DNA from: Aeromonas lacus
GTDB taxonomy: Bacteria > Pseudomonadota > Gammaproteobacteria > Enterobacterales > Aeromonadaceae
Direction: 5' to 3'
Assembly: GCF_000764665.1 (NCBI RefSeq)
Contig: NZ_JRGM01000138.1
Span: 1 to 64,000, forward strand
DNA: 64,000 nt
The notes beneath the pieces are model-generated. The model saw only the letters and a list, made by a program, of their open reading frames with translations. It made no database searches and was not told the origin of the DNA. The position numbers and the translations under genes were made by a program. Shown piece by piece: positions 1 to 64,000 of this stretch (position 1 is its first letter; each line of letters starts with the position of its first letter).

Positions 1-16
1 ACTGAGCTATTCCCGC
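1..16 (-). tRNA. 5' end of tRNA-Gly (GCC type), cut by window edge
   Basis: Read on the minus strand, the first 16 bases give GCGGGAATAGCTCAGT, identical to the first 16 bases of the enterobacterial tRNA-Gly(GCC) acceptor stem and D-arm. The rest lies outside the window, so the anticodon is not seen. Glycine tRNA genes follow orn in E. coli as well, and the position downstream of orn together with a strong promoter about 60 bases upstream supports the call. Confidence 0.8.
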
Positions 17-75
17 AACTACCTTAAAACAGGCCGTACAGCATTTGGTTGCTTGCGCTACTGTACGGGAGCCGA

Positions 76-103
76 ATTATAAGAGCAGTCATTCCAATTG
101 CAA
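76..103 (-). promoter_or_regulatory. Strong sigma-70 promoter for the tRNA-Gly gene(s)
   Basis: On the minus strand there is TTGCAA (98-103), a 16-base spacer and a perfect TATAAT (76-81). A GC-rich discriminator (TTCGGCTCCC) follows, as is typical of stringently controlled stable-RNA promoters. It reads away from orn into the tRNA-Gly start at base 16, leaving a leader of about 50 bases. Confidence 0.75.
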
Positions 104-194
104 GGGCTTTTTTGTCTGGTTGCGCGCGTTCGCTCAAAAGCTGGCCGAACTGTCGATTTTAGCAGCCAGAGCATGACAAACCCTTGCCGGGGAA

Positions 195-740
195 TCAGAT
201 CTTGAAGACGTGGCCGCGATAGAACTGCAGCTCGGCGATGGATTCGCGGATGTCGTCCAGCGCTTGGTGGGTGCCACTCTTCTTGAACTGATCCAGCAGT
301 TCCGGCTGCCAGCGACGTACCAGCTCCTTGATGGTGCTGACGTCGACGTTGCGATAGTGGAAGAAGGCTTCCAGCTCGGCCATGTGCTTGACCATGAAGC
401 GGCGATCCTGACCGATGCTGTTGCCGCACAGCGGGCTGGTGCGCTCCGGCACCCACTGGCGAATGAACGCGAGGGTCTCGGCAACGGCTTTCGCCTCGTC
501 ATGCTGGCTCGCCTTGACCCGGGCCACCAGACCGCTCTTGGTGTGGGTGTTGACGTTCCACTCGTCCATCTTGGCCAGCTCTTCCTCGCTCTGGTGGATG
601 GCGATCACCGGCCCTTCGGCCAGCACGTTCAGGTCCTTGTCGGTGACGATGGTGGCAATCTCCAGTACCACGTTCTCTTCAGGGTCGAGACCCGTCATCT
701 CCATGTCGATCCATACCAGGTTCTGCGCGCTGACTGTCAT
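195..740 (-). CDS. orn: Oligoribonuclease
   Basis: A 181-residue 3'-5' exoribonuclease that finishes RNA decay by degrading 2-5-mers, including pGpG from c-di-GMP turnover. DEDDh-family motifs are visible: [10 protein letters not shown] near the N-terminus (first D and E), [11 protein letters not shown] in the middle, and [11 protein letters not shown] near the C-terminus carrying the catalytic His and Asp. The length matches E. coli Orn (181). The ATG at 740 fits the family start; an upstream in-frame extension is not conserved-looking. It diverges from rsgA, the same pairing as in enterobacteria. Confidence 0.97.
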
Positions 741-831
741 GATTACTCTCTCTGTTGGGAGGAATGGCGGAATTTTGCCAATTTGCATGTATCATACTGG
801 CTTTGGATCTGTTCATAAACTGGCGAATCGA

Positions 832-1866
832 GTGGCAAAGAAAGCAAAACTCAATCTGGGTCAACAAAGACGCGTCCAGGCCAACCGCGAGCGTCGGCTG
901 CAAAAAGAGCACACCACAGAGGTGGATGACACCCTGTTTGGCCCGGCCATCGAAGGGGTGGTGATCAGCCGTTTCGGTCAGCACGCGGACGTGGAAGCGA
1001 GCGATGGCACCATCCACCGCAGCAACCTGCGGCGCAGCAGCATCAGCAGTCTGGTGTGCGGCGACAAGGTGGTGTGGCGTCCCGGTCTCAATGCCGCCAT
1101 CGCCGGCGTCATCGAGGCGGTGCATCCGCGCCACTCGGTACTGACCCGGCCGGACTTCTACGACGGGGTCAAACCCATCGCTGCCAACATCGACCAGATC
1201 ATCATCGTCTCGGCGGTGATGCCCGAGTTCTCCACCAACATCGTCGATCGCTATCTGGTGGCTGCCGAGGATGTGGAGATCCGCCCCCTCATCGTGCTGA
1301 ACAAGGTCGATATGCTCGATGATGCCGCCAGAGCGCGCATCGAGAGCCAGCTCGAAACCTACCGCAAGCTCAATTACGAGGTGCTGCTGGTGAGTTGCGA
1401 GAGCGGTGAAGGGCTCGATGAGCTGAAAGCCAAGCTCACCGACAAGATCAGCATCTTCGTCGGCCAGTCCGGGGTGGGCAAATCCTCGCTCACCAACGCC
1501 CTGATGCCGGGGCTGGATGTGCTCACTGGCGAGATCTCCGAAAACTCGGGGCTCGGCCAGCACACCACCACCACGGCGCGGCTCTACCACTTCCCGAGCG
1601 GTGGCGATCTCATCGACTCCCCCGGGATCCGCGAGTTCGCCCTCTGGCATCTGGAAGCTGACCGCATCACCTGGTGCTTCGTCGAATTTCGCGACTATCT
1701 GGGTGGCTGCAAGTTCCGCGACTGTACCCACAAGGACGATCCCGGCTGTGCCCTGCGCGCCGCTGTCGAAGCGGGCGCCATCAGCGCCGATCGCTTCCAC
1801 AACTATCACCGCATCCTGGAAACCATGCAGGAAGCCCGTCACGGTCGCCAACAGGCGCGCCTGTGA
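832..1866 (+). CDS. rsgA: Small ribosomal subunit biogenesis GTPase RsgA
   Basis: A 344-residue circularly permuted GTPase that checks late 30S maturation and is stimulated by the 30S subunit. Domain order: basic N-terminal tail ([12 protein letters not shown]), OB-fold (about 35-105), GTPase with NKVD (G4) before GQSGVGKSS (G1) and DSPG (G3), then a zinc-binding C-terminus with [15 protein letters not shown] chose the GTG at 832 because the product then begins (M)[13 protein letters not shown] like its relatives. An ATG at 787 in the same frame would add 15 residues. It is transcribed away from orn and followed closely by psd. Confidence 0.95.
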
Positions 1867-1888
1867 CCCTGTTTAACCTACGTTGATG

Positions 1889-2767
1889 ATGAACATGAGC
1901 ATTACTGACAACCTGAAAATTGCCGGTCAATACTGTCTGCCCAAGCACGCCCTCTCCCGTCTGATCGGCAAGTTTGCCGCCGCCGAAGCGGGCAACATCA
2001 CCACCAAAGTGATCGAGGCCTTTATCAAGCAGTACCAGGTCGACATGAGCGAGGCGCTGCACGAGAGTCCAGCCCACTACAAGAGCTTCAACGAGTTCTT
2101 CACCCGCGAGCTCAAGCCCGGTATCCGCCCCGTGGTAGAAGATGCCATGACTCTGGCCCTGCCGGTGGATGGCACCGTCAGCCAGCTCGGCCCCATCCAG
2201 CAGGGTCGCATCATTCAGGCCAAGGGCCACGACTACAGCGCCCGCGAGCTGCTGGGCGGCTATGAGGATCTGGTGGCGCCATTCAAGGATGGCGACTTTG
2301 CCACCATCTATCTGGCACCCAAGGATTACCACCGCATTCACATGCCGCTGGACGGCGTGCTGGAGAGCATGGTGTTCGTGCCGGGGGATCTCTTCTCCGT
2401 CAACCCGCTCACCGCCGAGAACGTGCCGAACCTGTTTGCCCGCAACGAGCGGGTGGTCGCCACCTTCCGCACTCCGCACGGCCCCATGGCGCTGGTGCTG
2501 GTCGGTGCGACCATCGTGGCCAGCATCGAGACCATCTGGGCCGGCAACATTGCGCCGACCAAAGAGAAGAAGGTGGTGCGCTGGGATTACACCGGCGACG
2601 AGGCCATTACCCTGCAAAAAGGTGCCGAGATGGGGCTGTTCAAACTGGGCAGTACTGTCGTCTGCCTGTTTGGCCCGGGCATGCTGGCCGGTTTCGAACC
2701 TCACTTGGCCAACGGGGTCACCACCCGCATGGGTCAGCCCTTTGCCAAGCTGGCGGAGCAGGCATGA
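1889..2767 (+). CDS. psd: Phosphatidylserine decarboxylase proenzyme
   Basis: Makes phosphatidylethanolamine from phosphatidylserine at the inner membrane. The proenzyme cleaves itself at an LGST site, visible here as FKLGSTVV near residue 250, and the new N-terminal serine becomes the pyruvoyl group. Other family blocks: [29 protein letters not shown] and VPGDLFSVN. About 292 residues, slightly shorter than E. coli Psd, which has an extra C-terminal tail. Three in-frame ATGs (1886, 1889, 1895) lie together, so the exact start is uncertain. It follows rsgA as in E. coli and overlaps the next gene by four bases. Confidence 0.95.
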
Positions 2768-3015
2768 GCGAGCAACCGAACGCCTCGCAGAAGAACAACC
2801 CGCTGCACGGGCTGACGCTGGAAGCCATCGTCACCGCGCTGGTCGAACACTACGGCTGGGAAGAGCTGGGGCAGCAGATCAATATCCGCTGCTTCACCCA
2901 TGAGCCCAGCGTCAAATCCAGCCTGAAGTTCTTGCGCAAGACCCCATGGGCCCGGGAGAAGGTAGAGAGCCTCTACCTCTACGTTCAGCGCAAGCAAGCC
3001 AAATCAAAGGAATAA
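2764..3015 (+). CDS. VF530-like (DUF2132) small DNA-binding-type protein
   Basis: An 83-residue protein with blocks matching the VF530/DUF2132 family from memory: [21 protein letters not shown], then [30 protein letters not shown]. The Vibrio fischeri VF530 structure is a small helical fold proposed to bind DNA; its function is not established. The start ATG overlaps the psd stop (ATGA), implying translational coupling in the rsgA-psd transcription unit. Confidence 0.8.
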
Positions 3016-3019
3016 CGCC

Positions 3020-3283
3020 ATGGCGTTCAAGATTACCTACACCTACAAGAAGCAGGCCAAAACGATCGGCTATGCCAACGACAAGTTCAACAGCATCTAT
3101 GATGCGGTTGCCGCTGCCGAAGGGATCGATCTCGCCAGCTTCCACGCCATGGAGGCTCAGCTGGCTCAGGTGTGCCGGCGCGACAAGAAGAGCGTGAAGG
3201 ATTACCGGGAGAACTACTTCAAGGAGCTGGGGTTCTCCAACATCGTCATCGAACGGGACAACCTCGAAGAGGATCAGAAGTAA
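3020..3283 (+). CDS. Conserved-looking hypothetical protein
   Basis: An 87-residue soluble, charged protein (MAFKITYTYKK...) that I do not recognise. It has no signal peptide or membrane segment. It begins five bases after the previous stop, behind an AAAGGA ribosome binding site, and ends two bases before the next ATG, so it is clearly part of the same operon. Codon use matches its neighbours. No function can be assigned from the sequence. Confidence 0.75.
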   Translation: MAFKITYTYKKQAKTIGYANDKFNSIYDAVAAAEGIDLASFHAMEAQLAQVCRRDKKSVKDYRENYFKELGFSNIVIERDNLEEDQK

Positions 3284-3285
3284 CC

Positions 3286-3675
3286 ATGCGAACCTTGACT
3301 CTGATGGCCGCCTCTCTGCTGCTGGCGGCATGCAGTACACCGGAACAACATCTGGTTGGCAGCGATCGCGACAGCCACGGCTGCATCGGCAGTGCGGGCT
3401 ATCAGTGGTCAGCGCTGACCAGCAAATGCGTGCGTCTGTTCGAGCAGGGCATCCGGCTCAATCCGACCGATGCCAGCCAGACCAGCAGCGCGTTCGTGCT
3501 GTTCAACACCGATCAGAGCAAGGCCGAGCTGACCCTGCCCACCGGCGAGCAGCATCAGCTTGCCCGTCAGGGCATGGAAGGCAACTGGTCGTGGCAGGGC
3601 AGCGGTTACACCCTCTTCCCCTGGAAGGGCTATGTGCTCAAATCCGGTGACAAGGTGCTCTATCAGGGGGAGTAA
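3286..3675 (+). CDS. Small outer-membrane-type lipoprotein, unknown role
   Basis: A 129-residue product with a lipoprotein signal peptide ending LLLAAC, so cleavage and lipidation at Cys16 is expected; the next residue is Ser, which favours outer-membrane sorting. A conserved-looking block with two cysteines follows (HGCIGSAGYQWS...KCVRLFEQG), a pattern seen in several small periplasmic proteins. The rest is beta-rich. It is the last gene of the rsgA-psd unit, directly before a terminator. The ATG at 3286 lies two bases after the preceding stop; a longer in-frame extension from 3172 overlaps that gene and is not used. Confidence 0.8.
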   Translation: MRTLTLMAASLLLAACSTPEQHLVGSDRDSHGCIGSAGYQWSALTSKCVRLFEQGIRLNPTDASQTSSAFVLFNTDQSKAELTLPTGEQHQLARQGMEGNWSWQGSGYTLFPWKGYVLKSGDKVLYQGE

Positions 3676-3714
3676 CCCGAGCGCCTGATATCTTCCCGAT
3701 ATCCGCCAAATAAA

Positions 3715-3740
3715 ATGCCGACCCAAGGGTCGGCATTTTT
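3715..3740. terminator. Bidirectional terminator between lipoprotein gene and proA
   Basis: Ten-base inverted repeat ATGCCGACCC (3715-3724) / GGGTCGGCAT (3727-3736), flanked by A-run and T-run, in the gap between convergent transcription units. Confidence 0.85.
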
Positions 3741-3760
3741 GTATGTGAAACAGACTGTTA

Positions 3761-5014
3761 TCAGGCGCGACTGAGGTAATCGGCCTGCCCCACCCACTTG
3801 TAGCTGGTAAGCTCGGTCAGCCCCATGGGGCCACGAGCATGCAGCATCTGGGTCGACACCGCCACCTCGGCCCCCAGCCCAAACTGGCCGCCATCGGTGA
3901 AGCGGGTCGAGGCGTTGACATAGACAGCCGCCGAACCGGCCCCGTTGACGAAACGCTCGGCGTTGGCCAGATCGTTGGTCAGGATGGCATCGGAGTGACC
4001 GGCGTTGTGCTCGCGCATATGGGCCAGTGCCTCGTTCACATCCGCTACCAGCTTGACCCCCAGAGTCAGCCCCAGCCACTCGGTATCGAAATCCTCCGGC
4101 CCCGCCTCGCACAGGTTGTCGGCGCCCGCCAGCAGCGTCATGGCGTTGGCCGCGGCCACCAGCGTCACCTTGCGCTCGTTCATCAGAGCGACCAGCTGCG
4201 GCAGGAAAGTCGAAGCGACTTTCTCGTGCACCAGCAGGGTATCGAGGGCGTTGCAGGCGGAGGGGCGCTGCACCTTGGCGTTGTCGATAACCGCCAGAGA
4301 GCGCACCAGATCAGCGCTCTCGTCGACGAAGATGTGGCTGATGCCGAAACCGCCGATGATGACCGGAATGGAGCTGTTCTCCTTGCACATCTTGTGCAGG
4401 CCGGCACCGCCACGGGGGATGATCATGTCCACATAGCGGTCGAGGCGCAGCAGCTCGGCCACCAGCGCCCGATCCGGGTTGTCAATGTACTGCACCGCTG
4501 CCTCGGGCAGGCCGGAGGCCGCCAAGGCATGCTGGATCACCCGCACCAGCTCCAGATTGGAGTGGAAGGTCTCGCGCCCGCCGCGCAGTATGCTGGCGTT
4601 GCCGGTCTTGAGGCAGAGGCTGGCGATATCGATGGTGACGTTGGGGCGCGCCTCGTAGATGACGCCGATAACCCCGATGGGCACCCGACGACGGGAGAGG
4701 CGCAGGCCATTCTCCAGCACCCGGCTATCCATTTCGGCGCCGACCGGATCATCCAGCGTGATTACCTTGCGCACATCCGCCACGATACCGGCCAGCCGGG
4801 CCGGATTTAGCAGCAAGCGATCCAGCATCGCCTCTGACAGGCCCGCCTCACGGCCGGCGGCGATATCTTTCGCATTGGCGGCGAGGATCTGCTCACTGCG
4901 CGCCTCCAGCTCGTCGGCGATGGCGGCCAGCGCCCGGTTCTTCTGCGCCGTGCTGACGGTAGCCAGCTGATAGGCGGCGTCACGGGCCGCCTGCCCCATT
5001 TTCTCCAGACTCAT
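3761..5014 (-). CDS. proA: Gamma-glutamyl phosphate reductase
   Basis: A 417-residue NADPH-dependent aldehyde dehydrogenase-superfamily enzyme converting gamma-glutamyl phosphate to glutamate semialdehyde in proline synthesis. The catalytic cysteine lies in [16 protein letters not shown]. Other family blocks are [20 protein letters not shown] and [11 protein letters not shown]-like [11 protein letters not shown]. The length matches E. coli ProA (417). It lies 34 bases downstream of proB on the same strand and is presumably co-transcribed, since the two enzymes act in a complex. Confidence 0.97.
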
Positions 5015-5048
5015 CTCATTTCCCTTTGTTCATGCCGTGCCGCCCTGA

Positions 5049-6152
5049 TTAGAGCAGCACCATGTCGTCTCGATGGATAGCCACAGAGCCGTAGCCATAG
5101 CCCAATACCTGTTCAATCTGGTCCGAGTGGACGCCGCGCAGCTTATCCAGCTCCAGATGGTCGTAACGGCAGATGCCGCGAGCCAGCTCGGCGCCTTTGG
5201 GATCAAGAATGCGCACCACATCGCCCCGAATAAAGTCGCCCTTGACCGCGACGATCCCCTTGGGCAACAGGCTGGAGCCTTTCTCCTTCATGGCGGCGAC
5301 AGCCCCCTGATCAACATGGACTTCGCCGTGAGGGGGTGGGCCTGCCAGGATCCAGCTCTTGCGCCCTTCCAGCGGGGAGGCCAGCGCCGGGAACAGGGTA
5401 CCGATACGCTCACCCTTGGCGAGACGGCCGATCACCTCCGGCATCTGGCCGGTCGCAATCACCACGTTGACGCCGGCGCGACGTGCCACATCGGCCGCCT
5501 GCAGCTTGGTGGCCATGCCGCCGGTACCGAGGCCACTGACGCTGTCACCCGCCAGCGAGCGCAGGGTATCGTCGATGGTCTGCACCTCTTCGATGAGCTG
5601 GGCATCCGGATTGGTGCGCGGATCGGCAGTAAACAGCCCCTTCTGGTCGGTGAGCAGGATCAGCAGGTCGGCATCAGCCAGGATGGCGGCGCGGGCGGAG
5701 AGGTTGTCGTTGTCACCTACCTTGATCTCGGCGGTCGCCACCGCGTCGTTTTCGTTGATGACCGGAATGATGCGGTGATCAAGCAGGGTGCGCATGGTAT
5801 CGCGGGCATTGAGATAGCGTTCGCGATCTTCCAGATCGGCGCGAGTCAGCAGCATCTGGCCGATATGCAAGCCATAGAGGTTGAACAGATCCTGCCACAC
5901 CCGAATGAGTTGGGTCTGACCGACCGCCGCCAGCATCTGCTTGTTGGGCAAGGTTGGCGCCAGTGGCGGGTGGCCCAGATGCTCACGGCCGGCGGCGATA
6001 GCCCCCGAGGTGACGACCACGACCCGATGGCCGTGGCGGTGCAAGGCCGCACACTGTCTGACCAGCTCGACCATATGGGCACGATTGAGCTGGGAAGACC
6101 CCCCTGTGAGCACGCTGGTGCCCAACTTGACGACTATGGTTCTGTTTTCCAT
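5049..6152 (-). CDS. proB: Glutamate 5-kinase
   Basis: A 367-residue enzyme committing glutamate to proline synthesis by ATP phosphorylation; usually feedback-inhibited by proline. N-terminal amino-acid kinase domain ([53 protein letters not shown]), then a C-terminal PUA domain from about residue 275. Start ATG at 6152 gives the same length as E. coli ProB; a longer open frame upstream is unconserved. No good ribosome binding site is visible. A promoter is seen at 6186-6214. Confidence 0.97.
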
Positions 6153-6185
6153 GGGAGCATAAAGGCTAAAAAAGTAAGGAATATC

Positions 6186-6214
6186 TTTATACCCACGGCC
6201 ATGGAGCCCTGCAA
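6186..6214 (-). promoter_or_regulatory. Candidate sigma-70 promoter of proBA
   Basis: On the minus strand TTGCAG (6209-6214), a 17-base spacer and TATAAA (6186-6191) lie just upstream of proB, placing the transcript start roughly 27 bases before the ATG. A prediction by inspection only. Confidence 0.55.
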
Positions 6215-6275
6215 GGCAATTCATGGTGCGGTGGAAGAGGAGAAAAAACGGGAGGAGAGAGAGGAGGAGAGAGAA

Positions 6276-6317
6276 CTGAAGCCCTGCGAGTGACAGATGC
6301 AACTCGCAGGGCTTCAG
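6276..6317 (-). terminator. Inverted repeat downstream of crl
   Basis: A perfect 15-base inverted repeat (6276-6290 and 6303-6317) begins four bases after the crl stop codon. On the crl transcript it is followed by a pyrimidine-rich run rather than a pure U-run, so termination may be partial. It separates crl from proB. Confidence 0.65.
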
Positions 6318-6321
6318 GGGA

Positions 6322-6714
6322 TCAGGCTGCCGTTACGGTCAGCTCGTTGGTGACCTGCTCGGCAGGAGACAAGTGACACTCAAGCGCGGCCAACTTGTCA
6401 CTGATGAGCTTGTAGAAGCGGTTGAGGGTGCGTTCCACCTCCGCCTGATGCTTTTTGGGGATCGGCTTGTCGAGCCATTCGCCATCGGCATTGTAAAAAC
6501 CGAACTGATAGTGATAGCGGAACTGGTGATCATCCTGCTCCAGCACCAGCCACCAACCCCAGAACTCCCGCTTGTCCGGCGCCGGTTTGGCGCTGACGCA
6601 GACAGACAAACAGTCGAAGCGGTAACGCCCCTCTTCACAGAGATCTTCGCGCAGATAGGGGCCAATGGCAGCAAACTGCCTCAGCAGCCGCTTGTAGGTC
6701 ACTCTTTCAGACAT
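6322..6714 (-). CDS. crl: Sigma factor-binding protein Crl
   Basis: A 130-residue protein that helps sigma-S join RNA polymerase core. Diagnostic blocks are present: [39 protein letters not shown] and [11 protein letters not shown], closely matching E. coli Crl (133 residues). The ATG at 6714 is preceded by an excellent GGGAGG with six-base spacing, which excludes the longer frame starting further upstream. Located between frsA and proB, as the crl/proBA/gpt/frsA neighbourhood is in E. coli. Confidence 0.95.
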
Positions 6715-6776
6715 GTTAACCTCCCTGTTAAACAAGCCGCGCCACCTGGTGATGGCGTCAGATTTTTAGCGCAATA

Positions 6777-8078
6777 TCAGGCACACAGGTGCCGTTTCAA
6801 CCACTCGACAATCTCATCCAGCGCCTGGTCATAGACCTCTAGCAAGGGCTGTTTGTCAAACACGATGGCCTTGCCATTGCGGCTGGCCGACGCCAACGCC
6901 CGGACATCCTGCTCGGGACAGATGAAATCTCTCTTGTGTCCGATACTTAATATCGGCACCGATGTGCGAGTCCCGAGCAATCCTTGCGTTTTCAGTGAAA
7001 ATACCTGGCACTTGGTGCGCATGGTATCCCACTGGGCCGCATCGGCCCCCAACCGGTTGGCCAGACTGTCCCGCATCATGCGCGGGCATCGGGCAAACAG
7101 CTCCTGATTGGTAAACACCTGATTGACCCCGGCCCCGACACAGACCACGGTTTTGAGCTTGAACGGTTCGATAAAGGCCAGTCGCGCCGCCACATTGCCC
7201 GCCAGTCGAAAACCGACCATGGCGATACGCTGGTGATCGACCCAGGCCACCTCGGAGAGGTAGTGCAGCACCGCCTGATGGAGACGGCTGGTATCCTGCA
7301 CCAGCGGCCAGTGCTCGGAATAGCCGATACCCGGCATATCCAGCGACAACATGCCGATGCCGTTGGGTTCGAGCCGTTTGAGGTAGAAGTTGAGAAAATC
7401 GAGCTGCAGGGAGTCGATCCCCCCGCTGATGATCGCCAGCGGCACCGGCTTGTCGGTAGCCGGCAGGTGGAGATAGCCCTGAATATTCTTGCCGCGAAAT
7501 GGCACCTGGATCTCTTTGAGCGGCACCTTGAACAGCCGGCCCGCTTCGCGATAGGCCATGTTGCCGAGCAGTTGGGCCTGATCCGCCAGTTCGTCATCTT
7601 TCAGATGGGGATAGCTGGCGATGGAGTAGTAGCGCACCGCCTTGAGCAGTTGCTTGAGAGCCCCCTCCTTATCGCCCTGCTCGCAAAGTTCGCGGCCCTG
7701 CTTGAAATAGGTGCCAGCCACCTGGCTCCACTCGTAGATCCAGTTGCCGGGCACATAGCCCTTGATGGTATCGAGATAGCAGTCGTGGGTGCGCTCGCCG
7801 GTCGCCATGGCGATGCGGGCCAAGGTCTGCTCCACCTCGACCGGATCAGCCCCCTGCCAGGCCCAGGATGGGCGGCGCAGCAGGCGATACCAGCTCTTTG
7901 ACATGGAGCCGTCAATAAACATCTCGTCTGACTCGGCCTCGGCCAGTTCGGCCGGGCTGGAGTTGGAGATCTCGGAAGTTTCCAATACCTTCTTGACCCG
8001 GGTGAACAGTTTTTCGGTCAGATTAAGGTCGTCGTTCAAGTCCAAGATAATGTCTCTTTCAATCAGGCAATGGTTCAT
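6777..8078 (-). CDS. frsA: FrsA-type alpha/beta-hydrolase-fold protein
   Basis: About 433 residues, similar along its length to the enterobacterial and Vibrio fermentation-respiration switch protein FrsA (blocks PSWAWQGADP, YVPGNWIYEWSQ, ASYPHLKDDELADQAQ, ISGGIDSLQLDFLNFY, LSLDMPGIGYSEHW). The nucleophile elbow reads GFRLAGN rather than GxSxG, as in other FrsA proteins, so ordinary esterase chemistry is doubtful. In E. coli it binds EIIA-Glc and shifts metabolism to fermentation. Start is uncertain: ATG 8078, or GTG 8087. It follows gpt on the same strand, after a terminator. Confidence 0.9.
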   Translation of the reverse strand: MNHCLIERDIILDLNDDLNLTEKLFTRVKKVLETSEISNSSPAELAEAESDEMFIDGSMSKSWYRLLRRPSWAWQGADPVEVEQTLARIAMATGERTHDCYLDTIKGYVPGNWIYEWSQVAGTYFKQGRELCEQGDKEGALKQLLKAVRYYSIASYPHLKDDELADQAQLLGNMAYREAGRLFKVPLKEIQVPFRGKNIQGYLHLPATDKPVPLAIISGGIDSLQLDFLNFYLKRLEPNGIGMLSLDMPGIGYSEHWPLVQDTSRLHQAVLHYLSEVAWVDHQRIAMVGFRLAGNVAARLAFIEPFKLKTVVCVGAGVNQVFTNQELFARCPRMMRDSLANRLGADAAQWDTMRTKCQVFSLKTQGLLGTRTSVPILSIGHKRDFICPEQDVRALASASRNGKAIVFDKQPLLEVYDQALDEIVEWLKRHLCA

Positions 8079-8134
8079 CTTAACCACTTTTACTGCCCGT
8101 CAGCCACCCCGCAACAGATTGATACACAAAAAAA

Positions 8135-8157
8135 CAGGGCTCCTTCAAGGAGCCCTG
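8135..8157 (-). terminator. Terminator after gpt
   Basis: CAGGGCTCC / GGAGCCCTG nine-base stem followed on the minus strand by seven T residues, eight bases after the gpt stop. Confidence 0.85.
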
Positions 8158-8165
8158 TGAAACCA

Positions 8166-8633
8166 TTACTCTTCGTCGCAGATTGGCGTGACAAACTCCA
8201 GCGCCATATCCCACGGTTGCTCGATCCAGGTGTCCTGCGGGATAGCAACTTCGAAATCATCCAGCAGCGGCTCACCCATCGGTTTGGCAAAGATGGCGAT
8301 GAACTTGGCTTTCGGGTAGAGATCGCGGATGGCCTTGGCGGTTGTGCCGGTGTCCACCAGATCTTCCACTACCAGCCAGCCTTCGCCGTCACCGGCAGTG
8401 GTCGCGCCCTTCACAACCACCAGCTCACGCTGGTTGTCATGGTCATAGCTGGAGATGCAGAGGGTCTCTACGTTGCGGATGCCGAGTTCACGGGCCATCA
8501 GGGCTGCGGGTACCAGACCACCGCGGCTGACCGCGATGATCCCTTTCCACTGGTTGGCAGGCAGTTGACGACGAGCCAGACGGCGAGCTTCACGTTGCAG
8601 GTTGTCCCACGACACATAAAACTTTTTCGGCAT
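8166..8633 (-). CDS. gpt: Xanthine-guanine phosphoribosyltransferase
   Basis: A 155-residue purine salvage enzyme that joins guanine, xanthine or hypoxanthine to PRPP. The PRPP-binding motif [12 protein letters not shown] is clear, as are [16 protein letters not shown] and [18 protein letters not shown] near the N-terminus. Length close to E. coli Gpt (152). Start at ATG 8633 matches the family; 12 extra in-frame residues upstream are not conserved-looking. A hairpin in its leader at 8680-8707 may modulate expression. Confidence 0.96.
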
Positions 8634-8679
8634 ATTATCGATCTCGAATAGTTGTACAAAAACAATCACTTAAAATAAT

Positions 8680-8707
8680 GGCATCCGAAAGTATCCTCTC
8701 GAATGCC
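8680..8707 (-). other. Hairpin in gpt leader, possible attenuator
   Basis: On the minus strand GGCATTCGA ... TCGGATGCC pairs over nine positions (one G-T wobble) around a ten-base loop, followed by the AT-rich ATTATTTTAAG, 46 bases before the gpt ATG. The weak U-run makes it a possible partial terminator only. The rest of 8708-9023 shows nothing I can assign; open frames there on both strands look random. Confidence 0.35.
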
Positions 8708-9023
8708 AATAAATGGCGGCTCTTGTCCGGCTGAATTCAGATTGCACTTGTTCCGCCTGAGGGATGACCTCGGCAGCAAATCTGATAGCAGTGGAAGCAA
8801 GGTGGACATATCCGGCGCTTGGGTCGATAAGAGTGCCAAAACCGCGGACAGGCTGTTGGGCCGATATGATAGCACCCTTTGCAGAGAAAATGCCTGGCAA
8901 ACGTATGCCAAATTCAGGAAAAATTGGCCTCTTCATCTCCAAATGACCCAACCAGAGAGCCGAACGGCAAATGTTGCCCCCCTCTCATCAGCAACGATTG
9001 GCACTCATTGGCAAACGACAGAT

Positions 9024-9063
9024 AAAAAAATAGCAGGGGGAGGATTTACCTCGCGCACCTGCT
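9024..9063 (-). terminator. Terminator of the small transcription unit
   Basis: On the minus strand AGCAGG ... GAGG-TAAAT-CCTC ... CCTGCT forms a two-part stem (9032-9063) followed by A and seven T residues (9024-9030). It lies 53 bases after the stop of the 29-codon ORF. Confidence 0.75.
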
Positions 9064-9115
9064 GCTTTGTCGTCTGCACCCAATCGGGTGACTTGCCCCT
9101 CAGGACAAGCTCGCC

Positions 9116-9205
9116 TTAGCGACGGCTGACGAAGGGATTAGGGTAGCTGAAACCCTGGGTATAGAGAGATGGGGCGAACCAATAGGTAGAGTTGCTGCCT
9201 GGCAT
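9116..9205 (-). CDS. 29-residue small protein, probable VcdP relative
   Basis: A 29-codon ORF, ATG to TAA. The peptide begins MPGSNSTYWFAPSLYTQG and ends YPNPFVSRR; aromatic-rich, soluble, with a basic SRR end and no membrane segment or signal peptide. AGGAG lies seven bases before the ATG (minus strand, about 9213-9217), an excellent ribosome binding site. It sits alone between gpt and pepD with its own terminator. V. cholerae VcdP, encoded inside the sRNA VcdRP, is also 29 residues and activates citrate synthase; that homology is recalled, not computed. The alternative is an unrelated leader or small regulatory peptide. Confidence 0.65.
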   Translation of the reverse strand: MPGSNSTYWFAPSLYTQGFSYPNPFVSRR

Positions 9206-9271
9206 CTTGAATCTCCTGATTGCTTAACAAGTTACGTACCTTTATGCGGGCTCAAATCCTTGAACGAACAC

Positions 9272-9317
9272 TCGGTTCCATGGAGGCGCACTTGCTTTGC
9301 TTCGGTTCCCTGGAGGC
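9272..9317 (-). repeat. Two direct 16-bp repeats, 30-bp period
   Basis: TCGGTTCCATGGAGGC (9272-9287) and TCGGTTCCCTGGAGGC (9302-9317) differ at one base. On the minus-strand transcript each reads GCCTCCA(G/T)GGAACCGA, carrying CCTCC, which is complementary to Shine-Dalgarno sequences, and a GGA triplet. Confidence 0.8.
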
Positions 9318-9356
9318 TTTCATCGTCATCCTGACGGGTGGCGAACCACGGGAGCT

Positions 9357-9384
9357 AATTTACCAGCTGGCACCGTAAACTCAA
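9357..9384 (-). promoter_or_regulatory. Candidate promoter of the small RNA
   Basis: TTGAGT (9379-9384), 16-base spacer, TAAATT (9357-9362) on the minus strand, just downstream of the CRP-type site. Prediction by inspection; a closer promoter is not excluded. Confidence 0.4.
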
Positions 9385-9390
9385 TCTTTT

Positions 9391-9406
9391 TGTGAAGCTC
9401 GTCACA
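9391..9406. promoter_or_regulatory. CRP (cAMP receptor protein) binding site
   Basis: TGTGA-AGCTCG-TCACA, both half-sites perfect with the canonical six-base spacer, flanked by T- and A-rich bases. It lies 185 bases from the small ORF start and 194 bases from the pepD start, so it could serve either. Its centre is about 48 bases upstream of the predicted small-RNA start. Confidence 0.7.
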
Positions 9407-9599
9407 TAAATTTCGTTTCTGCCAAACAGTGTCACCCGAGCCTGACAATTGCACTGCCCCGGTAGCCACCGGCAGCACAACCGCCCTGCGATTTGCGCTA
9501 ACCGCTCACATTTTTCTGCGATTGACTGTATTATCGTTATCCACTTTCCAGGCCCACTGACGGGGCCTCTCTCATTCCGTGCTGGTAAGGAGTCCTGAC

Positions 9600-11051
9600 G
9601 TGGCACAACTAAGTTCCTTGTCCCCCCAACTGATTTGGCATTTCTTCGAACAGATCTGCTCCATCCCCCACCCTTCCAAGCATGAAGCCAAGCTGAGTGC
9701 CTGGATCGTCCAATGGGCGCAAGGGGAAGGTCTGGCGGTCAAACAGGATAACGTCGGCAACATCATCATCAAAAAACCGGCAACCCCGGGGATGGAAAAC
9801 CGCAAGGCCGTGGTGCTGCAGGCCCACATCGACATGGTGCCGCAGGCCAACGCCGACACCAAACACGACTTCGCCAACGACCCCATCGATGCCTACGTCG
9901 ATGGCGAATGGGTCACTGCCCGTGGCACCACCCTGGGTGCCGACAACGGTATTGGCATGGCCGGTTGCCTGGCAGTGCTGGCTGACAAGACCATCAAGCA
10001 CGGCCCGCTGGAAGTGCTGCTGACCACTGACGAAGAGACCGGCATGACCGGCGCCTTCGGTCTGGAAGCAGGCTGGCTGGAGGGCGAAATTCTGCTCAAC
10101 ACCGACTCCGAAGAGGATGGCGAGGTCTATATGGGCTGCGCCGGTGGTGTCGATGCCAATATCCGCTTCCCGCTCGAGCTGGTTGATGCTGCGGAAGGTG
10201 AAGCATTCGAACTGGCCGTCAAAGGGCTGCGTGGCGGTCACTCCGGTTGCGACATCCACCGCGGCCGTGGCAACGCCAACAAGCTGCTGGTGCGCCTGCT
10301 CAAAGCAGCCGAGCCGCTCGGTATCCGTCTGGCCGAGATCCACGGCGGCACCCTGCGCAACGCCATCCCGCGCGAAGCACGTGCCACCCTGCTGGTACCC
10401 GCTGCCAGCGTAAACGAGTTCAAGGCGCTGGTTGACCGCTATACCGGTATCTACCAGACCGAGCTGGCCGCCACCGAGCCGAACCTGACTCTGCTGGTCA
10501 ACAGCGCCGCCAAACCGGCCAAGCTGATGAGCATCTCCCTGCAGCAGCGCCTGCTGGATGCCCTGATGGCCTGCCCGAACGGCGTGATGCGCATGAGCGA
10601 TGCCATGCCCGGCGTGACCGAAACCTCAACCAACCTGGGGGTCATCAAGACTCAGGATGGCGAAGTGTACGTCCAGTGCCTGATCCGCTCCCTGATCGAC
10701 TCCGGTCGCGAGAGCATTGAGCAGATGACCCGCTCCCTGTTCACGCTGGCGGGTGCCAGCTGCGAATTCACTGGTGCCTACCCAGGTTGGGCGCCGAATG
10801 TGGACTCCCCCGTCATGGCGCTGGTGCGCAACAGCTACCAGACTCTGTTCGGCACCATGCCCAACGTCATGGTGATCCACGCAGGTCTCGAGTGCGGTCT
10901 GTTCAAGAGCGCCTATCCGGAGTGGGACATGGTCTCCTTCGGCCCGACCATCCGTGGGGCCCACTCCCCTGACGAGAAAGTACACATCCCGGCAGTCGAG
11001 CGTTTCTGGCAACTGCTGGTTCACGTACTGGAAGCCATTCCGGCCAAGTAA
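9600..11051 (+). CDS. pepD: Cytosol non-specific dipeptidase (peptidase D, aminoacyl-histidine dipeptidase)
   Basis: A 483-residue M20-family metallodipeptidase that cleaves a range of dipeptides, often Xaa-His. Metal-site motifs are visible: VLQAHIDMVPQ (His and Asp), GADNGIGMAG (bridging Asp), LTTDEETGMTGAFGL (catalytic Glu and metal Glu), NTDSEEDGE and HAGLECGLF; near the C-terminus GPTIRGAHSPDE holds the last His. The start is GTG at 9600, seven bases after AAGGAG, giving a length like E. coli PepD (485). It stands alone between the small-RNA locus and a terminator. Confidence 0.96.
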   Translation: MAQLSSLSPQLIWHFFEQICSIPHPSKHEAKLSAWIVQWAQGEGLAVKQDNVGNIIIKKPATPGMENRKAVVLQAHIDMVPQANADTKHDFANDPIDAYVDGEWVTARGTTLGADNGIGMAGCLAVLADKTIKHGPLEVLLTTDEETGMTGAFGLEAGWLEGEILLNTDSEEDGEVYMGCAGGVDANIRFPLELVDAAEGEAFELAVKGLRGGHSGCDIHRGRGNANKLLVRLLKAAEPLGIRLAEIHGGTLRNAIPREARATLLVPAASVNEFKALVDRYTGIYQTELAATEPNLTLLVNSAAKPAKLMSISLQQRLLDALMACPNGVMRMSDAMPGVTETSTNLGVIKTQDGEVYVQCLIRSLIDSGRESIEQMTRSLFTLAGASCEFTGAYPGWAPNVDSPVMALVRNSYQTLFGTMPNVMVIHAGLECGLFKSAYPEWDMVSFGPTIRGAHSPDEKVHIPAVERFWQLLVHVLEAIPAK

Positions 11052-11077
11052 GCCAGCCCGGATCAAACGGCAAAACA

Positions 11078-11105
11078 AAGCCCCGCACTGCTGCGGGGCT
11101 TTTTA
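11078..11105. terminator. Terminator between pepD and djlA
   Basis: AAGCCCCGC / GCGGGGCTT stem (11078-11086, 11093-11101) with T-run; lies between convergent genes. Confidence 0.9.
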
Positions 11106-11132
11106 TTGTCTGTTCCAGCCTGACTTTGGCGC

Positions 11133-11966
11133 TTAACGGATACCGCGGGCCTCGCGGATCCACTCCCAGGCTTGCTGGATTTCCTGGGTTTTCTCCTTGG
11201 CCATCTCCATCATCTCCGGCGGCAATCCCTTGGCGGCCAGCTTGTCCGGGTGATGCTTGCTCATCTCCTTGCGATAGGCGCGCTTGATATCCTGATCGCT
11301 GTCGCTCTCGCTCACCCCCAGCAGCTGGTAGGCATTCTTGAGGCGATCCGCCGAGGGAGGAGCCTGCCGATACTGCTGGCCATCCGCACCGCTCCCCTGA
11401 TACTGGCCATGGGCCTGATTGAAGAAGTTCATCTGCGCCTCGGCCATAGCCAGAATGCGGGCCAGCTCGATGCGGCTGAAGCCCAGTTCATCGGCAATGG
11501 TGTGCAGGATGGCGCGTTCACCATCCTCTACCCGACCATCGGCAAAGGCGGCCTGCAGCTGTACTTCCAGAAAGAAGCGCAGGATATCGCGCTGGCCCTG
11601 GCTGGCACGACGAAACTCGGCCAGGGTCTCGCGCAGCGGGAAACCGGCCTCCTTGCCATGCCGGAACGAATCCTGCGCGCGGCTGCGCAGCTCGCCGGAA
11701 AGACGCATCCGATCCATCAGATTGGAGGCGACCCGGATCTCCTGTTCGGTCACCTGGCCGCTCGACTTGGCGATATGGCCCATCACCGAGAAGGTGGCAT
11801 GGAAGAAGACAGCCTGTTGCTCCTGAGTCGGAGTGCGGCGAAACGCCCCCTGCAGCCCCATGCCGCGATCGAAACGGTGGCCAATCCAGAGGCCAATCAG
11901 GGCACCGATGATGTTGCCGAGCAGAAAACCGAAGAAGGCGCCCAGCACCTTACCCCAAATACGCAT
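11133..11966 (-). CDS. djlA: Membrane-anchored DnaJ-like co-chaperone
   Basis: A 277-residue type III J-protein. Order: a single N-terminal membrane anchor rich in Gly (GAFFGFLLGNIIGALIGLWIG, about 7-27), a TerB-like helical domain (about 55-175), a Gln/Gly-rich linker, and a C-terminal J-domain (about 210-277) with HHPDKL carrying the HPD triplet that stimulates DnaK ATPase. Length is like E. coli DjlA (271). First gene downstream of amgK-murU in a minus-strand unit, next to lptD as in E. coli. Confidence 0.95.
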   Translation of the reverse strand: MRIWGKVLGAFFGFLLGNIIGALIGLWIGHRFDRGMGLQGAFRRTPTQEQQAVFFHATFSVMGHIAKSSGQVTEQEIRVASNLMDRMRLSGELRSRAQDSFRHGKEAGFPLRETLAEFRRASQGQRDILRFFLEVQLQAAFADGRVEDGERAILHTIADELGFSRIELARILAMAEAQMNFFNQAHGQYQGSGADGQQYRQAPPSADRLKNAYQLLGVSESDSDQDIKRAYRKEMSKHHPDKLAAKGLPPEMMEMAKEKTQEIQQAWEWIREARGIR

Positions 11967-11985
11967 GGTTCAAGACCTCTTGATG

Positions 11986-12654
11986 TTATTGAGCGCGGTG
12001 CTGAAGCTGTTCGTCCAGCTCGCGCAGACGGTCGACAGTGCCGATATCGCGCCACTCGCCAGCCAGCAGACTGCCACCTACCAGACCTTGTGCCATCCAC
12101 TCCCGCAACAGGGGAGCCAGCTTGCGGGCACCCGCAGGCAGACCGGCAAAAGCTGTGGGCTGATAGAGGCCGACGCCGCTGAAAGTAAAGGCGGGGGTGT
12201 CTACGACCTTGCCAGCCTGCAGGGCAAAGTCCCCGGCCGGATGCTGGGGCGGATTGGGTGCCAACCAGAGGTGGGCCTGATTCTCACCCAAGGACTGGCC
12301 AACCAGAGAGCGATAGTCGAGATCGAGCCAGGTATCGCCGTTGATCACCAGAAATGGCTCATCCCCCAACAGTGGCAGCGCCTGGATGATACCGCCGGCC
12401 GTCTCCAGCGCGCTCTCCTCGGCTGACCAGTGAATGGTCACGCCAAGCGCACTGCCATCACCCAGGGTCTCGACCAGCTTGTGGCCAAGCCAGGCGTGGT
12501 TAATCACCAGCTCGGTGACTCCGGCTGCTTTGAGCTTTTCGATATGGTGGACGATGAGTGGCTTGCCCCCGACAGCCAACAACGGCTTGGGCAGCAGGTC
12601 AGTCAGCGGGCGCATCCGCTCGCCACGGCCAGCGGCCAGGATCATCGCCTTCAT
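11986..12654 (-). CDS. murU: N-acetylmuramate alpha-1-phosphate uridylyltransferase
   Basis: A 222-residue nucleotidyltransferase. The N-terminal signature MKAMILAAGRGERMRPLTD and KPLLAVGGKPLI are typical of sugar-1-phosphate transferases, with VINGDTWLDLD as the metal-binding Asp region. In Pseudomonas, MurU makes UDP-MurNAc from MurNAc-1-phosphate in a peptidoglycan recycling route absent from E. coli. The adjacent AmgK kinase, overlapping by four bases, supplies the substrate, which strengthens the call over a general glucose-1-phosphate transferase. Confidence 0.88.
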   Translation of the reverse strand: MKAMILAAGRGERMRPLTDLLPKPLLAVGGKPLIVHHIEKLKAAGVTELVINHAWLGHKLVETLGDGSALGVTIHWSAEESALETAGGIIQALPLLGDEPFLVINGDTWLDLDYRSLVGQSLGENQAHLWLAPNPPQHPAGDFALQAGKVVDTPAFTFSGVGLYQPTAFAGLPAGARKLAPLLREWMAQGLVGGSLLAGEWRDIGTVDRLRELDEQLQHRAQ

Positions 12655-13661
12655 GGTTTTACCCCGGCGTTGGCAATCCCCGGCAACACCACCTGCTCGA
12701 GCCACTGGCCAAAACGGGCCAATACCGGATAAGCGCTACCGTGGTTGCGACAGACATCCACCACGTAGCCGAGGGTACGGGGAATATCCTTGAGATAGCC
12801 GGATTTGCCGTCGCGATGATAGAGGCGGGTGAAAAGCCCCGCCGCTTTCAGATGACGCTGCATACCGGTCAGGTCGGCATCGCGGCGGAAACTGGCGTAA
12901 TCGCGCTCGCCAAGCAGTCCAGCCTGCTGCAGGGTAGCAAAGCCGTGCTGCATCCCCTGCTCGATCACCGCGTCCGGCCAGCGTACATAGCAATCTTTCA
13001 GCAGGGAAACGAGGTCATAGGTGAGCGGCCCGATGACCATATCCTGAAAATCGATGATGGCGAGTTCGCTGCTATCAGGAGTGTCTCCGCCGCACACCAT
13101 CAGGTTGCGACTGTGGAAGTCACGGTGCATCACCCCTTGTGGCTGAGCCAGATTGCAGGCGGTGAGACAGGCAAAGGTCTCGTCCAGCAACACCTGCTCT
13201 TCATCGCTCAGGGTCAGCTTTAGATGGTGACCCAGCAACCATTCGGGGAAAATGCTGTTCTCCCTCGCCATAAAGGCGGTATCGAAGGGTTCAAGCGCCA
13301 GATCCACCGACCCCAGTGTCGGCAACAGATCGATCGCCTTGCCATACCAGGCCAGCACGTTGTGCTCGTTCAGGCAGCTGATCAGCTGGGTATCGCCCAG
13401 GTCACTGACCGCCAGCAAACCCTGTTCATAATCAACGGCCTTGACCTCTGGCGCCAGCAACTGACGCGCATGCAAGGCGGCGGCATTGCGAACAAATTCA
13501 TGATTTTTTTCGGTTTTCGGATTGGCATCTACCCATATCAGCCCGGCGCCACGGTAGTAGCGGCGGAAACTGGCATCACCGGAAATAAGGGTCAACTGAA
13601 GGGTGGCATCGCCTGAAATCTGGCGTGCCCACTGCAATAGCAGGGAATCGCGATCGTGCAT
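12651..13661 (-). CDS. amgK: N-acetylmuramate/N-acetylglucosamine anomeric kinase
   Basis: A 336-residue aminoglycoside phosphotransferase-fold kinase. Catalytic loop HRDFHSRNLM and metal-binding IIDFQD are present; the N-terminal ATP lobe contains SGDASFRRYYR, typical of the AmgK group. In Pseudomonas it phosphorylates MurNAc at C1 so that recycled wall sugar bypasses fosfomycin-sensitive MurA. Its stop codon overlaps the murU start (ATGA), indicating coupled translation. It diverges from lptD. Confidence 0.88.
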   Translation of the reverse strand: MHDRDSLLLQWARQISGDATLQLTLISGDASFRRYYRGAGLIWVDANPKTEKNHEFVRNAAALHARQLLAPEVKAVDYEQGLLAVSDLGDTQLISCLNEHNVLAWYGKAIDLLPTLGSVDLALEPFDTAFMARENSIFPEWLLGHHLKLTLSDEEQVLLDETFACLTACNLAQPQGVMHRDFHSRNLMVCGGDTPDSSELAIIDFQDMVIGPLTYDLVSLLKDCYVRWPDAVIEQGMQHGFATLQQAGLLGERDYASFRRDADLTGMQRHLKAAGLFTRLYHRDGKSGYLKDIPRTLGYVVDVCRNHGSAYPVLARFGQWLEQVVLPGIANAGVKP

Positions 13662-13690
13662 AAGTAGGGGACCAAGGTGGAAAGCAGCAC

Positions 13691-13719
13691 TTGGCTGTTA
13701 GCCCTGGCCGCAATAATGC
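13691..13719 (+). promoter_or_regulatory. Candidate promoter of lptD operon
   Basis: TTGGCT (13691-13696), 17-base spacer, TAATGC (13714-13719) in the amgK/lptD divergent gap. Weak -10; prediction only. Confidence 0.35.
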
Positions 13720-13835
13720 TTTATCATTGCCGGCTAACATAAAGCAATGACATGCAATGTCAACTCGATGAAACCTGTCGTAAAATGCATGCCTTGGATC
13801 AACCGTATCTATCACGGATTGCACGAGTCTTTCAC

Positions 13836-16292
13836 ATGACAAAATGGACACTGGGATACCGTTATCCCATCGCCCTGACTATCAGCCTGGCACCGGCCCT
13901 GACATCCATGATGGTTCAGGCTGCCCCTTTTGAGACGCCGCCAGCCACAGGGATCCTCGACAGCCTCTGTTACGACTATGTCCCCAAGGTCGAAAAGCCA
14001 GCCTCTGCCGAGGAGGCCAATGCACTACCGGTCGAGGTGGATGCTGACCGCCTCGAAGCCAAGCAAGGCGGCACCGCCGTCTATGAAGGGGATGTCAAGG
14101 TTCGTCAGGGGGTTCGCAAGTTCGACTCCGACTATGCCCAGCTCGACCAGAAGAGCCGGGATGTCATCGCCATCGGCAACATCTATTACAACGACGGTCA
14201 GGTGACCGTCACCAGCGACAAGACCCTCAAATCCAACCTGGATACCAAGAACTCGGAGCTGGAAGAGGGCAAGTATCAGGTTCATGGTTCACCGGTGCGC
14301 GGCTTTGCCAAGCGGGTCACCATGACCAACAACAACCAGAACATCACCATGGAGGGGGCCCAGTACACCACCTGCCCCCCGGGTCAGGAGGTGTGGACCC
14401 TCAAAGCGGGCAGCATCGATATCGACCAGAAAGAGGTGTTCGGCGAGGCGTGGAACGCCAGCCTCTGGCTCTACGACTACCCGGTGTTCTACTTCCCCTA
14501 TATCAACTTCCCCATCAAGGATGAGCGGAAGACGGGCTTGCTCTACCCCGGTTATACGCAAAGTTCCAGCAACGGCATGGATATTACCCAGCCCTTTTAC
14601 TGGAACATTGCCCCCAACTACGATGCCACCATCACCTCCCGCTTTATGGACAAACGCGGCCTGATGGAACAGGTGGAGTTCCGCTATATGCCGGATCCCG
14701 CCCACGCAGGCATCCTCTACTTTGAAAACCTGGCTGACGACAAGCAATACGATGCAGGCAACCCCAGCTTCATCAACACGTCGACCGGCACACCTTACCT
14801 GTCCGATGGCCACCGCTATCTGATGAACGTGCGTCACGGCAGCAGCCTGATGGATGGCTCCCTGCGCTTTGGTGTCGATTACACCCAGGTGCGCGACAAG
14901 GATTACAACTACTTCAACGACTTCAGCCCGCCGGTGGGCACCCAGGTCGACAGCCAGTTGCAGCAATCCTTTACTGCCGGTTATTACCAGCAGAACTGGA
15001 ACCTCACCTCAGAAGTGCGCCGCTATCAGATCCTGAGCCCCTACGCGCTGCTGCCCCACGAGATGCTGCCGCGTATCGACTACAACTACTACCAGCAGGG
15101 CAAGTGGTTCGATCTGGCCTGGAACAGCGAACTGACCAAATTTGGTTATGACAGCGGCAGCGCCAGTGCCCAGCAGGCCGGTGAGCGTTACACCACCACC
15201 CGTCTGCACCTGGCTCCGACCCTGACCGTGCCTCTCATCGATGCCCCTGGCTACTACCTCACCAGCCAGTACAAGCTGATGTTTACCTCCTACAACCAGG
15301 AGGTACCCAAGGATCTGGTCTACACGGATCGCTCGCGTTTTACCGACTCCAGCACTGGCCAGCTCACCCTTAAGGATGGCACTGTCAACCGTACCCTCCC
15401 CTCCTTCCGCCTCAAGGGTGGGCTCAACTTCGATCGCCCGGTTGACTGGTATGATGGCAAGGGTACCCAGACGCTGGAGCCGGAGTTCCAGTATCTCTAT
15501 GTCCCCTATCGGGATCAGGACGATATCGGGATCTACGACTCCACCACCACCCGTCAGGATTACTACAGCCTGTTCAGCGATCGTCGTTATGCCGGTCTCG
15601 ACCGCATCAGCGACGCCAACCGCGTCACTGCCGGTCTCACCAGCCGGATCTATGACAACGTAGGTGACGAGCGGCTGCGTTTGGCTGTAGCCCAGGCGTT
15701 CGAGATGACGCCACCCAAGGTTCGCCTCTATCCTTCGGATCCCGAGAGTACCAACTCTCGCTCCCTGCTCTCTTTTGAGGGGGATGCCCGGGTCACGGAG
15801 CAGTGGTTTGCTCACGCAGGCACTCAATACGACACAGAAAAAAGTCAGTTCAGTGCGGCAAACGGAGCTGTTGAGTATCGTAACGAGAAGTTCATCAGCC
15901 AGGTCAACTACCGCTTTATCAAGGATGGCAATAAAAGTTACTACAACAGTGCTGTGGCAGAAGACTTGAGCCAGGCAGGTTTGGTGATGATGGCGCCGAT
16001 CGCCGATCAGTGGCAGATGTATGGTGGCTACTACCGTGACATCCGGCAAAACGTCAATATTGATCGCAAAATAGGAGTCAAATATGACTCCTGCTGCTGG
16101 AGCATCAACTTGAGTCTGGAGTGGCACAACCAGCCAGACAACATCACTCTGAAGCCCATTTCCGAGAAATCGATCGGTCTTCAATTCGAGATGAAGGGAC
16201 TTGGCAGTGTGGGTACCGGTGGCCGCAGCGTCACACTGGATACCGAGCTGTTGCCCTATGTTCGCCCGTTTAATCTGAAAGACCAGCAATGA
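13836..16292 (+). CDS. lptD: LPS-assembly outer-membrane protein LptD
   Basis: An 818-residue outer-membrane translocon subunit that inserts lipopolysaccharide into the outer leaflet with LptE. A signal peptide (about 1-29, ending MMVQA) precedes an N-terminal OstA jellyroll domain (EVDADRLEAKQGGTAVYEGDVKVRQG...) and a large beta-barrel from about residue 200. Cysteines at LDSLCYD near the mature N-terminus, TTCPPG, and the adjacent pair YDSCCWSINLSLEW late in the barrel are those used for the essential interdomain disulfides. The ATG at 13836 is chosen because it leads straight into the signal peptide. First gene of the lptD-surA-pdxA-rsmA-apaG-apaH operon. Confidence 0.96.
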   Translation: MTKWTLGYRYPIALTISLAPALTSMMVQAAPFETPPATGILDSLCYDYVPKVEKPASAEEANALPVEVDADRLEAKQGGTAVYEGDVKVRQGVRKFDSDYAQLDQKSRDVIAIGNIYYNDGQVTVTSDKTLKSNLDTKNSELEEGKYQVHGSPVRGFAKRVTMTNNNQNITMEGAQYTTCPPGQEVWTLKAGSIDIDQKEVFGEAWNASLWLYDYPVFYFPYINFPIKDERKTGLLYPGYTQSSSNGMDITQPFYWNIAPNYDATITSRFMDKRGLMEQVEFRYMPDPAHAGILYFENLADDKQYDAGNPSFINTSTGTPYLSDGHRYLMNVRHGSSLMDGSLRFGVDYTQVRDKDYNYFNDFSPPVGTQVDSQLQQSFTAGYYQQNWNLTSEVRRYQILSPYALLPHEMLPRIDYNYYQQGKWFDLAWNSELTKFGYDSGSASAQQAGERYTTTRLHLAPTLTVPLIDAPGYYLTSQYKLMFTSYNQEVPKDLVYTDRSRFTDSSTGQLTLKDGTVNRTLPSFRLKGGLNFDRPVDWYDGKGTQTLEPEFQYLYVPYRDQDDIGIYDSTTTRQDYYSLFSDRRYAGLDRISDANRVTAGLTSRIYDNVGDERLRLAVAQAFEMTPPKVRLYPSDPESTNSRSLLSFEGDARVTEQWFAHAGTQYDTEKSQFSAANGAVEYRNEKFISQVNYRFIKDGNKSYYNSAVAEDLSQAGLVMMAPIADQWQMYGGYYRDIRQNVNIDRKIGVKYDSCCWSINLSLEWHNQPDNITLKPISEKSIGLQFEMKGLGSVGTGGRSVTLDTELLPYVRPFNLKDQQ

Positions 16293-16318
16293 TGCTGGTC
16301 CAGCCTTGAGAGATGGAT

Positions 16319-17617
16319 ATGAAAAAGACCCTGATTGCCCTGCTGACCGCGGGTATGTTTGGCGCCATGAGCCAGGCCGCACTGGCGGCCCCCGAGCTGA
16401 TGGACAAGGTGCTGGCCGTGGTCAACAAGGACGTGGTACTTGCCAGTCAACAGGACGCACTGGTCAACAAGGTAAAACTCTCCGCCCAGGAGAGCGGTCA
16501 GTCCCTGCCGGACGATGCCACCCTGCGCAAACAGGCACTGGATCGCCTGATCCAGGAGAGCTTGCAGCTGCAACTGGCCGATCGCCAGGGCCTCAAGATC
16601 AGCGATACCCAGCTGGAGCAAGCTATCCAGGGGATCGCCGCCGACAACAAGATGACCCTGGATCAGCTGCGTGCCCAGCTGGCCCGTGAAGGGATGAGCT
16701 ATTCCCAGTATCGGGAAGAGGTGCGCCGCGAGATCCTGATGAACGAGGTGCGTCGCAACCAGGTACGCCGTCGCATCAACATCTCCGATCAGGAGGTGAA
16801 GCAGGTGGTCGAGATCCTGAAAAAGCAGGGTCAGCAGCAGAACGAATACCACGTCGGCCATATCCAGATCTCTCTGCCGGATAACCCCACCGCGGCCCAG
16901 CTGGATGCCGCAAAGAGCAAGATCGAGCGTATCCTGACTGCCCTCAAGCAGGGTGCCGACTTCCGCAAACTGGCCATTGCCGAAAGTAACGGCCCCAAGG
17001 CGCTGGAAGGTGGTGACTGGGGCTGGATGAGCCCGCAAGAGATGCCGACCCTGATGGCGGAAGCGGTACAGGGTGCCAAGAAAGGCGACATCGTCGGCCC
17101 GCTGCGCTCCGGCGCCGGTCTGCACATCATCAAGGTGTTCGATACCAAGGGCCAGCAGCAGGTGATGCTGACCGAGGTGAAGGCTCGCCATATCCTGATC
17201 AAGCCCTCCATCATCCTGAGTGAAGAGAAGGCCAAGGGGATGCTGGACGGCATCCTGCACGACATCAAGAGCGGCAAGGCCAGCTTCGCCAGCATGGCAG
17301 AGAAGTACTCCGAAGATCCGGGCTCTGCAGTACAGGGCGGCGAACTGGGCTGGTCTGATCCCAACGTCTATGTGCCCGAGTTCCGCGACATGGTCAACCG
17401 CCTGCAGCCGGGCCAAATCAGTGCCCCGTTCCGTACCAGCCATGGCTGGCACATCGTGCAGGTGGAAGATCGCCGTAGCCAGGACGCCACAGACAAGGCG
17501 CAGGAGCAGCGTGCCTACCAGCTCATTTACAACCGTCGCTTCGTGGAAGAGTCCCAGGCGTGGCTGGACGAGCTGCGTGACGAGGCCTACATCCGTATCG
17601 AAGGCGCCGGTAGCTGA
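16319..17617 (+). CDS. surA: Periplasmic chaperone and peptidyl-prolyl isomerase SurA
   Basis: A 432-residue chaperone that escorts outer-membrane proteins, LptD among them, to the Bam complex. Signal peptide [23 protein letters not shown], then the N-terminal chaperone domain ([21 protein letters not shown]), two parvulin domains (about 170-270 and 282-380; [10 protein letters not shown] and [11 protein letters not shown] mark their starts) and a C-terminal helix. The second ATG (16319) has GAGAG at the best spacing; an ATG at 16313 would add two residues. The stop overlaps the pdxA start (TGATG). Confidence 0.96.
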
Positions 17618-18612
17618 TGAACTGCCGTCGTCTTGCCGTCACCCCGGGCGAACCGGCCGGGATTGGGCCTGATCTAGTGCTGCAGATTGCCCAGCAGGAT
17701 TGGCCGCACCAGTTGGTGGTGATCGCCGATCCGGTGCTGCTGCGCGAGCGGGCGGCCCTGTTGGGGCTGCCCATCAAGCTTGAGCCCTATGATGCCAGTC
17801 AACCTGCTCAACCGCAGCGAGCCGGCACCCTGACGGTATGCCCTGTCTCTCTCGGTACCTCTGTGGTACCGGGCGAGCTGAACGAAGGCAACGGCGCCTA
17901 TGTGCTGGCGACCCTGCAGCGCGCCTGCGATGGCAACATGAGCGGCGAATTTGCCGCCGTGGTGACCGGGCCGGTACACAAGGGGATCATCAATCAGGCC
18001 GGTGTCTCGTTTAGCGGTCATACCGAGTTCTTCGCCCAGCAGTCGGGCACCGCCGATGTGGTGATGATGCTGGCAACCGAGGGACTGCGGGTTGCGCTGG
18101 CGACCACCCATATCCCCCTTGCCTATGTGGCGATGGCTATCACGGAAGATCGCCTCGGCAAGGTGATCCGGATCCTTAACGAGGATCTCGCCACCAAGTT
18201 TGGCATCGCCAAACCCCGCATTTACGTCTGCGGCCTCAATCCCCATGCCGGGGAAGGCGGCCATCTGGGACGTGAAGAGATTGACGTGATCGAACCCGCT
18301 CTGGCCACGCTGCGCCAGGAGGGGATCGATCTGGTCGGCCCGTTGCCGGCCGACACCCTGTTCCAGGAGAAATACCTCAAGGATGCGGATGCGGTACTCG
18401 CCATGTACCACGACCAGGGACTGCCCGTGCTCAAATACAAGGGCTTTGGCAGTTCGGTCAATATCACTCTGGGGCTTCCCTTCATCCGCACTTCGGTGGA
18501 TCACGGCACCGCTCTGGATCTGGCAGGCAAGGGCCTGGCCGATTCGGGCAGCCTTGTCACCGCGATTAACCACGCCATCAAGATGGTAGAGAAAAAAAGA
18601 TATGAGCAGTAA
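17617..18612 (+). CDS. pdxA: 4-hydroxythreonine-4-phosphate dehydrogenase
   Basis: A 331-residue NAD-dependent, metal-dependent enzyme of pyridoxal phosphate synthesis. Family blocks include [37 protein letters not shown], and the metal-ligand histidines in [12 protein letters not shown] and [16 protein letters not shown]; substrate-binding [15 protein letters not shown] lies near the end. Length like E. coli PdxA (329). Translation is coupled to surA by a one-base overlap, and its 3' end overlaps rsmA by 11 bases. Confidence 0.97.
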
Positions 18613-19414
18613 GGTGCACATGGGCCACACGGCCCGTAAGCGTTTCGGTCAGAACTTCTTGCACGATCGCTACGTGATCGACCAGATCGTGGCCGCCATC
18701 AATCCGCAACCGGGCCAAAACCTGGTGGAGATCGGCCCGGGCCTGGCCGCGCTGACCGAGCCGGTTGCCGCCCAGATGGACAAGATGACCGTGGTCGAGC
18801 TGGACCGGGATCTGGCGGCTCGCCTGCGCGAGCACCCGACCCTGAAGGACAAGCTCACCGTCATCGAAGCCGATGCCATGCGCTTCGACTTCAGCACCCT
18901 GATGGGTGAAGGCAAGGGGCCGCTGCGCATCTTCGGCAACCTGCCCTACAACATCTCCACCCCGCTCATCTTCCACCTGTGCGAGTTCGCCGATCGGGTC
19001 GAAGACATGCACTTCATGTTGCAAAAGGAAGTGGTTCTGCGTCTGGCCGCAGGCCCCGGCAGCAAAGCTTATGGCCGTCTGAGCGTGATGACCCAGTACT
19101 ACTGCCAGGTGATCCCGGTACTGGAAGTGGGCCCGGGCGCCTTCAAGCCGGCGCCGAAGGTGGACTCTGCCGTAGTTCGTCTGGTTCCGCACAAGAACCC
19201 GACCATAGTCGCCAAGGATATCCGTTGCCTGAATCGCGTCTGCACCGAGGGCTTCGGCCAGCGTCGCAAGACCATTCGCAACAGCTTCTCCAACTTCATC
19301 ACCGACGCCCAGCTGACCGAGCTTGGTATCGATGGCAATCTGCGCCCGGAGAACCTATCCCTCGAGCAGTTTGTCATGATCGCCAACTGGCTGGCGGATC
19401 AGCCAAAGGCCTGA
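18602..19414 (+). CDS. rsmA: 16S rRNA dimethyladenosine transferase
   Basis: A 270-residue SAM-dependent methyltransferase that dimethylates two adjacent adenosines near the 3' end of 16S rRNA; loss gives kasugamycin resistance. Motifs: [24 protein letters not shown] (SAM site), [11 protein letters not shown], and the catalytic [12 protein letters not shown]. Length as in E. coli RsmA/KsgA (273). Translation begins inside the pdxA end, as in E. coli. Confidence 0.97.
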
Positions 19415-19418
19415 TCCG

Positions 19419-19781
19419 GTGGCACTCCCGCACATCGTTGTCCGCCCATACCCCTCGTATGTGGCGGATAGCAAAGACCCCTACCAGTTTCACTATCTGA
19501 TCGAGATTGAGAATCTGGGGCCCGGCCCTGCGCAACTGTTGCACCGGCGCTGGCTCATCACCGATGCCAATGGCAAGATGCAGGAAGTCTCGGGCCCCGG
19601 CGTAGTCGGGGAGCAACCCCTTATTGCCGAGGGGGAGACCTACCGCTACCAGAGCGGCGTGCCGCTGGCGACACCGCTCGGAGTGATGGAGGGGAGTTAC
19701 ACCCTGCAAGATGGCTCTGGCCAGCAGTTTGAGGCGCCCATCGCCCCCTTCACGCTGGCCATCCCCAACATTATCAACTGA
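19419..19781 (+). CDS. apaG: ApaG protein
   Basis: A 120-residue Fn3-like beta-sandwich protein with the family blocks HYLIEIENLGPGPAQLLHRRWLITDANGK and VVGEQPLIAEGETYRYQSGVPLATPLGVMEGSY; slightly shorter than E. coli ApaG (125). Its role is unclear; it has been linked to Co/Mg resistance and pyrophosphate compounds. Start is GTG at 19419, four bases after the rsmA stop, with AAAGG upstream. apaH follows after six bases. Confidence 0.95.
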   Translation: MALPHIVVRPYPSYVADSKDPYQFHYLIEIENLGPGPAQLLHRRWLITDANGKMQEVSGPGVVGEQPLIAEGETYRYQSGVPLATPLGVMEGSYTLQDGSGQQFEAPIAPFTLAIPNIIN

Positions 19782-19787
19782 GGTTTC

Positions 19788-20609
19788 ATGGCGAACTGTT
19801 TTGTCGGTGACATCCAGGGCTGTTACGACGACTTGCGCCGTCTGCTGGATCTTGCCAAGTTCGATCCCGAAAATGACGTGCTCTGGCTCTGCGGCGATCT
19901 GGTCGCCCGCGGCCCGGACTCGCTCAACACATTGCGCTTCGTCAAGGATCTGGGCAACCGAGCCGTCGCCGTGCTCGGCAACCACGACCTGCACCTGCTG
20001 GCGGTGGCCAATGGCGTCGCACCGCTCAAGAAGAAAGACAAGCTGCAGAGCCTGATGGATGCGCCGGATCGGGACGAACTGCTGGAGTGGCTGCGCCACC
20101 GCCCGCTGCTGGCCGAACACCCCGACCTGCCCATCATGATGGTGCATGCCGGTATCTCCCCGGCGTGGGATGCCCGCACCGCCCGCAACTGCGCCCGCGA
20201 GGTGGAGAGCCTGCTGCGCGGCGATCAGTACCTGTGGCTGCTGCACAACATGTATGGCGATCAGCCGGATGGCTGGAAAGATGATCTGGTCGGGATCGAC
20301 CGCTACCGCTATATCATCAACACCTTCACCCGCATGCGCTTCTGCTACTTCGATGGCCGGCTCGACTTCAAATGCAAGAAGGGCCCCAAGGAGTCGACCC
20401 CTGGGCTGCGCCCCTGGTTCGAGCAGCGCGAGCATCACGTGGATGACCCCATTCTGGTGTTCGGCCACTGGGCGGCCCTGATGGGCAACACCGGCAAGAG
20501 CGACATCAAGGCGCTCGATACCGGCTGTGTCTGGGGCAACAGCCTCACCCTGTGGCGCTATGAGGATGATGCCCTCTTTGCAACCCCCTGCCCCACTCAC
20601 GCCAGCTAG
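19788..20609 (+). CDS. apaH: Symmetrical bis(5'-nucleosyl)-tetraphosphatase
   Basis: A 273-residue metallophosphatase that splits Ap4A to two ADP and removes NpnN RNA caps. Metal-binding motifs: FVGDIQGCYDDL, LCGDLVARGPDSL, VLGNHDLHLL, and VHAGISPAW; GHWAALMG lies near the end. Similar in length to E. coli ApaH (280). Last gene of the operon, followed by a terminator. Confidence 0.97.
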   Translation: MANCFVGDIQGCYDDLRRLLDLAKFDPENDVLWLCGDLVARGPDSLNTLRFVKDLGNRAVAVLGNHDLHLLAVANGVAPLKKKDKLQSLMDAPDRDELLEWLRHRPLLAEHPDLPIMMVHAGISPAWDARTARNCAREVESLLRGDQYLWLLHNMYGDQPDGWKDDLVGIDRYRYIINTFTRMRFCYFDGRLDFKCKKGPKESTPGLRPWFEQREHHVDDPILVFGHWAALMGNTGKSDIKALDTGCVWGNSLTLWRYEDDALFATPCPTHAS

Positions 20610-20640
20610 GACAGTGCTTGCGAAGACCCGTACCAATAAG

Positions 20641-20673
20641 AGAGCCCGGCAACTTGCCGGGCTCTCTTTTTTC
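20641..20673. terminator. Terminator after apaH, shared by convergent gene
   Basis: AGAGCCCGGCAA (20641-20652) / TTGCCGGGCTCT (20654-20665) stem with a T-run after it. Confidence 0.9.
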
Positions 20674-20686
20674 AAAACAGCTCTGG

Positions 20687-21187
20687 TTACAACTTGCGCC
20701 CCAACCGTTTCTCGATCTGGCGTCGCTCCCACTCCGGGCCAAACAGTTTGAAAGGCTCGAATATCCGAATGGCATGGGACGCCAACCCCAATCCCCACCC
20801 CAGAGCCGGCCACCAGGCCCAGATATAACCCGGGTTGCTCAGGTAGTTGATGACAAACAACCCGCCGATCACCAGCAAATAGCTGGCGACATGGTGATAG
20901 AAGCCCTTGAGCCCCTCCACATACTTCATGGCGGCCCGCTCTTCGGCCGATACCTGCAATGCATCCTGTTCCATCGTGTCACTCCCTCTCATCTCATGCT
21001 CCTGTTGCCTTGTGCCGTCCAGTTGCGCCACATCGAGCTCAAAGACGGCGGCCAGGGCCTTGAGGGATTCCAGTCCGGGTTGCTGACCCTGCTCGATCCG
21101 CTGGATGGTGCGAACGCTCAGGCCGGTAAAGGCGGCCAACTGCTCCTGTGACCAGCCCCGCTGCAATCTCAACTTCCTGACGATCAT
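20687..21187 (-). CDS. XRE-type HTH regulator fused to a 2TM domain
   Basis: A 166-residue protein. Residues 1-57 form a helix-turn-helix of the Xre/Cro type (LRLQRGWSQEQLAAFTGLSVRTIQRIEQG). A short linker follows, then a 2TM domain (about 88-155) with two hydrophobic segments, HHVASYLLVIGGLFVINYL and GYIWAWWPALGWGLGLASHA, and the basic end RRQIEKRLGRKL. The predicted protein is a membrane-tethered regulator. ATG at 21187 has AGGAG six bases upstream, excluding a longer frame. Targets unknown; no neighbour suggests one. Confidence 0.85.
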   Translation of the reverse strand: MIVRKLRLQRGWSQEQLAAFTGLSVRTIQRIEQGQQPGLESLKALAAVFELDVAQLDGTRQQEHEMRGSDTMEQDALQVSAEERAAMKYVEGLKGFYHHVASYLLVIGGLFVINYLSNPGYIWAWWPALGWGLGLASHAIRIFEPFKLFGPEWERRQIEKRLGRKL

Positions 21188-21414
21188 CTCGAACTCCTTG
21201 TGGTTGCTTGACGGAGCCAGCATAGGGGCCGGAGGGTGGCAAGCGACACGACAGCAGCCTGACACCAACCTGACTTTCCTTTTAATTCAGTTCATTAGAT
21301 AAAGGATCGGTATCTGAGAGCCAGTTCCCCGACAGCCCCTTTGCGAGAACCTGACTGCAGGGCGACACCAGACTCTCTCTGCAAGATAGCGCCTTTGTAT
21401 ATGGAGAGGCGAGC

Positions 21415-22404
21415 TTATAGATCCCGCATCAACCCGGCTGCGATCTCGAAAGAGCGCAAGCGAGCCTGATGATCGACGATGGGGCCGTTGAACATCAGCT
21501 CATCAGCCCGGGTTTCCGCCAGCAACGCCTTGAGACCATGACGGATCTGCTCCGGATCGCCAACCAGAGAGCGGGCAAGGGTCTGCTCCATCGCCATCAG
21601 CTCGCGTGGCGACCATTGCTCGCCCAACTCAGCAACCGGTGCTGGCAGCTTGCCCGCATCACCACGATGGAGACGCAGGAACTGCTGCTGCAATGTAGTG
21701 AACTGGAAGCGCGCCTCCCGCTCGCTGTCGGCGGCGATCATGTTGATGCAGACCACCGCATGGGGCTTGGGCCAGCGAGCAGAAGGGCGATACTGGCTGC
21801 GATAGATCTCAAGCGCTTGCAGCAACATGGCTGGCGCAAAATGGGAAGCAAAGCCAAACGGCAAGCCCATCGCCGCAGCCAGTTGGGCACTGTAGAGGCT
21901 GGAGCCCAGCAGCCAGACTGGCAGATGCAGTCCCTGCCCGGGTAATGCCTGCACCGCGCCAATCTCGTCGCCAAAATAGCTCATCAGCTCGCGGACATCG
22001 GCCGGGAAGTCATCCACCTCACCGCTGCGTTGGCGTCTGAGTGCCCGCATGGTGCGCTGATCGGTACCGGGGGCGCGACCAAGGCCTAGATCTATGCGGT
22101 CGGGATAGAGAGAAGCCAGGGTGCCAAACTGTTCGGCAATGACCAGTGGCGAGTGGTTCGGCAGCATGATGCCACCCGCCCCGATCCGCAGGGTGCTGGT
22201 TGCCCCGGCAAGATGGCCGATCAGCACCGATGTCGCTGCACTGGCAATACCCGGCATGTTGTGGTGTTCAGCCAGCCAGTAGCGGTGGTAACCCCAACGC
22301 TCGGCATGTTGCGCCAGATCGCGAGACTGACGGAACGATTCGGCAGGATGAGAACCCTCGGCAACCGGCACCAGATCGAGAAGGGAATAGGGGATGGCAG
22401 ACAT
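21415..22404 (-). CDS. Luciferase-like monooxygenase family (LLM class) flavin-dependent oxidoreductase
   Basis: A 329-residue TIM-barrel protein of the bacterial luciferase-like superfamily, close to the YhbW-like group: [79 protein letters not shown] and [13 protein letters not shown]. It probably uses FMN; the substrate is unknown. The ATG at 22404 starts the conserved region. Single gene, with an apparent terminator of the upstream yjiH-like gene before it. Confidence 0.88.
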
Positions 22405-22503
22405 AAATACACTCCGTTGCATCACAATTTGCTAACAGAGGGGCACTCTACCATGAGATGTTCGAACGGAACACTTTCTGCCGTGGCAAACGTCAGATAG
22501 CAA

Positions 22504-22529
22504 AAGGCCACCCCATAGGGAGTGGCCTT
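22504..22529 (-). terminator. Terminator after the YjiH-type gene
   Basis: AAGGCCAC / GTGGCCTT stem; on the minus strand a short T-run follows. Confidence 0.65.
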
Positions 22530-22548
22530 AAGGCTATGGCGGTCTCTA

Positions 22549-23919
22549 TCAGAACAGCAGATGGGCCATACCGGCAATCACCGGCAGCGTCACCAGGGTG
22601 CGCATCAGGAAGATAATAAAGAGCTCCCACAACTTGACCGGGATCTTGCTGCCCAGCAGCAGCGCGCCCACTTCAGACATATAGATAAGCTGGGTCACCG
22701 ACATGGCCGCGATGACGAAGCGGGTCATCTCGCTCTCGATGCTGGACGCCAGCACCGCCGGGATAAACATGTCGGCAAACCCGACCATGATGGTCTTGGC
22801 GGCCGCTTCGGCCTCCGGCAGTTGCAGCAGTTCCAGCAAGGGAACGAATGGTGCACCCAGCCAGTTGAAGACGGGGGTATGCTCGGCCAGCATCAGGGCA
22901 CAAGTACCGATCGCCATCACCACTGGCAGCACACCAAACACCATGTCCAGCGCGTTCTTCACCCCTTCCCGCACCACAGCGCCGAGATCGGTCATCTTCT
23001 CCACCTTGGTCAACGCACGCTCGAGACCATAGCTCAGCACGCTGTGTTGATGCGGTACCGACTCCTGCTTGCGGCACAAGGGAGTGCCATCGATATAGAG
23101 ATCCCTCTTCCAGCAGAGCGGTGGCAGGCGTGGCACCACGATGGCCGCAACCACACCGGCCAGGCAGACGGTCAGATAGAAAGGAACAAACATGTGCTCC
23201 AGCTTCACCTGCGAGATCACCACCAGACAGAAGGTGATGGAGACGGCGGAGAAGGTGGTGCCAATGACGGCTGCTTCCCGCTGGGTATAAAACTTCCCTT
23301 CGTACTGCTTGCTGGTGAGCAGAATGCCGACGCTGCCATCCCCCAGCCAGGAGGCAAAGCAGTCCACTGCGGAGCGACCCGGCAACCGGAAGACCGGACG
23401 CATAATGCGGGTCATCATGGTGCCGACGAACTCCAGCAGCCCGAAGTCGAGCAGCAGTGGCAACAGCAGGCCTGCGAAGATAAAGACCGAGAAGAGCACT
23501 GGTAGCAGATCGTTAAGCACCAGCCCGCCGGTTGCGCCGGAGTGCAACACTTCAGGCCCGGTCTGGAAGAAGGTCAGCAGTACGAAGATCCCGCCCAGTA
23601 CCCGCACACAGGCCCAGAAGGGGGAGACGTTGAAGAGGCTGTTGAGGAAAGGACGACGCACCAGGATCGCCGGTTTGAACAACCAGGCGATGACGGTCAT
23701 CAGCATGGTAGTGGTGATCACCGCGCTGACCATGGCAACCAGATAGTCGGCAAACACCCGCTGAACCAGCTTGGCCAGCACGGCTACCGGAATGGTGACA
23801 TTCCCGTCATAGAGTACCGGAGTCATGAACAACAGGATCCCGATCAGCGAGGGGATCAAGAACATCAACAGATTGCGGCGGGTATTGACCGCAGGCGCTT
23901 CCAGACTCTTTTCCAACAT
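22549..23919 (-). CDS. YjiH-type nucleoside-recognition (Gate domain) membrane protein
   Basis: A 456-residue inner-membrane protein with about ten hydrophobic segments. Blocks recalled from the YjiH family: FLIPSLIGILLFMTPV near the start, RLPGRSAVDCFASWLGDGSVGILLTSKQY and the C-terminal LPEAEAAAKTIMVGFADMFIPAVL, the latter typical of Gate domains. Function is not established; family members are thought to be transporters. Monocistronic. Start ATG at 23919, about 300 bases from obgE. Confidence 0.85.
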   Translation of the reverse strand: MLEKSLEAPAVNTRRNLLMFLIPSLIGILLFMTPVLYDGNVTIPVAVLAKLVQRVFADYLVAMVSAVITTTMLMTVIAWLFKPAILVRRPFLNSLFNVSPFWACVRVLGGIFVLLTFFQTGPEVLHSGATGGLVLNDLLPVLFSVFIFAGLLLPLLLDFGLLEFVGTMMTRIMRPVFRLPGRSAVDCFASWLGDGSVGILLTSKQYEGKFYTQREAAVIGTTFSAVSITFCLVVISQVKLEHMFVPFYLTVCLAGVVAAIVVPRLPPLCWKRDLYIDGTPLCRKQESVPHQHSVLSYGLERALTKVEKMTDLGAVVREGVKNALDMVFGVLPVVMAIGTCALMLAEHTPVFNWLGAPFVPLLELLQLPEAEAAAKTIMVGFADMFIPAVLASSIESEMTRFVIAAMSVTQLIYMSEVGALLLGSKIPVKLWELFIIFLMRTLVTLPVIAGMAHLLF

Positions 23920-24167
23920 AATCTACTGCCCTGACATAGCTAAAACTTATGCCGGATAATGCGCATATTCATGCACACCCAGCCAAACGGGGCGCAAGAA
24001 TATCCCAATGGAATGGATTAAAAAAGCATTTTCAGATTAATTAACGAATAAATACCCAAATAAAACCGGCGCGAACGGGTAAACAGGCAGTTAGCGGAAT
24101 ATTAATTCACTAAACACGCTGTCCCCCCCAAGCTAATCAGATACAGAAACCAGACACCGTCAGCCAT
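23920..24167. other. Intergenic region upstream of the YjiH-type gene
   Basis: An AT-rich stretch between divergent control of the YjiH-type gene and the obgE terminator. I see no ORF with a ribosome binding site and no clear operator. The rightmost part carries the obgE terminator listed separately. Confidence 0.5.
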
Positions 24168-24170
24168 AAA

Positions 24171-24200
24171 AAAACCGGAGCCTCTACAGGCTCCGGTTTT
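24171..24200 (-). terminator. Terminator after obgE
   Basis: AAAACCGGAGCC / GGCTCCGGTTTT twelve-base stem, A/T-flanked on both sides. Confidence 0.9.
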
Positions 24201-24218
24201 TGGCAAAGAACAACGAAA

Positions 24219-25430
<1,212 letters not shown>

Positions 25431-25567
25431 TCACCTTAATTCGAAAAACCGATACGCAATTATAGTGGTACAGACCCCTGCGGGCGATACGCATCTTGCC
25501 TCACCGAGCCATCTCTGCGCCCGGGTCATCTGCGTTCCGTTTTTTCGTCATCATTTCGGAAAAACAA

Positions 25568-25591
25568 AAGCCCCGCCTGTTGGCGGGGCTT
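25568..25591 (-). terminator. Terminator after rpmA
   Basis: AAGCCCCGCC / GGCGGGGCTT ten-base stem with T-run on the minus strand. Confidence 0.9.
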
Positions 25592-25611
25592 CGGATCCTT
25601 GCGGTCCGTAA

Positions 25612-25869
25612 TTACTCAGCAACGATGCTAACGTACTTACGATTCAGCGGACCTTTAACTTCGAACTGCACCTTGCCGTTCGCGGTAGCGAACAGGGTGT
25701 GGTCCTTGCCCAGACCAACGTTCTCACCAGCGTGGAACTTGGTGCCGCGCTGACGAACGATGATGCTGCCAGCCAGAACTGTTTCGCCGCCGAAGCGCTT
25801 CACGCCCAGGCGTTTGGCTTCAGAATCGCGACCGTTGCGGGATGAACCGCCAGCTTTTTTGTGTGCCAT
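25612..25869 (-). CDS. rpmA: Large ribosomal subunit protein bL27
   Basis: An 85-residue ribosomal protein reaching the peptidyl-transferase centre with its N-terminus. [28 protein letters not shown] and [26 protein letters not shown] are diagnostic. Same length as E. coli L27. It starts 17 bases after rplU in the usual two-gene unit. Confidence 0.98.
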
Positions 25870-25886
25870 CTATCGGACTCCTCTAA

Positions 25887-26198
25887 TTAAGCGCTGATGC
25901 CAGTGATTTTGACTTCAGTGAACCACTGACGGTGGCCCGCTTGCTTACGGTGGTGCTTACGACGACGGAACTTGACGATAGTCACTTTCTCGCCACGGCC
26001 GTGAGCCACAACTTCAGCTACAACCTTGCCACCTTCAACGAAAGGAGCACCTACTTTAAAAGTGTCGCCTGCAGCAACCATCAGAACTTCGTTGAAGTCG
26101 ATGGTAGCGCCAGTCTCAACGTTCAGCTTTTCCAGACGAACGATTTGACCTTCGGCCACACGGTGTTGTTTTCCGCCGCTTTGGAATACCGCGTACAT
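25887..26198 (-). CDS. rplU: Large ribosomal subunit protein bL21
   Basis: A 103-residue 23S-binding protein, same length as E. coli L21: [14 protein letters not shown] at the start and [22 protein letters not shown] near the end. The ATG at 26198 is chosen for this canonical start, although the frame is open for 16 more codons. A strong promoter is visible at 26271-26299. It diverges from ispB as in E. coli. Confidence 0.98.
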
Positions 26199-26270
26199 TT
26201 GATTAACTCCGTAAAGGCATGTCTTTTGCTCAAGGCAGACATGCACAAAAACCTATAACAATGGGCGGGC

Positions 26271-26299
26271 ATTCTACGCAAATCGATCTGCTCAGGCAA
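26271..26299 (-). promoter_or_regulatory. Promoter of rplU-rpmA
   Basis: On the minus strand TTGCCT (26294-26299), 17-base spacer, TAGAAT (26271-26276), leaving a leader of about 65 bases before rplU. Confidence 0.7.
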
Positions 26300-26440
26300 G
26301 GCCATTTTCGCAAAAAGTTTATTTTGTGCGCATATCTGCCGCCGTGGATAAACGCTTAACTGTAACCCATTGTGAAATCGTGTAGAATCCCCAGCATTAC
26401 TAAAAATCGCAGTTATTGCTGCTGTCACGTTACGAGACTT

Positions 26441-27412
26441 ATGGACCAACAGACTATCCGTGCGCTCTGTGCCGCCGACATGACGGCGGTCAATGAACTG
26501 ATCCTGGCCCGACTCCAGTCCGACGTTAGTCTGATCAATCAGCTGGGTTTCTATATTGTCAGTGCTGGCGGCAAGCGGATGCGCCCCATGCTGACTGTGA
26601 TGGCCGCTCGCGCCTTGGGCTACGAAGGTGAGGATCACCTGAAACTGGCCGCCATTATCGAATTTATCCACACCTCCACCCTGCTGCATGATGACGTGGT
26701 CGATGAATCCGACCTGCGCCGCGGCCGCGAAACAGCCAACGCCCTGTTCGGCAATGCCGCAAGCGTTCTGGTGGGTGACTACCTTTACAGCCGCTCCTTC
26801 CAGATGATGGCCGAGCTCTCCAACCTGCGGGTGATGGAGATCCTCTCCGATGCCACCAACACCATAGCCGAAGGGGAAGTGCTGCAGTTGATGAACTGCA
26901 ACGACCCGGATACCACCGAACAGAGCTACATGACGGTCATCTACTGCAAGACCGCCAAGCTGTTTGAAGCCGCAACCCGCCTCGCCGCCGTGCTGACCCA
27001 TCAGCCCGAGCCCGTCGAGCAGGCGATGACCGACTACGGCAAGTATCTGGGGACCGCGTTCCAGATCATCGACGACGTGATGGACTACTGTTCCCAAAGC
27101 GAAGAGATGGGCAAGAACGTCGGCGACGATCTGGCCGAAGGCAAACCGACCCTGCCGCTGCTGCGTGCCATGGAAGTGGGCTCGCCCGAGGAACGTCAGC
27201 TGGTGCGCGATGCCATCGAGCACCGCAACGGCATGGAACACCTCGACCAGATCCTGGCCATTCTCGATCGTACCGGCGCGCTGGAGTACTCCCGCATGCG
27301 TGCTCGGGAAGAGGCTGACAAGGCGATTGCCGCCCTCGCCATTCTGCCGGACTCCCAGCACAAGCAGGCACTGGAAACACTGGCCCACATGGCCGTGCAG
27401 CGCAGCGCCTGA
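26441..27412 (+). CDS. ispB: Octaprenyl diphosphate synthase
   Basis: A 323-residue trans-prenyltransferase that builds the C40 side chain of ubiquinone and menaquinone from IPP and FPP. Both Asp-rich motifs are present: LLHDDVVDESDLRRG (about residue 84) and FQIIDDVMDYC (about 210), with GGKRMRP near the N-terminus. Same length as E. coli IspB. The ATG at 26441 starts at the conserved MDQQTIRAL. A TAGAAT at 26383-26388 may be the -10. Confidence 0.96.
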   Translation: MDQQTIRALCAADMTAVNELILARLQSDVSLINQLGFYIVSAGGKRMRPMLTVMAARALGYEGEDHLKLAAIIEFIHTSTLLHDDVVDESDLRRGRETANALFGNAASVLVGDYLYSRSFQMMAELSNLRVMEILSDATNTIAEGEVLQLMNCNDPDTTEQSYMTVIYCKTAKLFEAATRLAAVLTHQPEPVEQAMTDYGKYLGTAFQIIDDVMDYCSQSEEMGKNVGDDLAEGKPTLPLLRAMEVGSPEERQLVRDAIEHRNGMEHLDQILAILDRTGALEYSRMRAREEADKAIAALAILPDSQHKQALETLAHMAVQRSA

Positions 27413-27426
27413 TCCCGTCACTGCTT

Positions 27427-27468
27427 CCATAAACAACAAGAGGCCCATGGGCCTCTTGTTGTTTATGG
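27427..27468. terminator. Perfect 20-bp palindromic terminator between ispB and yjeT
   Basis: Arms 27427-27446 and 27449-27468 are exact complements with only AT between them. Both sides end in short T/A runs, so it can act for the two convergent units. Confidence 0.85.
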
Positions 27469-27474
27469 CGTTTG

Positions 27475-27666
27475 CTACCAGCGGCTCACCATCCAGAGGA
27501 TCACTACGCCCGCCACCACCAGCGAACCGCCGATACGGCGCAACTGTTCTGGTGGCAGATCGCTCAGCAGCCGCAACATCTGCTGCCACCCTTTTGGCAT
27601 CAGCAATGGCCCGAGTCCTTCAAACAGCAGCAACAGGCCAATCCCTGTCAGTATGGATGTCATCAT
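27475..27666 (-). CDS. yjeT: YjeT-like DUF2065 small membrane protein
   Basis: A 63-residue protein with two hydrophobic stretches: LTGIGLLLLFEGLGPLL near the N-terminus and SLVVAGVVILWMV at the C-terminus. LEGLGP-type and LRRIGGSLVVAGVV blocks match E. coli YjeT, which also lies downstream of hflC. Function unknown. Two adjacent ATGs (27666, 27663); GAGAAGG upstream suits either. Two hairpins separate it from hflC, so it may need its own promoter or read-through. Confidence 0.88.
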   Translation of the reverse strand: MMTSILTGIGLLLLFEGLGPLLMPKGWQQMLRLLSDLPPEQLRRIGGSLVVAGVVILWMVSRW

Positions 27667-27686
27667 TCTGCCCTTCTCCCGTCAAA

Positions 27687-27706
27687 AACCACCTCATCCG
27701 GTGGTT
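27687..27706 (-). terminator. Second terminator-like hairpin between hflC and yjeT
   Basis: AACCACC / GGTGGTT stem (27687-27693, 27700-27706), followed on the minus strand by a T-run. Confidence 0.55.
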
Positions 27707-27720
27707 CGGCAGACAAATAA

Positions 27721-27744
27721 AAGGGCCTGACAATGCAGGCCCTT
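27721..27744 (-). terminator. Terminator after hflC
   Basis: AAGGGCCTG / CAGGCCCTT nine-base stem (27721-27729, 27736-27744), followed on the minus strand by TTTTATTT. Confidence 0.8.
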
Positions 27745-27763
27745 GGCAAGACAACTCCGGCGA

Positions 27764-28648
27764 TTACTGCTTGGTGCCGTGAGGAGACTTGAGATAGCGG
27801 AAGAACTCGCTGTCCGGCTTGATCACCATCAGCTCGTTGCCACCGGTGAAGCTCTTGCGATAGGCCTCCATACTGCGCACGAAGCTGAAAAACTCGGGGT
27901 CTTTCTTGTAGCTTTCGGCGTAGATCTTGGCCGCTTCTGCATCACCTTCACCGCGCAACTGACGCGCGTTACTCTCGGCATCCGCCAGCATGACGGTTAC
28001 CTTGCGGTCGATATCGGCACGCAGGATTTCGGCCTTCTCGCGACCCTGTGAACGATGCTCACGGGCTACCGCAGTACGCTCAGCACGCATCCGCTGATAG
28101 ATGGAGTTGGAGACCTCCACCGGCAGGTTGATCTGCTTGATCCGCACATCCACCACCTTGATGCCGAGCTCGGAGGAGCGCGCCATCTTCTTCAGGGCAT
28201 CTTCCATCACGGTACTGCGCTCACCGGAGACGATGTCCTTGATGGTGCGGTTACCGATCTCGGAGCGCAGACCGTTGTTGATCTTGCGCTTGAGCAGATC
28301 TTCTGCCTGCAGCTTGTTGCCACCACCGGTTGCCAGGTAGTACTTGGAGAAGTCCTCGATCTTCCACTTCACATAGGAGTCGATGATCAGGTCTTTCTTC
28401 TCGGAGGTGACGAAACGGTCGGCCTGGCTGTCGATGGTCTGGATACGGGCATCCATCTTGCGAACCTGATCGATGAGCGGCACCTTGAAGTGCAGACCCG
28501 GCTCATAGAGACGGGGCTCACCGGAATCAACCCGCTTCACCTTGCCAAACTGCACCACGATCCCCTTCTGACCTTCATCAACGATAAAGACAGAGGAGAA
28601 GCAGACCATGGCAGCCACAGCGATTGCACCAATAGCTAGCTTTTTCAT
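27764..28648 (-). CDS. hflC: FtsH protease modulator HflC
   Basis: A 294-residue SPFH/prohibitin protein forming with HflK a large periplasmic cage around FtsH. N-terminal membrane segment (about 5-24), SPFH domain beginning EGQKGIVVQFGK, coiled coil with AVAREHRSQGREKAEILRA, and the C-terminal FFSFVRSMEAYRKSF block. It starts three bases after the hflK stop. Confidence 0.96.
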   Translation of the reverse strand: MKKLAIGAIAVAAMVCFSSVFIVDEGQKGIVVQFGKVKRVDSGEPRLYEPGLHFKVPLIDQVRKMDARIQTIDSQADRFVTSEKKDLIIDSYVKWKIEDFSKYYLATGGGNKLQAEDLLKRKINNGLRSEIGNRTIKDIVSGERSTVMEDALKKMARSSELGIKVVDVRIKQINLPVEVSNSIYQRMRAERTAVAREHRSQGREKAEILRADIDRKVTVMLADAESNARQLRGEGDAEAAKIYAESYKKDPEFFSFVRSMEAYRKSFTGGNELMVIKPDSEFFRYLKSPHGTKQ

Positions 28649-28651
28649 CTA

Positions 28652-29800
28652 TCAGTTTCTCCCTGAGCTGAAGCGGTCACCGCTACGCAGCGGCATCGGA
28701 GTGGAGTTGGCACCCTCGTTGGAAACAGGCGCAGGCTCTGCTACCGGCACAGTCGCAGGACGAGTCTGCTGAGCAGCTGCCGGCTTGCCAGTCAGCTTGT
28801 CGAGCGGCAGATAGATCATGCTGTTGTTGCCAGCCGGCATATCAACAATGACCTTGTTGGCCTGCTGATAGAGCTCTTCCATGGTTTCCAGGTAGATACG
28901 GTTGCGAGTCAGCTCGGGCGCAGCCTGATACTGGGGCAGCAACTCGTTGAAACGGGCCACTTCACCCTGTGCTTTCAGCACGATCTGGGACTTGTACGCT
29001 TCGGCTTCCTGCTCCAGACGCTTCACCTGACCACGGGCCTTGGGCTCCACTTCACGGGCATAGGCTTCCGCTTCACGGATGAAACGCTGCTCATCTTCCT
29101 GAGCGGAGATGGCATCATCGAACGCATCCTTCACCTCTTCCGGCGGACGCGCCGGCAGGAAGTTGACGTCGACAATCTGCAGACCCATCTGGTAAGGCTC
29201 GATGATGCCATCAATCACCTGCCAGGTCTCCTGACGCACTTTTTCACGACCAGTGGTCAGCACGTCATCCATCTTGGTGTGGCCAACCACGTAACGCAGG
29301 GCGCTATCGGTGGCCTGACTCAGACTCTCGTCGGCATTGGTCACGCTGAACAGGTACTGCTCCGGATTGACGACACGATACTGCACGTCCATCTCGACCC
29401 GTACCACGTTCTCGTCCTGGGTCAGCATGAAGCCGGACGCAGGCAGGGAACGCACGGACTCAACGTCCACCGGGATCACCTGATCGATGAAAGTCGGCTT
29501 CCAGCGCAGGCCTGGCTCGACGATATGGGAAAACTTGCCAAAGCGCAGCACCGCGCCACGCTCGGCTTCACGAATGGTATAGAAGCCGCTCACGACCCAT
29601 ACCACCACGGCGACAACCAGCGCGATGGAGATACCAAAGCGGCCCACATCGCCGCCAGATTTGCCACTGCCAAACAGGCCGCCAAAGCGACGACTCATCT
29701 TGCGCAGCATCTCGTCCAGATCAGGGGGTCCCTGATTCTTGCCGTTATTCCCCCAAGGGTCACGGTCTTTGCCGTTGTTACCAGGCTCATTCCAAGCCAT
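28652..29800 (-). CDS. hflK: FtsH protease modulator HflK
   Basis: A 382-residue partner of HflC. N-terminal cytoplasmic part begins MAWNEPGNNGKDRDPWG and includes GPPDLDEMLRKMSRRFGGLFG; a single membrane segment (about 58-78) precedes the SPFH domain (REAERGAVLRFGKF...), a long coiled coil, and a disordered Pro/Ala/Ser tail. The ATG at 29800 matches the E. coli start. Upstream is hflX. Confidence 0.96.
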   Translation of the reverse strand: MAWNEPGNNGKDRDPWGNNGKNQGPPDLDEMLRKMSRRFGGLFGSGKSGGDVGRFGISIALVVAVVVWVVSGFYTIREAERGAVLRFGKFSHIVEPGLRWKPTFIDQVIPVDVESVRSLPASGFMLTQDENVVRVEMDVQYRVVNPEQYLFSVTNADESLSQATDSALRYVVGHTKMDDVLTTGREKVRQETWQVIDGIIEPYQMGLQIVDVNFLPARPPEEVKDAFDDAISAQEDEQRFIREAEAYAREVEPKARGQVKRLEQEAEAYKSQIVLKAQGEVARFNELLPQYQAAPELTRNRIYLETMEELYQQANKVIVDMPAGNNSMIYLPLDKLTGKPAAAQQTRPATVPVAEPAPVSNEGANSTPMPLRSGDRFSSGRN

Positions 29801-29892
29801 CAGCGTCTCCATTAATACATGCAGATGGATATCATCTCTATCGGGTCACTGCTCGTTGACGAAGCCGCTAGGCGGTTATCCTCATCAACGGA

Positions 29893-31179
29893 TCAATGCC
29901 TGATAAAGCGTTGTAAATTCTCACCTTCCTGTTTCACGAGGCGGTTCCAGTCAGCCAGTTGCAGGCGGACTTCCAACACAAAATCCCCCTCCTCGCTAAA
30001 ACCTTCCTGCTCGATCCCTTTCAACTGATAGAGCGCACTGCGCAATCTCGCAGCAGAAGGCGGCAGTTGCAGGGTGTGGTGCACCATGGAGCCGGCCAGC
30101 AATTCGGTCAGCGCCGCAAACAGATACTCACACCCCTCGCCGGTCTGAGCAGACAGCCAGACCCGCACCGGACGACCTTCATCATCCCGCTCCAGACCAG
30201 CCGGGCGATCGGCCAGCTTGTCGATCTTGTTGCAGATCATCAGCTGGGGACGGTCATCCGCCTCGATTTCAGCCAGCACCTGTTGCACGGAGTCGATATT
30301 CTCCTGCATCTGCTCATCGGCACAATCCACCACATGGAGCAACAGGTCCGCTTCGCGGGTCTCCTGCAGGGTCGCCTTGAAGGCCGCGACCAGATCATGG
30401 GGCAAGTGTCGAATAAATCCAACCGTGTCGGCCAAAATCACATCGCCCACATCCCGGATCACCAGTTTACGCAGCGTCGGATCAAGGGTTGCGAACAACT
30501 GGTCGGCAGCATACACGCTGGCAGCTGTAAGTTGGTTGAACAAAGTGGACTTTCCGGCGTTTGTGTAACCAACCAGAGAAACTGTCGGTACTTCATTGCG
30601 GTTGCGGGCACGTCGCCCCTGCTCCCGCTGTTTTGCCACCTTGTCGAGCCTGCGCAAAATCGCCTTGATGCGCTCGCGCAACAGGCGTCGGTCGGTTTCA
30701 AGCTGGGTTTCACCCGGGCCACGCAAGCCGATCCCGCCTTTTTGACGTTCAAGGTGGGTCCAGCCTCGCACCAGACGGGTAGAAAGATGGCGCAACTGGG
30801 CCAGTTCGACCTGCAGTTTACCTTCATGGGTACGGGCGCGCTGGGCGAAGATATCGAGGATCAGACCGGTGCGATCCACTACCCGGCACTGGAACAGACG
30901 CTCCAGGTTACGCTCCTGGGCAGGGGTCAGGGCATGGTTGAAGATGACGACGTCGGCATCCAGCATCTGGACTTGATACGCAATCTCTTCAGCCTTGCCA
31001 CTGCCGACAAAATACTTGGCGCTGGGCGCATTGCGGCTGGTAGTGATGACTCCCAGTGCATTGACGCCAGCCGAGCTCACCAGCATTTTGAGCTCTTCCA
31101 GATCCTCCCGCTCACCCTCATCACTGAAGTTGACGTGCACCAGAACGGCCTGTTCGCCAGCTTCATAACGGTCAAACAA
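29893..31179 (-). CDS. hflX: Ribosome-splitting GTPase HflX
   Basis: A 428-residue GTPase that dissociates stalled or hibernating 70S ribosomes, important in heat stress. The N-terminal HflX domain (QVELAQLRHLSTRLVRGWTHLERQKGGIGLRGPGETQLETDRR) is followed by the G domain (GYTNAGKSTLFN, DTVGFIRHLPH, NKID) and a short C-terminal domain. Start is TTG at 31179: it has AAGGAG seven bases upstream and yields the canonical MFDRYEAGEQAVLVH. In the hfq-hflX-hflK-hflC order. Confidence 0.95.
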   Translation of the reverse strand: MFDRYEAGEQAVLVHVNFSDEGEREDLEELKMLVSSAGVNALGVITTSRNAPSAKYFVGSGKAEEIAYQVQMLDADVVIFNHALTPAQERNLERLFQCRVVDRTGLILDIFAQRARTHEGKLQVELAQLRHLSTRLVRGWTHLERQKGGIGLRGPGETQLETDRRLLRERIKAILRRLDKVAKQREQGRRARNRNEVPTVSLVGYTNAGKSTLFNQLTAASVYAADQLFATLDPTLRKLVIRDVGDVILADTVGFIRHLPHDLVAAFKATLQETREADLLLHVVDCADEQMQENIDSVQQVLAEIEADDRPQLMICNKIDKLADRPAGLERDDEGRPVRVWLSAQTGEGCEYLFAALTELLAGSMVHHTLQLPPSAARLRSALYQLKGIEQEGFSEEGDFVLEVRLQLADWNRLVKQEGENLQRFIRH

Positions 31180-31242
31180 GCGCTTGCTCCTTAACAGGTT
31201 TCATGATGAATCTGAGTTGGCGAGTCGACTCGCCCCGGGATA

Positions 31243-31533
<291 letters not shown>

Positions 31534-31579
31534 TTAAACACCGGATATTCAATATAACAACCTGATTATACAGGGAGTG

Positions 31580-32509
31580 TCAAGCCGCACCAGAGCGAGC
31601 AAGCACGCGGGCGAGGTTGTCAGACTCACCGGATTCCAGCCAGGTCACATCGGCCCAACCGCGCAACCAGGTCATCTGCCGTTTTGCCAACTGGCGAGTG
31701 GCAACAATGCCACGATAACGCATCTCATCATACTCTATCTCGCCGTTCAGGTAGTCCCACATTTGGCGATAACCTACACAGCGAATGGAGGGGAGATCCG
31801 GGGTCAGATCGCCACGAGCCATCAAAGCCCGCACCTCCTGCTCGAAATCCCCCTGCAGCATCTTGTCGAAACGCTGTTCGATCCGCTGATGCAGCACGGC
31901 GCGATCGCTCGGGGCGATGGCAAACTGCTGCACCCGATAGGGCAGCCCTTCCCCCTGCACCTGGGTCAGCTCGGTGAGGGTCTTGCCGCTGATGCGGTAA
32001 ACCTCGAGCGCCCGGCTTAGCCGCTGCGGGTCATTGGGATGAATACGCGCCCCGGCTACCGGATCGATACGCACCAGCTCATCGTGCAGCGCCTGCCAGC
32101 CAAGACGGGCAGCCTCCTCTTCTATTCCAGCCCGAATAACAGGGTCGGCAGAAGGGAGTGGAGAGAGTCCTTCCAGCAGCGCCTTGAAATAGAGCATGGT
32201 ACCGCCCACCAGCAGCGGAATGCGGCCGCGGTCGGCGATCTCTTTCATCTCCCGCAGGGCATCCTTGCAAAAATCGGCTGCCGAATAGCTCATGGCGGGA
32301 TCGAGGATATCGATCAGCCGGTGCGGGGCCCGTGCCAGTTCATCGGCGGTCGGCTTGGCCGTACCGATATCCATACCGCGATAGATCAGCGCCGAATCGA
32401 CGCTGATGATGTCGCAAGGTAATGCCTGGCACAGTTCAATGGCGAGATCCGTCTTGCCGGAGGCCGTCGGCCCCATCAAAAAAATTGCGGTCGGCAAGTC
32501 ACTCGCCAT
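31580..32509 (-). CDS. miaA: tRNA dimethylallyltransferase
   Basis: A 309-residue enzyme adding dimethylallyl to N6 of A37 in UNN-reading tRNAs. P-loop [29 protein letters not shown], and the C-terminal [12 protein letters not shown] are present. The ATG at 32509 lies inside the end of mutL (11-base overlap), the same coupled arrangement as in E. coli. Confidence 0.97.
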
Positions 32510-34370
32510 GTTCAAACTCCTCAAGCACAGCCGCCAGCGAGAGCGGGCGGACCATGCGAATATCTGCCAGTTGGTCACTGAAATCGGCCACAAGTTCCGT
32601 CAGCAGACGACTGGCAGTTGAAAAATCGTATATTTTTTCGCGGCTTATCCCCTGCTCCACCAGCCATTGGCATAATACTTCAGCCAGCTGGCCAGCATCA
32701 CTGTCAGATCCGCCCTCGATAATTTGCAGCAATTCGGGTAACAGGCGCACCAAATCGGTCTGACGCAGCAGAGCAGGTACCCGCGTCAGGATCATGGTGT
32801 CACGCCCCCCGCTTTTCAACTCCAGTCCCATCCGTTTCAGCAGCCTCTCCTGCTCTTCTACCAGCGAACTCAAGTTCTTCGGCAGCTTGAAGGAGACAGG
32901 CAACAGCAGCGGCTGAGCCGCCAGCCCCTGGCCCCAGGTCTCCAGCAGCCAGTGGCGCAGCAGCAGACGCTCGGCCCGTACCAGCGAGAGCAGCGCCAGC
33001 TGACCATCCCGCTCGAACAGCAGATAGGCCTGTTCCACCAGAGTGAGTGCCCGGCACCCTCCCTGTTTGGGGGCAGCCTGGATGGCAACCCCCGGCTCGG
33101 AGGCTGAAGCGGTTGTGGCAACGGGCAGTGTGGTAAGCAATGCCCCCATGCCACGCATCGCCTCCCGGCTCGGCGGCTCGGGTGGTTGATAATTACTGGC
33201 CCGGCCTGCACTACCGCCGCCCCCTTCCCGCACCTGCGCAGGCGCCCGGTAGCTGTGCTCGGCACCGTACCACTCCGGGCGTGGCGCCTGACCGGGATAT
33301 TCAATCTGAGGGCTGACCGGCAGCTCGACCTGGGTTTCAGCCAGCGGCGCTTCCTGATGAGCGGCACCGACCCCTTCACGGCGCAGCGCAGTAAACAGCG
33401 CCTGAAAGATAAAGTCGTGGATCAGCCGTGCCTGATGGAAGCGCACCTCATGCTTGGCCGGGTGGACGTTGACATCCACCTGACGGGGATCCAGCTCGAT
33501 ATAGAGCACATAGGCGGCGAAGCGATCGGGAGGCAGCAGCTCGTCATAGGCTTGACGGATGGCGTGATTGATGAGCTTGTCGCGCATCATCCGGCCGTTG
33601 ACATAGGTGTATTGCAGATCGTTTTGCGGTCTTGCCCCCTCCGGGGTCGCCAGCCAGCCCCACAGCCGCACGTCGCTGTGTTCGCTCTCCACCGCCAGCG
33701 CATGGTGCATGAAGGGGGTGCCGCAAACGGCGGCGAGGCGACGCTCCTGCTCCGGCACCGTGTTGGCGGCCTTGTACTGGCGCACTACCTTGCCGTTGTG
33801 GCGCAGGATCAGGGTGGCATCGAAGCGGGAGAGCGCGATGCGGCGCACCAGCTCGTCAATATGGGCAAACTCGGTCTTTTCGCTGCGCATGAACTTGCGC
33901 CGCGCCGGGGTATTGAAGAAGAGATCCACCACCTCCACCGTGGTGCCCACCGGATGGGCCGCCGGCTTGATGGTGACGCTCATCTCGCGCCCTTCCGCCT
34001 GGGCTTGCCAGGCTTCGGACTGCTCTGCGGTACGGGAGGTGAAGGTGAGACGGGAGACCGAACTGATGGAAGCGAGCGCCTCGCCACGAAAACCGAGGCT
34101 GTTGATCCCTTCCAGATCGTCCAGCGTGGCAACCTTGGAGGTCGCGTGACGCGACAGCGCCAGCACCAGCTCCTCTTTGGCGACACCACTGCCGTTGTCA
34201 CGGATGCGGATCAGCTTGGCGCCCCCCTTGTCGATGTCGATCTCGACCCGGTCGGCCCCCGCATCCAGGCTGTTCTCCACCAGCTCTTTCACCACAGAAG
34301 AGGGCCGCTCCACCACCTCTCCGGCAGCAATCTGGTTGGCCAGAATGGGTGGCAAAATACGGATCGGCAT
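32499..34370 (-). CDS. mutL: DNA mismatch repair protein MutL
   Basis: A 623-residue GHKL ATPase linking MutS recognition to MutH nicking. N-terminal ATPase motifs: [58 protein letters not shown] closes the conserved part; the middle is a Pro/Gln-rich linker and the C-terminal dimerisation domain starts near residue 430. The second of two adjacent ATGs (34370) has GGAG at better spacing. A degenerate copy of its first codons lies directly upstream (34413-34529). Confidence 0.96.
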
Positions 34371-34412
34371 CATTTACTCCTGAATTTCTATCTTGCGGAT
34401 GGTCAGTCCCTT

Positions 34413-34529
34413 AACAATCCAGGAGGACCGCTCCACCACATCACCTCCGGCTGCAATCTGGTTGGCCAGAATCGGGGGTAATATACGGATCGGCATCACT
34501 TGCTCCTGAATTTCAATCTTGCAGATGGT
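34413..34529 (-). pseudogene. Degenerate tandem copy of the mutL leader and first ~27 codons
   Basis: Between amiB and mutL the minus strand repeats, 126 bases upstream, the region 34287-34403 that holds the mutL ribosome binding site and start. Shared stretches include GAAATTCAGGAG, GATGCCGATCCGTAT and ATTCTGGCCAACCAGATTGC. The copy would read [28 protein letters not shown], then ends at a TAA just before the real mutL start. It carries one 3-base insertion and scattered substitutions, many silent. It retains a ribosome binding site, so a roughly 40-residue peptide could be made; whether it is functional is unknown. Confidence 0.8.
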
Positions 34530-34569
34530 ATTCGCTAACAGCGGGAGCGGCATCGCCAGATCCCGCACA

Positions 34570-36294
34570 TTAGTTCTGGGGAATGTAGAGCACCTGCCCT
34601 ACCTGAATATCCCGCGACTTGAGCTTGTTGATCTCCACCAGTCGAGCCTGACTCACCCCATGCTTCTCGGCCAGGCGGGAGAGGCTCTCGCCCCGCTTGA
34701 CCACATAACGGATCATCTGCGACTTGTCGTCACTGCGAACGGGGGCTGCACTGCGGCTCTGCCCCTGCTGGGGGATATAGATTGTCTGACCAATCTGAAT
34801 ATCCCGGCTGCGCAGCTGGTTGATCTCGACCAGGGTGGACTGACTCACCCCATGCTTCTCGGCAAGGCGGGAGAGGCTCTCGCCCCGCTGGACCACATGG
34901 CGGATCATCCGCGATTTGTCATAGTCGCCCACACTGCTGACCGGCGCACCGGACTCCTGCGCGGCCGCCGAGTAAGGCTTGATCACCCCGGCGCCGGAGC
35001 CGGTCGCCGCACCGCCGTCGCGGGTAGTGGCGGGCATCTTGTTGGTCACCACCGGTTGTGACTGCGCCTGCCTGGGTTGGCTCACCGGCTGCTGGACCAC
35101 TGGCGCTGGGCGAGTGGTAGCAGCAGGTCGGCTCGCCTGCCCCTTGCCAGTCAGCATGGCCCCCTTGGTCGGGTGGGCTCGGTAGTAGTTGCGGATCCCC
35201 TCGAAGATAGCGCGAGCCAGCTGGTCCTGATAGCTGGCGGTGGCCAGCAGCTTCTCTTCCGCATGGTTGGAGATAAAGCCGGTCTCCACCAGCACCGAGG
35301 GAATATCCGGCGCTTTCAGCACGGCCAGACTGGCATGCTCCGGCGCCTTCTTGTGCAGTCGGGCGACCTTGCCCATGGAGCGCAGGATCTGACGGCTGAC
35401 GTCATACCCTTCGGCACGGGACTTGTCCATGGAGAGGTCGAGGAAGGTCTGCGCCAGATAGGGGTTGGGATCGGATTCCGCCAATACCTTGCCGACACCG
35501 CCCAGCAGCTCACCCTGCTTCTCCTGCTTCTCCAGCCAGCTGCCCATCTCGCGGTTGGCACGGTTGGTCGACAAGACCCAAACCGAAGCACCACGGGGCG
35601 TGGAGTTGTGGAAGCTATCCGCATGCACTGACACCAGCAGATCCGCCTTGGCCTTGCGGGCAATCTCGGAGCGCTTGTTGAGATCGACGAAGTAATCGCC
35701 GCGACGGGTCAACACGGCACGCATGCCCGGTTCGCGATCGATCAACGCCGCCAGCTTCTGGGAGACGGCCATGGTCACCCGCTTTTCATAGGTACGGCGC
35801 GGGCCGATAGAACCCGGGTCTTCCCCGCCGTGGCCCGGGTCGATGGCAATCACCACCCCGCGCCCCTTGCCACCTACCGGCGTTGATTGCACCGCAGCCG
35901 CCGATCGCTTCTCTTCATAAGGCAAGTCGATGACCAGACGGTGGCCATATGGCCCGGCTGGCGCCAGCGGAAAGACCACCGGTTTGATGGCGGAGCTGAG
36001 ATCCATCACCAGTCGCAGACCGCCCTTCTCCAGCGGTGTGCTCTGGCGGATCTTGCGCACCAGTTCGCTGTTGTTCTCGATCCGGGCCAGGTTGGCGGCG
36101 TTGCTCGCCCCTTTCAGATCGATCACCAGCCGATCCGGGCCGCTCAGGGTGAAATAGTTAAAGTTGGGGGCGCTGCTCATATCGAGCACCACCCGGGTGT
36201 TATCCGGTGATGGCCAGATTCGTACGCTCTTGAGCTGATTTGCCCAAGAGGGTAACGCCATCAAAGAGAGAGCAATAACAAGGATCAAGCGCAC
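34570..36294 (-). CDS. amiB: N-acetylmuramoyl-L-alanine amidase AmiB with two LysM repeats
   Basis: A 574-residue periplasmic amidase that splits septal peptidoglycan, activated by EnvC/FtsX. Signal peptide (1-18), AMIN domain (about 20-120), Amidase_3 catalytic domain (about 147-370) with zinc-site blocks [23 protein letters not shown] and [10 protein letters not shown], a Pro/Gln-rich linker, then two LysM repeats (about 466-510 and 530-574), both reading VV(Q/K)[16 protein letters not shown]. Start GTG at 36294 overlaps the tsaE end by ten bases. Confidence 0.95.
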
Positions 36295-36758
36295 GTAGAT
36301 GACAACCGTTCCAGAATGGCTTCGCCAATAGCAGTGCGGGCCTCTATCAGAACCTCGCGCTGCTCGCCTACATAAGTGAGGGTGATTTCAAGGTCGGGAG
36401 CCGGTAACCAGCCCTCGCCCTTCTCGGACCACTCCACCAGACAGAGAGTATTGGCGGCAAAGTAGTCCCGAATGCCCATGAATTCCAGCTCTTCCGGATC
36501 AGCCAGGCGATAGAGATCGAAATGGTAGACCTGCCAGCCATCGAGCTCGTAGGGCTCGACCAGGGTGTAAGTCGGGCTTTTTACCTTGCCCTGATGGCCA
36601 AGGCCCTGCACCCAGCCACGGGTCAGGGTGGTTTTACCGGCGCCAAGCGTGCCATGCAAAAACACTGTGGTCGCCTGCTGGCAAGCCTGTGCCAGACGGC
36701 CACCCAGTGCCACGGTTGCTGCCTCGTCCGGCAGTGTCATCATCAACTGTTTTGCCAT
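36285..36758 (-). CDS. tsaE: tRNA t6A biosynthesis ATPase TsaE
   Basis: A 157-residue essential P-loop protein that works with TsaB/TsaD to make threonylcarbamoyladenosine at tRNA position 37. Walker [26 protein letters not shown] and [17 protein letters not shown] are family hallmarks; [13 protein letters not shown] follows. Similar in length to E. coli TsaE (153). Between nnr and amiB, as in E. coli. Confidence 0.96.
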
Positions 36759-36768
36759 GTTCTTCTTT

Positions 36769-38280
36769 TTAACTTGTTATGGTGTCGGGATTAACCAGTC
36801 TGCGGATCAGCGGCAGTAGATCTGACGCCAGCATGCCCCGCTCGCCGTCGGCGACGGCCTGATCTGCGGCCTCGCCGTGGATCACGGCGCCCAGCCAGCT
36901 TGCCATGGTGGCAGACCAGCCCTGGGCCAAAAGGGCGGCGATTATACCAGATAACAGATCGCCCATGCCGCCACTTGCCATGCCGGGATTGCCTTCACAA
37001 CAGAGAGCGACCCGCTCGCCGTCATAAATAAGTGTTCCCGCCCCTTTTAATAGCACCACACCGCCATAGCGCCGCTGCAGCGCCTGCACGGCGGCAAACC
37101 GGTCGATTTCAATGTCGGCAATGGTGCATCCCAGCAGTCGCGCCGCTTCGCCGGGATGGGGCGTGAGCACCCAATTATCCTGATGGCGGGGAGATTGTGC
37201 CAGCCAATTCAATCCATCGGCATCCAAAACCAATGGCAGCCGATCGGTGAGATAACGGGCGATTTGCCCCCTTCCCCACTCATCCTGACCGAGGCCGGGG
37301 CCAATGACCCGCACCGACGCCCACCCCTCGTCCTCTGCGACTGTGAGGCTCATCAGCTCGGGTTGATAGAGGCTGACCGGCGGATGCTCCGGATGCTGAC
37401 ACACCCGCACCAGCCCGGCCCCCGCTCGCAGGCAGGCGCGGGCAGCCAGCACGATGGCCCCCTGCATGCCGCGATTGCCCCCTACCAGCAGCACCTTGCC
37501 ATAAGAGCCCTTATGGGAAGCGCGCTGGCGCGGGGTCAGCTGTTCGCTTAGCAGCGGATAATCGATGCGCCATGCGGCGGGCGAGATCGCGCCATCCGGC
37601 GTGACGCCAAGGGGATCACAGTCGAGCAGGCCGACGCAATCCACTCCGTCGCCGGTGAGCATCCCCTGCTTGATACCGATAAAGGTGAGGGTGCGAGTGG
37701 CCTGCACCACGGCCCCCATGGCGCGGCCGGTATCGCCGTTGAGGCCGGAGGGGAGATCCACCGCCAGCACAGGCGCAGCCAAGCCATTGATTGTTGCGAC
37801 GATCTTTGTCAGTAGTGGCGAGAGGGGCGTGTTGACGCCGGTGCCAAGCAGGGCATCGACCACCAGATCCGGGGCGGAGTGTTGGTCCTTATCAAACCGC
37901 TCGGCCAGCCAGACCCGGCCACCGGCCGCCAGCCACTCATCGGCGGCCCGTCTGGCATCCCCCTTCAGCTGGTCGGGTGCTCTGGCGGCAATCACCACCA
38001 CCTCGATGCCAATCTGGCGGGCAAGACGGGCCAACACATAGCCATCACCGCCGTTATTGCCGGGGCCGACGAAGATCCACCAGCCGCGGCTCTCGGGCCA
38101 ATGCAGGGTGGCATAAGTACGCAGCGCGGCACCGGCTCGCTCCATCAGGGCATAGAGCGGTTGCCCATCACGCGCGGCCCAGTTGCGCTCCAGTGCGCGG
38201 ATCTGTTCAGTCTGCCACAGCCCCTGTGGTAAACTGCCCCCCTCTTTTGTGCCCAACGCGCCCCTGATGATCTCTACCAT
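36769..38280 (-). CDS. nnr: Bifunctional NAD(P)H-hydrate epimerase / ADP-dependent dehydratase
   Basis: A 503-residue two-domain enzyme repairing hydrated NAD(P)H. N-terminal YjeF epimerase domain (about 20-225; [23 protein letters not shown]) and C-terminal ADP-dependent dehydratase domain (about 240-495; [52 protein letters not shown]). Start ATG at 38280 has GGGAG five bases upstream. It diverges from queG, the E. coli arrangement, and heads the long minus-strand operon. Confidence 0.95.
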
Positions 38281-38340
38281 GACGGCTCCCGCCTCTTATC
38301 AACCGACCCATGCCAGCAAACACCGGCCAGGCCAAGTCGC

Positions 38341-39495
38341 ATGAGCGCACCTGACTTCCACCAGCTGGCCCACGATATCAAGCTCTGGGCACGGGAGCTA
38401 GGATTTGACCAGGCGGGCATCACCGACACCGATCTGCGTATCGAAGAGCCGAGATTGCAGGCCTGGCTGGATGCAGGCTATCACGGCAGCATGGATTACA
38501 TGGCGCGCCACGGCATGATGCGCGCGCGCGCCCACGAGCTGCTGCCGGGCACGGTGCGGGTGTTGTCGGTGCGGATGAACTACCTGCCATTCGAGGCAGG
38601 CTTCGCCGCCACCCTGCGCGACCCGACCCTCGGCTATATCAGCCGCTATGCCCTCGGCCGCGACTACCACAAGGTGTTGCGCAACCGGCTCAAACAGCTG
38701 GGTGATCGCATCGACGCGCGCTGCGCCGAGCTGTTTCAAGGCACCGCTGACACCCTGGGTGAGTGGCGCCCCTTCGTCGACTCCGCCCCCATCCTCGAGC
38801 GGCCGCTGGCGGCCAAGGCCGGGCTTGGCTGGGTTGGCAAACACTCACTGCTGCTCAACGAATCGGCCGGCTCCTTCTTCTTTCTCGGTGAGCTGTTGCT
38901 CAACCTGCCGCTGCCGCTCGACCAGCCAGTAGAGAAGGAGCAGTGCGGCAAGTGCGTCGCCTGCATCAACATCTGCCCGACCGGCGCCATTGTCGCCCCC
39001 TATGTGGTGGATGGCCGCCGCTGCATCTCCTATCTCACCATCGAGAACGACGGCCCCATCCCCGAAGAGTACAGGCCCTTGATGGGCAACCGCATCTACG
39101 GCTGCGACGACTGCCAGCTTATCTGCCCGTGGAATCGCTATGCCGATGCCAGCCCGGAGCCCGATTTCAGCCCGCGCCCCAGCCTGCACCGCCCGCCCCT
39201 GCTGGCGCTGTGGCACTGGAGCGAGAGCGATTTTCTCAAGCAGACCGAGGGGAGCCCGATCCGCCGCATCGGCTATCAACGCTGGCGCCGCAATCTGGCG
39301 GTCGCCCTTGGCAATGGCCCGGCAACCCCCGAGGTCATCGCCGCCCTGCAACAGGGGTTGGCCACGGCCGAGCCCATGGTGGCCGAACATATCGAATGGG
39401 CGCTGGCCACCCTTGCCCGGCGTCAGGATGAAGAGAACAAGAAGACCCGTTTGCTGATCCGCTGCATCGAAAAAGGTCTGTCGGATCACGCATAA
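38341..39495 (+). CDS. queG: Epoxyqueuosine reductase
   Basis: A 384-residue cobalamin-dependent iron-sulfur enzyme performing the last step of queuosine synthesis in tRNA. Two [4Fe-4S] cluster motifs are visible: [15 protein letters not shown] and [11 protein letters not shown] with an extra upstream Cys (DGRRCISY). Active-site [23 protein letters not shown] is present. The C-terminal HEAT-like part is typical of full-length forms (E. coli 379). Confidence 0.96.
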
Positions 39496-39606
39496 GTGAT
39501 CTGCCCCTTGCCGGATTGCAGCACTTTTTTCATGCTCTGCCGACCCGCAGTGACCAGAACACCGTAGTCAGTACCAACTGGTCGGCACACAACAAGGACA
39601 ACACAA

Positions 39607-40347
39607 ATGCATATGTTGGGAGTGGATATTGGAGGCTCAGGGATCAAGGGCTGTCTGGTCGATACCAAAACCGGCGAATTGATTGGCGAGCGCCATCGCA
39701 TTGCCACACCGCAACCGGCCACCCCGGCCGCCATCGCCCATACCCTCAAGGCGCTGGTAGAACACTTCGACTGGAAAGGGCCGGTGGGCTGCGGCTTTCC
39801 TGCCACCATCCACAACGGGGTTGCCAAGAGTGCCGCCAATATCGACAAGAGCTGGATTGAAACCGATGCAGCCCACCTGTTTGCCGATGTCACCGGCAAG
39901 CCCTGCTATGTGCTGAACGATGCCGACGCCGCCGGTTTGGCAGAGATGCGCTTTGGTGCCGGCAAGGATCGCAAGGGGGTCATCATCCTCATAACGGTTG
40001 GCACCGGCATCGGCACAGCTGTCTTCGTCAACGGTCACCTGCTGCCCAACACCGAGCTGGGCCACCTGATGCTGGAAGGGATGGTGGCAGAGCACTACTG
40101 CTCCGACGCGGTGCGCAAGCGGGAAGATCTCTCCTGGGGCCGCTGGGGCAAGCGCTTCAACAAGTATCTGGCGCGCCTCGAGTTTCTCTTCTCCCCCGAC
40201 CTCTTCATTCTGGGGGGCGGCAGCGCATCCAAGCTGGAGAAGTTTGTCGATCGCATCGAGACCCGGGCGCCGCTCATTCCGGCGGCCAGCCTCAATCAGG
40301 CAGGCATTATCGGAGCCGCCCTCTACGCGGCCGAGCAGCAGGGCTGA
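39607..40347 (+). CDS. ppgK: ROK-family polyphosphate glucokinase-like protein
   Basis: A 246-residue ROK sugar kinase. [24 protein letters not shown] is the phosphate-binding loop; TPQPATP and ANIDKSW closely match mycobacterial PpgK as recalled; [18 protein letters not shown] holds the catalytic Asp; [25 protein letters not shown] follows. PpgK phosphorylates glucose with polyphosphate (and ATP). E. coli has no equivalent. ATG at 39607 has AAGGA upstream. Monocistronic with a terminator. Enzyme donor specificity is inference. Confidence 0.8.
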
Positions 40348-40381
40348 CCACGCTCACTGCAAATCAGCAGAGATCAAATGG

Positions 40382-40411
40382 AAAGGGCCCGGCACTGCTG
40401 CCGGGCCCTTT
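40382..40411. terminator. Terminator after ppgK
   Basis: AAAGGGCCCGGC / GCCGGGCCCTTT twelve-base stem with T-run. Confidence 0.9.
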
Positions 40412-40451
40412 TGTTTGGCCGCTATCTTGTCTGTTTGACCGCCACCACCCG

Positions 40452-40907
40452 TTACATGTCGTCGAGTCGATGTACCCCGTGCACCAGTCGGGTCAGGCGG
40501 GTCTGCTCCAGCTTGGCCAGATTGTCGAGCAGCGTGGTAGTTGCCGGTGTCGGACACTCCCGGGCCAGATGGCCCAGCTCGCCCACCAACTGCTCTTCCC
40601 AGCGGCACACCTGAGTGACGATATCCTGGGTCTGGGCCGAGGCCAGCATCTCGAAGCGGGTGATGGCAGGCAGCATATCCTCGCTGAAGCTCTGGTTCAG
40701 CCAGGTCTCCCTGACCGCCCCTCCCAGTTGAGCAGCATATTCGTGCAGATGGGCACTGGCCGCATCCTCACGCCCTTGCAGATAGACCAGCAACATCCGG
40801 CTGCGTTCGCTGTCCACCTGACGGATCAGCCGTCCGTAACAGAGCCCTAGCTGGTGATGAACCTGCTCAAGATAGTGCAGCAACTCTTTGATCTGTTGGA
40901 ATCTCAT
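40452..40907 (-). CDS. All-helical hypothetical protein, likely FNR-regulated
   Basis: A 151-residue protein I do not recognise. It is predicted almost wholly helical, with amphipathic repeats rich in His, Glu and Tyr (HYLEQVHHQLGLCYGRL, GREDAASAHLHEYAAQ), the look of a four-helix bundle of ferritin-like type, but no diagnostic EXXH pair was identified. No signal peptide. ATG at 40907 has GGAGGG seven bases upstream. An FNR-type box about 84 bases upstream with a TATACT -10 suggests anaerobic induction. Confidence 0.75.
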   Translation of the reverse strand: MRFQQIKELLHYLEQVHHQLGLCYGRLIRQVDSERSRMLLVYLQGREDAASAHLHEYAAQLGGAVRETWLNQSFSEDMLPAITRFEMLASAQTQDIVTQVCRWEEQLVGELGHLARECPTPATTTLLDNLAKLEQTRLTRLVHGVHRLDDM

Positions 40908-40938
40908 CGCACTGCCCTCCATGCTTGTCGGCATCATC

Positions 40939-40998
40939 AGTATAAAAAACTGGCGCAACCACCCAATCCCTATCCGAGCGCCCCTTGAGCTGCATCAA
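40939..40998 (-). promoter_or_regulatory. FNR box and promoter of the helical orphan gene
   Basis: TTGAGCTGCATCAA (40985-40998) matches the FNR consensus TTGAT-N4-ATCAA at nine of ten positions and sits in the longer palindrome CCTTGA-N6-TCAAGG. On the minus strand a TATACT -10 lies at 40939-40944 with no good -35. The box centre is about 60 bases before the implied start, the class I activator position. Confidence 0.55.
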
Positions 40999-41261
40999 GG
41001 TTGACGTCGACAAAGGGGCGGGCAAGTCATCCGGTAGCGAATAGGGAACGATTTGTGCAGCGATTTGTGCAACTATGGCGGCGCGTCAGGCTCGACATCT
41101 GACGTGAGCGGGATCGGGCTGGCACACTAATAAAACCAGCATTTGCCCGCCATAAACCATCTTTAATTCGGTCATATGCCACACAAGCGAAACAGGATCT
41201 GGATACACGACATATCTCCCCTGATCGTTATCAACCAGACAGAAATCCTTATCACTTTTTT

Positions 41262-41315
41262 AGACGTCTAGACGTAGAAACATGCGTTGACACGGCCATC
41301 CAGACATCTTAGCAT
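41262..41315 (+). promoter_or_regulatory. MetJ operator (tandem met boxes) and metN promoter
   Basis: AGACGTCT (41262-41269) and AGACGTAG (41270-41277) are adjacent met boxes; a third, AGACATCT, lies at 41302-41309. A promoter TTGACA (41287-41292), 17-base spacer and TAGCAT (41310-41315) is interleaved, so MetJ with S-adenosylmethionine should block it. The transcript leader is about 90 bases. The rest of the gap (40999-41261) holds nothing I can name. Confidence 0.8.
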
Positions 41316-41411
41316 CATCCTCCATGATGGCAGAGTAACCCAGTGGAACCTCTGCCCAATTTCCCCGCCTGTAGCGCCCTGTGCTTTAAGGCTGTTAGCA
41401 CGGAAGAATCC

Positions 41412-42455
41412 ATGATTAAGTTGATCGGTCTCAACAAAGTCTACGGTACAGGCAGTGACGCCGTGCACGCCCTGCGTGATGTGAGTCTGCATGTACCCCA
41501 AGGCAAAATTTTCGGGGTGATCGGTGCCTCCGGTGCCGGCAAGAGTACCCTCATTCGTTGTGTCAACCTGCTGGAGCGCCCGACAGAGGGTCAGGTGATC
41601 GTCGATGGCCAGGATCTGGTCGCCCTGAGCGAACGGGATCTGACCCAGGCCCGCCGCCAGATCGGGATGATTTTCCAGCACTTCAACCTGCTCGCTTCCC
41701 GCACCGTGTTTGCCAACATCGCCTTCCCGCTGGAGCTGGCAGGCTGGAGCAAAGAGAAGATCCAGCAACGGGTTGCAGAGCTGCTGGCGCTGGTCGGGCT
41801 GGAAGCCCGTGCCCATGCCTATCCGTCCGAGCTCTCCGGCGGCCAGAAACAGCGTGTTGCCATTGCCCGTGCACTGGCCCCAGCCCCCAAGGTGCTGCTC
41901 TGTGACGAGGCCACCTCGGCCCTCGACCCGCAGACCACCCGCTCGATCCTGACCCTGCTCAAGGAGATCAACGTCAAGCTGGGGCTCACCATCCTGCTCA
42001 TTACCCACGAAATGGACGTGGTGAAAGGGATCTGTGACGAAGTGGCCATCATCAGCGACGGTCGCCTGATCGAACAGGGCGAAGTGGCCTGGTTCTTCAG
42101 CAATGCCAAGACCCAGCTGGCCCGTGACTTCATCCACTCCACCATCCATCTGGAGGTCCCGCAGGAGTATCAGGATCGGATGAGCCGCGAGCGGGTGCCT
42201 GGCAGCTATCCACTGCTGAAGCTCGGCTTTACCGGCAGCACGGTCGATACGCCGCTGATTTCCGAGGCGAGCCGTCGTTTCAATATCGACATCAGCATTC
42301 TGAGCGCAGACATCGAGTACGCCGGTGGCGTCAAATTCGGTTTCCTGCTGGCCGAGCTGTTCGGGGATGAAGCCCAGTGTGAGGCGACCCAGCAGTTCCT
42401 AACTGACAACCATATTCAGCTGGAGGTAATGGGTTATGTCCGAAGCCATGATTAA
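41412..42455 (+). CDS. metN: Methionine ABC importer ATP-binding protein
   Basis: A 347-residue ATPase of the D/L-methionine importer. Walker [11 protein letters not shown], signature [15 protein letters not shown], Walker [14 protein letters not shown], switch His in LITHEMDVV; the C-terminal NIL/ACT-like domain (about 255-345) is where methionine binds to inhibit transport. ATG at 41412 begins the conserved [12 protein letters not shown]. First gene of metNIQ, overlapping metI by 20 bases. Confidence 0.96.
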
Positions 42456-43089
42456 TCTGCTCATCACGGCCCTGGGCGACACCCTGATCATGGTGTTTGC
42501 CTCCGCCCTGTTCGGCTGCCTGCTGGGCCTGCCGCTCGGCGTGGCGCTGCATGTGACCAAGGCGGGCCAGATCCTGGCCAACCCCTTGCTCAACCGCACC
42601 CTGGGCATGGTGGTCAACGTGGGTCGCTCGGTGCCCTTTATCATCCTGCTGGTCGCCATCATTCCGCTGACCCGGCTGATTGTCGGCACCAGTATCGGCA
42701 CCATCGCCGCCATCGTGCCGCTGACTGTCGGCTGCATCCCCTTCATCGCCCGTCTGGTGGAAGGGGCCCTAATGGAGGTGCCGGACGGCCTGCTGGAAGC
42801 GGCCAAGGCGATGGGCGCCAAGCCGTTGCAAATTATCACCAAGGTGCTGCTGCCTGAGGCCCTGCCCGGCATCCTCAACAGCGTCACCATTACCCTCGTC
42901 ACTCTGGTGAACTACTCGGCCATGGCCGGGGCCATCGGTGGCGGCGGTCTGGGGGATGTGGGTATTCGTTATGGTTATCAGCGTTTTGACCCAACCGTCA
43001 TGCTGGTGACCGTGGTTATCCTGGTAGTACTGGTTCAACTTATCCAGAGCGCAGGTGAGCGCCTGGTCAACAAATGTGATCATCGTTAA
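42436..43089 (+). CDS. metI: Methionine ABC importer permease
   Basis: A 217-residue inner-membrane permease with five hydrophobic segments. Same length as E. coli MetI. The EAA loop reads [26 protein letters not shown] and couples to MetN. Translation starts within metN, as in other metNI pairs. Confidence 0.96.
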
Positions 43090-43114
43090 TCGTCGATTTC
43101 TGACAGGAGGTTTT

Positions 43115-43915
43115 ATGAAATTTGGCATCAAATCCGTTGCGGCAGCCCTGCTGGCTGGTCTGGTACTGGCCGGTTGCGGTCAAAAGGAAGAGAACAAGAC
43201 CCTGAAAGTAGGCGCCATTGCCGGCCCTGAGACCGAGCTGGTCGAAGTAGCCGCCAAGGTGGCAAAAGAGAAATATGGTCTGAACGTCGAGATCGTCAAC
43301 TTCTCTGACTATGTCACCCCGAACGTGGCGCTGAACGATGGCAGCATCGACGTCAACGCCTTCCAGCACAAACCTTATCTGGATGCACAGGTACGTGATC
43401 GCGGCTTCAAGCTGGTACCGGTCGGCAACACCTTCGTCTACCCGATCGCCGGTTACTCCAAGAAGCTGAAGTCGCTGAGCGAGCTGAAAGATGGCGCCCA
43501 GATCGCGGTACCGAACGATCCGACCAACCTGGGCCGCTCGCTGATCCTGCTGGCCAAGCAGGGCCTGATCACCCTGAAAGATGGTGCTGGTCTGGAGGCG
43601 ACCGTACTTGATATCGCCAGCAACCCGCGCAACTTCAAGATCGTTGAACTGGAAGCGGCCCAGCTGCCTCGCTCGCTGGAAGACGTGGATCTCGCCATCA
43701 TCAACAACACCTTCGCCGGCCAGATTGGTCTGACCCCGACCGAAAATGGCCTGTTTGTTGAAGACAAAGAGTCCCCCTACGTCAACCTGATCGTCGCCCG
43801 CGACAACAACAAGGATGACGAGAAGGTCAAACAGTTCGTACAGGCTTTCCAGACCGATGATGTCTACAAGAAAGGGCTGGAGCTGTTCAAAGGCGGCCTG
43901 GTAAAAGGTTGGTAA
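43115..43915 (+). CDS. metQ: Methionine-binding lipoprotein
   Basis: A 266-residue NlpA-family substrate-binding lipoprotein. Lipobox LVLAGC; mature part begins with GQKEENKTLKVGAIAGPE. IDVNAFQHKPYLD and IINNTFAGQIGL contribute to the ligand pocket. ATG at 43115 follows AGGAGG by four to five bases. Last gene of the operon, ending at a terminator. Confidence 0.95.
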   Translation: MKFGIKSVAAALLAGLVLAGCGQKEENKTLKVGAIAGPETELVEVAAKVAKEKYGLNVEIVNFSDYVTPNVALNDGSIDVNAFQHKPYLDAQVRDRGFKLVPVGNTFVYPIAGYSKKLKSLSELKDGAQIAVPNDPTNLGRSLILLAKQGLITLKDGAGLEATVLDIASNPRNFKIVELEAAQLPRSLEDVDLAIINNTFAGQIGLTPTENGLFVEDKESPYVNLIVARDNNKDDEKVKQFVQAFQTDDVYKKGLELFKGGLVKGW

Positions 43916-43928
43916 TTGCTCACTCGAC

Positions 43929-43960
43929 AAAAAAGGCCACGCAATGCGTGGCCTTTTTTA
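43929..43960. terminator. Terminator after metQ
   Basis: GGCCACGC / GCGTGGCC stem (43935-43942, 43946-43953), extended by A/T pairs, with T-run. Confidence 0.9.
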
Positions 43961-44010
43961 TTGCCGCCGCTATCATATCGGCGAGCACGGCAACACGAAT
44001 ATAACATCAC

Positions 44011-44511
44011 ATGAAAAAATGGTATCTGGCCTACTGCAAGCCAAAGGAAGAGGCCCGCGCCCGCGCCCACCTCGATGCACAGGGCATCGAATCCTACTAC
44101 CCCATGGTGGAAATCGAGAAACTGCGTCGGGGCAAGCGAGTCCCGGTAAAGGAACCCATGTTTCCCAACTACCTCTTCATCTACGTAGATCTGGAAGAGG
44201 TAACGCCGGTCACCCTGAAATCGACCCGTGGCATCAGCCGGATCATCCACTTCGGCAGTGAATGGACGCCCATCAGCAACAAGCTGGTCTATCAGCTGAT
44301 GAGCCGCGATGACAGCGACGAGGCGCGCGCCAGTTACGCCAAACTGCCAAATGCGGGCGATAAGGTATTGATTGAAGAGGGGCCATTGGCAGGCTTTGAA
44401 GCCATCTATATGGAGCCTGATGGGGAAAAACGGGCCATTCTGCTGGTCAGTCTGCTCAATAAAGAGACCACCAGTAGCTTCGAAAACCACGTATTCAGAC
44501 GTATCGACTAA
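44011..44511 (+). CDS. rfaH: Transcription antitermination protein RfaH
   Basis: A 166-residue NusG paralogue that loads at ops sites and promotes transcription and translation of long LPS, capsule and pilus operons. N-terminal NGN domain MKKWYLAYCKPKEEARARAHLDAQGIESYYP and MFPNYLFIYVD; C-terminal KOW region DKVLIEEGPLAGFEAIYMEPDGEKRAILLVSLL, which in E. coli RfaH refolds from helices to a barrel. Length like E. coli RfaH (162). No ops element was found in this window. Confidence 0.95.
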   Translation: MKKWYLAYCKPKEEARARAHLDAQGIESYYPMVEIEKLRRGKRVPVKEPMFPNYLFIYVDLEEVTPVTLKSTRGISRIIHFGSEWTPISNKLVYQLMSRDDSDEARASYAKLPNAGDKVLIEEGPLAGFEAIYMEPDGEKRAILLVSLLNKETTSSFENHVFRRID

Positions 44512-44539
44512 GAGGTGGGCAGGATCCCCTGCCCACCCG

Positions 44540-46513
44540 TCACTCCAGCTCGAAACGGGCGATCACTGCCGTCAGCTTGCCGGTATCACCCGCCAGACGG
44601 GCGACTATGCCCTCACCCTGCTGGCTCTGCTGACAGGATTGGCGGCTCAGATCGGCAATATCCTCTACCGTTCCAGCCACTTCGGCGGCGACCTTGGATT
44701 GTTGCTCGGTCGCCGTTGCGATGGCCTCCAGCTGGCCGGATAGCTCCTGCACCAGTTGGTTCATCGCATTCAACGTCTCGGTTACCAACCCGACTGCATC
44801 ACGCCCCTGCTCGACCAGCTGGGTGCCACCGCTCACCGTGGTGACGGTCTGGCGGGTTTGCTGGGAAATAGCGCTAATTGTCTGGCTGATTTCGGCGGTT
44901 GACTGGTGAGTGCGGGTTGCCAGCTGACGCACCTCATCGGCGACCACGGCAAAACCGCGCCCCTGATCACCAGCCCGCGCCGCTTCTATTGCCGCATTGA
45001 GGGCCAGCAAGTTGGTCTGCTCGGCAATGGTGGCAATTACTTCGGTGATCTGCCCGACCTGCTCGCTCTGCTTCTCAAGCAATCCCATTGCGTGATTGGC
45101 TTGCCCAATCATGGCGGCGATCTGCTGCATGGCATCTGTCATCCGTGCCAATGCATTCTGTCCCTGCCGGGTTTGTTGCTGCACCTGATGGGCACTATCG
45201 GCTGCATTGGCAATATTGCCCGCAACCTCTTTCGTACTGACCGACATCTGCTCGATCGCGCTGGCGACCGCTTTTACCCGAATATCCTGCGCGGTCAAAT
45301 CAGTCACTATCGCCTGAGTTGTGCTGCCTACATCCTGACAGGCGACGTCTACCTGTCCCACCGCCCCCTGCAGCTCGCTCACCAAACTGCGTAGCTGGGC
45401 CGACATCCGGTTGATGGAGCCGGTCAAACCGCCCAGCTCATCCTGACTCAAGATGGGTAAGGGGTTGGCAGCCAGCTTGCCGTCGGCGACCTCGCCTGCC
45501 CGCACAACCAGACTGGAGATGTCACGAGTCAAACGACGACTGAAGAGCCATGCCACCAGCATGCCAAGCACGATGGAACTCCCCGTTGCCAGCAACAGAG
45601 TGCGACTGATGGAGTGGCCAGCTTGGGTCATCTCTCCTGAGATTGCAGTCACTTTGCTGCGGGTCTCCCCTACCTGTTTGGCCAGCCGCTCGTAGAGGAT
45701 CTCCTGCATCGGCTCAATCTCTTTTGCCATCAGATAGTTGGCCTGATCCCAATCCGGTGCTTGCCGCTTGCTGATGACTTGGCCCACCAGCTCCGAAAAG
45801 GGGGTTCCCATCTCCTCAAACAACTGCCAGAGGCTGCGCTCGGTTTCGGAAAAAAGACTGGACTGCTGCTTGAGCTCCGCCACCCGTTGCTGATGGAACT
45901 TGTAATAATCCTCATATTTGCTGCGATATTCTGGATCACCGGAAATAAGAAAATCTCGCAGGGCGGAGAGCGCATTGGACAAGCTGTTGTAAGCATCACC
46001 CACCTGCTTGAGCAGCATGCGGCGATCTCCCGATAGCTGATCCTGAGGGGTCGCCACCTCTTCATTGGCGAAAGATTGCAGCTGATCGAGCGCAGCTTCG
46101 GCAAGCGGCCCGGCCTCCTGCAACATCAAGGTATGTGCTGGCAGATTCTCCTCTGTGTGGGCAATGGCCCACACCTTTTCCTGACTGCTCTTGAAACTCT
46201 TGAGTGACTGCACCAACGCCACATCAAACTGCTGGCTTGTAATAACCTGCCAGGCCCCCTCCCACTCCAGCTTCAATCTCGCTGCTTGGGCGGGATCCTT
46301 GCCGAGGATGAGATAACCACGCAATGCCGAGACAGTCGCCACCAGTGCTTTCTGGCTAGCCTCATCCCGCTGCAGAGCCGGCAGCGCCTGCGCCAGCAGC
46401 GTCTGCTGGGATTGATTGATCTGGTTTAGCCGGTAGTAGACCAGCGCAGAGGAGAGGGCGATCAGAAGATTGATAAATCCGAAGCTGATCAGAAGCTTGT
46501 GTGAGATTTTCAT
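44540..46513 (-). CDS. Methyl-accepting chemotaxis protein
   Basis: A 657-residue chemoreceptor. Two membrane segments (about 8-29 and 303-324) flank a mainly helical periplasmic sensor of about 270 residues, perhaps a double four-helix bundle. HAMP follows (about 325-378), then the signalling domain with the hairpin tip [32 protein letters not shown]. The C-terminus has no NWETF-like pentapeptide. ATG 46513 has AAGGA at proper spacing; ATG 46519 is possible. Ligand unknown; the EAL gene lies upstream. Confidence 0.94.
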
Positions 46514-46552
46514 GAACATCCTTGTTCAGATGAGGCCCGCAGGCCAAAAGAA

Positions 46553-47773
46553 TCAGATCGATATAAGTGTAGGCAATCTCTCCTGCCAGGAGCGGTGCCA
46601 CTTCTGCAATTCACTGCGCGGCATCGGTCTGGCAGAGAAAAAGCCCTGACACACGTCACATCCAAGTTTTGCCAACTGTTGCCAGGTCAACTCATCCTCG
46701 ACCCCTTCCGCCACCGATTTAAGCCCCAGCTTGCGGGCAAGCTCAATACTGGACTCGATAATGGCCAAGCGGGATGGATCTGCATAGCAGCGATCGACGA
46801 AGGATCGATCCAGCTTCAACTCGGTAAAAGGCAGCAGAGCCAACTGCTGCATCGACGAGTAGCCGGTGCCGAAATCATCGATAGAGAGACCGAATCCATG
46901 CATCCGCAGTCTGGTCAACACCTCCAGCGACTTGCCCACATCCTGCACGAAGGAGCTCTCGGTCACTTCCAGGGTGATCAATTCGGGATTGATGCTCCAG
47001 CGCTGACATTGCGCAATCAGGGAGTTGCAGAGATCCCCCTCAATCAGCGAAGTAGTCGAAAGATTCATCGACAGATTGAGGGAGAGACCGGTCTCCTCCC
47101 AGAGATGACCATCGCGCAGCGACTTGTTAATGATGATCTCGGTCAGTTGATCGATGAGCCCGTTGTTTTCTGCCAGCGGAATGAAGCGGCCCGGAGAGAT
47201 CAGACCATATTCCGGGTGCTGCCAGCGAGCCAGAGCCTCCATCCCCACCCATTCGCCGGTGGCAAAGCTGACCTTCGGTTGATACCAGGGGACAATTTGA
47301 TCTTCATCCAGCGCGCGTCGCAGTTCATCCAGCCCAAGCCGATGCCCATCCTCTTTTTGGGCCAGCTCCTGACGAGGAGACCACGACTCAATCAACACCT
47401 TTAGCTGTTGCTTGGTCGATGGTTTTTCGATACGTCCCAGCACCTGCAAACCATAAGCAGTACTCATCCGCAAAACCGCTTCCACGACGTCATCCTCCAA
47501 TGCACTGGAGAGAATGATGCCTCCGCTGAATCCTCCCAGGGAGAGGCGGCGCAACAGAGCCATTCCATCCATGCCGGGCATGCGCAGGTCACAAAAAAGG
47601 ATATCAACCGAGTGACGCTGGCACAGCTCAAGTGCCTCCTGCCCATCACGAGCTTCCAGCAACTGGTGATAACCCAGGTCACGGATCTGGTGCATCAGGG
47701 CCTTGCGTTGAAACGCATGGTCCTCGACAACCATGATGACCAATTCATCGTGTACGTTTTGTACGTTATTCAT
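46553..47773 (-). CDS. REC-EAL response regulator, predicted c-di-GMP phosphodiesterase (RocR-like)
   Basis: A 406-residue protein. N-terminal receiver (about 10-130; VVEDHAFQRK, LFCDLRMPGMDG with the phospho-Asp), then an EAL domain (about 155-395). Catalytic residues look intact: MEALARW, SMNLS, LEVTESS, SIDDFGTGYSS, KLDRSF and VAEGVED. It should hydrolyse c-di-GMP to pGpG. The start overlaps the end of the upstream BvgS-type kinase by eight bases, so the pair is co-translated and probably a cognate phosphorelay, as with RocS/RocR of Pseudomonas aeruginosa. No DNA-binding domain. Confidence 0.93.
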   Translation of the reverse strand: MNNVQNVHDELVIMVVEDHAFQRKALMHQIRDLGYHQLLEARDGQEALELCQRHSVDILFCDLRMPGMDGMALLRRLSLGGFSGGIILSSALEDDVVEAVLRMSTAYGLQVLGRIEKPSTKQQLKVLIESWSPRQELAQKEDGHRLGLDELRRALDEDQIVPWYQPKVSFATGEWVGMEALARWQHPEYGLISPGRFIPLAENNGLIDQLTEIIINKSLRDGHLWEETGLSLNLSMNLSTTSLIEGDLCNSLIAQCQRWSINPELITLEVTESSFVQDVGKSLEVLTRLRMHGFGLSIDDFGTGYSSMQQLALLPFTELKLDRSFVDRCYADPSRLAIIESSIELARKLGLKSVAEGVEDELTWQQLAKLGCDVCQGFFSARPMPRSELQKWHRSWQERLPTLISI

Positions 47774-50700
47774 CGAGCCATAATCCAATTTCGTGGGAGA
47801 TTGCGTTCATCAATACCTGTACCCCGCAAACCAACTCTTCCAGCTCCTCCGTCTGCTTCAATCGTGCGGCCGATTCGAGTCTGGCGGCCAGGGCGGCCAG
47901 CTCTTGCAGCCCCACCATACGTGCGGCCCCCTTGATACGGTGGGCAGTTTCTACCAGCGCCTGAGTATCGTGGCAAGTCAGTGCCACCATCATATCCTTG
48001 CCATCCTGACGGTTAGAATCGAGATATTCTTTTGCCATCGCCCGAGCAGCCTCCTCATCACCAAAGAGCCCTTGCCAGCGTTCCGCCTGCTCGGCGATTT
48101 GCTGCTGTTCTGCGGGTTCTTCTGTTGAGACTGTAGCCACGTCAGTCAGCCAGTGTGCCAATAGTTGACGCAGGGTCTCGAGGGGATATGGCTTGAACAA
48201 CATGTCACTCATGCCTGCCTCGGTCATGCGGGCACTCGCCTCTTCCGAAGTATCAGCCGTTACCCCGATTATGGGCGCGGTCACACCTTGGGATCGCAGC
48301 GTTCTGGCCAGACTATAGCCATCCATCATCGGCATATGACAATCGGTCAGCAGCAGAGAGAAATCCTGCCCCTGCCATGCCCGCAACGCCTTCTCGCCAT
48401 CCTCAACCACCTGTGCCTCTATCCCGAGAATGGCGAGCTGTCTGGCCAGCAGAGCCCGGTTGACCGGATGATCGTCGGCCACCAGCACCCTCCCTCCCAG
48501 CTTCTCCCCGAGAGCCGTGAGCATGGGGGTAACCTGCTCATTGAGCAATTCGTTGCAACTCTCCAGCAGCAGATCCGGATAGAGAGGGGAGAGTCCCAAC
48601 CGCCACCAGTGAGCAGCACCGAGACGCCCGCGGAGCGCCTCGCGGGGAGACACAATGATCCCTTTGAGAGCCCTTTGTTGAAGCCAGCTTTGCCACTCGG
48701 GCCCCAGCGTCTGCTCCAGCCAAAGTTCGTCTGCCAGCAGCAATCCCTGCAAATCATCGCTGAAGCTCGATGCATCAAGGGGTTTGAGCTTGGCGCCAAG
48801 ACGTCCCATGGCAATCTCCAGCACCGGATCGTTGCTGAAATACCACCACTCGCTCCCTGCCAAAGCTGGCAGATCCCATTGTGGCTTCTGCTGCGGTACG
48901 GTGAAGGTAAAACTCGCCCCCTCACCCGGCTTGCTGGCCAAATGCAGGTTGCCCCCCATTTTTCGCACCAGCTGATCGCAGATGGCCAGCCCCAGCCCTG
49001 TCCCCCCGAAGCGGCGATTGATGTCTGATTCCACCTGCTCAAAAGGAGTGAAAAGTAGAGCCTGCTTCTCTTCGGCAATCCCGATACCGGTATCGGCGAC
49101 CATAATGCTCAACAACCCGTCGAGGTAGTTAACAGCAAGAGTGATGCTCCCCTGCTCGGTAAACTTGACTGCATTGTTGAGCAGGTTGGAGATAACCTGC
49201 CCGACTCTGACACCATCCATCTCGGCCTGATCGGGCACGGTTTGACCCCACTCCAGCACCACCTGCAACCCCTTGCTATGCGCGAGCGTCGCATGGCCAC
49301 GGATCGCGTCACAAATAACTGATTGCAAGCGACAGACCTGATAATGCAATCGCAACTGGCCGGCCTCTATCTTGGAAAAGTCGAGGATGTCATTAACCAG
49401 ATAGAGCAGGTTGTTGGTTGAAGTAACGACATTGCGCACCATGTAGCGCTGATCGTCATTCAGCTCGCTCATCTGCAATAGCTCCAGCATGCCGTGCATA
49501 CCGGAGATGGGGGTCCTCAACTCATGGCTCATGGTAGCGAGGAAACGGCTACGCGCCTGCATGGCCTGCTCGGCATAGGCTTGCGCCTCGCGCAACTGAT
49601 ACTCCTGCAGCTTGAGTGCCGTAATGTCCTGGATCACCCCGTTGAGGATTAGCTCCTGTTGTTCCTGACGCACGAAGCTGCCGCGTACCTGCAGATAGCG
49701 ATCCCCCTCCGGCCGCTCGACCTTGACCTCCAGATCAAGCGGGGCCAGAGTCTCGGCATGATTGGCCACCTTGCTGACAAAGTCCTGCAACGCCTCCTCG
49801 GTAAACCCGAAGATCTCTCCTCCCGAGTCGGCAGCAAAAAGCTCCTGATGGCTGACCCCGAGGATCTCGCGAGCCCCCTGGGAGGCATAGAGAAAACGTC
49901 CCTTGCCCGGCCCCTGCCACAGATACTGATAGACAATGCCCGGCATACTGTCGGTAATCTGGGTCAGGCGGGTTTCAGCCTTGCGCGCCCGCTCCTCCGC
50001 ATCCTTGATCTGGCTAACATCGGTGAGCACGGTCAATACACCAAGCATCTTGCCTGCCGAGTCACGATAGGGGAGTTTGGCGTACATAACATGAAACGGT
50101 GAACCATCGGACCGCACACTGTTACCCGCCCCCTCCAGCTTGCGACCGCTCTGCCAGACGGCTCGCTCTTCCTGCACCATCTGGCGACGAACCGGCTCGG
50201 GCATATGCGCGAGATCGTCTCGCTGTAGCCCATCATGCTCGATGAAAAAGGTCTCGCGGTAGGCTTGATTGCAAAGGGTGATACGCTGCTCGTTGTCACG
50301 GAGTGCCACCATGGTCGGCAAGGAGTTGAGCAGTGTCTGCACAAAAGAGAGCTGCTCATTCAGCTTGCTTTCCGCAACCTTGCGCTGGGCAATCTGACGG
50401 CGCAGGCTGCGCGCCCACAGCAACACCAGCAGACCCGAGGTGCCAAGAGCCGCTACGGCAAATGCAAGCCATTTGTACAGAGGGCTATTGTCCACCGCCA
50501 TATTGACCGAGATGTTGAGCCAGCGGCGATCGAACAGCTGCCACTCTTCATCGGTAATGGTCTGCAGCAACTTGTCCATAATCCTGGTCAGTTCGGGCTG
50601 TGCGATATCGACCGCCATACTGATCGGCACCGAAAATTCGGGGCTCCCCAGCACAACCTGGTACTTCTCGTTGAATCCTTTCATCGCCTGCTGGCCAAGG

Positions 50701-52004
50701 TTGGTCATGGTCAGCAGTACATAATCGACCTTGCCCGAGTCGAGCAACTTCAGAAGATCTTCATCGCGTCCAACCTCAACAATCTTCCCGCCAAAGTTGC
50801 GAATCAACGATGCCTCGTAGGAACCGGTTACCCCCCCGATCTGACGCCCCTTTAAATCGGCCAGAGATTTCAAGCTGCGAGCACCGATCCTGGCAACAAT
50901 GTAGCTGTCAAACTTGAGGTAAGAGGAAGTAAAGGAGGCGAACTCCCGCCGCTCCTTCAGGGGAGTCATCAAAGGGATCAAATCTACCTTGTGAGATTGC
51001 AATAGCTCGATGGACTCTTGCCAGGTACGGGTCGGTACCAGCTCAAACCGAACACCGGAGCGCAGGCTGATAAGCTTCATCAGGTCAGCAGCATACCCGT
51101 GCAACCTCCCCTCTTCGTCGATCTCGCTGATACCGGAAAAGGAGGGAGCTACGGCAAACCGGATCACTTTTTTCTGTTTTAGCCATGCCATCTCGGCAGG
51201 CTCCAGCAGCAGATCGACCTTGAACCGGCGATCCCCCTCGGCCAGGCGCAGACGGGAATCGGTCACCGGGATCCTCTGATATGCCTGCCAGATCCGCTCA
51301 GTCAGCTCACTATTATTTGCGCTTGTCGCAATCGTCAGGGCGCTGCTGCTCAACCAGCGAGGAGTCGCAATCCCCATGGTGTCAGGGAGGCGCTGCAGCT
51401 CGCGCACCAGAATAGGTCCCAGCGCCAGATAACCATCAGCCAGACCCAGCTTGACCATATAGGTTGCCTCATCACGGCTCTCGACCTGGGTCACGTTGGG
51501 CATTCCCAGCGATGCCAGCTCACGGCAACTGCCAAACCCGCGGATACAAACCCAGCGCATTTTTTTTGCTTGCTCGATCGTTAACCGCTGGTTGGGATGT
51601 TGCATCAGGATAGCGCGGCCATAAGAGCCGAGGTGACCGATATGGTTCACCCCCTCCACCGGTAAAGCATCAAGCTCTACCCCGACCAGCGCATCAACCT
51701 CCCCCTTCTTCAGCGCTTCCTGAGCTTCGATATAAGAGTTAAAGGATACGCAACGCAGCGATAATCCCATCTCGGCGGCAATCCGCAGGGCCAGCTCCTT
51801 GAGCGGACCAGCGTACTGTTTCGATGGCACCTCGTAGATAAAGGGGGGATAGCCACCACGGGGGACACCCACCACCAGCTCCTGAGAGAAGCCCTGCTCA
51901 TCAATCGCTCTTTGTTCCTCTTCGGGCGATGACTCCGCAGTAACGTGCCAACTCAACAGAAGCAGTGAGCAAAAAATCAGTAGGAGATGACAAGCGCGAG
52001 ACAT
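47766..52004 (-). CDS. BvgS-type hybrid sensor histidine kinase
   Basis: A 1412-residue membrane phosphorelay kinase. Order: signal peptide (1-23), two periplasmic solute-binding domains (SBP_bac_3, about 40-255 and 285-500), one membrane segment (about 513-533), two PAS domains (about 555-670 and 690-800), HisKA with His827 in MSHELRTP, HATPase (NNAVKF, DTGIGI, GGTGLGL), a degenerate spacer that may be a pseudo-receiver (about 1065-1150), a receiver with Asp1221 in LLTDCHMPMMDG, and an HPt domain with His1355 in AHRIKGAARMVG. All four phosphorelay modules look functional. The output is most likely the overlapping REC-EAL protein. The ligand is unknown, perhaps an amino acid. Confidence 0.94.
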   Translation of the reverse strand: MSRACHLLLIFCSLLLLSWHVTAESSPEEEQRAIDEQGFSQELVVGVPRGGYPPFIYEVPSKQYAGPLKELALRIAAEMGLSLRCVSFNSYIEAQEALKKGEVDALVGVELDALPVEGVNHIGHLGSYGRAILMQHPNQRLTIEQAKKMRWVCIRGFGSCRELASLGMPNVTQVESRDEATYMVKLGLADGYLALGPILVRELQRLPDTMGIATPRWLSSSALTIATSANNSELTERIWQAYQRIPVTDSRLRLAEGDRRFKVDLLLEPAEMAWLKQKKVIRFAVAPSFSGISEIDEEGRLHGYAADLMKLISLRSGVRFELVPTRTWQESIELLQSHKVDLIPLMTPLKERREFASFTSSYLKFDSYIVARIGARSLKSLADLKGRQIGGVTGSYEASLIRNFGGKIVEVGRDEDLLKLLDSGKVDYVLLTMTNLGQQAMKGFNEKYQVVLGSPEFSVPISMAVDIAQPELTRIMDKLLQTITDEEWQLFDRRWLNISVNMAVDNSPLYKWLAFAVAALGTSGLLVLLWARSLRRQIAQRKVAESKLNEQLSFVQTLLNSLPTMVALRDNEQRITLCNQAYRETFFIEHDGLQRDDLAHMPEPVRRQMVQEERAVWQSGRKLEGAGNSVRSDGSPFHVMYAKLPYRDSAGKMLGVLTVLTDVSQIKDAEERARKAETRLTQITDSMPGIVYQYLWQGPGKGRFLYASQGAREILGVSHQELFAADSGGEIFGFTEEALQDFVSKVANHAETLAPLDLEVKVERPEGDRYLQVRGSFVRQEQQELILNGVIQDITALKLQEYQLREAQAYAEQAMQARSRFLATMSHELRTPISGMHGMLELLQMSELNDDQRYMVRNVVTSTNNLLYLVNDILDFSKIEAGQLRLHYQVCRLQSVICDAIRGHATLAHSKGLQVVLEWGQTVPDQAEMDGVRVGQVISNLLNNAVKFTEQGSITLAVNYLDGLLSIMVADTGIGIAEEKQALLFTPFEQVESDINRRFGGTGLGLAICDQLVRKMGGNLHLASKPGEGASFTFTVPQQKPQWDLPALAGSEWWYFSNDPVLEIAMGRLGAKLKPLDASSFSDDLQGLLLADELWLEQTLGPEWQSWLQQRALKGIIVSPREALRGRLGAAHWWRLGLSPLYPDLLLESCNELLNEQVTPMLTALGEKLGGRVLVADDHPVNRALLARQLAILGIEAQVVEDGEKALRAWQGQDFSLLLTDCHMPMMDGYSLARTLRSQGVTAPIIGVTADTSEEASARMTEAGMSDMLFKPYPLETLRQLLAHWLTDVATVSTEEPAEQQQIAEQAERWQGLFGDEEAARAMAKEYLDSNRQDGKDMMVALTCHDTQALVETAHRIKGAARMVGLQELAALAARLESAARLKQTEELEELVCGVQVLMNAISHEIGLWLDE

Positions 52005-52166
52005 GAGCTATTTGTCCTGATGAGTGAGGCCAATACGATTCATCCTCGACCCTCTAGATAATGGCTCTAGCCGGTGAGAAAACAAACAGGCCCGCTATAA
52101 ACGGGGCCAAGAGGATAGAGGTATATTGGCTGAATGTGAATAAACAATCCTCTTTAATGCAAAAAA

Positions 52167-52200
52167 CGTGACAGATTTTGGTCTGTCACGTCATTTTTTT
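52167..52200. terminator. Bidirectional terminator downstream of the small-protein operon
   Basis: CGTGACAGA (52167-52175) / TCTGTCACG (52182-52190), with an A-run before and a T-run after. On the minus strand it ends the operon 52241-52623. The 52005-52166 stretch is the leader region of the kinase gene; no clear operator was seen in it. Confidence 0.85.
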
Positions 52201-52240
52201 GCAACGTTAAAGAGATTGGGGGGAACAACGCCCCACCACA

Positions 52241-52444
52241 TCAGGTTATTCGATTTCCAAGCCGGAAGCCTGTTTGATACTCGCGCTCACGGATATGGGA
52301 GATCTGCCCCTCATACCCTTCCAGGCCGATATCTTTCAGCAGGGCAGGCGAGAGATTGATCACGGCGAGACGACGCTCAACCTTGGCGATCCGCTTTTGT
52401 ACCAAAGACTCGACGCTACGCAGTAAAACCAGTTCGATAGACAT
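52241..52444 (-). CDS. Small basic protein, possibly DUF1127 (YjiS-like)
   Basis: A 67-residue protein starting MSIELVLLRSVESLVQKRIAKVERRL and including LSPALLKDIGLEGYEG, which resembles the LxDIGL core of DUF1127 proteins; in alphaproteobacteria such proteins bind RNA or affect phosphate and carbon metabolism. The assignment is tentative. GGAG six bases upstream of the ATG supports translation. Second ORF of a short unit with a promoter at 52664-52692. Confidence 0.7.
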   Translation of the reverse strand: MSIELVLLRSVESLVQKRIAKVERRLAVINLSPALLKDIGLEGYEGQISHIREREYQTGFRLGNRIT

Positions 52445-52487
52445 GACATTCTCCAGTTGAACATGCGGTTCTCCCGGAGAAAGTGGA

Positions 52488-52518
52488 TATCACCCTGCGG
52501 GACGAACCGCGGGTGATA
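52488..52518 (-). other. Hairpin between the two small ORFs
   Basis: TATCACCC-GCGG / CCGC-A-GGGTGATA stem (one bulged A) around a short loop on the minus strand. There is no U-run, so it is more likely an RNA processing or stability element than a terminator. Confidence 0.55.
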
Positions 52519-52530
52519 AAAAGACAGGGG

Positions 52531-52623
52531 TTACCTGTTTACGCCACGCGGTAAAAGAGCACGAGATTTCACGCCGCACGCAGTGCCGCGAGAGAATGCA
52601 AGATTTAGCATCTGATGGTGCAT
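52531..52623 (-). CDS. 30-residue small protein or leader peptide
   Basis: A 30-codon ORF beginning MHHQMLNLAFSRG and ending LLPRGVNR, net basic. AAGGAGACGAAA precedes the ATG: a perfect ribosome binding site with good spacing, and a promoter lies about 34 bases further up. No membrane segment. It could be a leader peptide controlling the downstream 67-residue gene. Not recognised. Confidence 0.5.
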   Translation of the reverse strand: MHHQMLNLAFSRGTACGVKSRALLPRGVNR

Positions 52624-52663
52624 TTTCGTCTCCTTACCGGGTAAAAGTTGAACAGGTTGCAGC

Positions 52664-52692
52664 AGTCTAAAAAAACTCCGAATTTAACACAA
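52664..52692 (-). promoter_or_regulatory. Promoter of the two-small-ORF operon
   Basis: TTGTGT (52687-52692), 17-base spacer, TAGACT (52664-52669) on the minus strand, downstream of the dgt stop. The remainder of the gap to dgt (52693-52758) holds no clear feature. Confidence 0.5.
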
Positions 52693-52758
52693 GCCTCTTG
52701 CGGCTCCTTTTAAACGTTTTTACGGCATTTTATGCTGCCCGAAAGAGAGTCTGGGTCA

Positions 52759-54123
52759 TCAGATCCCCGAGAGCAGCCGGTACTCTTCCAACACATAGGT
52801 ATCCGTCATGCCGCTGACATAGTCGAGCAGCAGGCGCACCCGGTAGTACCACTCCTGCTCCTGCTCGCAGACAAAACGATCGTCCCGCACGGCCACCGCC
52901 AGCCGATAGGCCTTGATATGGCGCGCCGACAGGCGGTGATAGAGCCGCCGGGCGAAGAAGAGTTCACTCCCCCCCTCACCCGCCAGCAGACGGGAAAATT
53001 GCCCGGACGGCATTGCCAGCAGGCAAGAGTAGGTAGCGAGCACACCACGCAGGGCGGCGTAGCCTTCCAGTTCAAGCGCCTCCACCTCAGGGCGCATGAA
53101 AACCTGCGCCCGCGCAACCTGCTTGAGGATATCGAGCACCCGCGCCGCGGGAGCCTGACCGTGAAGCAGGGCCTGCGGATAGCTCCCCTGCAGGATCGCC
53201 TCATGCTCGCTGATATAGGTGCTGGCCGCCAGCGCCACCAGATCTCTGGTCAACTGGTGACGAAAATAGGGAAAGAAACCCCAGCTGGAGCGTTGTGCAT
53301 CGCCAAGCAGGGTCGTCATGTAATCGCTGCCATCAGCGCTGCAGAGGGCAGCCAGCAGCTCGTTCAGGGTGAGAATGCGCCGATCTACCGCATCCTCCAG
53401 ATCAGCGATGCAGTAGGAGATGTCATCTGCCGCCTCCATGATGTAGACCAGCGGATGGCGGCAGCCGGGAGCCAGCTCCAGACTCTGGCCGAGGGCGCGA
53501 TAGAGAGGCTGTTCACTGAAGAAGATGCCGCGCTTGCTGCTCCAGCCATGATGCTGGCCGTAACTCACGCCGGGTTGCGGCTGCTGCGGGTATTTGCACA
53601 GCGCCCCCAGCTGGCCGAGCGTCAGGTTGAGCTCGTGCAGGCTGTGTACCAACCGCAAGCTCTGGGCATTGCCGTCAAACAGCAGCAGATCCTGACGCAG
53701 CTCCGCCCACTGGGCCGAGGGGGGCTGTGCCAGTGACTGCTGATAGAGGGAATCGAGCATCTCGCCGAGACACTGGCTCATCACCTGCTCGCCGAAGTGG
53801 CCGAACGGCGGGTTGCCCACGTCGTGCAAGAGGCAGGACATCTCCACTAGGTTGATAAAGGCCCCCTCGCACACCACACCGGCTGGCAATTCAGCCAGAA
53901 TGCGGCGACTGATCTGGCGGCCGGTTTCCTGCACCTCCAGCGAATGAGTAAGGCGGCTGCGTACCGAGGCCTTCACATCGAGCGGGAATACCTGGGTCTT
54001 CTGCTGCAACCGGCGCACCGGTGCCGCCTGCACTATGCGGGCGCGATCCAGCTCGGTCGCCTCCAGCAGATCCTCATTCCCCCAGGGGTGAATACGCTCC
54101 GGGGTGATCAAACGGCTATACAT
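52759..54123 (-). CDS. dgt: Deoxyguanosinetriphosphate triphosphohydrolase
   Basis: A 454-residue HD-domain enzyme that hydrolyses dGTP to deoxyguanosine and triphosphate. Metal-site motifs: RLTHSLEVQETGR (His), LLHDVGNPPFGHFGE (HD), and FDGNAQSLRLVHSL. MEAADDISYCIADLEDAVD completes the site. A little shorter than E. coli Dgt (505). Starts 33 bases after arcB on the same strand. Confidence 0.92.
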   Translation of the reverse strand: MYSRLITPERIHPWGNEDLLEATELDRARIVQAAPVRRLQQKTQVFPLDVKASVRSRLTHSLEVQETGRQISRRILAELPAGVVCEGAFINLVEMSCLLHDVGNPPFGHFGEQVMSQCLGEMLDSLYQQSLAQPPSAQWAELRQDLLLFDGNAQSLRLVHSLHELNLTLGQLGALCKYPQQPQPGVSYGQHHGWSSKRGIFFSEQPLYRALGQSLELAPGCRHPLVYIMEAADDISYCIADLEDAVDRRILTLNELLAALCSADGSDYMTTLLGDAQRSSWGFFPYFRHQLTRDLVALAASTYISEHEAILQGSYPQALLHGQAPAARVLDILKQVARAQVFMRPEVEALELEGYAALRGVLATYSCLLAMPSGQFSRLLAGEGGSELFFARRLYHRLSARHIKAYRLAVAVRDDRFVCEQEQEWYYRVRLLLDYVSGMTDTYVLEEYRLLSGI

Positions 54124-54156
54124 CCTGTGGCTCCTTGCCCGCGGCTCCCATTAGAT

Positions 54157-56469
54157 TCAAGACAACAACCAGCGGCGCAGACGGGCGATATCGCCCGGAT
54201 ATTCCCGGCGCAGCGTCTCAATCCAGTCTTCCACATTCTCCCACCAGGCGGGATGATCTGGGCTCTGGATCAGTTGCGCCGTCTGCTGCAGGCGACGCAG
54301 GCCGATGGAGCCTGCCGCCCCCTTGATCTTGTGCGCCTCCTCCACCACGCCAGCCTGATCCCGCGCGATCATGTTGGAGTCGAGCACCGCCATGTAGTCG
54401 GGCATCATCTTCTCGAACAGCTCGACGCTGGAGAGCAGTACCGGCTTGCCCACGGTATCGGCATAGTCGGTAAGGAAAGGCAGATCCAGCAACGCATCCT
54501 GAGCCACCGCATCAGCCTGCTCGTCCGCCTCGTCGTCGGCCAAATCGGCAAACAGGTGACCAATCACCTCGCGCACCGCCTTCGAGCCGAGCGGCTTGTT
54601 GATCACATCGCGCATGCCGCGATCCAGATAGTACTGGCGATCACCGGTTACATTGGCCGTCAGGGCAACCATGGGCGGCAAACTTTCGCCGTAGCGCTCG
54701 AGCAGGGTTGCCGCCACATCGAACCCGGTCATGTCCGGCAGCTGGATATCGAGCAGGATAAGGTCGAAATCATCCGGGTTGGCCATCGCCAACGCCTGGG
54801 CGCCATCGCGCGCCACCTTGACATGATGGCCGAGCTTGTTCAGCAGGGCACAGGCAACCGTCACATTGAGCTCGACATCCTCTACCAGCAGGATGTCGAG
54901 GGAAGGCATCTCCTCCTCCGTCTCCGGCAACACCTGCTCGACACAGGCGACCTCCAGCTCGGCGGTAAAGCAGGAACCCTCACCCGGCTCGCTATCCACG
55001 TAGAGCTGACCGCCCATGGCCTGTACCAGCTGGCGCGACACAGCGAGGCCGATACCGGTACCGGTAGCGTGCTTCTTGCCCTGCACCTGATAGTACATGG
55101 CGAAAATTTTCTCCTGCTGGGCGCGGGGAATGCCGACGCCGGTATCTTCCACCTCAAAGTGGAGCGCCAGCTTGCCCGGCTCGTCGGCAGGATGGGAGAG
55201 GCAGCGCACGGTAACGCCGCCCTCATCGGTAAACTTGACCGCATTGCCCACCAGATTCCACAGCACCTGACGCAGTCGGGTACCATCCGCCATCACGAAT
55301 TGCGGCATGTCGCCATCGCGATCAAAGTGCAGATAGAGCCCCTTCTGCTCCGCCTGAATACGCGACAGCGTCTCCAGCTCGTCGAGGAACGCGGGCAGGT
55401 CGATCCGGGTTGGCGCGATCTCAAGCCGGCGCCGATCGAGTTTGTCCAGGTCGATGATGTCGTTGAAGATGTTGCCGAGGGTGACCGCACTCAAGTGAAT
55501 GGTCTTGAGCTGCTGGCGCTGGCTCGGGTCGAGGGGGGTATCCATCAGCATGCGGCTCAATCCCACGATGCCATTGAGCGGGGTACGCAGCTCGTGGCTA
55601 ATGGTGGAGATGAAGGTGGTCTTGTCGCGGCTCGCCTTCTCCAGCTTGTCCTGATACTGCTTGCGCTCGGTGATGTCACGGCCAAAACCGAGCAAGCCGA
55701 GCCGCTTGCCGAAGCGGTCGAAGAAGGGCACCTTGCGCAGCTCGAAGTAGGCCTTGCGACCATCGGGGTACTCCAGCCACTGCTCGTAGGTGAGCGGCTC
55801 GTTGCTGGCAAAGACCTGGCGGTCGGTCTCCACCACCTTGTTGGCGATCTCCTGCTTGTAGACGTCAAACGGGGTGAGGCCAATCAGCTCGTTCTCCGCC
55901 TTGCCGGTCAGCTCCTCCATGGCGCGGTTGCAACCGGAGAACTGCTCATCCTCATTGCGGTAGTAAACCAGATCGGGGGAGCAGTCGATAAAGGAGCGCA
56001 GCAGAGCGGTGCGCTCTCCCAGATGAAGCTGGGCTTTCTCCCGCTGGAACACCTCGTTCTCCAGATCCTCGATGGCCTGCAGACGCAGGCTCTCGGCCCG
56101 GTTGGTCTCGGCGATCTGGCTGTTGAGGCGGCTGATGTTCTCCTGCAGCTGGTTGTTGAGCTCGAGATCCCGCTCGCGCATATCCTGCAGCTTGCGCACC
56201 ATCCGGCTCAGCCGCTGGCGGGAATCCTCCAGCTGATCCACCACGATGGAGAGAAAATAGACCGCCCAGGGCGTGACCAGCAGACCAAAAAACACCGAGC
56301 GCACGAAATCGATGACATCGATGCTGCCCCGCAAAAACAGGGTGACCCCCATCTGGATGGCGACCGCCAGCACTATGATGCCGGTGGCCAGAAACATGCT
56401 GAAACGCACCAGACCCAGCTTGGTCATCAGATCGACGTAATATTGCGCCCAGGATTTAATCTGCTTCAT
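54157..56469 (-). CDS. arcB: Aerobic respiration control sensor kinase ArcB
   Basis: A 770-residue tripartite kinase sensing quinone redox state and driving ArcA. N-terminal two membrane segments (about 23-43 and 55-77; VRFSMFLATGIIVLAVAIQMGV), leucine-zipper/coiled coil (80-150), PAS (about 155-275), HisKA with His292 in STISHELRTPLNG, HATPase (NAVKF, DTGVGI, GTGIGLA), receiver with Asp574 in LLLDIQLPDMTG, HPt with His713 in EEAHKIKGAAGSIG. Numbering is almost that of E. coli (292/576/717). arcA is not in the window. Confidence 0.97.
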   Translation of the reverse strand: MKQIKSWAQYYVDLMTKLGLVRFSMFLATGIIVLAVAIQMGVTLFLRGSIDVIDFVRSVFFGLLVTPWAVYFLSIVVDQLEDSRQRLSRMVRKLQDMRERDLELNNQLQENISRLNSQIAETNRAESLRLQAIEDLENEVFQREKAQLHLGERTALLRSFIDCSPDLVYYRNEDEQFSGCNRAMEELTGKAENELIGLTPFDVYKQEIANKVVETDRQVFASNEPLTYEQWLEYPDGRKAYFELRKVPFFDRFGKRLGLLGFGRDITERKQYQDKLEKASRDKTTFISTISHELRTPLNGIVGLSRMLMDTPLDPSQRQQLKTIHLSAVTLGNIFNDIIDLDKLDRRRLEIAPTRIDLPAFLDELETLSRIQAEQKGLYLHFDRDGDMPQFVMADGTRLRQVLWNLVGNAVKFTDEGGVTVRCLSHPADEPGKLALHFEVEDTGVGIPRAQQEKIFAMYYQVQGKKHATGTGIGLAVSRQLVQAMGGQLYVDSEPGEGSCFTAELEVACVEQVLPETEEEMPSLDILLVEDVELNVTVACALLNKLGHHVKVARDGAQALAMANPDDFDLILLDIQLPDMTGFDVAATLLERYGESLPPMVALTANVTGDRQYYLDRGMRDVINKPLGSKAVREVIGHLFADLADDEADEQADAVAQDALLDLPFLTDYADTVGKPVLLSSVELFEKMMPDYMAVLDSNMIARDQAGVVEEAHKIKGAAGSIGLRRLQQTAQLIQSPDHPAWWENVEDWIETLRREYPGDIARLRRWLLS

Positions 56470-56666
56470 CTTGTTGTTTTCTCCCCGATATTCGCCGGAC
56501 AGAATACCAGCACAACGCGCTTAACTCTTGTGTGATAAGCCAATAATTGGAGATTCCTGTATCATATGTGACCATTGCACTCGCCCGGGCAATACCAAGG
56601 TGACATCAGCAGCACGAACATCCCGGGCTTTACACCTCAACAGTTTGATATATCAGGAGTCTTTTG

Positions 56667-57665
56667 ATGCGCAATCTCACCTTGCTGGGTCTCGGCCTGC
56701 TTGCGAGCCACGCTGCATACGCCGATCTGGGCGAAATTCCGCGCCAGTCCGGTTGGTCCGGCTTCCTGTTGGGCGGCGTCAGCGCCACCAGCTACAAGTC
56801 CAACTTCTATGCCGGCGACGACAACCACAGTCGCATCAATGATCTGGGCTCACCGGATAGCGAGAACAAGCTGACTCCGCTGATCAACGCCGATATCCGC
56901 TATACCTTTGCCGATACCCGCACCCAGATCTTCCTCGGTAACCTCATTCAGGATGCCATCCGCTTCGACTTTACTCAGCAGTTCGGTCTGCGTCAGGAGA
57001 TGGGCGACAAGGGGATCGTCGCTACCTCGCTGGTATTCAACGCCATGCCGGTCAAGCTGTGGAGCGATCCTTTTGCCACCGGCGTGGATCGCAGCTCCAC
57101 CGACCTGAAATCCAAAGGGGCGCGTTTCGCCTGGGACAAGATCTGGGGCAGCAACTTCAACGGCAGCATCACCGCCCGCAGCATCGATATGGATGATGAG
57201 CAGAGCGGCCAGCAGTATGACCGGATCCATGGCACTCACTACGCCTCCATGCTGGATCGCAATGGCAAGATGTATGACATGCAGCTCTCCTACAAGTGGA
57301 CCTTCGCCGACGGTCAGGCTCTGGAACCTGCGCTGATCTACAAGCAAGCCAACCTCGATGGCAGTGCCGAGAGCTTCGAAAACACCGGCCTGCAACTGAC
57401 CTATGCCAAGCGTGGCCCCCAGTGGTCCATCGTCAGCAACGTCTATGCCGGCAAGCGCAAGTATGACGAAGCCAACCCCATCTTCGGCCAGCGCGCCGAT
57501 GCGGACGAGTTCGCCATCAACGGCACCTTCTTCTGGCATAGCCTGTTCGGGGTGAAACCACTCAGCGCGACCTTTACCCTCTCCTACGCCAACGCCAGCT
57601 CCGATATCGGCTTCTACGATACCGAAGCGAGCCGCGTCAGCACCGGCCTGCTCTACAACTTCTAA
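56667..57665 (+). CDS. DUF2860 outer-membrane beta-barrel protein
   Basis: A 332-residue protein with a signal peptide (MRNLTLLGLGLLASHAAYA) and alternating beta-strand pattern ending in an aromatic residue (STGLLYNF), the outer-membrane insertion signal. It matches the DUF2860 family of Vibrio and Aeromonas from memory. Function unknown. AGGAG seven bases before the ATG at 56667. Divergent from arcB. Confidence 0.85.
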   Translation: MRNLTLLGLGLLASHAAYADLGEIPRQSGWSGFLLGGVSATSYKSNFYAGDDNHSRINDLGSPDSENKLTPLINADIRYTFADTRTQIFLGNLIQDAIRFDFTQQFGLRQEMGDKGIVATSLVFNAMPVKLWSDPFATGVDRSSTDLKSKGARFAWDKIWGSNFNGSITARSIDMDDEQSGQQYDRIHGTHYASMLDRNGKMYDMQLSYKWTFADGQALEPALIYKQANLDGSAESFENTGLQLTYAKRGPQWSIVSNVYAGKRKYDEANPIFGQRADADEFAINGTFFWHSLFGVKPLSATFTLSYANASSDIGFYDTEASRVSTGLLYNF

Positions 57666-57688
57666 CAGCAGCAAAGCCGTGATAAAAA

Positions 57689-57710
57689 AGGCCACCCCAT
57701 GGGTGGCCTT
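57689..57710. terminator. Bidirectional terminator between DUF2860 and DUF3334 genes
   Basis: AAGGCCACC / GGTGGCCTT stem; the stronger T-run follows on the minus strand, serving the DUF3334 gene. Confidence 0.85.
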
Positions 57711-57733
57711 CTCATTGCTGCCGTAGACCTGCT

Positions 57734-58435
57734 TCAGATACCGAGCGAGTCAAGCAGATCGTCGTGGTCGTTGCTGGCGGCCGGAGCTGCTGCTGGCGCC
57801 GGTTTGGCCGCATCCTGCTTGGCCTGGGCGATCAGGGCATCAGGATCCAGCTCCTCGTGCTCCATCCCTTCATTGTGAATACGGATGAACTCGGTCTTGT
57901 CCATCGCCAGCTCCAGATAGAAGATGTTGTTGCGAGCAGTGAAGAAGGTGACGCGGCGGGATTCCGGGCTGTCGAGATTGGTATCGACGCTCAGCATCAC
58001 CTGCTTGTTGAGGGCCAGCATCTTCGGCTGGTTCTGGGTGATGTGAGTCTGCAGATCGCGGCCCACCTTGACGGTGAAGCTGCCGACGATCTGGTTCATC
58101 AGCTCACCCATCACGTTGCTCACCTCGTCGGAGGTGTGAGAGATGGCGAGATCCTCCTTGGAGAGCCCCATGCTCAGCATGTAGCTCTCGTAGAGTTCCA
58201 TGGCGGCAGCGGCGGAGAAGTTGATCACCACCAGACCGGAGAAGCCGCCATCGAACAGCACGAAGCAGCCGATATCGGGCTTGAGGCAGGTCTTGCTGAT
58301 CCGCTGCACCATACCGGAAAAACGTACCTGACTCATGGTCGCGGCACTCAATACGTCGGTTACCGAGTTGCAAAGGCTGAGCAGTACATCCTCAGTCGTC
58401 AACACGACGTCATCATCGGATCTTGTAACTATCAT
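57734..58435 (-). CDS. DUF3334 protein, CheC/CheX-phosphatase-like
   Basis: A 233-residue protein. Blocks such as ILLSLCNSVT-like VLLSLCNSVTDVLSAAT, KPDIGCFVLFDGGFSGLVVINFSAAAAMELY, SDEVSNVMGELMNQIVGSF and RRVTFFTARNNIFYLELAMDKTEFI match the DUF3334 family as I recall it. The E-x2-N pattern (GELMNQIVG) recalls CheX/CheC phosphatases. A flexible Ala/Pro linker and acidic C-terminus DDLLDSLGI, resembling a binding peptide, follow. Monocistronic. Confidence 0.85.
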   Translation of the reverse strand: MIVTRSDDDVVLTTEDVLLSLCNSVTDVLSAATMSQVRFSGMVQRISKTCLKPDIGCFVLFDGGFSGLVVINFSAAAAMELYESYMLSMGLSKEDLAISHTSDEVSNVMGELMNQIVGSFTVKVGRDLQTHITQNQPKMLALNKQVMLSVDTNLDSPESRRVTFFTARNNIFYLELAMDKTEFIRIHNEGMEHEELDPDALIAQAKQDAAKPAPAAAPAASNDHDDLLDSLGI

Positions 58436-58524
58436 GTGTCCTTCCTGAACATCGAGAATGGGCTTATCTATACCATAACTCTAACAGATGGCGCGGCCAG
58501 AAGACTGAAATAGCGACATGCCTC

Positions 58525-58971
58525 TCAGTTGACTCTGTTATCAGTGGCAGCCGGGGTAAATCCGCCCAGATTGCCGAGTCGCGCAAGCCAGCGATCGACC
58601 TCCTGCTGCAGAGTTTCTGGCTGGTATGGAACGGCAGGATGGGCTCCCCAGATGGGGCCAGGCCAGGAAGCATCTGTGGCAAAGCGGGCGACATGATGAA
58701 TGTGCAGCTGCGGCACCAGATTGCCGAGCGCGCCGATGTTGATCTTGTCCGGACTGAGGGCCTGCTCCATCAGCGCCGAGACGGCGCAAGACTCCTGCAT
58801 CAGCTGTTGCTGCTGTTCCGGTGCCAGATGGTGGATCTCGCGCAGGTTGGCCACTCGCGGCACCAGAATCAGCCAGGGGTATTGACTGTCTTTGGCCAGC
58901 AGGACGCGGCAGAGCGGCAGATCGCCAAGCCAGCAGGTATCTGCCTGCAGGCGGGAATGCAATTCAAACAT
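58525..58971 (-). CDS. HIT-family nucleotide hydrolase/transferase-like protein
   Basis: A 148-residue histidine-triad protein; QLHIHHVAR (His-x-His-x-His-like) is the active-site motif near residue 100. Related to proteins acting on dinucleoside polyphosphates, but the substrate is unknown. ATG at 58971 has GAGG upstream; an open frame further upstream is not conserved-looking. Confidence 0.85.
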   Translation of the reverse strand: MFELHSRLQADTCWLGDLPLCRVLLAKDSQYPWLILVPRVANLREIHHLAPEQQQQLMQESCAVSALMEQALSPDKINIGALGNLVPQLHIHHVARFATDASWPGPIWGAHPAVPYQPETLQQEVDRWLARLGNLGGFTPAATDNRVN

Positions 58972-59042
58972 GAACACCTCGTTGAGTACGATAAAGAGGG
59001 CATCCGACAGGGATGCCCACGTTACTGCAACGGGCGGCAAAC

Positions 59043-59675
59043 TTAAAGCTGCGGCACGGCCCAACTGATAAAGCGCTTGCGAAGGGCCGGGTCTGCCTTG
59101 AGGAACAGCTGCTGCAACTGCCCTTCCAGCTCGCTGACTGCCACAACAGGTTGAGACCCGCTAGAAACAGCATTGATTGATGGTGCAGCAACCACTCCCG
59201 CCGCCAGCGCCGCCTTGCCACCACTGCGGTTGTATTCAGCCAGTTTCCCGTTCCAATCCACCCCAAGCAGCATGCCGCTGGTCACCAGTGCATCCTGCTG
59301 GATGGCAAGTCCCCGGCCACTCTCCTGCAACGCCACTGCGGGCGATTTGGCATAGGCCTGCATCCCCTGCTCATCGGCCGGTACGCTCGCCACCAGTTGC
59401 AACCGCTGGTTGCTCGCCTGATAGCGCACCACCTGCGGCTCGGAGCGAACCTGCCGGTCATTCTCGCTGCTGCTGCGGCTGGGGATGACCCCCTCGAAAC
59501 GCACCAGCAACTGCTGTTCGCCATCGGTCAGGGTGGCGTGCTGCTCATCCTGCAGCGTGCCACTGCTCACCGCGAGGATGCGGAAATTCTCCGGCACACT
59601 CACCTCGACCGCCGCCTGCACGCAGGCGGTGCCGCACAGCAGCGCCAACCCCGCCCATCTCCAATGCTTGTTCAT
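59043..59675 (-). CDS. DUF2057 (YccT-like) periplasmic protein
   Basis: A 210-residue protein with a signal peptide ending in CVQA-AVEVSVPENFRILAVSSG. It matches the DUF2057/YccT family as recalled: VSVPENF, DGEQQLLVRFEG and a C-terminal ALRKRFISWAVPQL-type end. Function unknown; in E. coli YccT was linked to curli regulation. The ATG at 59675 leads directly into the signal peptide. Confidence 0.85.
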   Translation of the reverse strand: MNKHWRWAGLALLCGTACVQAAVEVSVPENFRILAVSSGTLQDEQHATLTDGEQQLLVRFEGVIPSRSSSENDRQVRSEPQVVRYQASNQRLQLVASVPADEQGMQAYAKSPAVALQESGRGLAIQQDALVTSGMLLGVDWNGKLAEYNRSGGKAALAAGVVAAPSINAVSSGSQPVVAVSELEGQLQQLFLKADPALRKRFISWAVPQL

Positions 59676-59781
59676 CGCTTCTCGCTTCCAGATGCCGACA
59701 ATGGGCGCAGGGTAGCAGCCGAAGATGACAGAAAAATAACGAAGCCGGGCACCATCAGCGCAGCCGGAGCGATACGCCCTC

Positions 59782-60681
59782 TTACAGCAGATAACGGGGA
59801 TGATCGGCAAACCACTGGGCCAGCACCTGCTTGAACAAGCGGATTTTGCGTGGCACCCGCCGCTGCTGGGCATGCAGCACATGAAGCTGGTGCAGACCGC
59901 TCTGCCACTCGTCGAGCACGGTCACCAGCTCTCCCGCCGCCAGCAGGGCATCCACCGCCACCAGCGGGCATTTGGCATAGCCCATGCCTGCCCGGGCCAG
60001 CTCAATGACGGTGCTGTATTGATTGGCCCTCACCCTGCCCTGGACCAGAATGTGGGCCTCTTCGCCCTTGCGGCTGAAGTGCCACTGCTCCCAGGCCGGA
60101 TTGCTCCCCATGGGCAGGCAGGATAGCCCCCCCAACTCATAGGGCGTTGCCGGTTTCCCCTCCCTTGCCACCAGAGCTGGGCTAGCCACCACCACATCCT
60201 TAAGCCGGCCAAGGGGGAGCGCGACCAGATTGTCCGGCACCTCATTGATGGCGCGCAGGGCGATGTCATTCTCGCCCTGGCTCATGTCGACTACCTGATT
60301 GGTGAAGTTTAGTTCGACCGCAACCCCGGGACAGAGCGTGGCAAAGCGAGCGATCAGCTCGCTCACCATGCGATCGCCGGTGCTGATTGGGCAGGTGAAG
60401 CGCAGTCGTCCGCTATCCTCTTCGGTCAGCGCCTGAATATCCTGCTCCGCCTGCCGTGCCAGCGCGAAGATCTCGCCCGCCTGCAGATAGAGGGTCGATC
60501 CCGCCTCGGTCAGACTGAGCCGGCGGGTGGTACGTTGCAGCAACTGGGCGTTGAGGGAGGACTCCAGTGCGCTGACATGGCGACTCAGCATCCCCTTGCT
60601 CACCCCCAGCGCATCGGCGGCGGCAGAGAAACTGCCCCGCAAAACCACCTCGTAAAAACTGGCCAGATGGGCGATATCCAT
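59782..60681 (-). CDS. LysR-family transcriptional regulator
   Basis: A 299-residue regulator. N-terminal winged HTH (SFYEVVLRGSFSAAADALGVSKGMLSRHVSALESSLNAQLLQRTTRRLSLTEAG), then a LysR substrate-binding domain (about 90-295). The second of two ATGs (60681) has the better spacing from GGAG. Divergent from the SDR gene, the classic arrangement of LysR regulators and their targets. Confidence 0.93.
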   Translation of the reverse strand: MDIAHLASFYEVVLRGSFSAAADALGVSKGMLSRHVSALESSLNAQLLQRTTRRLSLTEAGSTLYLQAGEIFALARQAEQDIQALTEEDSGRLRFTCPISTGDRMVSELIARFATLCPGVAVELNFTNQVVDMSQGENDIALRAINEVPDNLVALPLGRLKDVVVASPALVAREGKPATPYELGGLSCLPMGSNPAWEQWHFSRKGEEAHILVQGRVRANQYSTVIELARAGMGYAKCPLVAVDALLAAGELVTVLDEWQSGLHQLHVLHAQQRRVPRKIRLFKQVLAQWFADHPRYLL

Positions 60682-60778
60682 CATTAGCTCCAATATGGAA
60701 ACAATGGATTTATTTTACGCGCTTTTTCTCTTTTTTTGTTGCACTAGAATCAACACATCCCAACCAGAAGTGACAGAG

Positions 60779-61381
60779 ATGAAGATTGTGATTGTGGGTG
60801 CGTCCGGCACCATAGGTTCTGCCGTCAGCGAATTGCTTGCCAGGGATCATCAGGTGATCCGGGTCGGCCACAGCCAGGGGGATGCCACGGTCGACATGCG
60901 CGATCCCGTCTCCATCAAGGCGCTGTTCGCCAAGCTGGGTCAGTTCGATGCGCTGGTAGTGGCCAGCGGCAGCGCCGCCTTCAATGCCCTGACCGAGATG
61001 ACCGATGAAGAGTGGCAGGTGGGGCTTCAGAGCAAGCTGATGGGCCAGATCAATCTGACCCGTGCCGCCATCCCCCACCTGAGCGACAATGGCTCCATCA
61101 CCCTGATCAGCGGTATTCTGAGCGAGGAACCCATCAACTGGGGCGCCAGTGTCACCACTATCAATGGCGCGATCGAGCACTTCGTCAAAGCGGCCGCCTG
61201 CGAGCTGCCCAGGGGCCTTCGCATCAACGTGGTAAGCCCGACCGTGCTGGCGGAGTCGATGGACAAATACGCCGATTTCTTCCCGGGCTTCGTGCCGGTG
61301 CCCGCCGCCAAAGTGGCGCAGGCCTACAAGAAGTCGGTGCTGGGCATCCAGACCGGTCAGGTGTTCAAGGTCAACGGCTGA
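60779..61381 (+). CDS. Short-chain dehydrogenase/reductase family protein
   Basis: A 200-residue Rossmann protein starting MKIVIVGASGTIGSAV, the NAD(P) binding motif. The segment where YxxxK should lie reads GASVTTINGAIEHFVKAA and lacks the catalytic Tyr. Only the core domain is present, ending VLGIQTGQVFKVNG. Substrate unknown; likely controlled by the divergent LysR gene. ATG at 60779 is used, with an AGAG upstream. Confidence 0.88.
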   Translation: MKIVIVGASGTIGSAVSELLARDHQVIRVGHSQGDATVDMRDPVSIKALFAKLGQFDALVVASGSAAFNALTEMTDEEWQVGLQSKLMGQINLTRAAIPHLSDNGSITLISGILSEEPINWGASVTTINGAIEHFVKAAACELPRGLRINVVSPTVLAESMDKYADFFPGFVPVPAAKVAQAYKKSVLGIQTGQVFKVNG

Positions 61382-61407
61382 TCGTCGGGCGCCGGATAGA
61401 AAATAAA

Positions 61408-61430
61408 ACGGGCCCCGCTATGGGGCCCGT
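61408..61430. terminator. Terminator after the SDR gene
   Basis: ACGGGCCCC / GGGGCCCGT stem with T-rich sequence after it. Confidence 0.8.
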
Positions 61431-61460
61431 CTGTTTCTCTGTGTCTCTCCTTCGTCATCG

Positions 61461-61472
61461 GCAAACGTTTGT
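61461..61472. promoter_or_regulatory. PurR-box-like palindrome in convergent gap
   Basis: GCAAACGTTTGT matches the PurR operator core GCAAACGTTTGC at 11 of 12 positions and is embedded between the inverted arms GTCATCG (61454-61460) and CGATGAC (61477-61483). It lies downstream of both flanking genes, not before a promoter, so its role is unclear. Confidence 0.35.
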
Positions 61473-61500
61473 TTTTCGATGACAAAAAAGAGCGCAACTC

Positions 61501-62604
61501 TTAGTCGATCAGACCGTACTGCGCGCGCAGGATATCGATGATCTCCTGCTTCGGGTTGGCCGACAGCTCCAGCTTGTGGCCGATGATCTTCTCGGCGATC
61601 CCGACGTAGGTGCTGGAGATATTCATCATCACTTCGGTCGGCAGCTTGTTGTCGCGGGCCAGGGCGAAGCGTTCCGGCATGCGGTTCTTGTTGAGCAGGA
61701 TGTCCGGATCCGGGAAGTGGTTGAGCAGCCACTGACGGAAACCCTCTTTCGACTTCTCGACAATCTGGCCGTCGCGCAGGGCGGCGCCATCCCAGATGCG
61801 GGAGCTGTCGGGGGTACCCACTTCATCCATGTAGATCAGCTTTTCGTTGCCAGCGGCATCGTGGACGTAGCCAAACTCGAACTTGGTATCGACAAAGATC
61901 TGATCCAGCTCGGCCAGTGCGTCGCTGATGACGTTGAAGCCCTCTTTGAGCAGCACTTCGTAGCGGTCGATATCGGCTGGCTTGCTGAAGTTGAAGCCCT
62001 TGTAGTGGCGCTCGATATCGGCACGGGATACGTTGACGTCATCGGCTTCCGGCACGCCATCCAGCCCTTTCAGCACGCCCTTGGTGGAGGGGGTGATGAG
62101 GATCTCCGGCAGCTTCTGATCCTTCTTGAGCCCTTCCGGCAGGGTGATGCCGCAGAACTCGCGCTCGCCATCCTTGTAGGCTCGCCACATGGAACCTGTG
62201 ATGTACTGGCGGGCGATCGCCTCGATCATCACCGGACGGGCTTTTTGCACGATCCAGACAAAGGGGTGCGGGATGTCGAGAATGTGGCTGTCGGCCAGCC
62301 CCTTCTCCTTGAACAGCTTGAACCAGTGGCTGGAGATGGCGTTGAGCGCCGCCCCTTTGCCCGGTACGCCGTTCAGCCCGTTCACACCTTGCCAGATGCA
62401 GTCGAAGGCAGAGATCCTGTCGCTGATCACCATGATGGCGAGCGGCGCATCCGCTGGCACGTCATAACCCTTCTCGCGAATGAGACGGGCGCTGTCTGCG
62501 GCGGTCAGCCAGTAGACGCTACGCACTTTACCGGAATGGACAGGCTTATCGGTACGGATCGGCAAATCGTCATTCACCGCCAATACTTGGTCTGCAAGAC
62601 TCAT
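61501..62604 (-). CDS. purC: Phosphoribosylaminoimidazole-succinocarboxamide synthase (long form)
   Basis: A 367-residue SAICAR synthetase for purine synthesis. Conserved blocks: [75 protein letters not shown]. It is longer than the 237-residue E. coli PurC and resembles the 367-residue form found in Vibrio relatives. The ATG at 62604 begins [10 protein letters not shown]. In the order dapA-bamC-purC, as in E. coli. Confidence 0.92.
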
Positions 62605-62741
62605 GGCTAATAACACTTCCTGTTTGTGGGGGGTAATCAGAGAGGAGCATCAAGCCCCGCTCTCGTTGGGGGTAATCAATCCATGCCCTGCACGCCGGCA
62701 TCCACATTGACTGGCTCGCCAGCCGTGCAGAGATAAAAAAA

Positions 62742-62760
62742 CAGGGGCACAAGGCCCCTG
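62742..62760 (-). terminator. Terminator after bamC
   Basis: CAGGGGC / GCCCCTG stem followed on the minus strand by a T-run, immediately after the bamC stop. Confidence 0.8.
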
Positions 62761-62763
62761 TAT

Positions 62764-63888
62764 TTATTCTGATTTTGCTGCCTGTGCAGCCAGTCCTTTG
62801 GCAAACGCCTCGGACATGCTGATGTACATCTGGGAGATAACCCCAGACGACACCGGCTTCTTGTCCTTGTCGAACAGGGTGATGGAGGTCTTGCCTCCCG
62901 CCATTTCACCCAGCTGGAAGCGGTACTTCTCCTCTTCCAGTTTGAACGGCTCGCTCCCTTTCGCCTTCCAGAACTCGGCAGACGGGGCTTCATACTCGAC
63001 GTCGATCCAGCCCAGCGACTGCTGGGTATCCTTGATGACGAAGCCGTAGCCCGGCAGCACCTGGTTGAGACGGCGCCACACCTGCTCGAAGGAGCCATCG
63101 GCAATCCAGGCGCTCAGCTCGTTGTTGTCCAGACCCAGTTCCAGCCCCATGCCATCGTTGGACTTGTGCTGTTCGCGGGACTTGAGCTGGCTGTCGTAAT
63201 AGAGAGAGAACTGGTTGAGCACCCGCACGGCATAACGCTGCGCTTCAGCCGGGCTCAGCTGGGTAGTGGTCTCGCCATCGAAGCTCTCTTCGTGATCCAG
63301 TACCCGTACCGACATGTTGACGGCGTGGCGCGCAGCATCGTTGCGCACGGTGAACTGATAACGCTGACGGATTTTGAAATCGTCGTCATCTTCACCCCAG
63401 CCATCAAGGGCGACCGTGTTGTCAAACCAGCCGGTCTGCAGCACGCCGGCCTGCTGGTCCAGCTTCTCGGTGGTGACCTTGTACTTGGCCAGGAAGTTCA
63501 TCAGGAACGACCAGGTGTCGCGCTCCACGCTCTGGCTGGTGCTCAGGGCATAGTAGGCGATGGTAGGTTCACTGGCATTCTGGACGACCTGGCTACCCGG
63601 CACCACGGTCAGCAGCTGGGCGGGCGGACGCACGTCGATCTTGGCGCCGAGAGCACCGTCACGGCTGCTCTCGGGCAACGGCGGAATATCGAACTGGCTG
63701 TTGAAGGCGGGGGCGCTCAATCCTGACGGGATCAGGAATGCACGGCCCTCGAGGCGGGCATCTTCATAACCGAAGTCGCGGTTGGCCATTTTGCGATCCT
63801 GGGGCGTGCTGCACGCGGCCAGCACGGCGGCGGTCGCAACAGTCAGCACCAGACGGGCACTATTTCCCTTTCCATTTGATTTAAACAC
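62764..63888 (-). CDS. bamC: Outer-membrane protein assembly factor BamC (lipoprotein)
   Basis: A 374-residue Bam complex lipoprotein. Lipobox VLAAC at the end of the signal peptide; an unstructured segment (about 27-95) that contacts BamD; two helix-grip domains (about 100-220 and 230-345). Start is GTG at 63888, inside the end of dapA (eight-base overlap), as the dapA-bamC pair is arranged in E. coli. Confidence 0.94.
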   Translation of the reverse strand: MFKSNGKGNSARLVLTVATAAVLAACSTPQDRKMANRDFGYEDARLEGRAFLIPSGLSAPAFNSQFDIPPLPESSRDGALGAKIDVRPPAQLLTVVPGSQVVQNASEPTIAYYALSTSQSVERDTWSFLMNFLAKYKVTTEKLDQQAGVLQTGWFDNTVALDGWGEDDDDFKIRQRYQFTVRNDAARHAVNMSVRVLDHEESFDGETTTQLSPAEAQRYAVRVLNQFSLYYDSQLKSREQHKSNDGMGLELGLDNNELSAWIADGSFEQVWRRLNQVLPGYGFVIKDTQQSLGWIDVEYEAPSAEFWKAKGSEPFKLEEEKYRFQLGEMAGGKTSITLFDKDKKPVSSGVISQMYISMSEAFAKGLAAQAAKSE

Positions 63889-64000
63889 TCGCCATCAACT
63901 CCGCAGTGGTCAGTGCTCGCGCCATCAGCTGTTCACCCTCGGGAGAGAGTTCAACCAGCGGCAGACGCAAGGTTGCTGTTGCAATCAATCCCAGCTGGGC
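63881..64000 (-). CDS. dapA: 4-hydroxy-tetrahydrodipicolinate synthase, 3' end only
   Basis: The last 39 codons of a gene running out of the window: AQLGLIATATLRLPLVELS, then a helical end finishing TTAELMASV and TAA. It matches the C-terminus of DapA (GLVATDTLRLPM in E. coli), and its place upstream of bamC is as expected. The catalytic part is beyond the window, so the identity rests on this short segment and gene order. Confidence 0.85.
   Translation of the reverse strand, partial: AQLGLIATATLRLPLVELSPEGEQLMARALTTAELMASV

Follow-up and report, generated by a model that had tools for sequence, protein, structure and literature searches.

The closest described system is VcdRP of Vibrio, which joins a riboregulator, VcdR, to a small protein, VcdP. 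According to the available sections of PMC8672173, VcdP has 29 residues and is encoded at nucleotides 104-193 of a 306-nt transcript that carries the VcdR seed at 223-232; VcdR represses ptsG, nagE, treB and ptsHI, for which it needs four consecutive cytosines past the ORF, and changing residues 15-18 of VcdP to alanine abolishes activation of GltA. The CRP box of vcdRP sits just upstream of its -35. An interdependency of VcdR and VcdP was argued there from the conservation of both seed and ORF in all species tested; the species aligned were Vibrio only, and term searches of the text turned up neither Aeromonas nor CsrA nor Shewanella. The paper also treats SgrS/SgrT, which resembles the gene described below: both join a small protein to an RNA linked to sugar, in a common functional field. 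In the portions available, PMC9731577 cites VcdRP and PMC9737408 concerns V. vulnificus. We found no description of an Aeromonas vcdP-like gene or of its leader in the open-licence literature, the only literature covered, which is therefore no proof of absence.

We analysed a 64,000-nucleotide stretch of Aeromonas lacus DNA (the window), in which the 966-base gap between the gpt start codon at 8633 and the pepD GTG at 9600 carries a stand-alone gene on the minus strand. Comparison of this gene across genomes finds homology to VcdP, common neighbours, a CRP box and covarying GGA hairpins; the seed is missing, as are three of the four GGGG target sites. Like its Vibrio counterparts, the gene has an ORF of 28-29 codons with an (S/A)(V/L)YT core, diverges from an adjoining pepD, carries a CRP box immediately ahead of the -35 and its own terminator, and shares the leader module. 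Unlike VcdRP, the Aeromonas gene lacks a Vibrio-type CCCC seed, and ptsG, nagE and treB lack GGGG; its 3' region is short and unconserved, its peptide scores under the VcdP cut-off, and its leader has two ANGGA elements against one in Vibrio.

Our best explanation, which we regard as reasonably probable, is that this is the Aeromonas vcdP: a stand-alone, CRP-repressible mRNA with a leader probably bound by CsrA, encoding a peptide that most likely activates GltA and having no Vibrio-type seed. We infer that the gene is transcribed, repressed by CRP, active on GltA and bound by CsrA. At high sugar and low cAMP, VcdP would most likely bind and activate the hexameric, NADH-inhibited citrate synthase GltA, and the leader would most likely bind CsrA via GGA-presenting hairpins. 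Because one GGA overlaps the Shine-Dalgarno sequence, CsrA would restrain VcdP translation until it is titrated. On our best reading, the VcdR seed is an accessory to a VcdP gene.

The flanking genes are gpt (8166..8633, minus strand), a phosphoribosyltransferase gene (Pfam PF00156), and pepD (9600..11051, plus strand), an aminoacyl-histidine dipeptidase gene (TIGR01893, 597.3 bits) that also flanks Vibrio vcdP. Between them, and on the minus strand throughout, the vcdP-like unit (9024-9350 as a whole) comprises CRP box, promoter, leader, AGGAG, 29-codon ORF and terminator. The sigma-70 promoter (9357..9384) consists of a -35 TTGAGT (9379-9384), a 16-nt spacer and an extended -10, TGG-TAAATT (TGGTAAATT, 9357-9365), which is found in 32 of the 35 Aeromonas loci; it points to a transcription start near 9350 and a leader of about 145 nt. 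AGGAG (9213-9217) stands ahead of the ORF in all 35 loci. The ORF runs from the ATG at 9205 to the TAA at 9116, encodes 29 residues (MPGSNSTYWFAPSLYTQGFSYPNPFVSRR) and is followed by a 52-nt 3' region (9064..9115), where the VcdR seed sits in Vibrio and none is found here, and by an intrinsic terminator, AGCAGG...CCUCCCCCUGCUAUUUUUUU, with a stem and T7 (9024..9063). Simple consensus scans picked up neither promoter nor terminator; the unit is supported by conservation across the genus of the ORF, AGGAG, the extended -10 and the CRP box, and by the constraint on the ORF. The fold of the whole transcript was no better than that of shuffles (z -1.26). Every part of the minus-strand unit named in a preliminary description of this DNA (promoter, leader, AGGAG, 29-codon ORF, T7 terminator and the 966-base gap) was located, and the CRP box is a part absent from its list. 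Upstream of gpt, also on the minus strand, a 13-pair terminator-like hairpin at 8679-8708 (TGGCATTCGAGAGGATACTTTCGGATGCCA, then TTATTTT) may be an attenuator or may mark where a transcript from farther upstream ends.

The CRP box, TGTGACGAGCTTCACA (9391..9406, minus strand), is perfect, lies upstream of the -35 and is centred about -48 from the putative start. Of the 35 Aeromonas loci, 34 have a box at -200 to -204 that matches at least nine of ten consensus bases (10/10 in 28), and 4 of 1750 mononucleotide shuffles scored nine or more; the one locus without such a box, L037, has TGTGATTAAAGTCACA closer to the ORF. Among 48 Vibrionaceae loci, the best CRP site scored 9/10 in 21, 8 in 17 and at most 7 in 10. 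The preliminary description had named V. cholerae VcdRP as CRP-repressed. The box adjoins the -35 as it does in vcdRP, and repression itself is a prediction that we consider highly likely to hold in Aeromonas.

The leader is the best conserved part of the Aeromonas locus: across 17 of the 35 representatives, mean pairwise identity was 0.83 in the leader, 0.80 in the ORF and 0.30 in the 3' region. Two pieces recur in it, a short hairpin with a GGA in or at its loop and the element CUCCANGGAACYGAG. We found CUCCANGGAA in 82 of 83 Aeromonas and Vibrionaceae loci, the exception being L055. Counting copies singly, its N was A 37 times, U 6, C 4 and G 2 in Vibrionaceae, and G 33, U 24, C 10 and A 2 in Aeromonas. 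This position therefore takes all four bases in both groups, which fits ANGGAN, given in the available sections of PMC7652899 as the element recognised by RsmE.

In the window, the leader opens with a 5' hairpin, GUGG-UUCG-CCAC (9338..9349, helix 1), with 88.6% of cells paired and a GC to AU change in two of 22 sequences, followed by the hairpin CGUCA-GGA-UGACG (9324..9336, helix 2), whose exposed GGA is the first predicted CsrA site. Two ANGGA copies follow, in the elements GCCUCCAGGGAACCGA (9302..9317) and GCCUCCAUGGAACCGAG (9271..9287), and then a hairpin GUUC-AAGGAUUU-GAGC (9250..9265, helix 4), paired in 100% of cells, with a CG to UA change in five of 22 Aeromonas sequences. The fifth GGA overlaps the Shine-Dalgarno sequence in AAUCAGGAGAUU (9210..9221). 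In the predicted fold, at least one of the ANGGA sites lies in a hairpin loop, and the GGA is well exposed at two of the five sites, helices 2 and 4 (unpaired 0.94 and 0.99); at the two elements and the Shine-Dalgarno sequence it is unpaired at only 0.46, 0.31 and 0.30, respectively. Five GGAs occur in 32 of 35 Aeromonas leaders, a count unremarkable in itself since 12% of shuffles reach five.

Across 22 Aeromonas leaders, the four helices had 96.2% of cells paired and 16 two-sided change cells, against 4.6 in shuffles. For the GGA hairpin, alignment A5, with 16 variants from both groups hand-picked from 51 distinct segments (L036, L037 and L130, in which the first hairpin differs, were left out), had 64 of 64 cells paired and 10 two-sided changes, against 2.2 in shuffles, none of 500 of which reached as many. 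Alignment A7, made of 34 matches to leader model R1 in 27 loci, had 105 of 105 cells paired and 17 two-sided changes (shuffles, 3.3), although it was fitted to the structure and so leans towards it; alignment A6, in which the hairpin was misplaced, was left out. In L036 and L037, the third hairpin, GUUC..GAGC, is GCUU-A(U/C)GGAA-AAGC, an ANGGAN hexaloop.

These features resemble those of CsrA-regulated leaders and of CsrB/RsmZ-type RNAs as described in the available sections of PMC7652899: several GGAs, some of them in short hairpin loops, ANGGAN hexaloops in L036 and L037, and a GGA on the Shine-Dalgarno sequence, as in CsrA-repressed glgC. The last of these is not shared by both groups: in Vibrionaceae, a GGA comes within 20 nt of the start codon at just 4 of 48 loci. 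Unlike CsrB/RsmZ-type RNAs, the Aeromonas leader belongs to a peptide mRNA, its CsrA binding is predicted, and it has no Rfam match at gathering score. PMC12298160 (sections available) reports a changed TCA-cycle gene set in a csrA mutant of V. alginolyticus and cites CsrA as a repressor of the TCA cycle, which agrees with CsrA restraining an activator of GltA. The open-licence literature yielded no CsrA binding data for a vcdP-like RNA. On the conserved hairpins and elements, we lean slightly towards control of this leader by CsrA.

The alternative with the best standing is that the leader is some other regulatory element, either the site of a different protein or an anti-Shine-Dalgarno switch of CUCC against GGAG. 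CUCC can pair with the GGAG of the Aeromonas Shine-Dalgarno sequence, the predicted window fold contains this pairing, and the element is conserved in sequence far past ANGGA. Yet the same element is present in Vibrionaceae, where 44 of 48 Shine-Dalgarno sequences (AAGGTG type) have no GGA; moreover, free variation falls precisely on the N of ANGGA, and the stem covaries around a GGA. We therefore regard a leader read by something other than CsrA as a serious but rather unlikely possibility.

Two further candidates for the leader were rejected. Rfam gave no match to leader or RNA at gathering score (PrrB_RsmZ reached 13.1 bits against 44), and the four sub-threshold matches were taken as chance. 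A conserved upstream peptide is ruled out because Vibrio loci vary by one base in the spacing of hairpin and element, a change that keeps no frame.

The base-pairing half of VcdRP is where Aeromonas departs from Vibrio. All 20 named Vibrio loci have CCCC within 60 nt past the stop codon, and all 28 Vibrionaceae loci of our first set have ACCCC (or A-pyrimidine-CCCC) within 70 nt, followed by TTGGAA or TTAGAA in 27. A Vibrio-type seed, with four cytosines about 30-40 nt past the stop, was found in 0 of 35 Aeromonas loci; four have CCCC ahead of the terminator, within GGGGCGCCCC. The target sites differ as well. Between -80 and +20 relative to the start codon, we found GGGG in Aeromonas in 0 of 14 ptsG, 0 of 15 nagE and 0 of 15 treB genes (GGGTGG in 1 of 15) and in 15 of 15 ptsH genes, where it may be just the Shine-Dalgarno sequence; the Vibrionaceae figures were 13 of 13 for ptsG, 15 of 15 for nagE, 2 of 9 for treB (GGGTGG in 9 of 9) and 14 of 14 for ptsH. 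These counts leave out genes whose start motif was unrecognised (ptsG of G599 and G008, ptsH of G245, treB of G133 and G395) as well as ptsG and treB of G545, and treB of G185, G197 and G245 gave no match at 1e-150. In L254 (G343:C40), a treB-type open frame is interrupted by one in-frame TAG.

Aeromonas thus lacks the Vibrio-type seed and most of the target sites, and therefore does not carry a dual-function RNA of the Vibrio kind; we think it highly probable that PTS regulation of the Vibrio type is absent from this RNA. The preliminary description had seen here the counterpart of VcdRP, linking sugar uptake to the TCA cycle. The VcdP homologue, the pepD neighbour and the CRP box uphold the peptide half of that idea, and with it the TCA side of the link; the missing seed (0 of 35) and the missing GGGG at three of four targets leave the VcdR half, and with it the PTS side, unsupported.

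A dual-function RNA of another design could nevertheless exist, in which the peptide acts on GltA and a different C-rich stretch, the terminator arm CCUCCCCC or the leader CCUCC, pairs with PTS or other mRNAs. CCCC does lie inside the terminator hairpin in 29 of 35 Aeromonas loci and GGGG[GT] is kept in ptsH in 15 of 15 genomes, but the terminator CCCC is missing from six loci (L008, L012, L028, L029, L036 and L037), the last two of which are the most divergent, and ptsG, nagE and treB offer no GGGG. In duplex predictions, for which RNAduplex took no account of accessibility and just 60 shuffles were used, so that discrimination is weak, the Aeromonas 3' region had no preference for ptsG, ptsH, nagE or treB (mean Z -0.06 to 0.59), unlike the Vibrionaceae 3' region (mean Z -0.97 to -3.17), for which only ptsH was strong; there, 2-4 of 13 ptsG, 3-4 of 15 nagE, 4 of 9 treB and 13-14 of 14 ptsH duplexes ranked in the top 5%. 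The Aeromonas leader mildly favoured nagE, at a mean Z of -0.87 and with 3 of 15 duplexes ranked in the top 5%. Taken with the missing GGGG sites, we judge such a second base-pairing function unlikely, and a peptide gene without a Vibrio-type riboregulator remains our preferred reading.

The seed is variable within Vibrionaceae too. In a set of 20 loci picked for divergence, 15 had CCCC within 70 nt past the stop, 13 of them as ACCCC; it was missing from L126, L130, L132, the first tandem copy of L137, and L140, where CCCC lies farther on. L137 (G546:C1:731500-734800) is a tandem duplicate of vcdP and leader in which the second copy has the seed and the first does not, and genome G427 holds both the seedless L132 and L133, which has one. 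The seed has thus come apart from the peptide on more than one occasion.

The peptide itself is almost certainly a distant homologue of VcdP. The sole family matched by the window peptide was NCBIfam VcdP, NF053523.1 (E 9e-4, 18.9 bits), so that the alignment with VcdP proposed at the outset did find kinship, although at a score below the curated cut-off of 50 bits. Four further Aeromonas variants scored 17.2-24.0 bits (E 2.3e-5 to 3.1e-3) and matched no other family, and two Vibrio-type peptides scored 63.6 and 66.5 bits; in Vibrionaceae, the peptide was present at E 0.01 or better in 200 of 247 genomes. Pfam, PDB and phage-collection searches gave nothing useful. Position argues the same way. 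The ORF is adjoined by pepD in 35 of 35 Aeromonas loci, with gpt in 34, and by pepD in 28 of 28 Vibrionaceae loci of the first set, 19 of 20 named Vibrio loci and 16 of 20 in the divergent set, where pepD was not seen in the L127, L129, L132 and L136 stretches. Further out, gpt follows in all four of L122-L125 and, within stretches of 8 kb, at 9 of the 20 named Vibrio loci. The genes named vc2278 and vc2279 at VcdRP are, we take it, these neighbours. Most simply, the window peptide would be a VcdP orthologue that falls below the curated threshold.

The residues on which GltA activation depends are conserved. In the register of 29-residue Vibrio loci, from which that of V. cholerae itself is inferred, residues 15-18 are (A/S)VYT, and SLYT of Aeromonas aligns there; its T is invariant, and its Y is present in at least 90%, of 20 aligned Aeromonas and Vibrionaceae peptides. 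Three of these Vibrio loci, L122-L124, none of them named V. cholerae, have 29-residue peptides with CCCC 36-41 nt past the stop and fit the transcript layout in the available sections of PMC8672173. GltA of the Aeromonas genome shares 80% identity with a GltA from Vibrio and scores above the TIGR01798 cut-off. We therefore consider it likely that Aeromonas VcdP acts on GltA. The homologue could instead have shifted to another protein partner, as might be suspected from a 20-sequence alignment in which only M1, W, T and Y are invariant and from C-termini that differ (FVSRR in Aeromonas versus FGY in Vibrionaceae); with both the activation stretch and GltA so well kept, a change of partner seems improbable, and GltA remains the candidate we favour.

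Among 37 Aeromonas genomes, 35 have the ORF (G010 and G028 lack it), contrary to the absence from other aeromonads that the preliminary description named as a refutation; it was found in 0 of 38 genomes from four other genera of the same family. It is unannotated in an A. caviae record, where it is 79% identical to the window peptide; this record covers 53% of window positions 1-25000 at 83% identity. For 24 distinct 87-nt Aeromonas ORFs, leaving out the 27- and 28-residue variants, the nonsynonymous/synonymous ratio summed over pairs was 0.15 of the random-change expectation, and it was 0.16 in 29 distinct 84-nt Vibrionaceae ORFs; because the pairs are not independent, these ratios describe and do not test. 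The Aeromonas peptide is under purifying selection. A chance ORF inside a non-coding RNA gene, which might be entertained for a frame of just 29 codons in a gene known here from its sequence alone, we reject as extremely improbable, given nonsynonymous change at 0.15 of expectation and the match of the window peptide and other variants to the VcdP profile.

The leader reaches beyond Aeromonas and Vibrionaceae. When 394 genomes of the order were searched with model R1, 73 gave a match at E 0.01 or better. Among them are 11 genomes from family f2, with E values of about 3e-14 to 5e-14, and two from f11, with E values of 3e-8 and 5e-8. The f11 loci (G046 and G071) have gpt, peptide and pepD together; the G071 peptide scores 67.6 bits against NF053523.1, above the cut-off, and the 3' regions are TTCATCCCTA, with three cytosines. 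In the five of 11 f2 loci that were read (L288-L292), a leader nearly identical to that of Vibrio precedes a 27-residue peptide, MKNSVPxxPxFGDLYNxKFTYPRHxGY, with a terminator close behind, no CCCC and no pepD in the stretch. Kinship of the f2 peptide with VcdP leans mainly on the leader, because one f2 peptide scores only 13.5 bits (E 0.045) against NF053523.1.

Four f6 loci (E 3e-4 to 9e-3) carry unrelated aromatic-rich ORFs of 29-31 codons behind at least two leader elements or, as in L295, arranged as three leader-ORF units in tandem. The ORFs of L295 (G407:C3, minus strand) encode 31, 29 and 29 residues (MNYPFGYDVTLYGSW..., MNTQFEYQVRLYGTW... and MNAPFDYSVNLIGSW...), each behind its own CUCCANGGAA, and L297 lies close to a pepD homologue. 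The repeated elements and small ORFs with Shine-Dalgarno-like sites hint weakly at a kinship of f6 with the other loci.

R1 also matched G409 and, for a second time, G185. Of the R1 matches that were read, L298, L299, L300, L301 and L303 were set aside because no matching small-ORF arrangement was seen behind them. Class-wide, model R2 matched 15 of 369 genomes at E 0.001, one of them G000; the eight of the 14 others that were read all lie across long open frames and were taken as chance. L300 (G396:C14), from another genus of the same family, is a weak leader match with a GGA hairpin and CCTCCATGGAA, in which no small ORF was recognised.

These comparisons allow a broader, tentative proposal to which we give somewhat less than equal weight: that a class of tiny genes under CsrA control has the GGA-hairpin leader rather than the VcdR seed as its ancestral core, and that VcdRP is a VcdP gene to which a PTS-targeting seed was added later. 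If so, the class would comprise VcdP itself in Aeromonas, Vibrionaceae and f11, VcdP-like 27-residue peptides in f2 and unrelated aromatic-rich peptides of 29-31 residues in f6. SgrST, according to the available sections of PMC8672173, keeps the base-pairing part and has the ORF only in some species; Aeromonas keeps the ORF and the seed is missing. As the reverse of SgrST, it implies that evolution can part the peptide from the riboregulator. Aeromonas would offer a setting in which VcdP occurs naturally without VcdR and its activation of GltA can be studied apart from PTS repression, and the strongly conserved leader may put VcdP under CsrA in addition to CRP.
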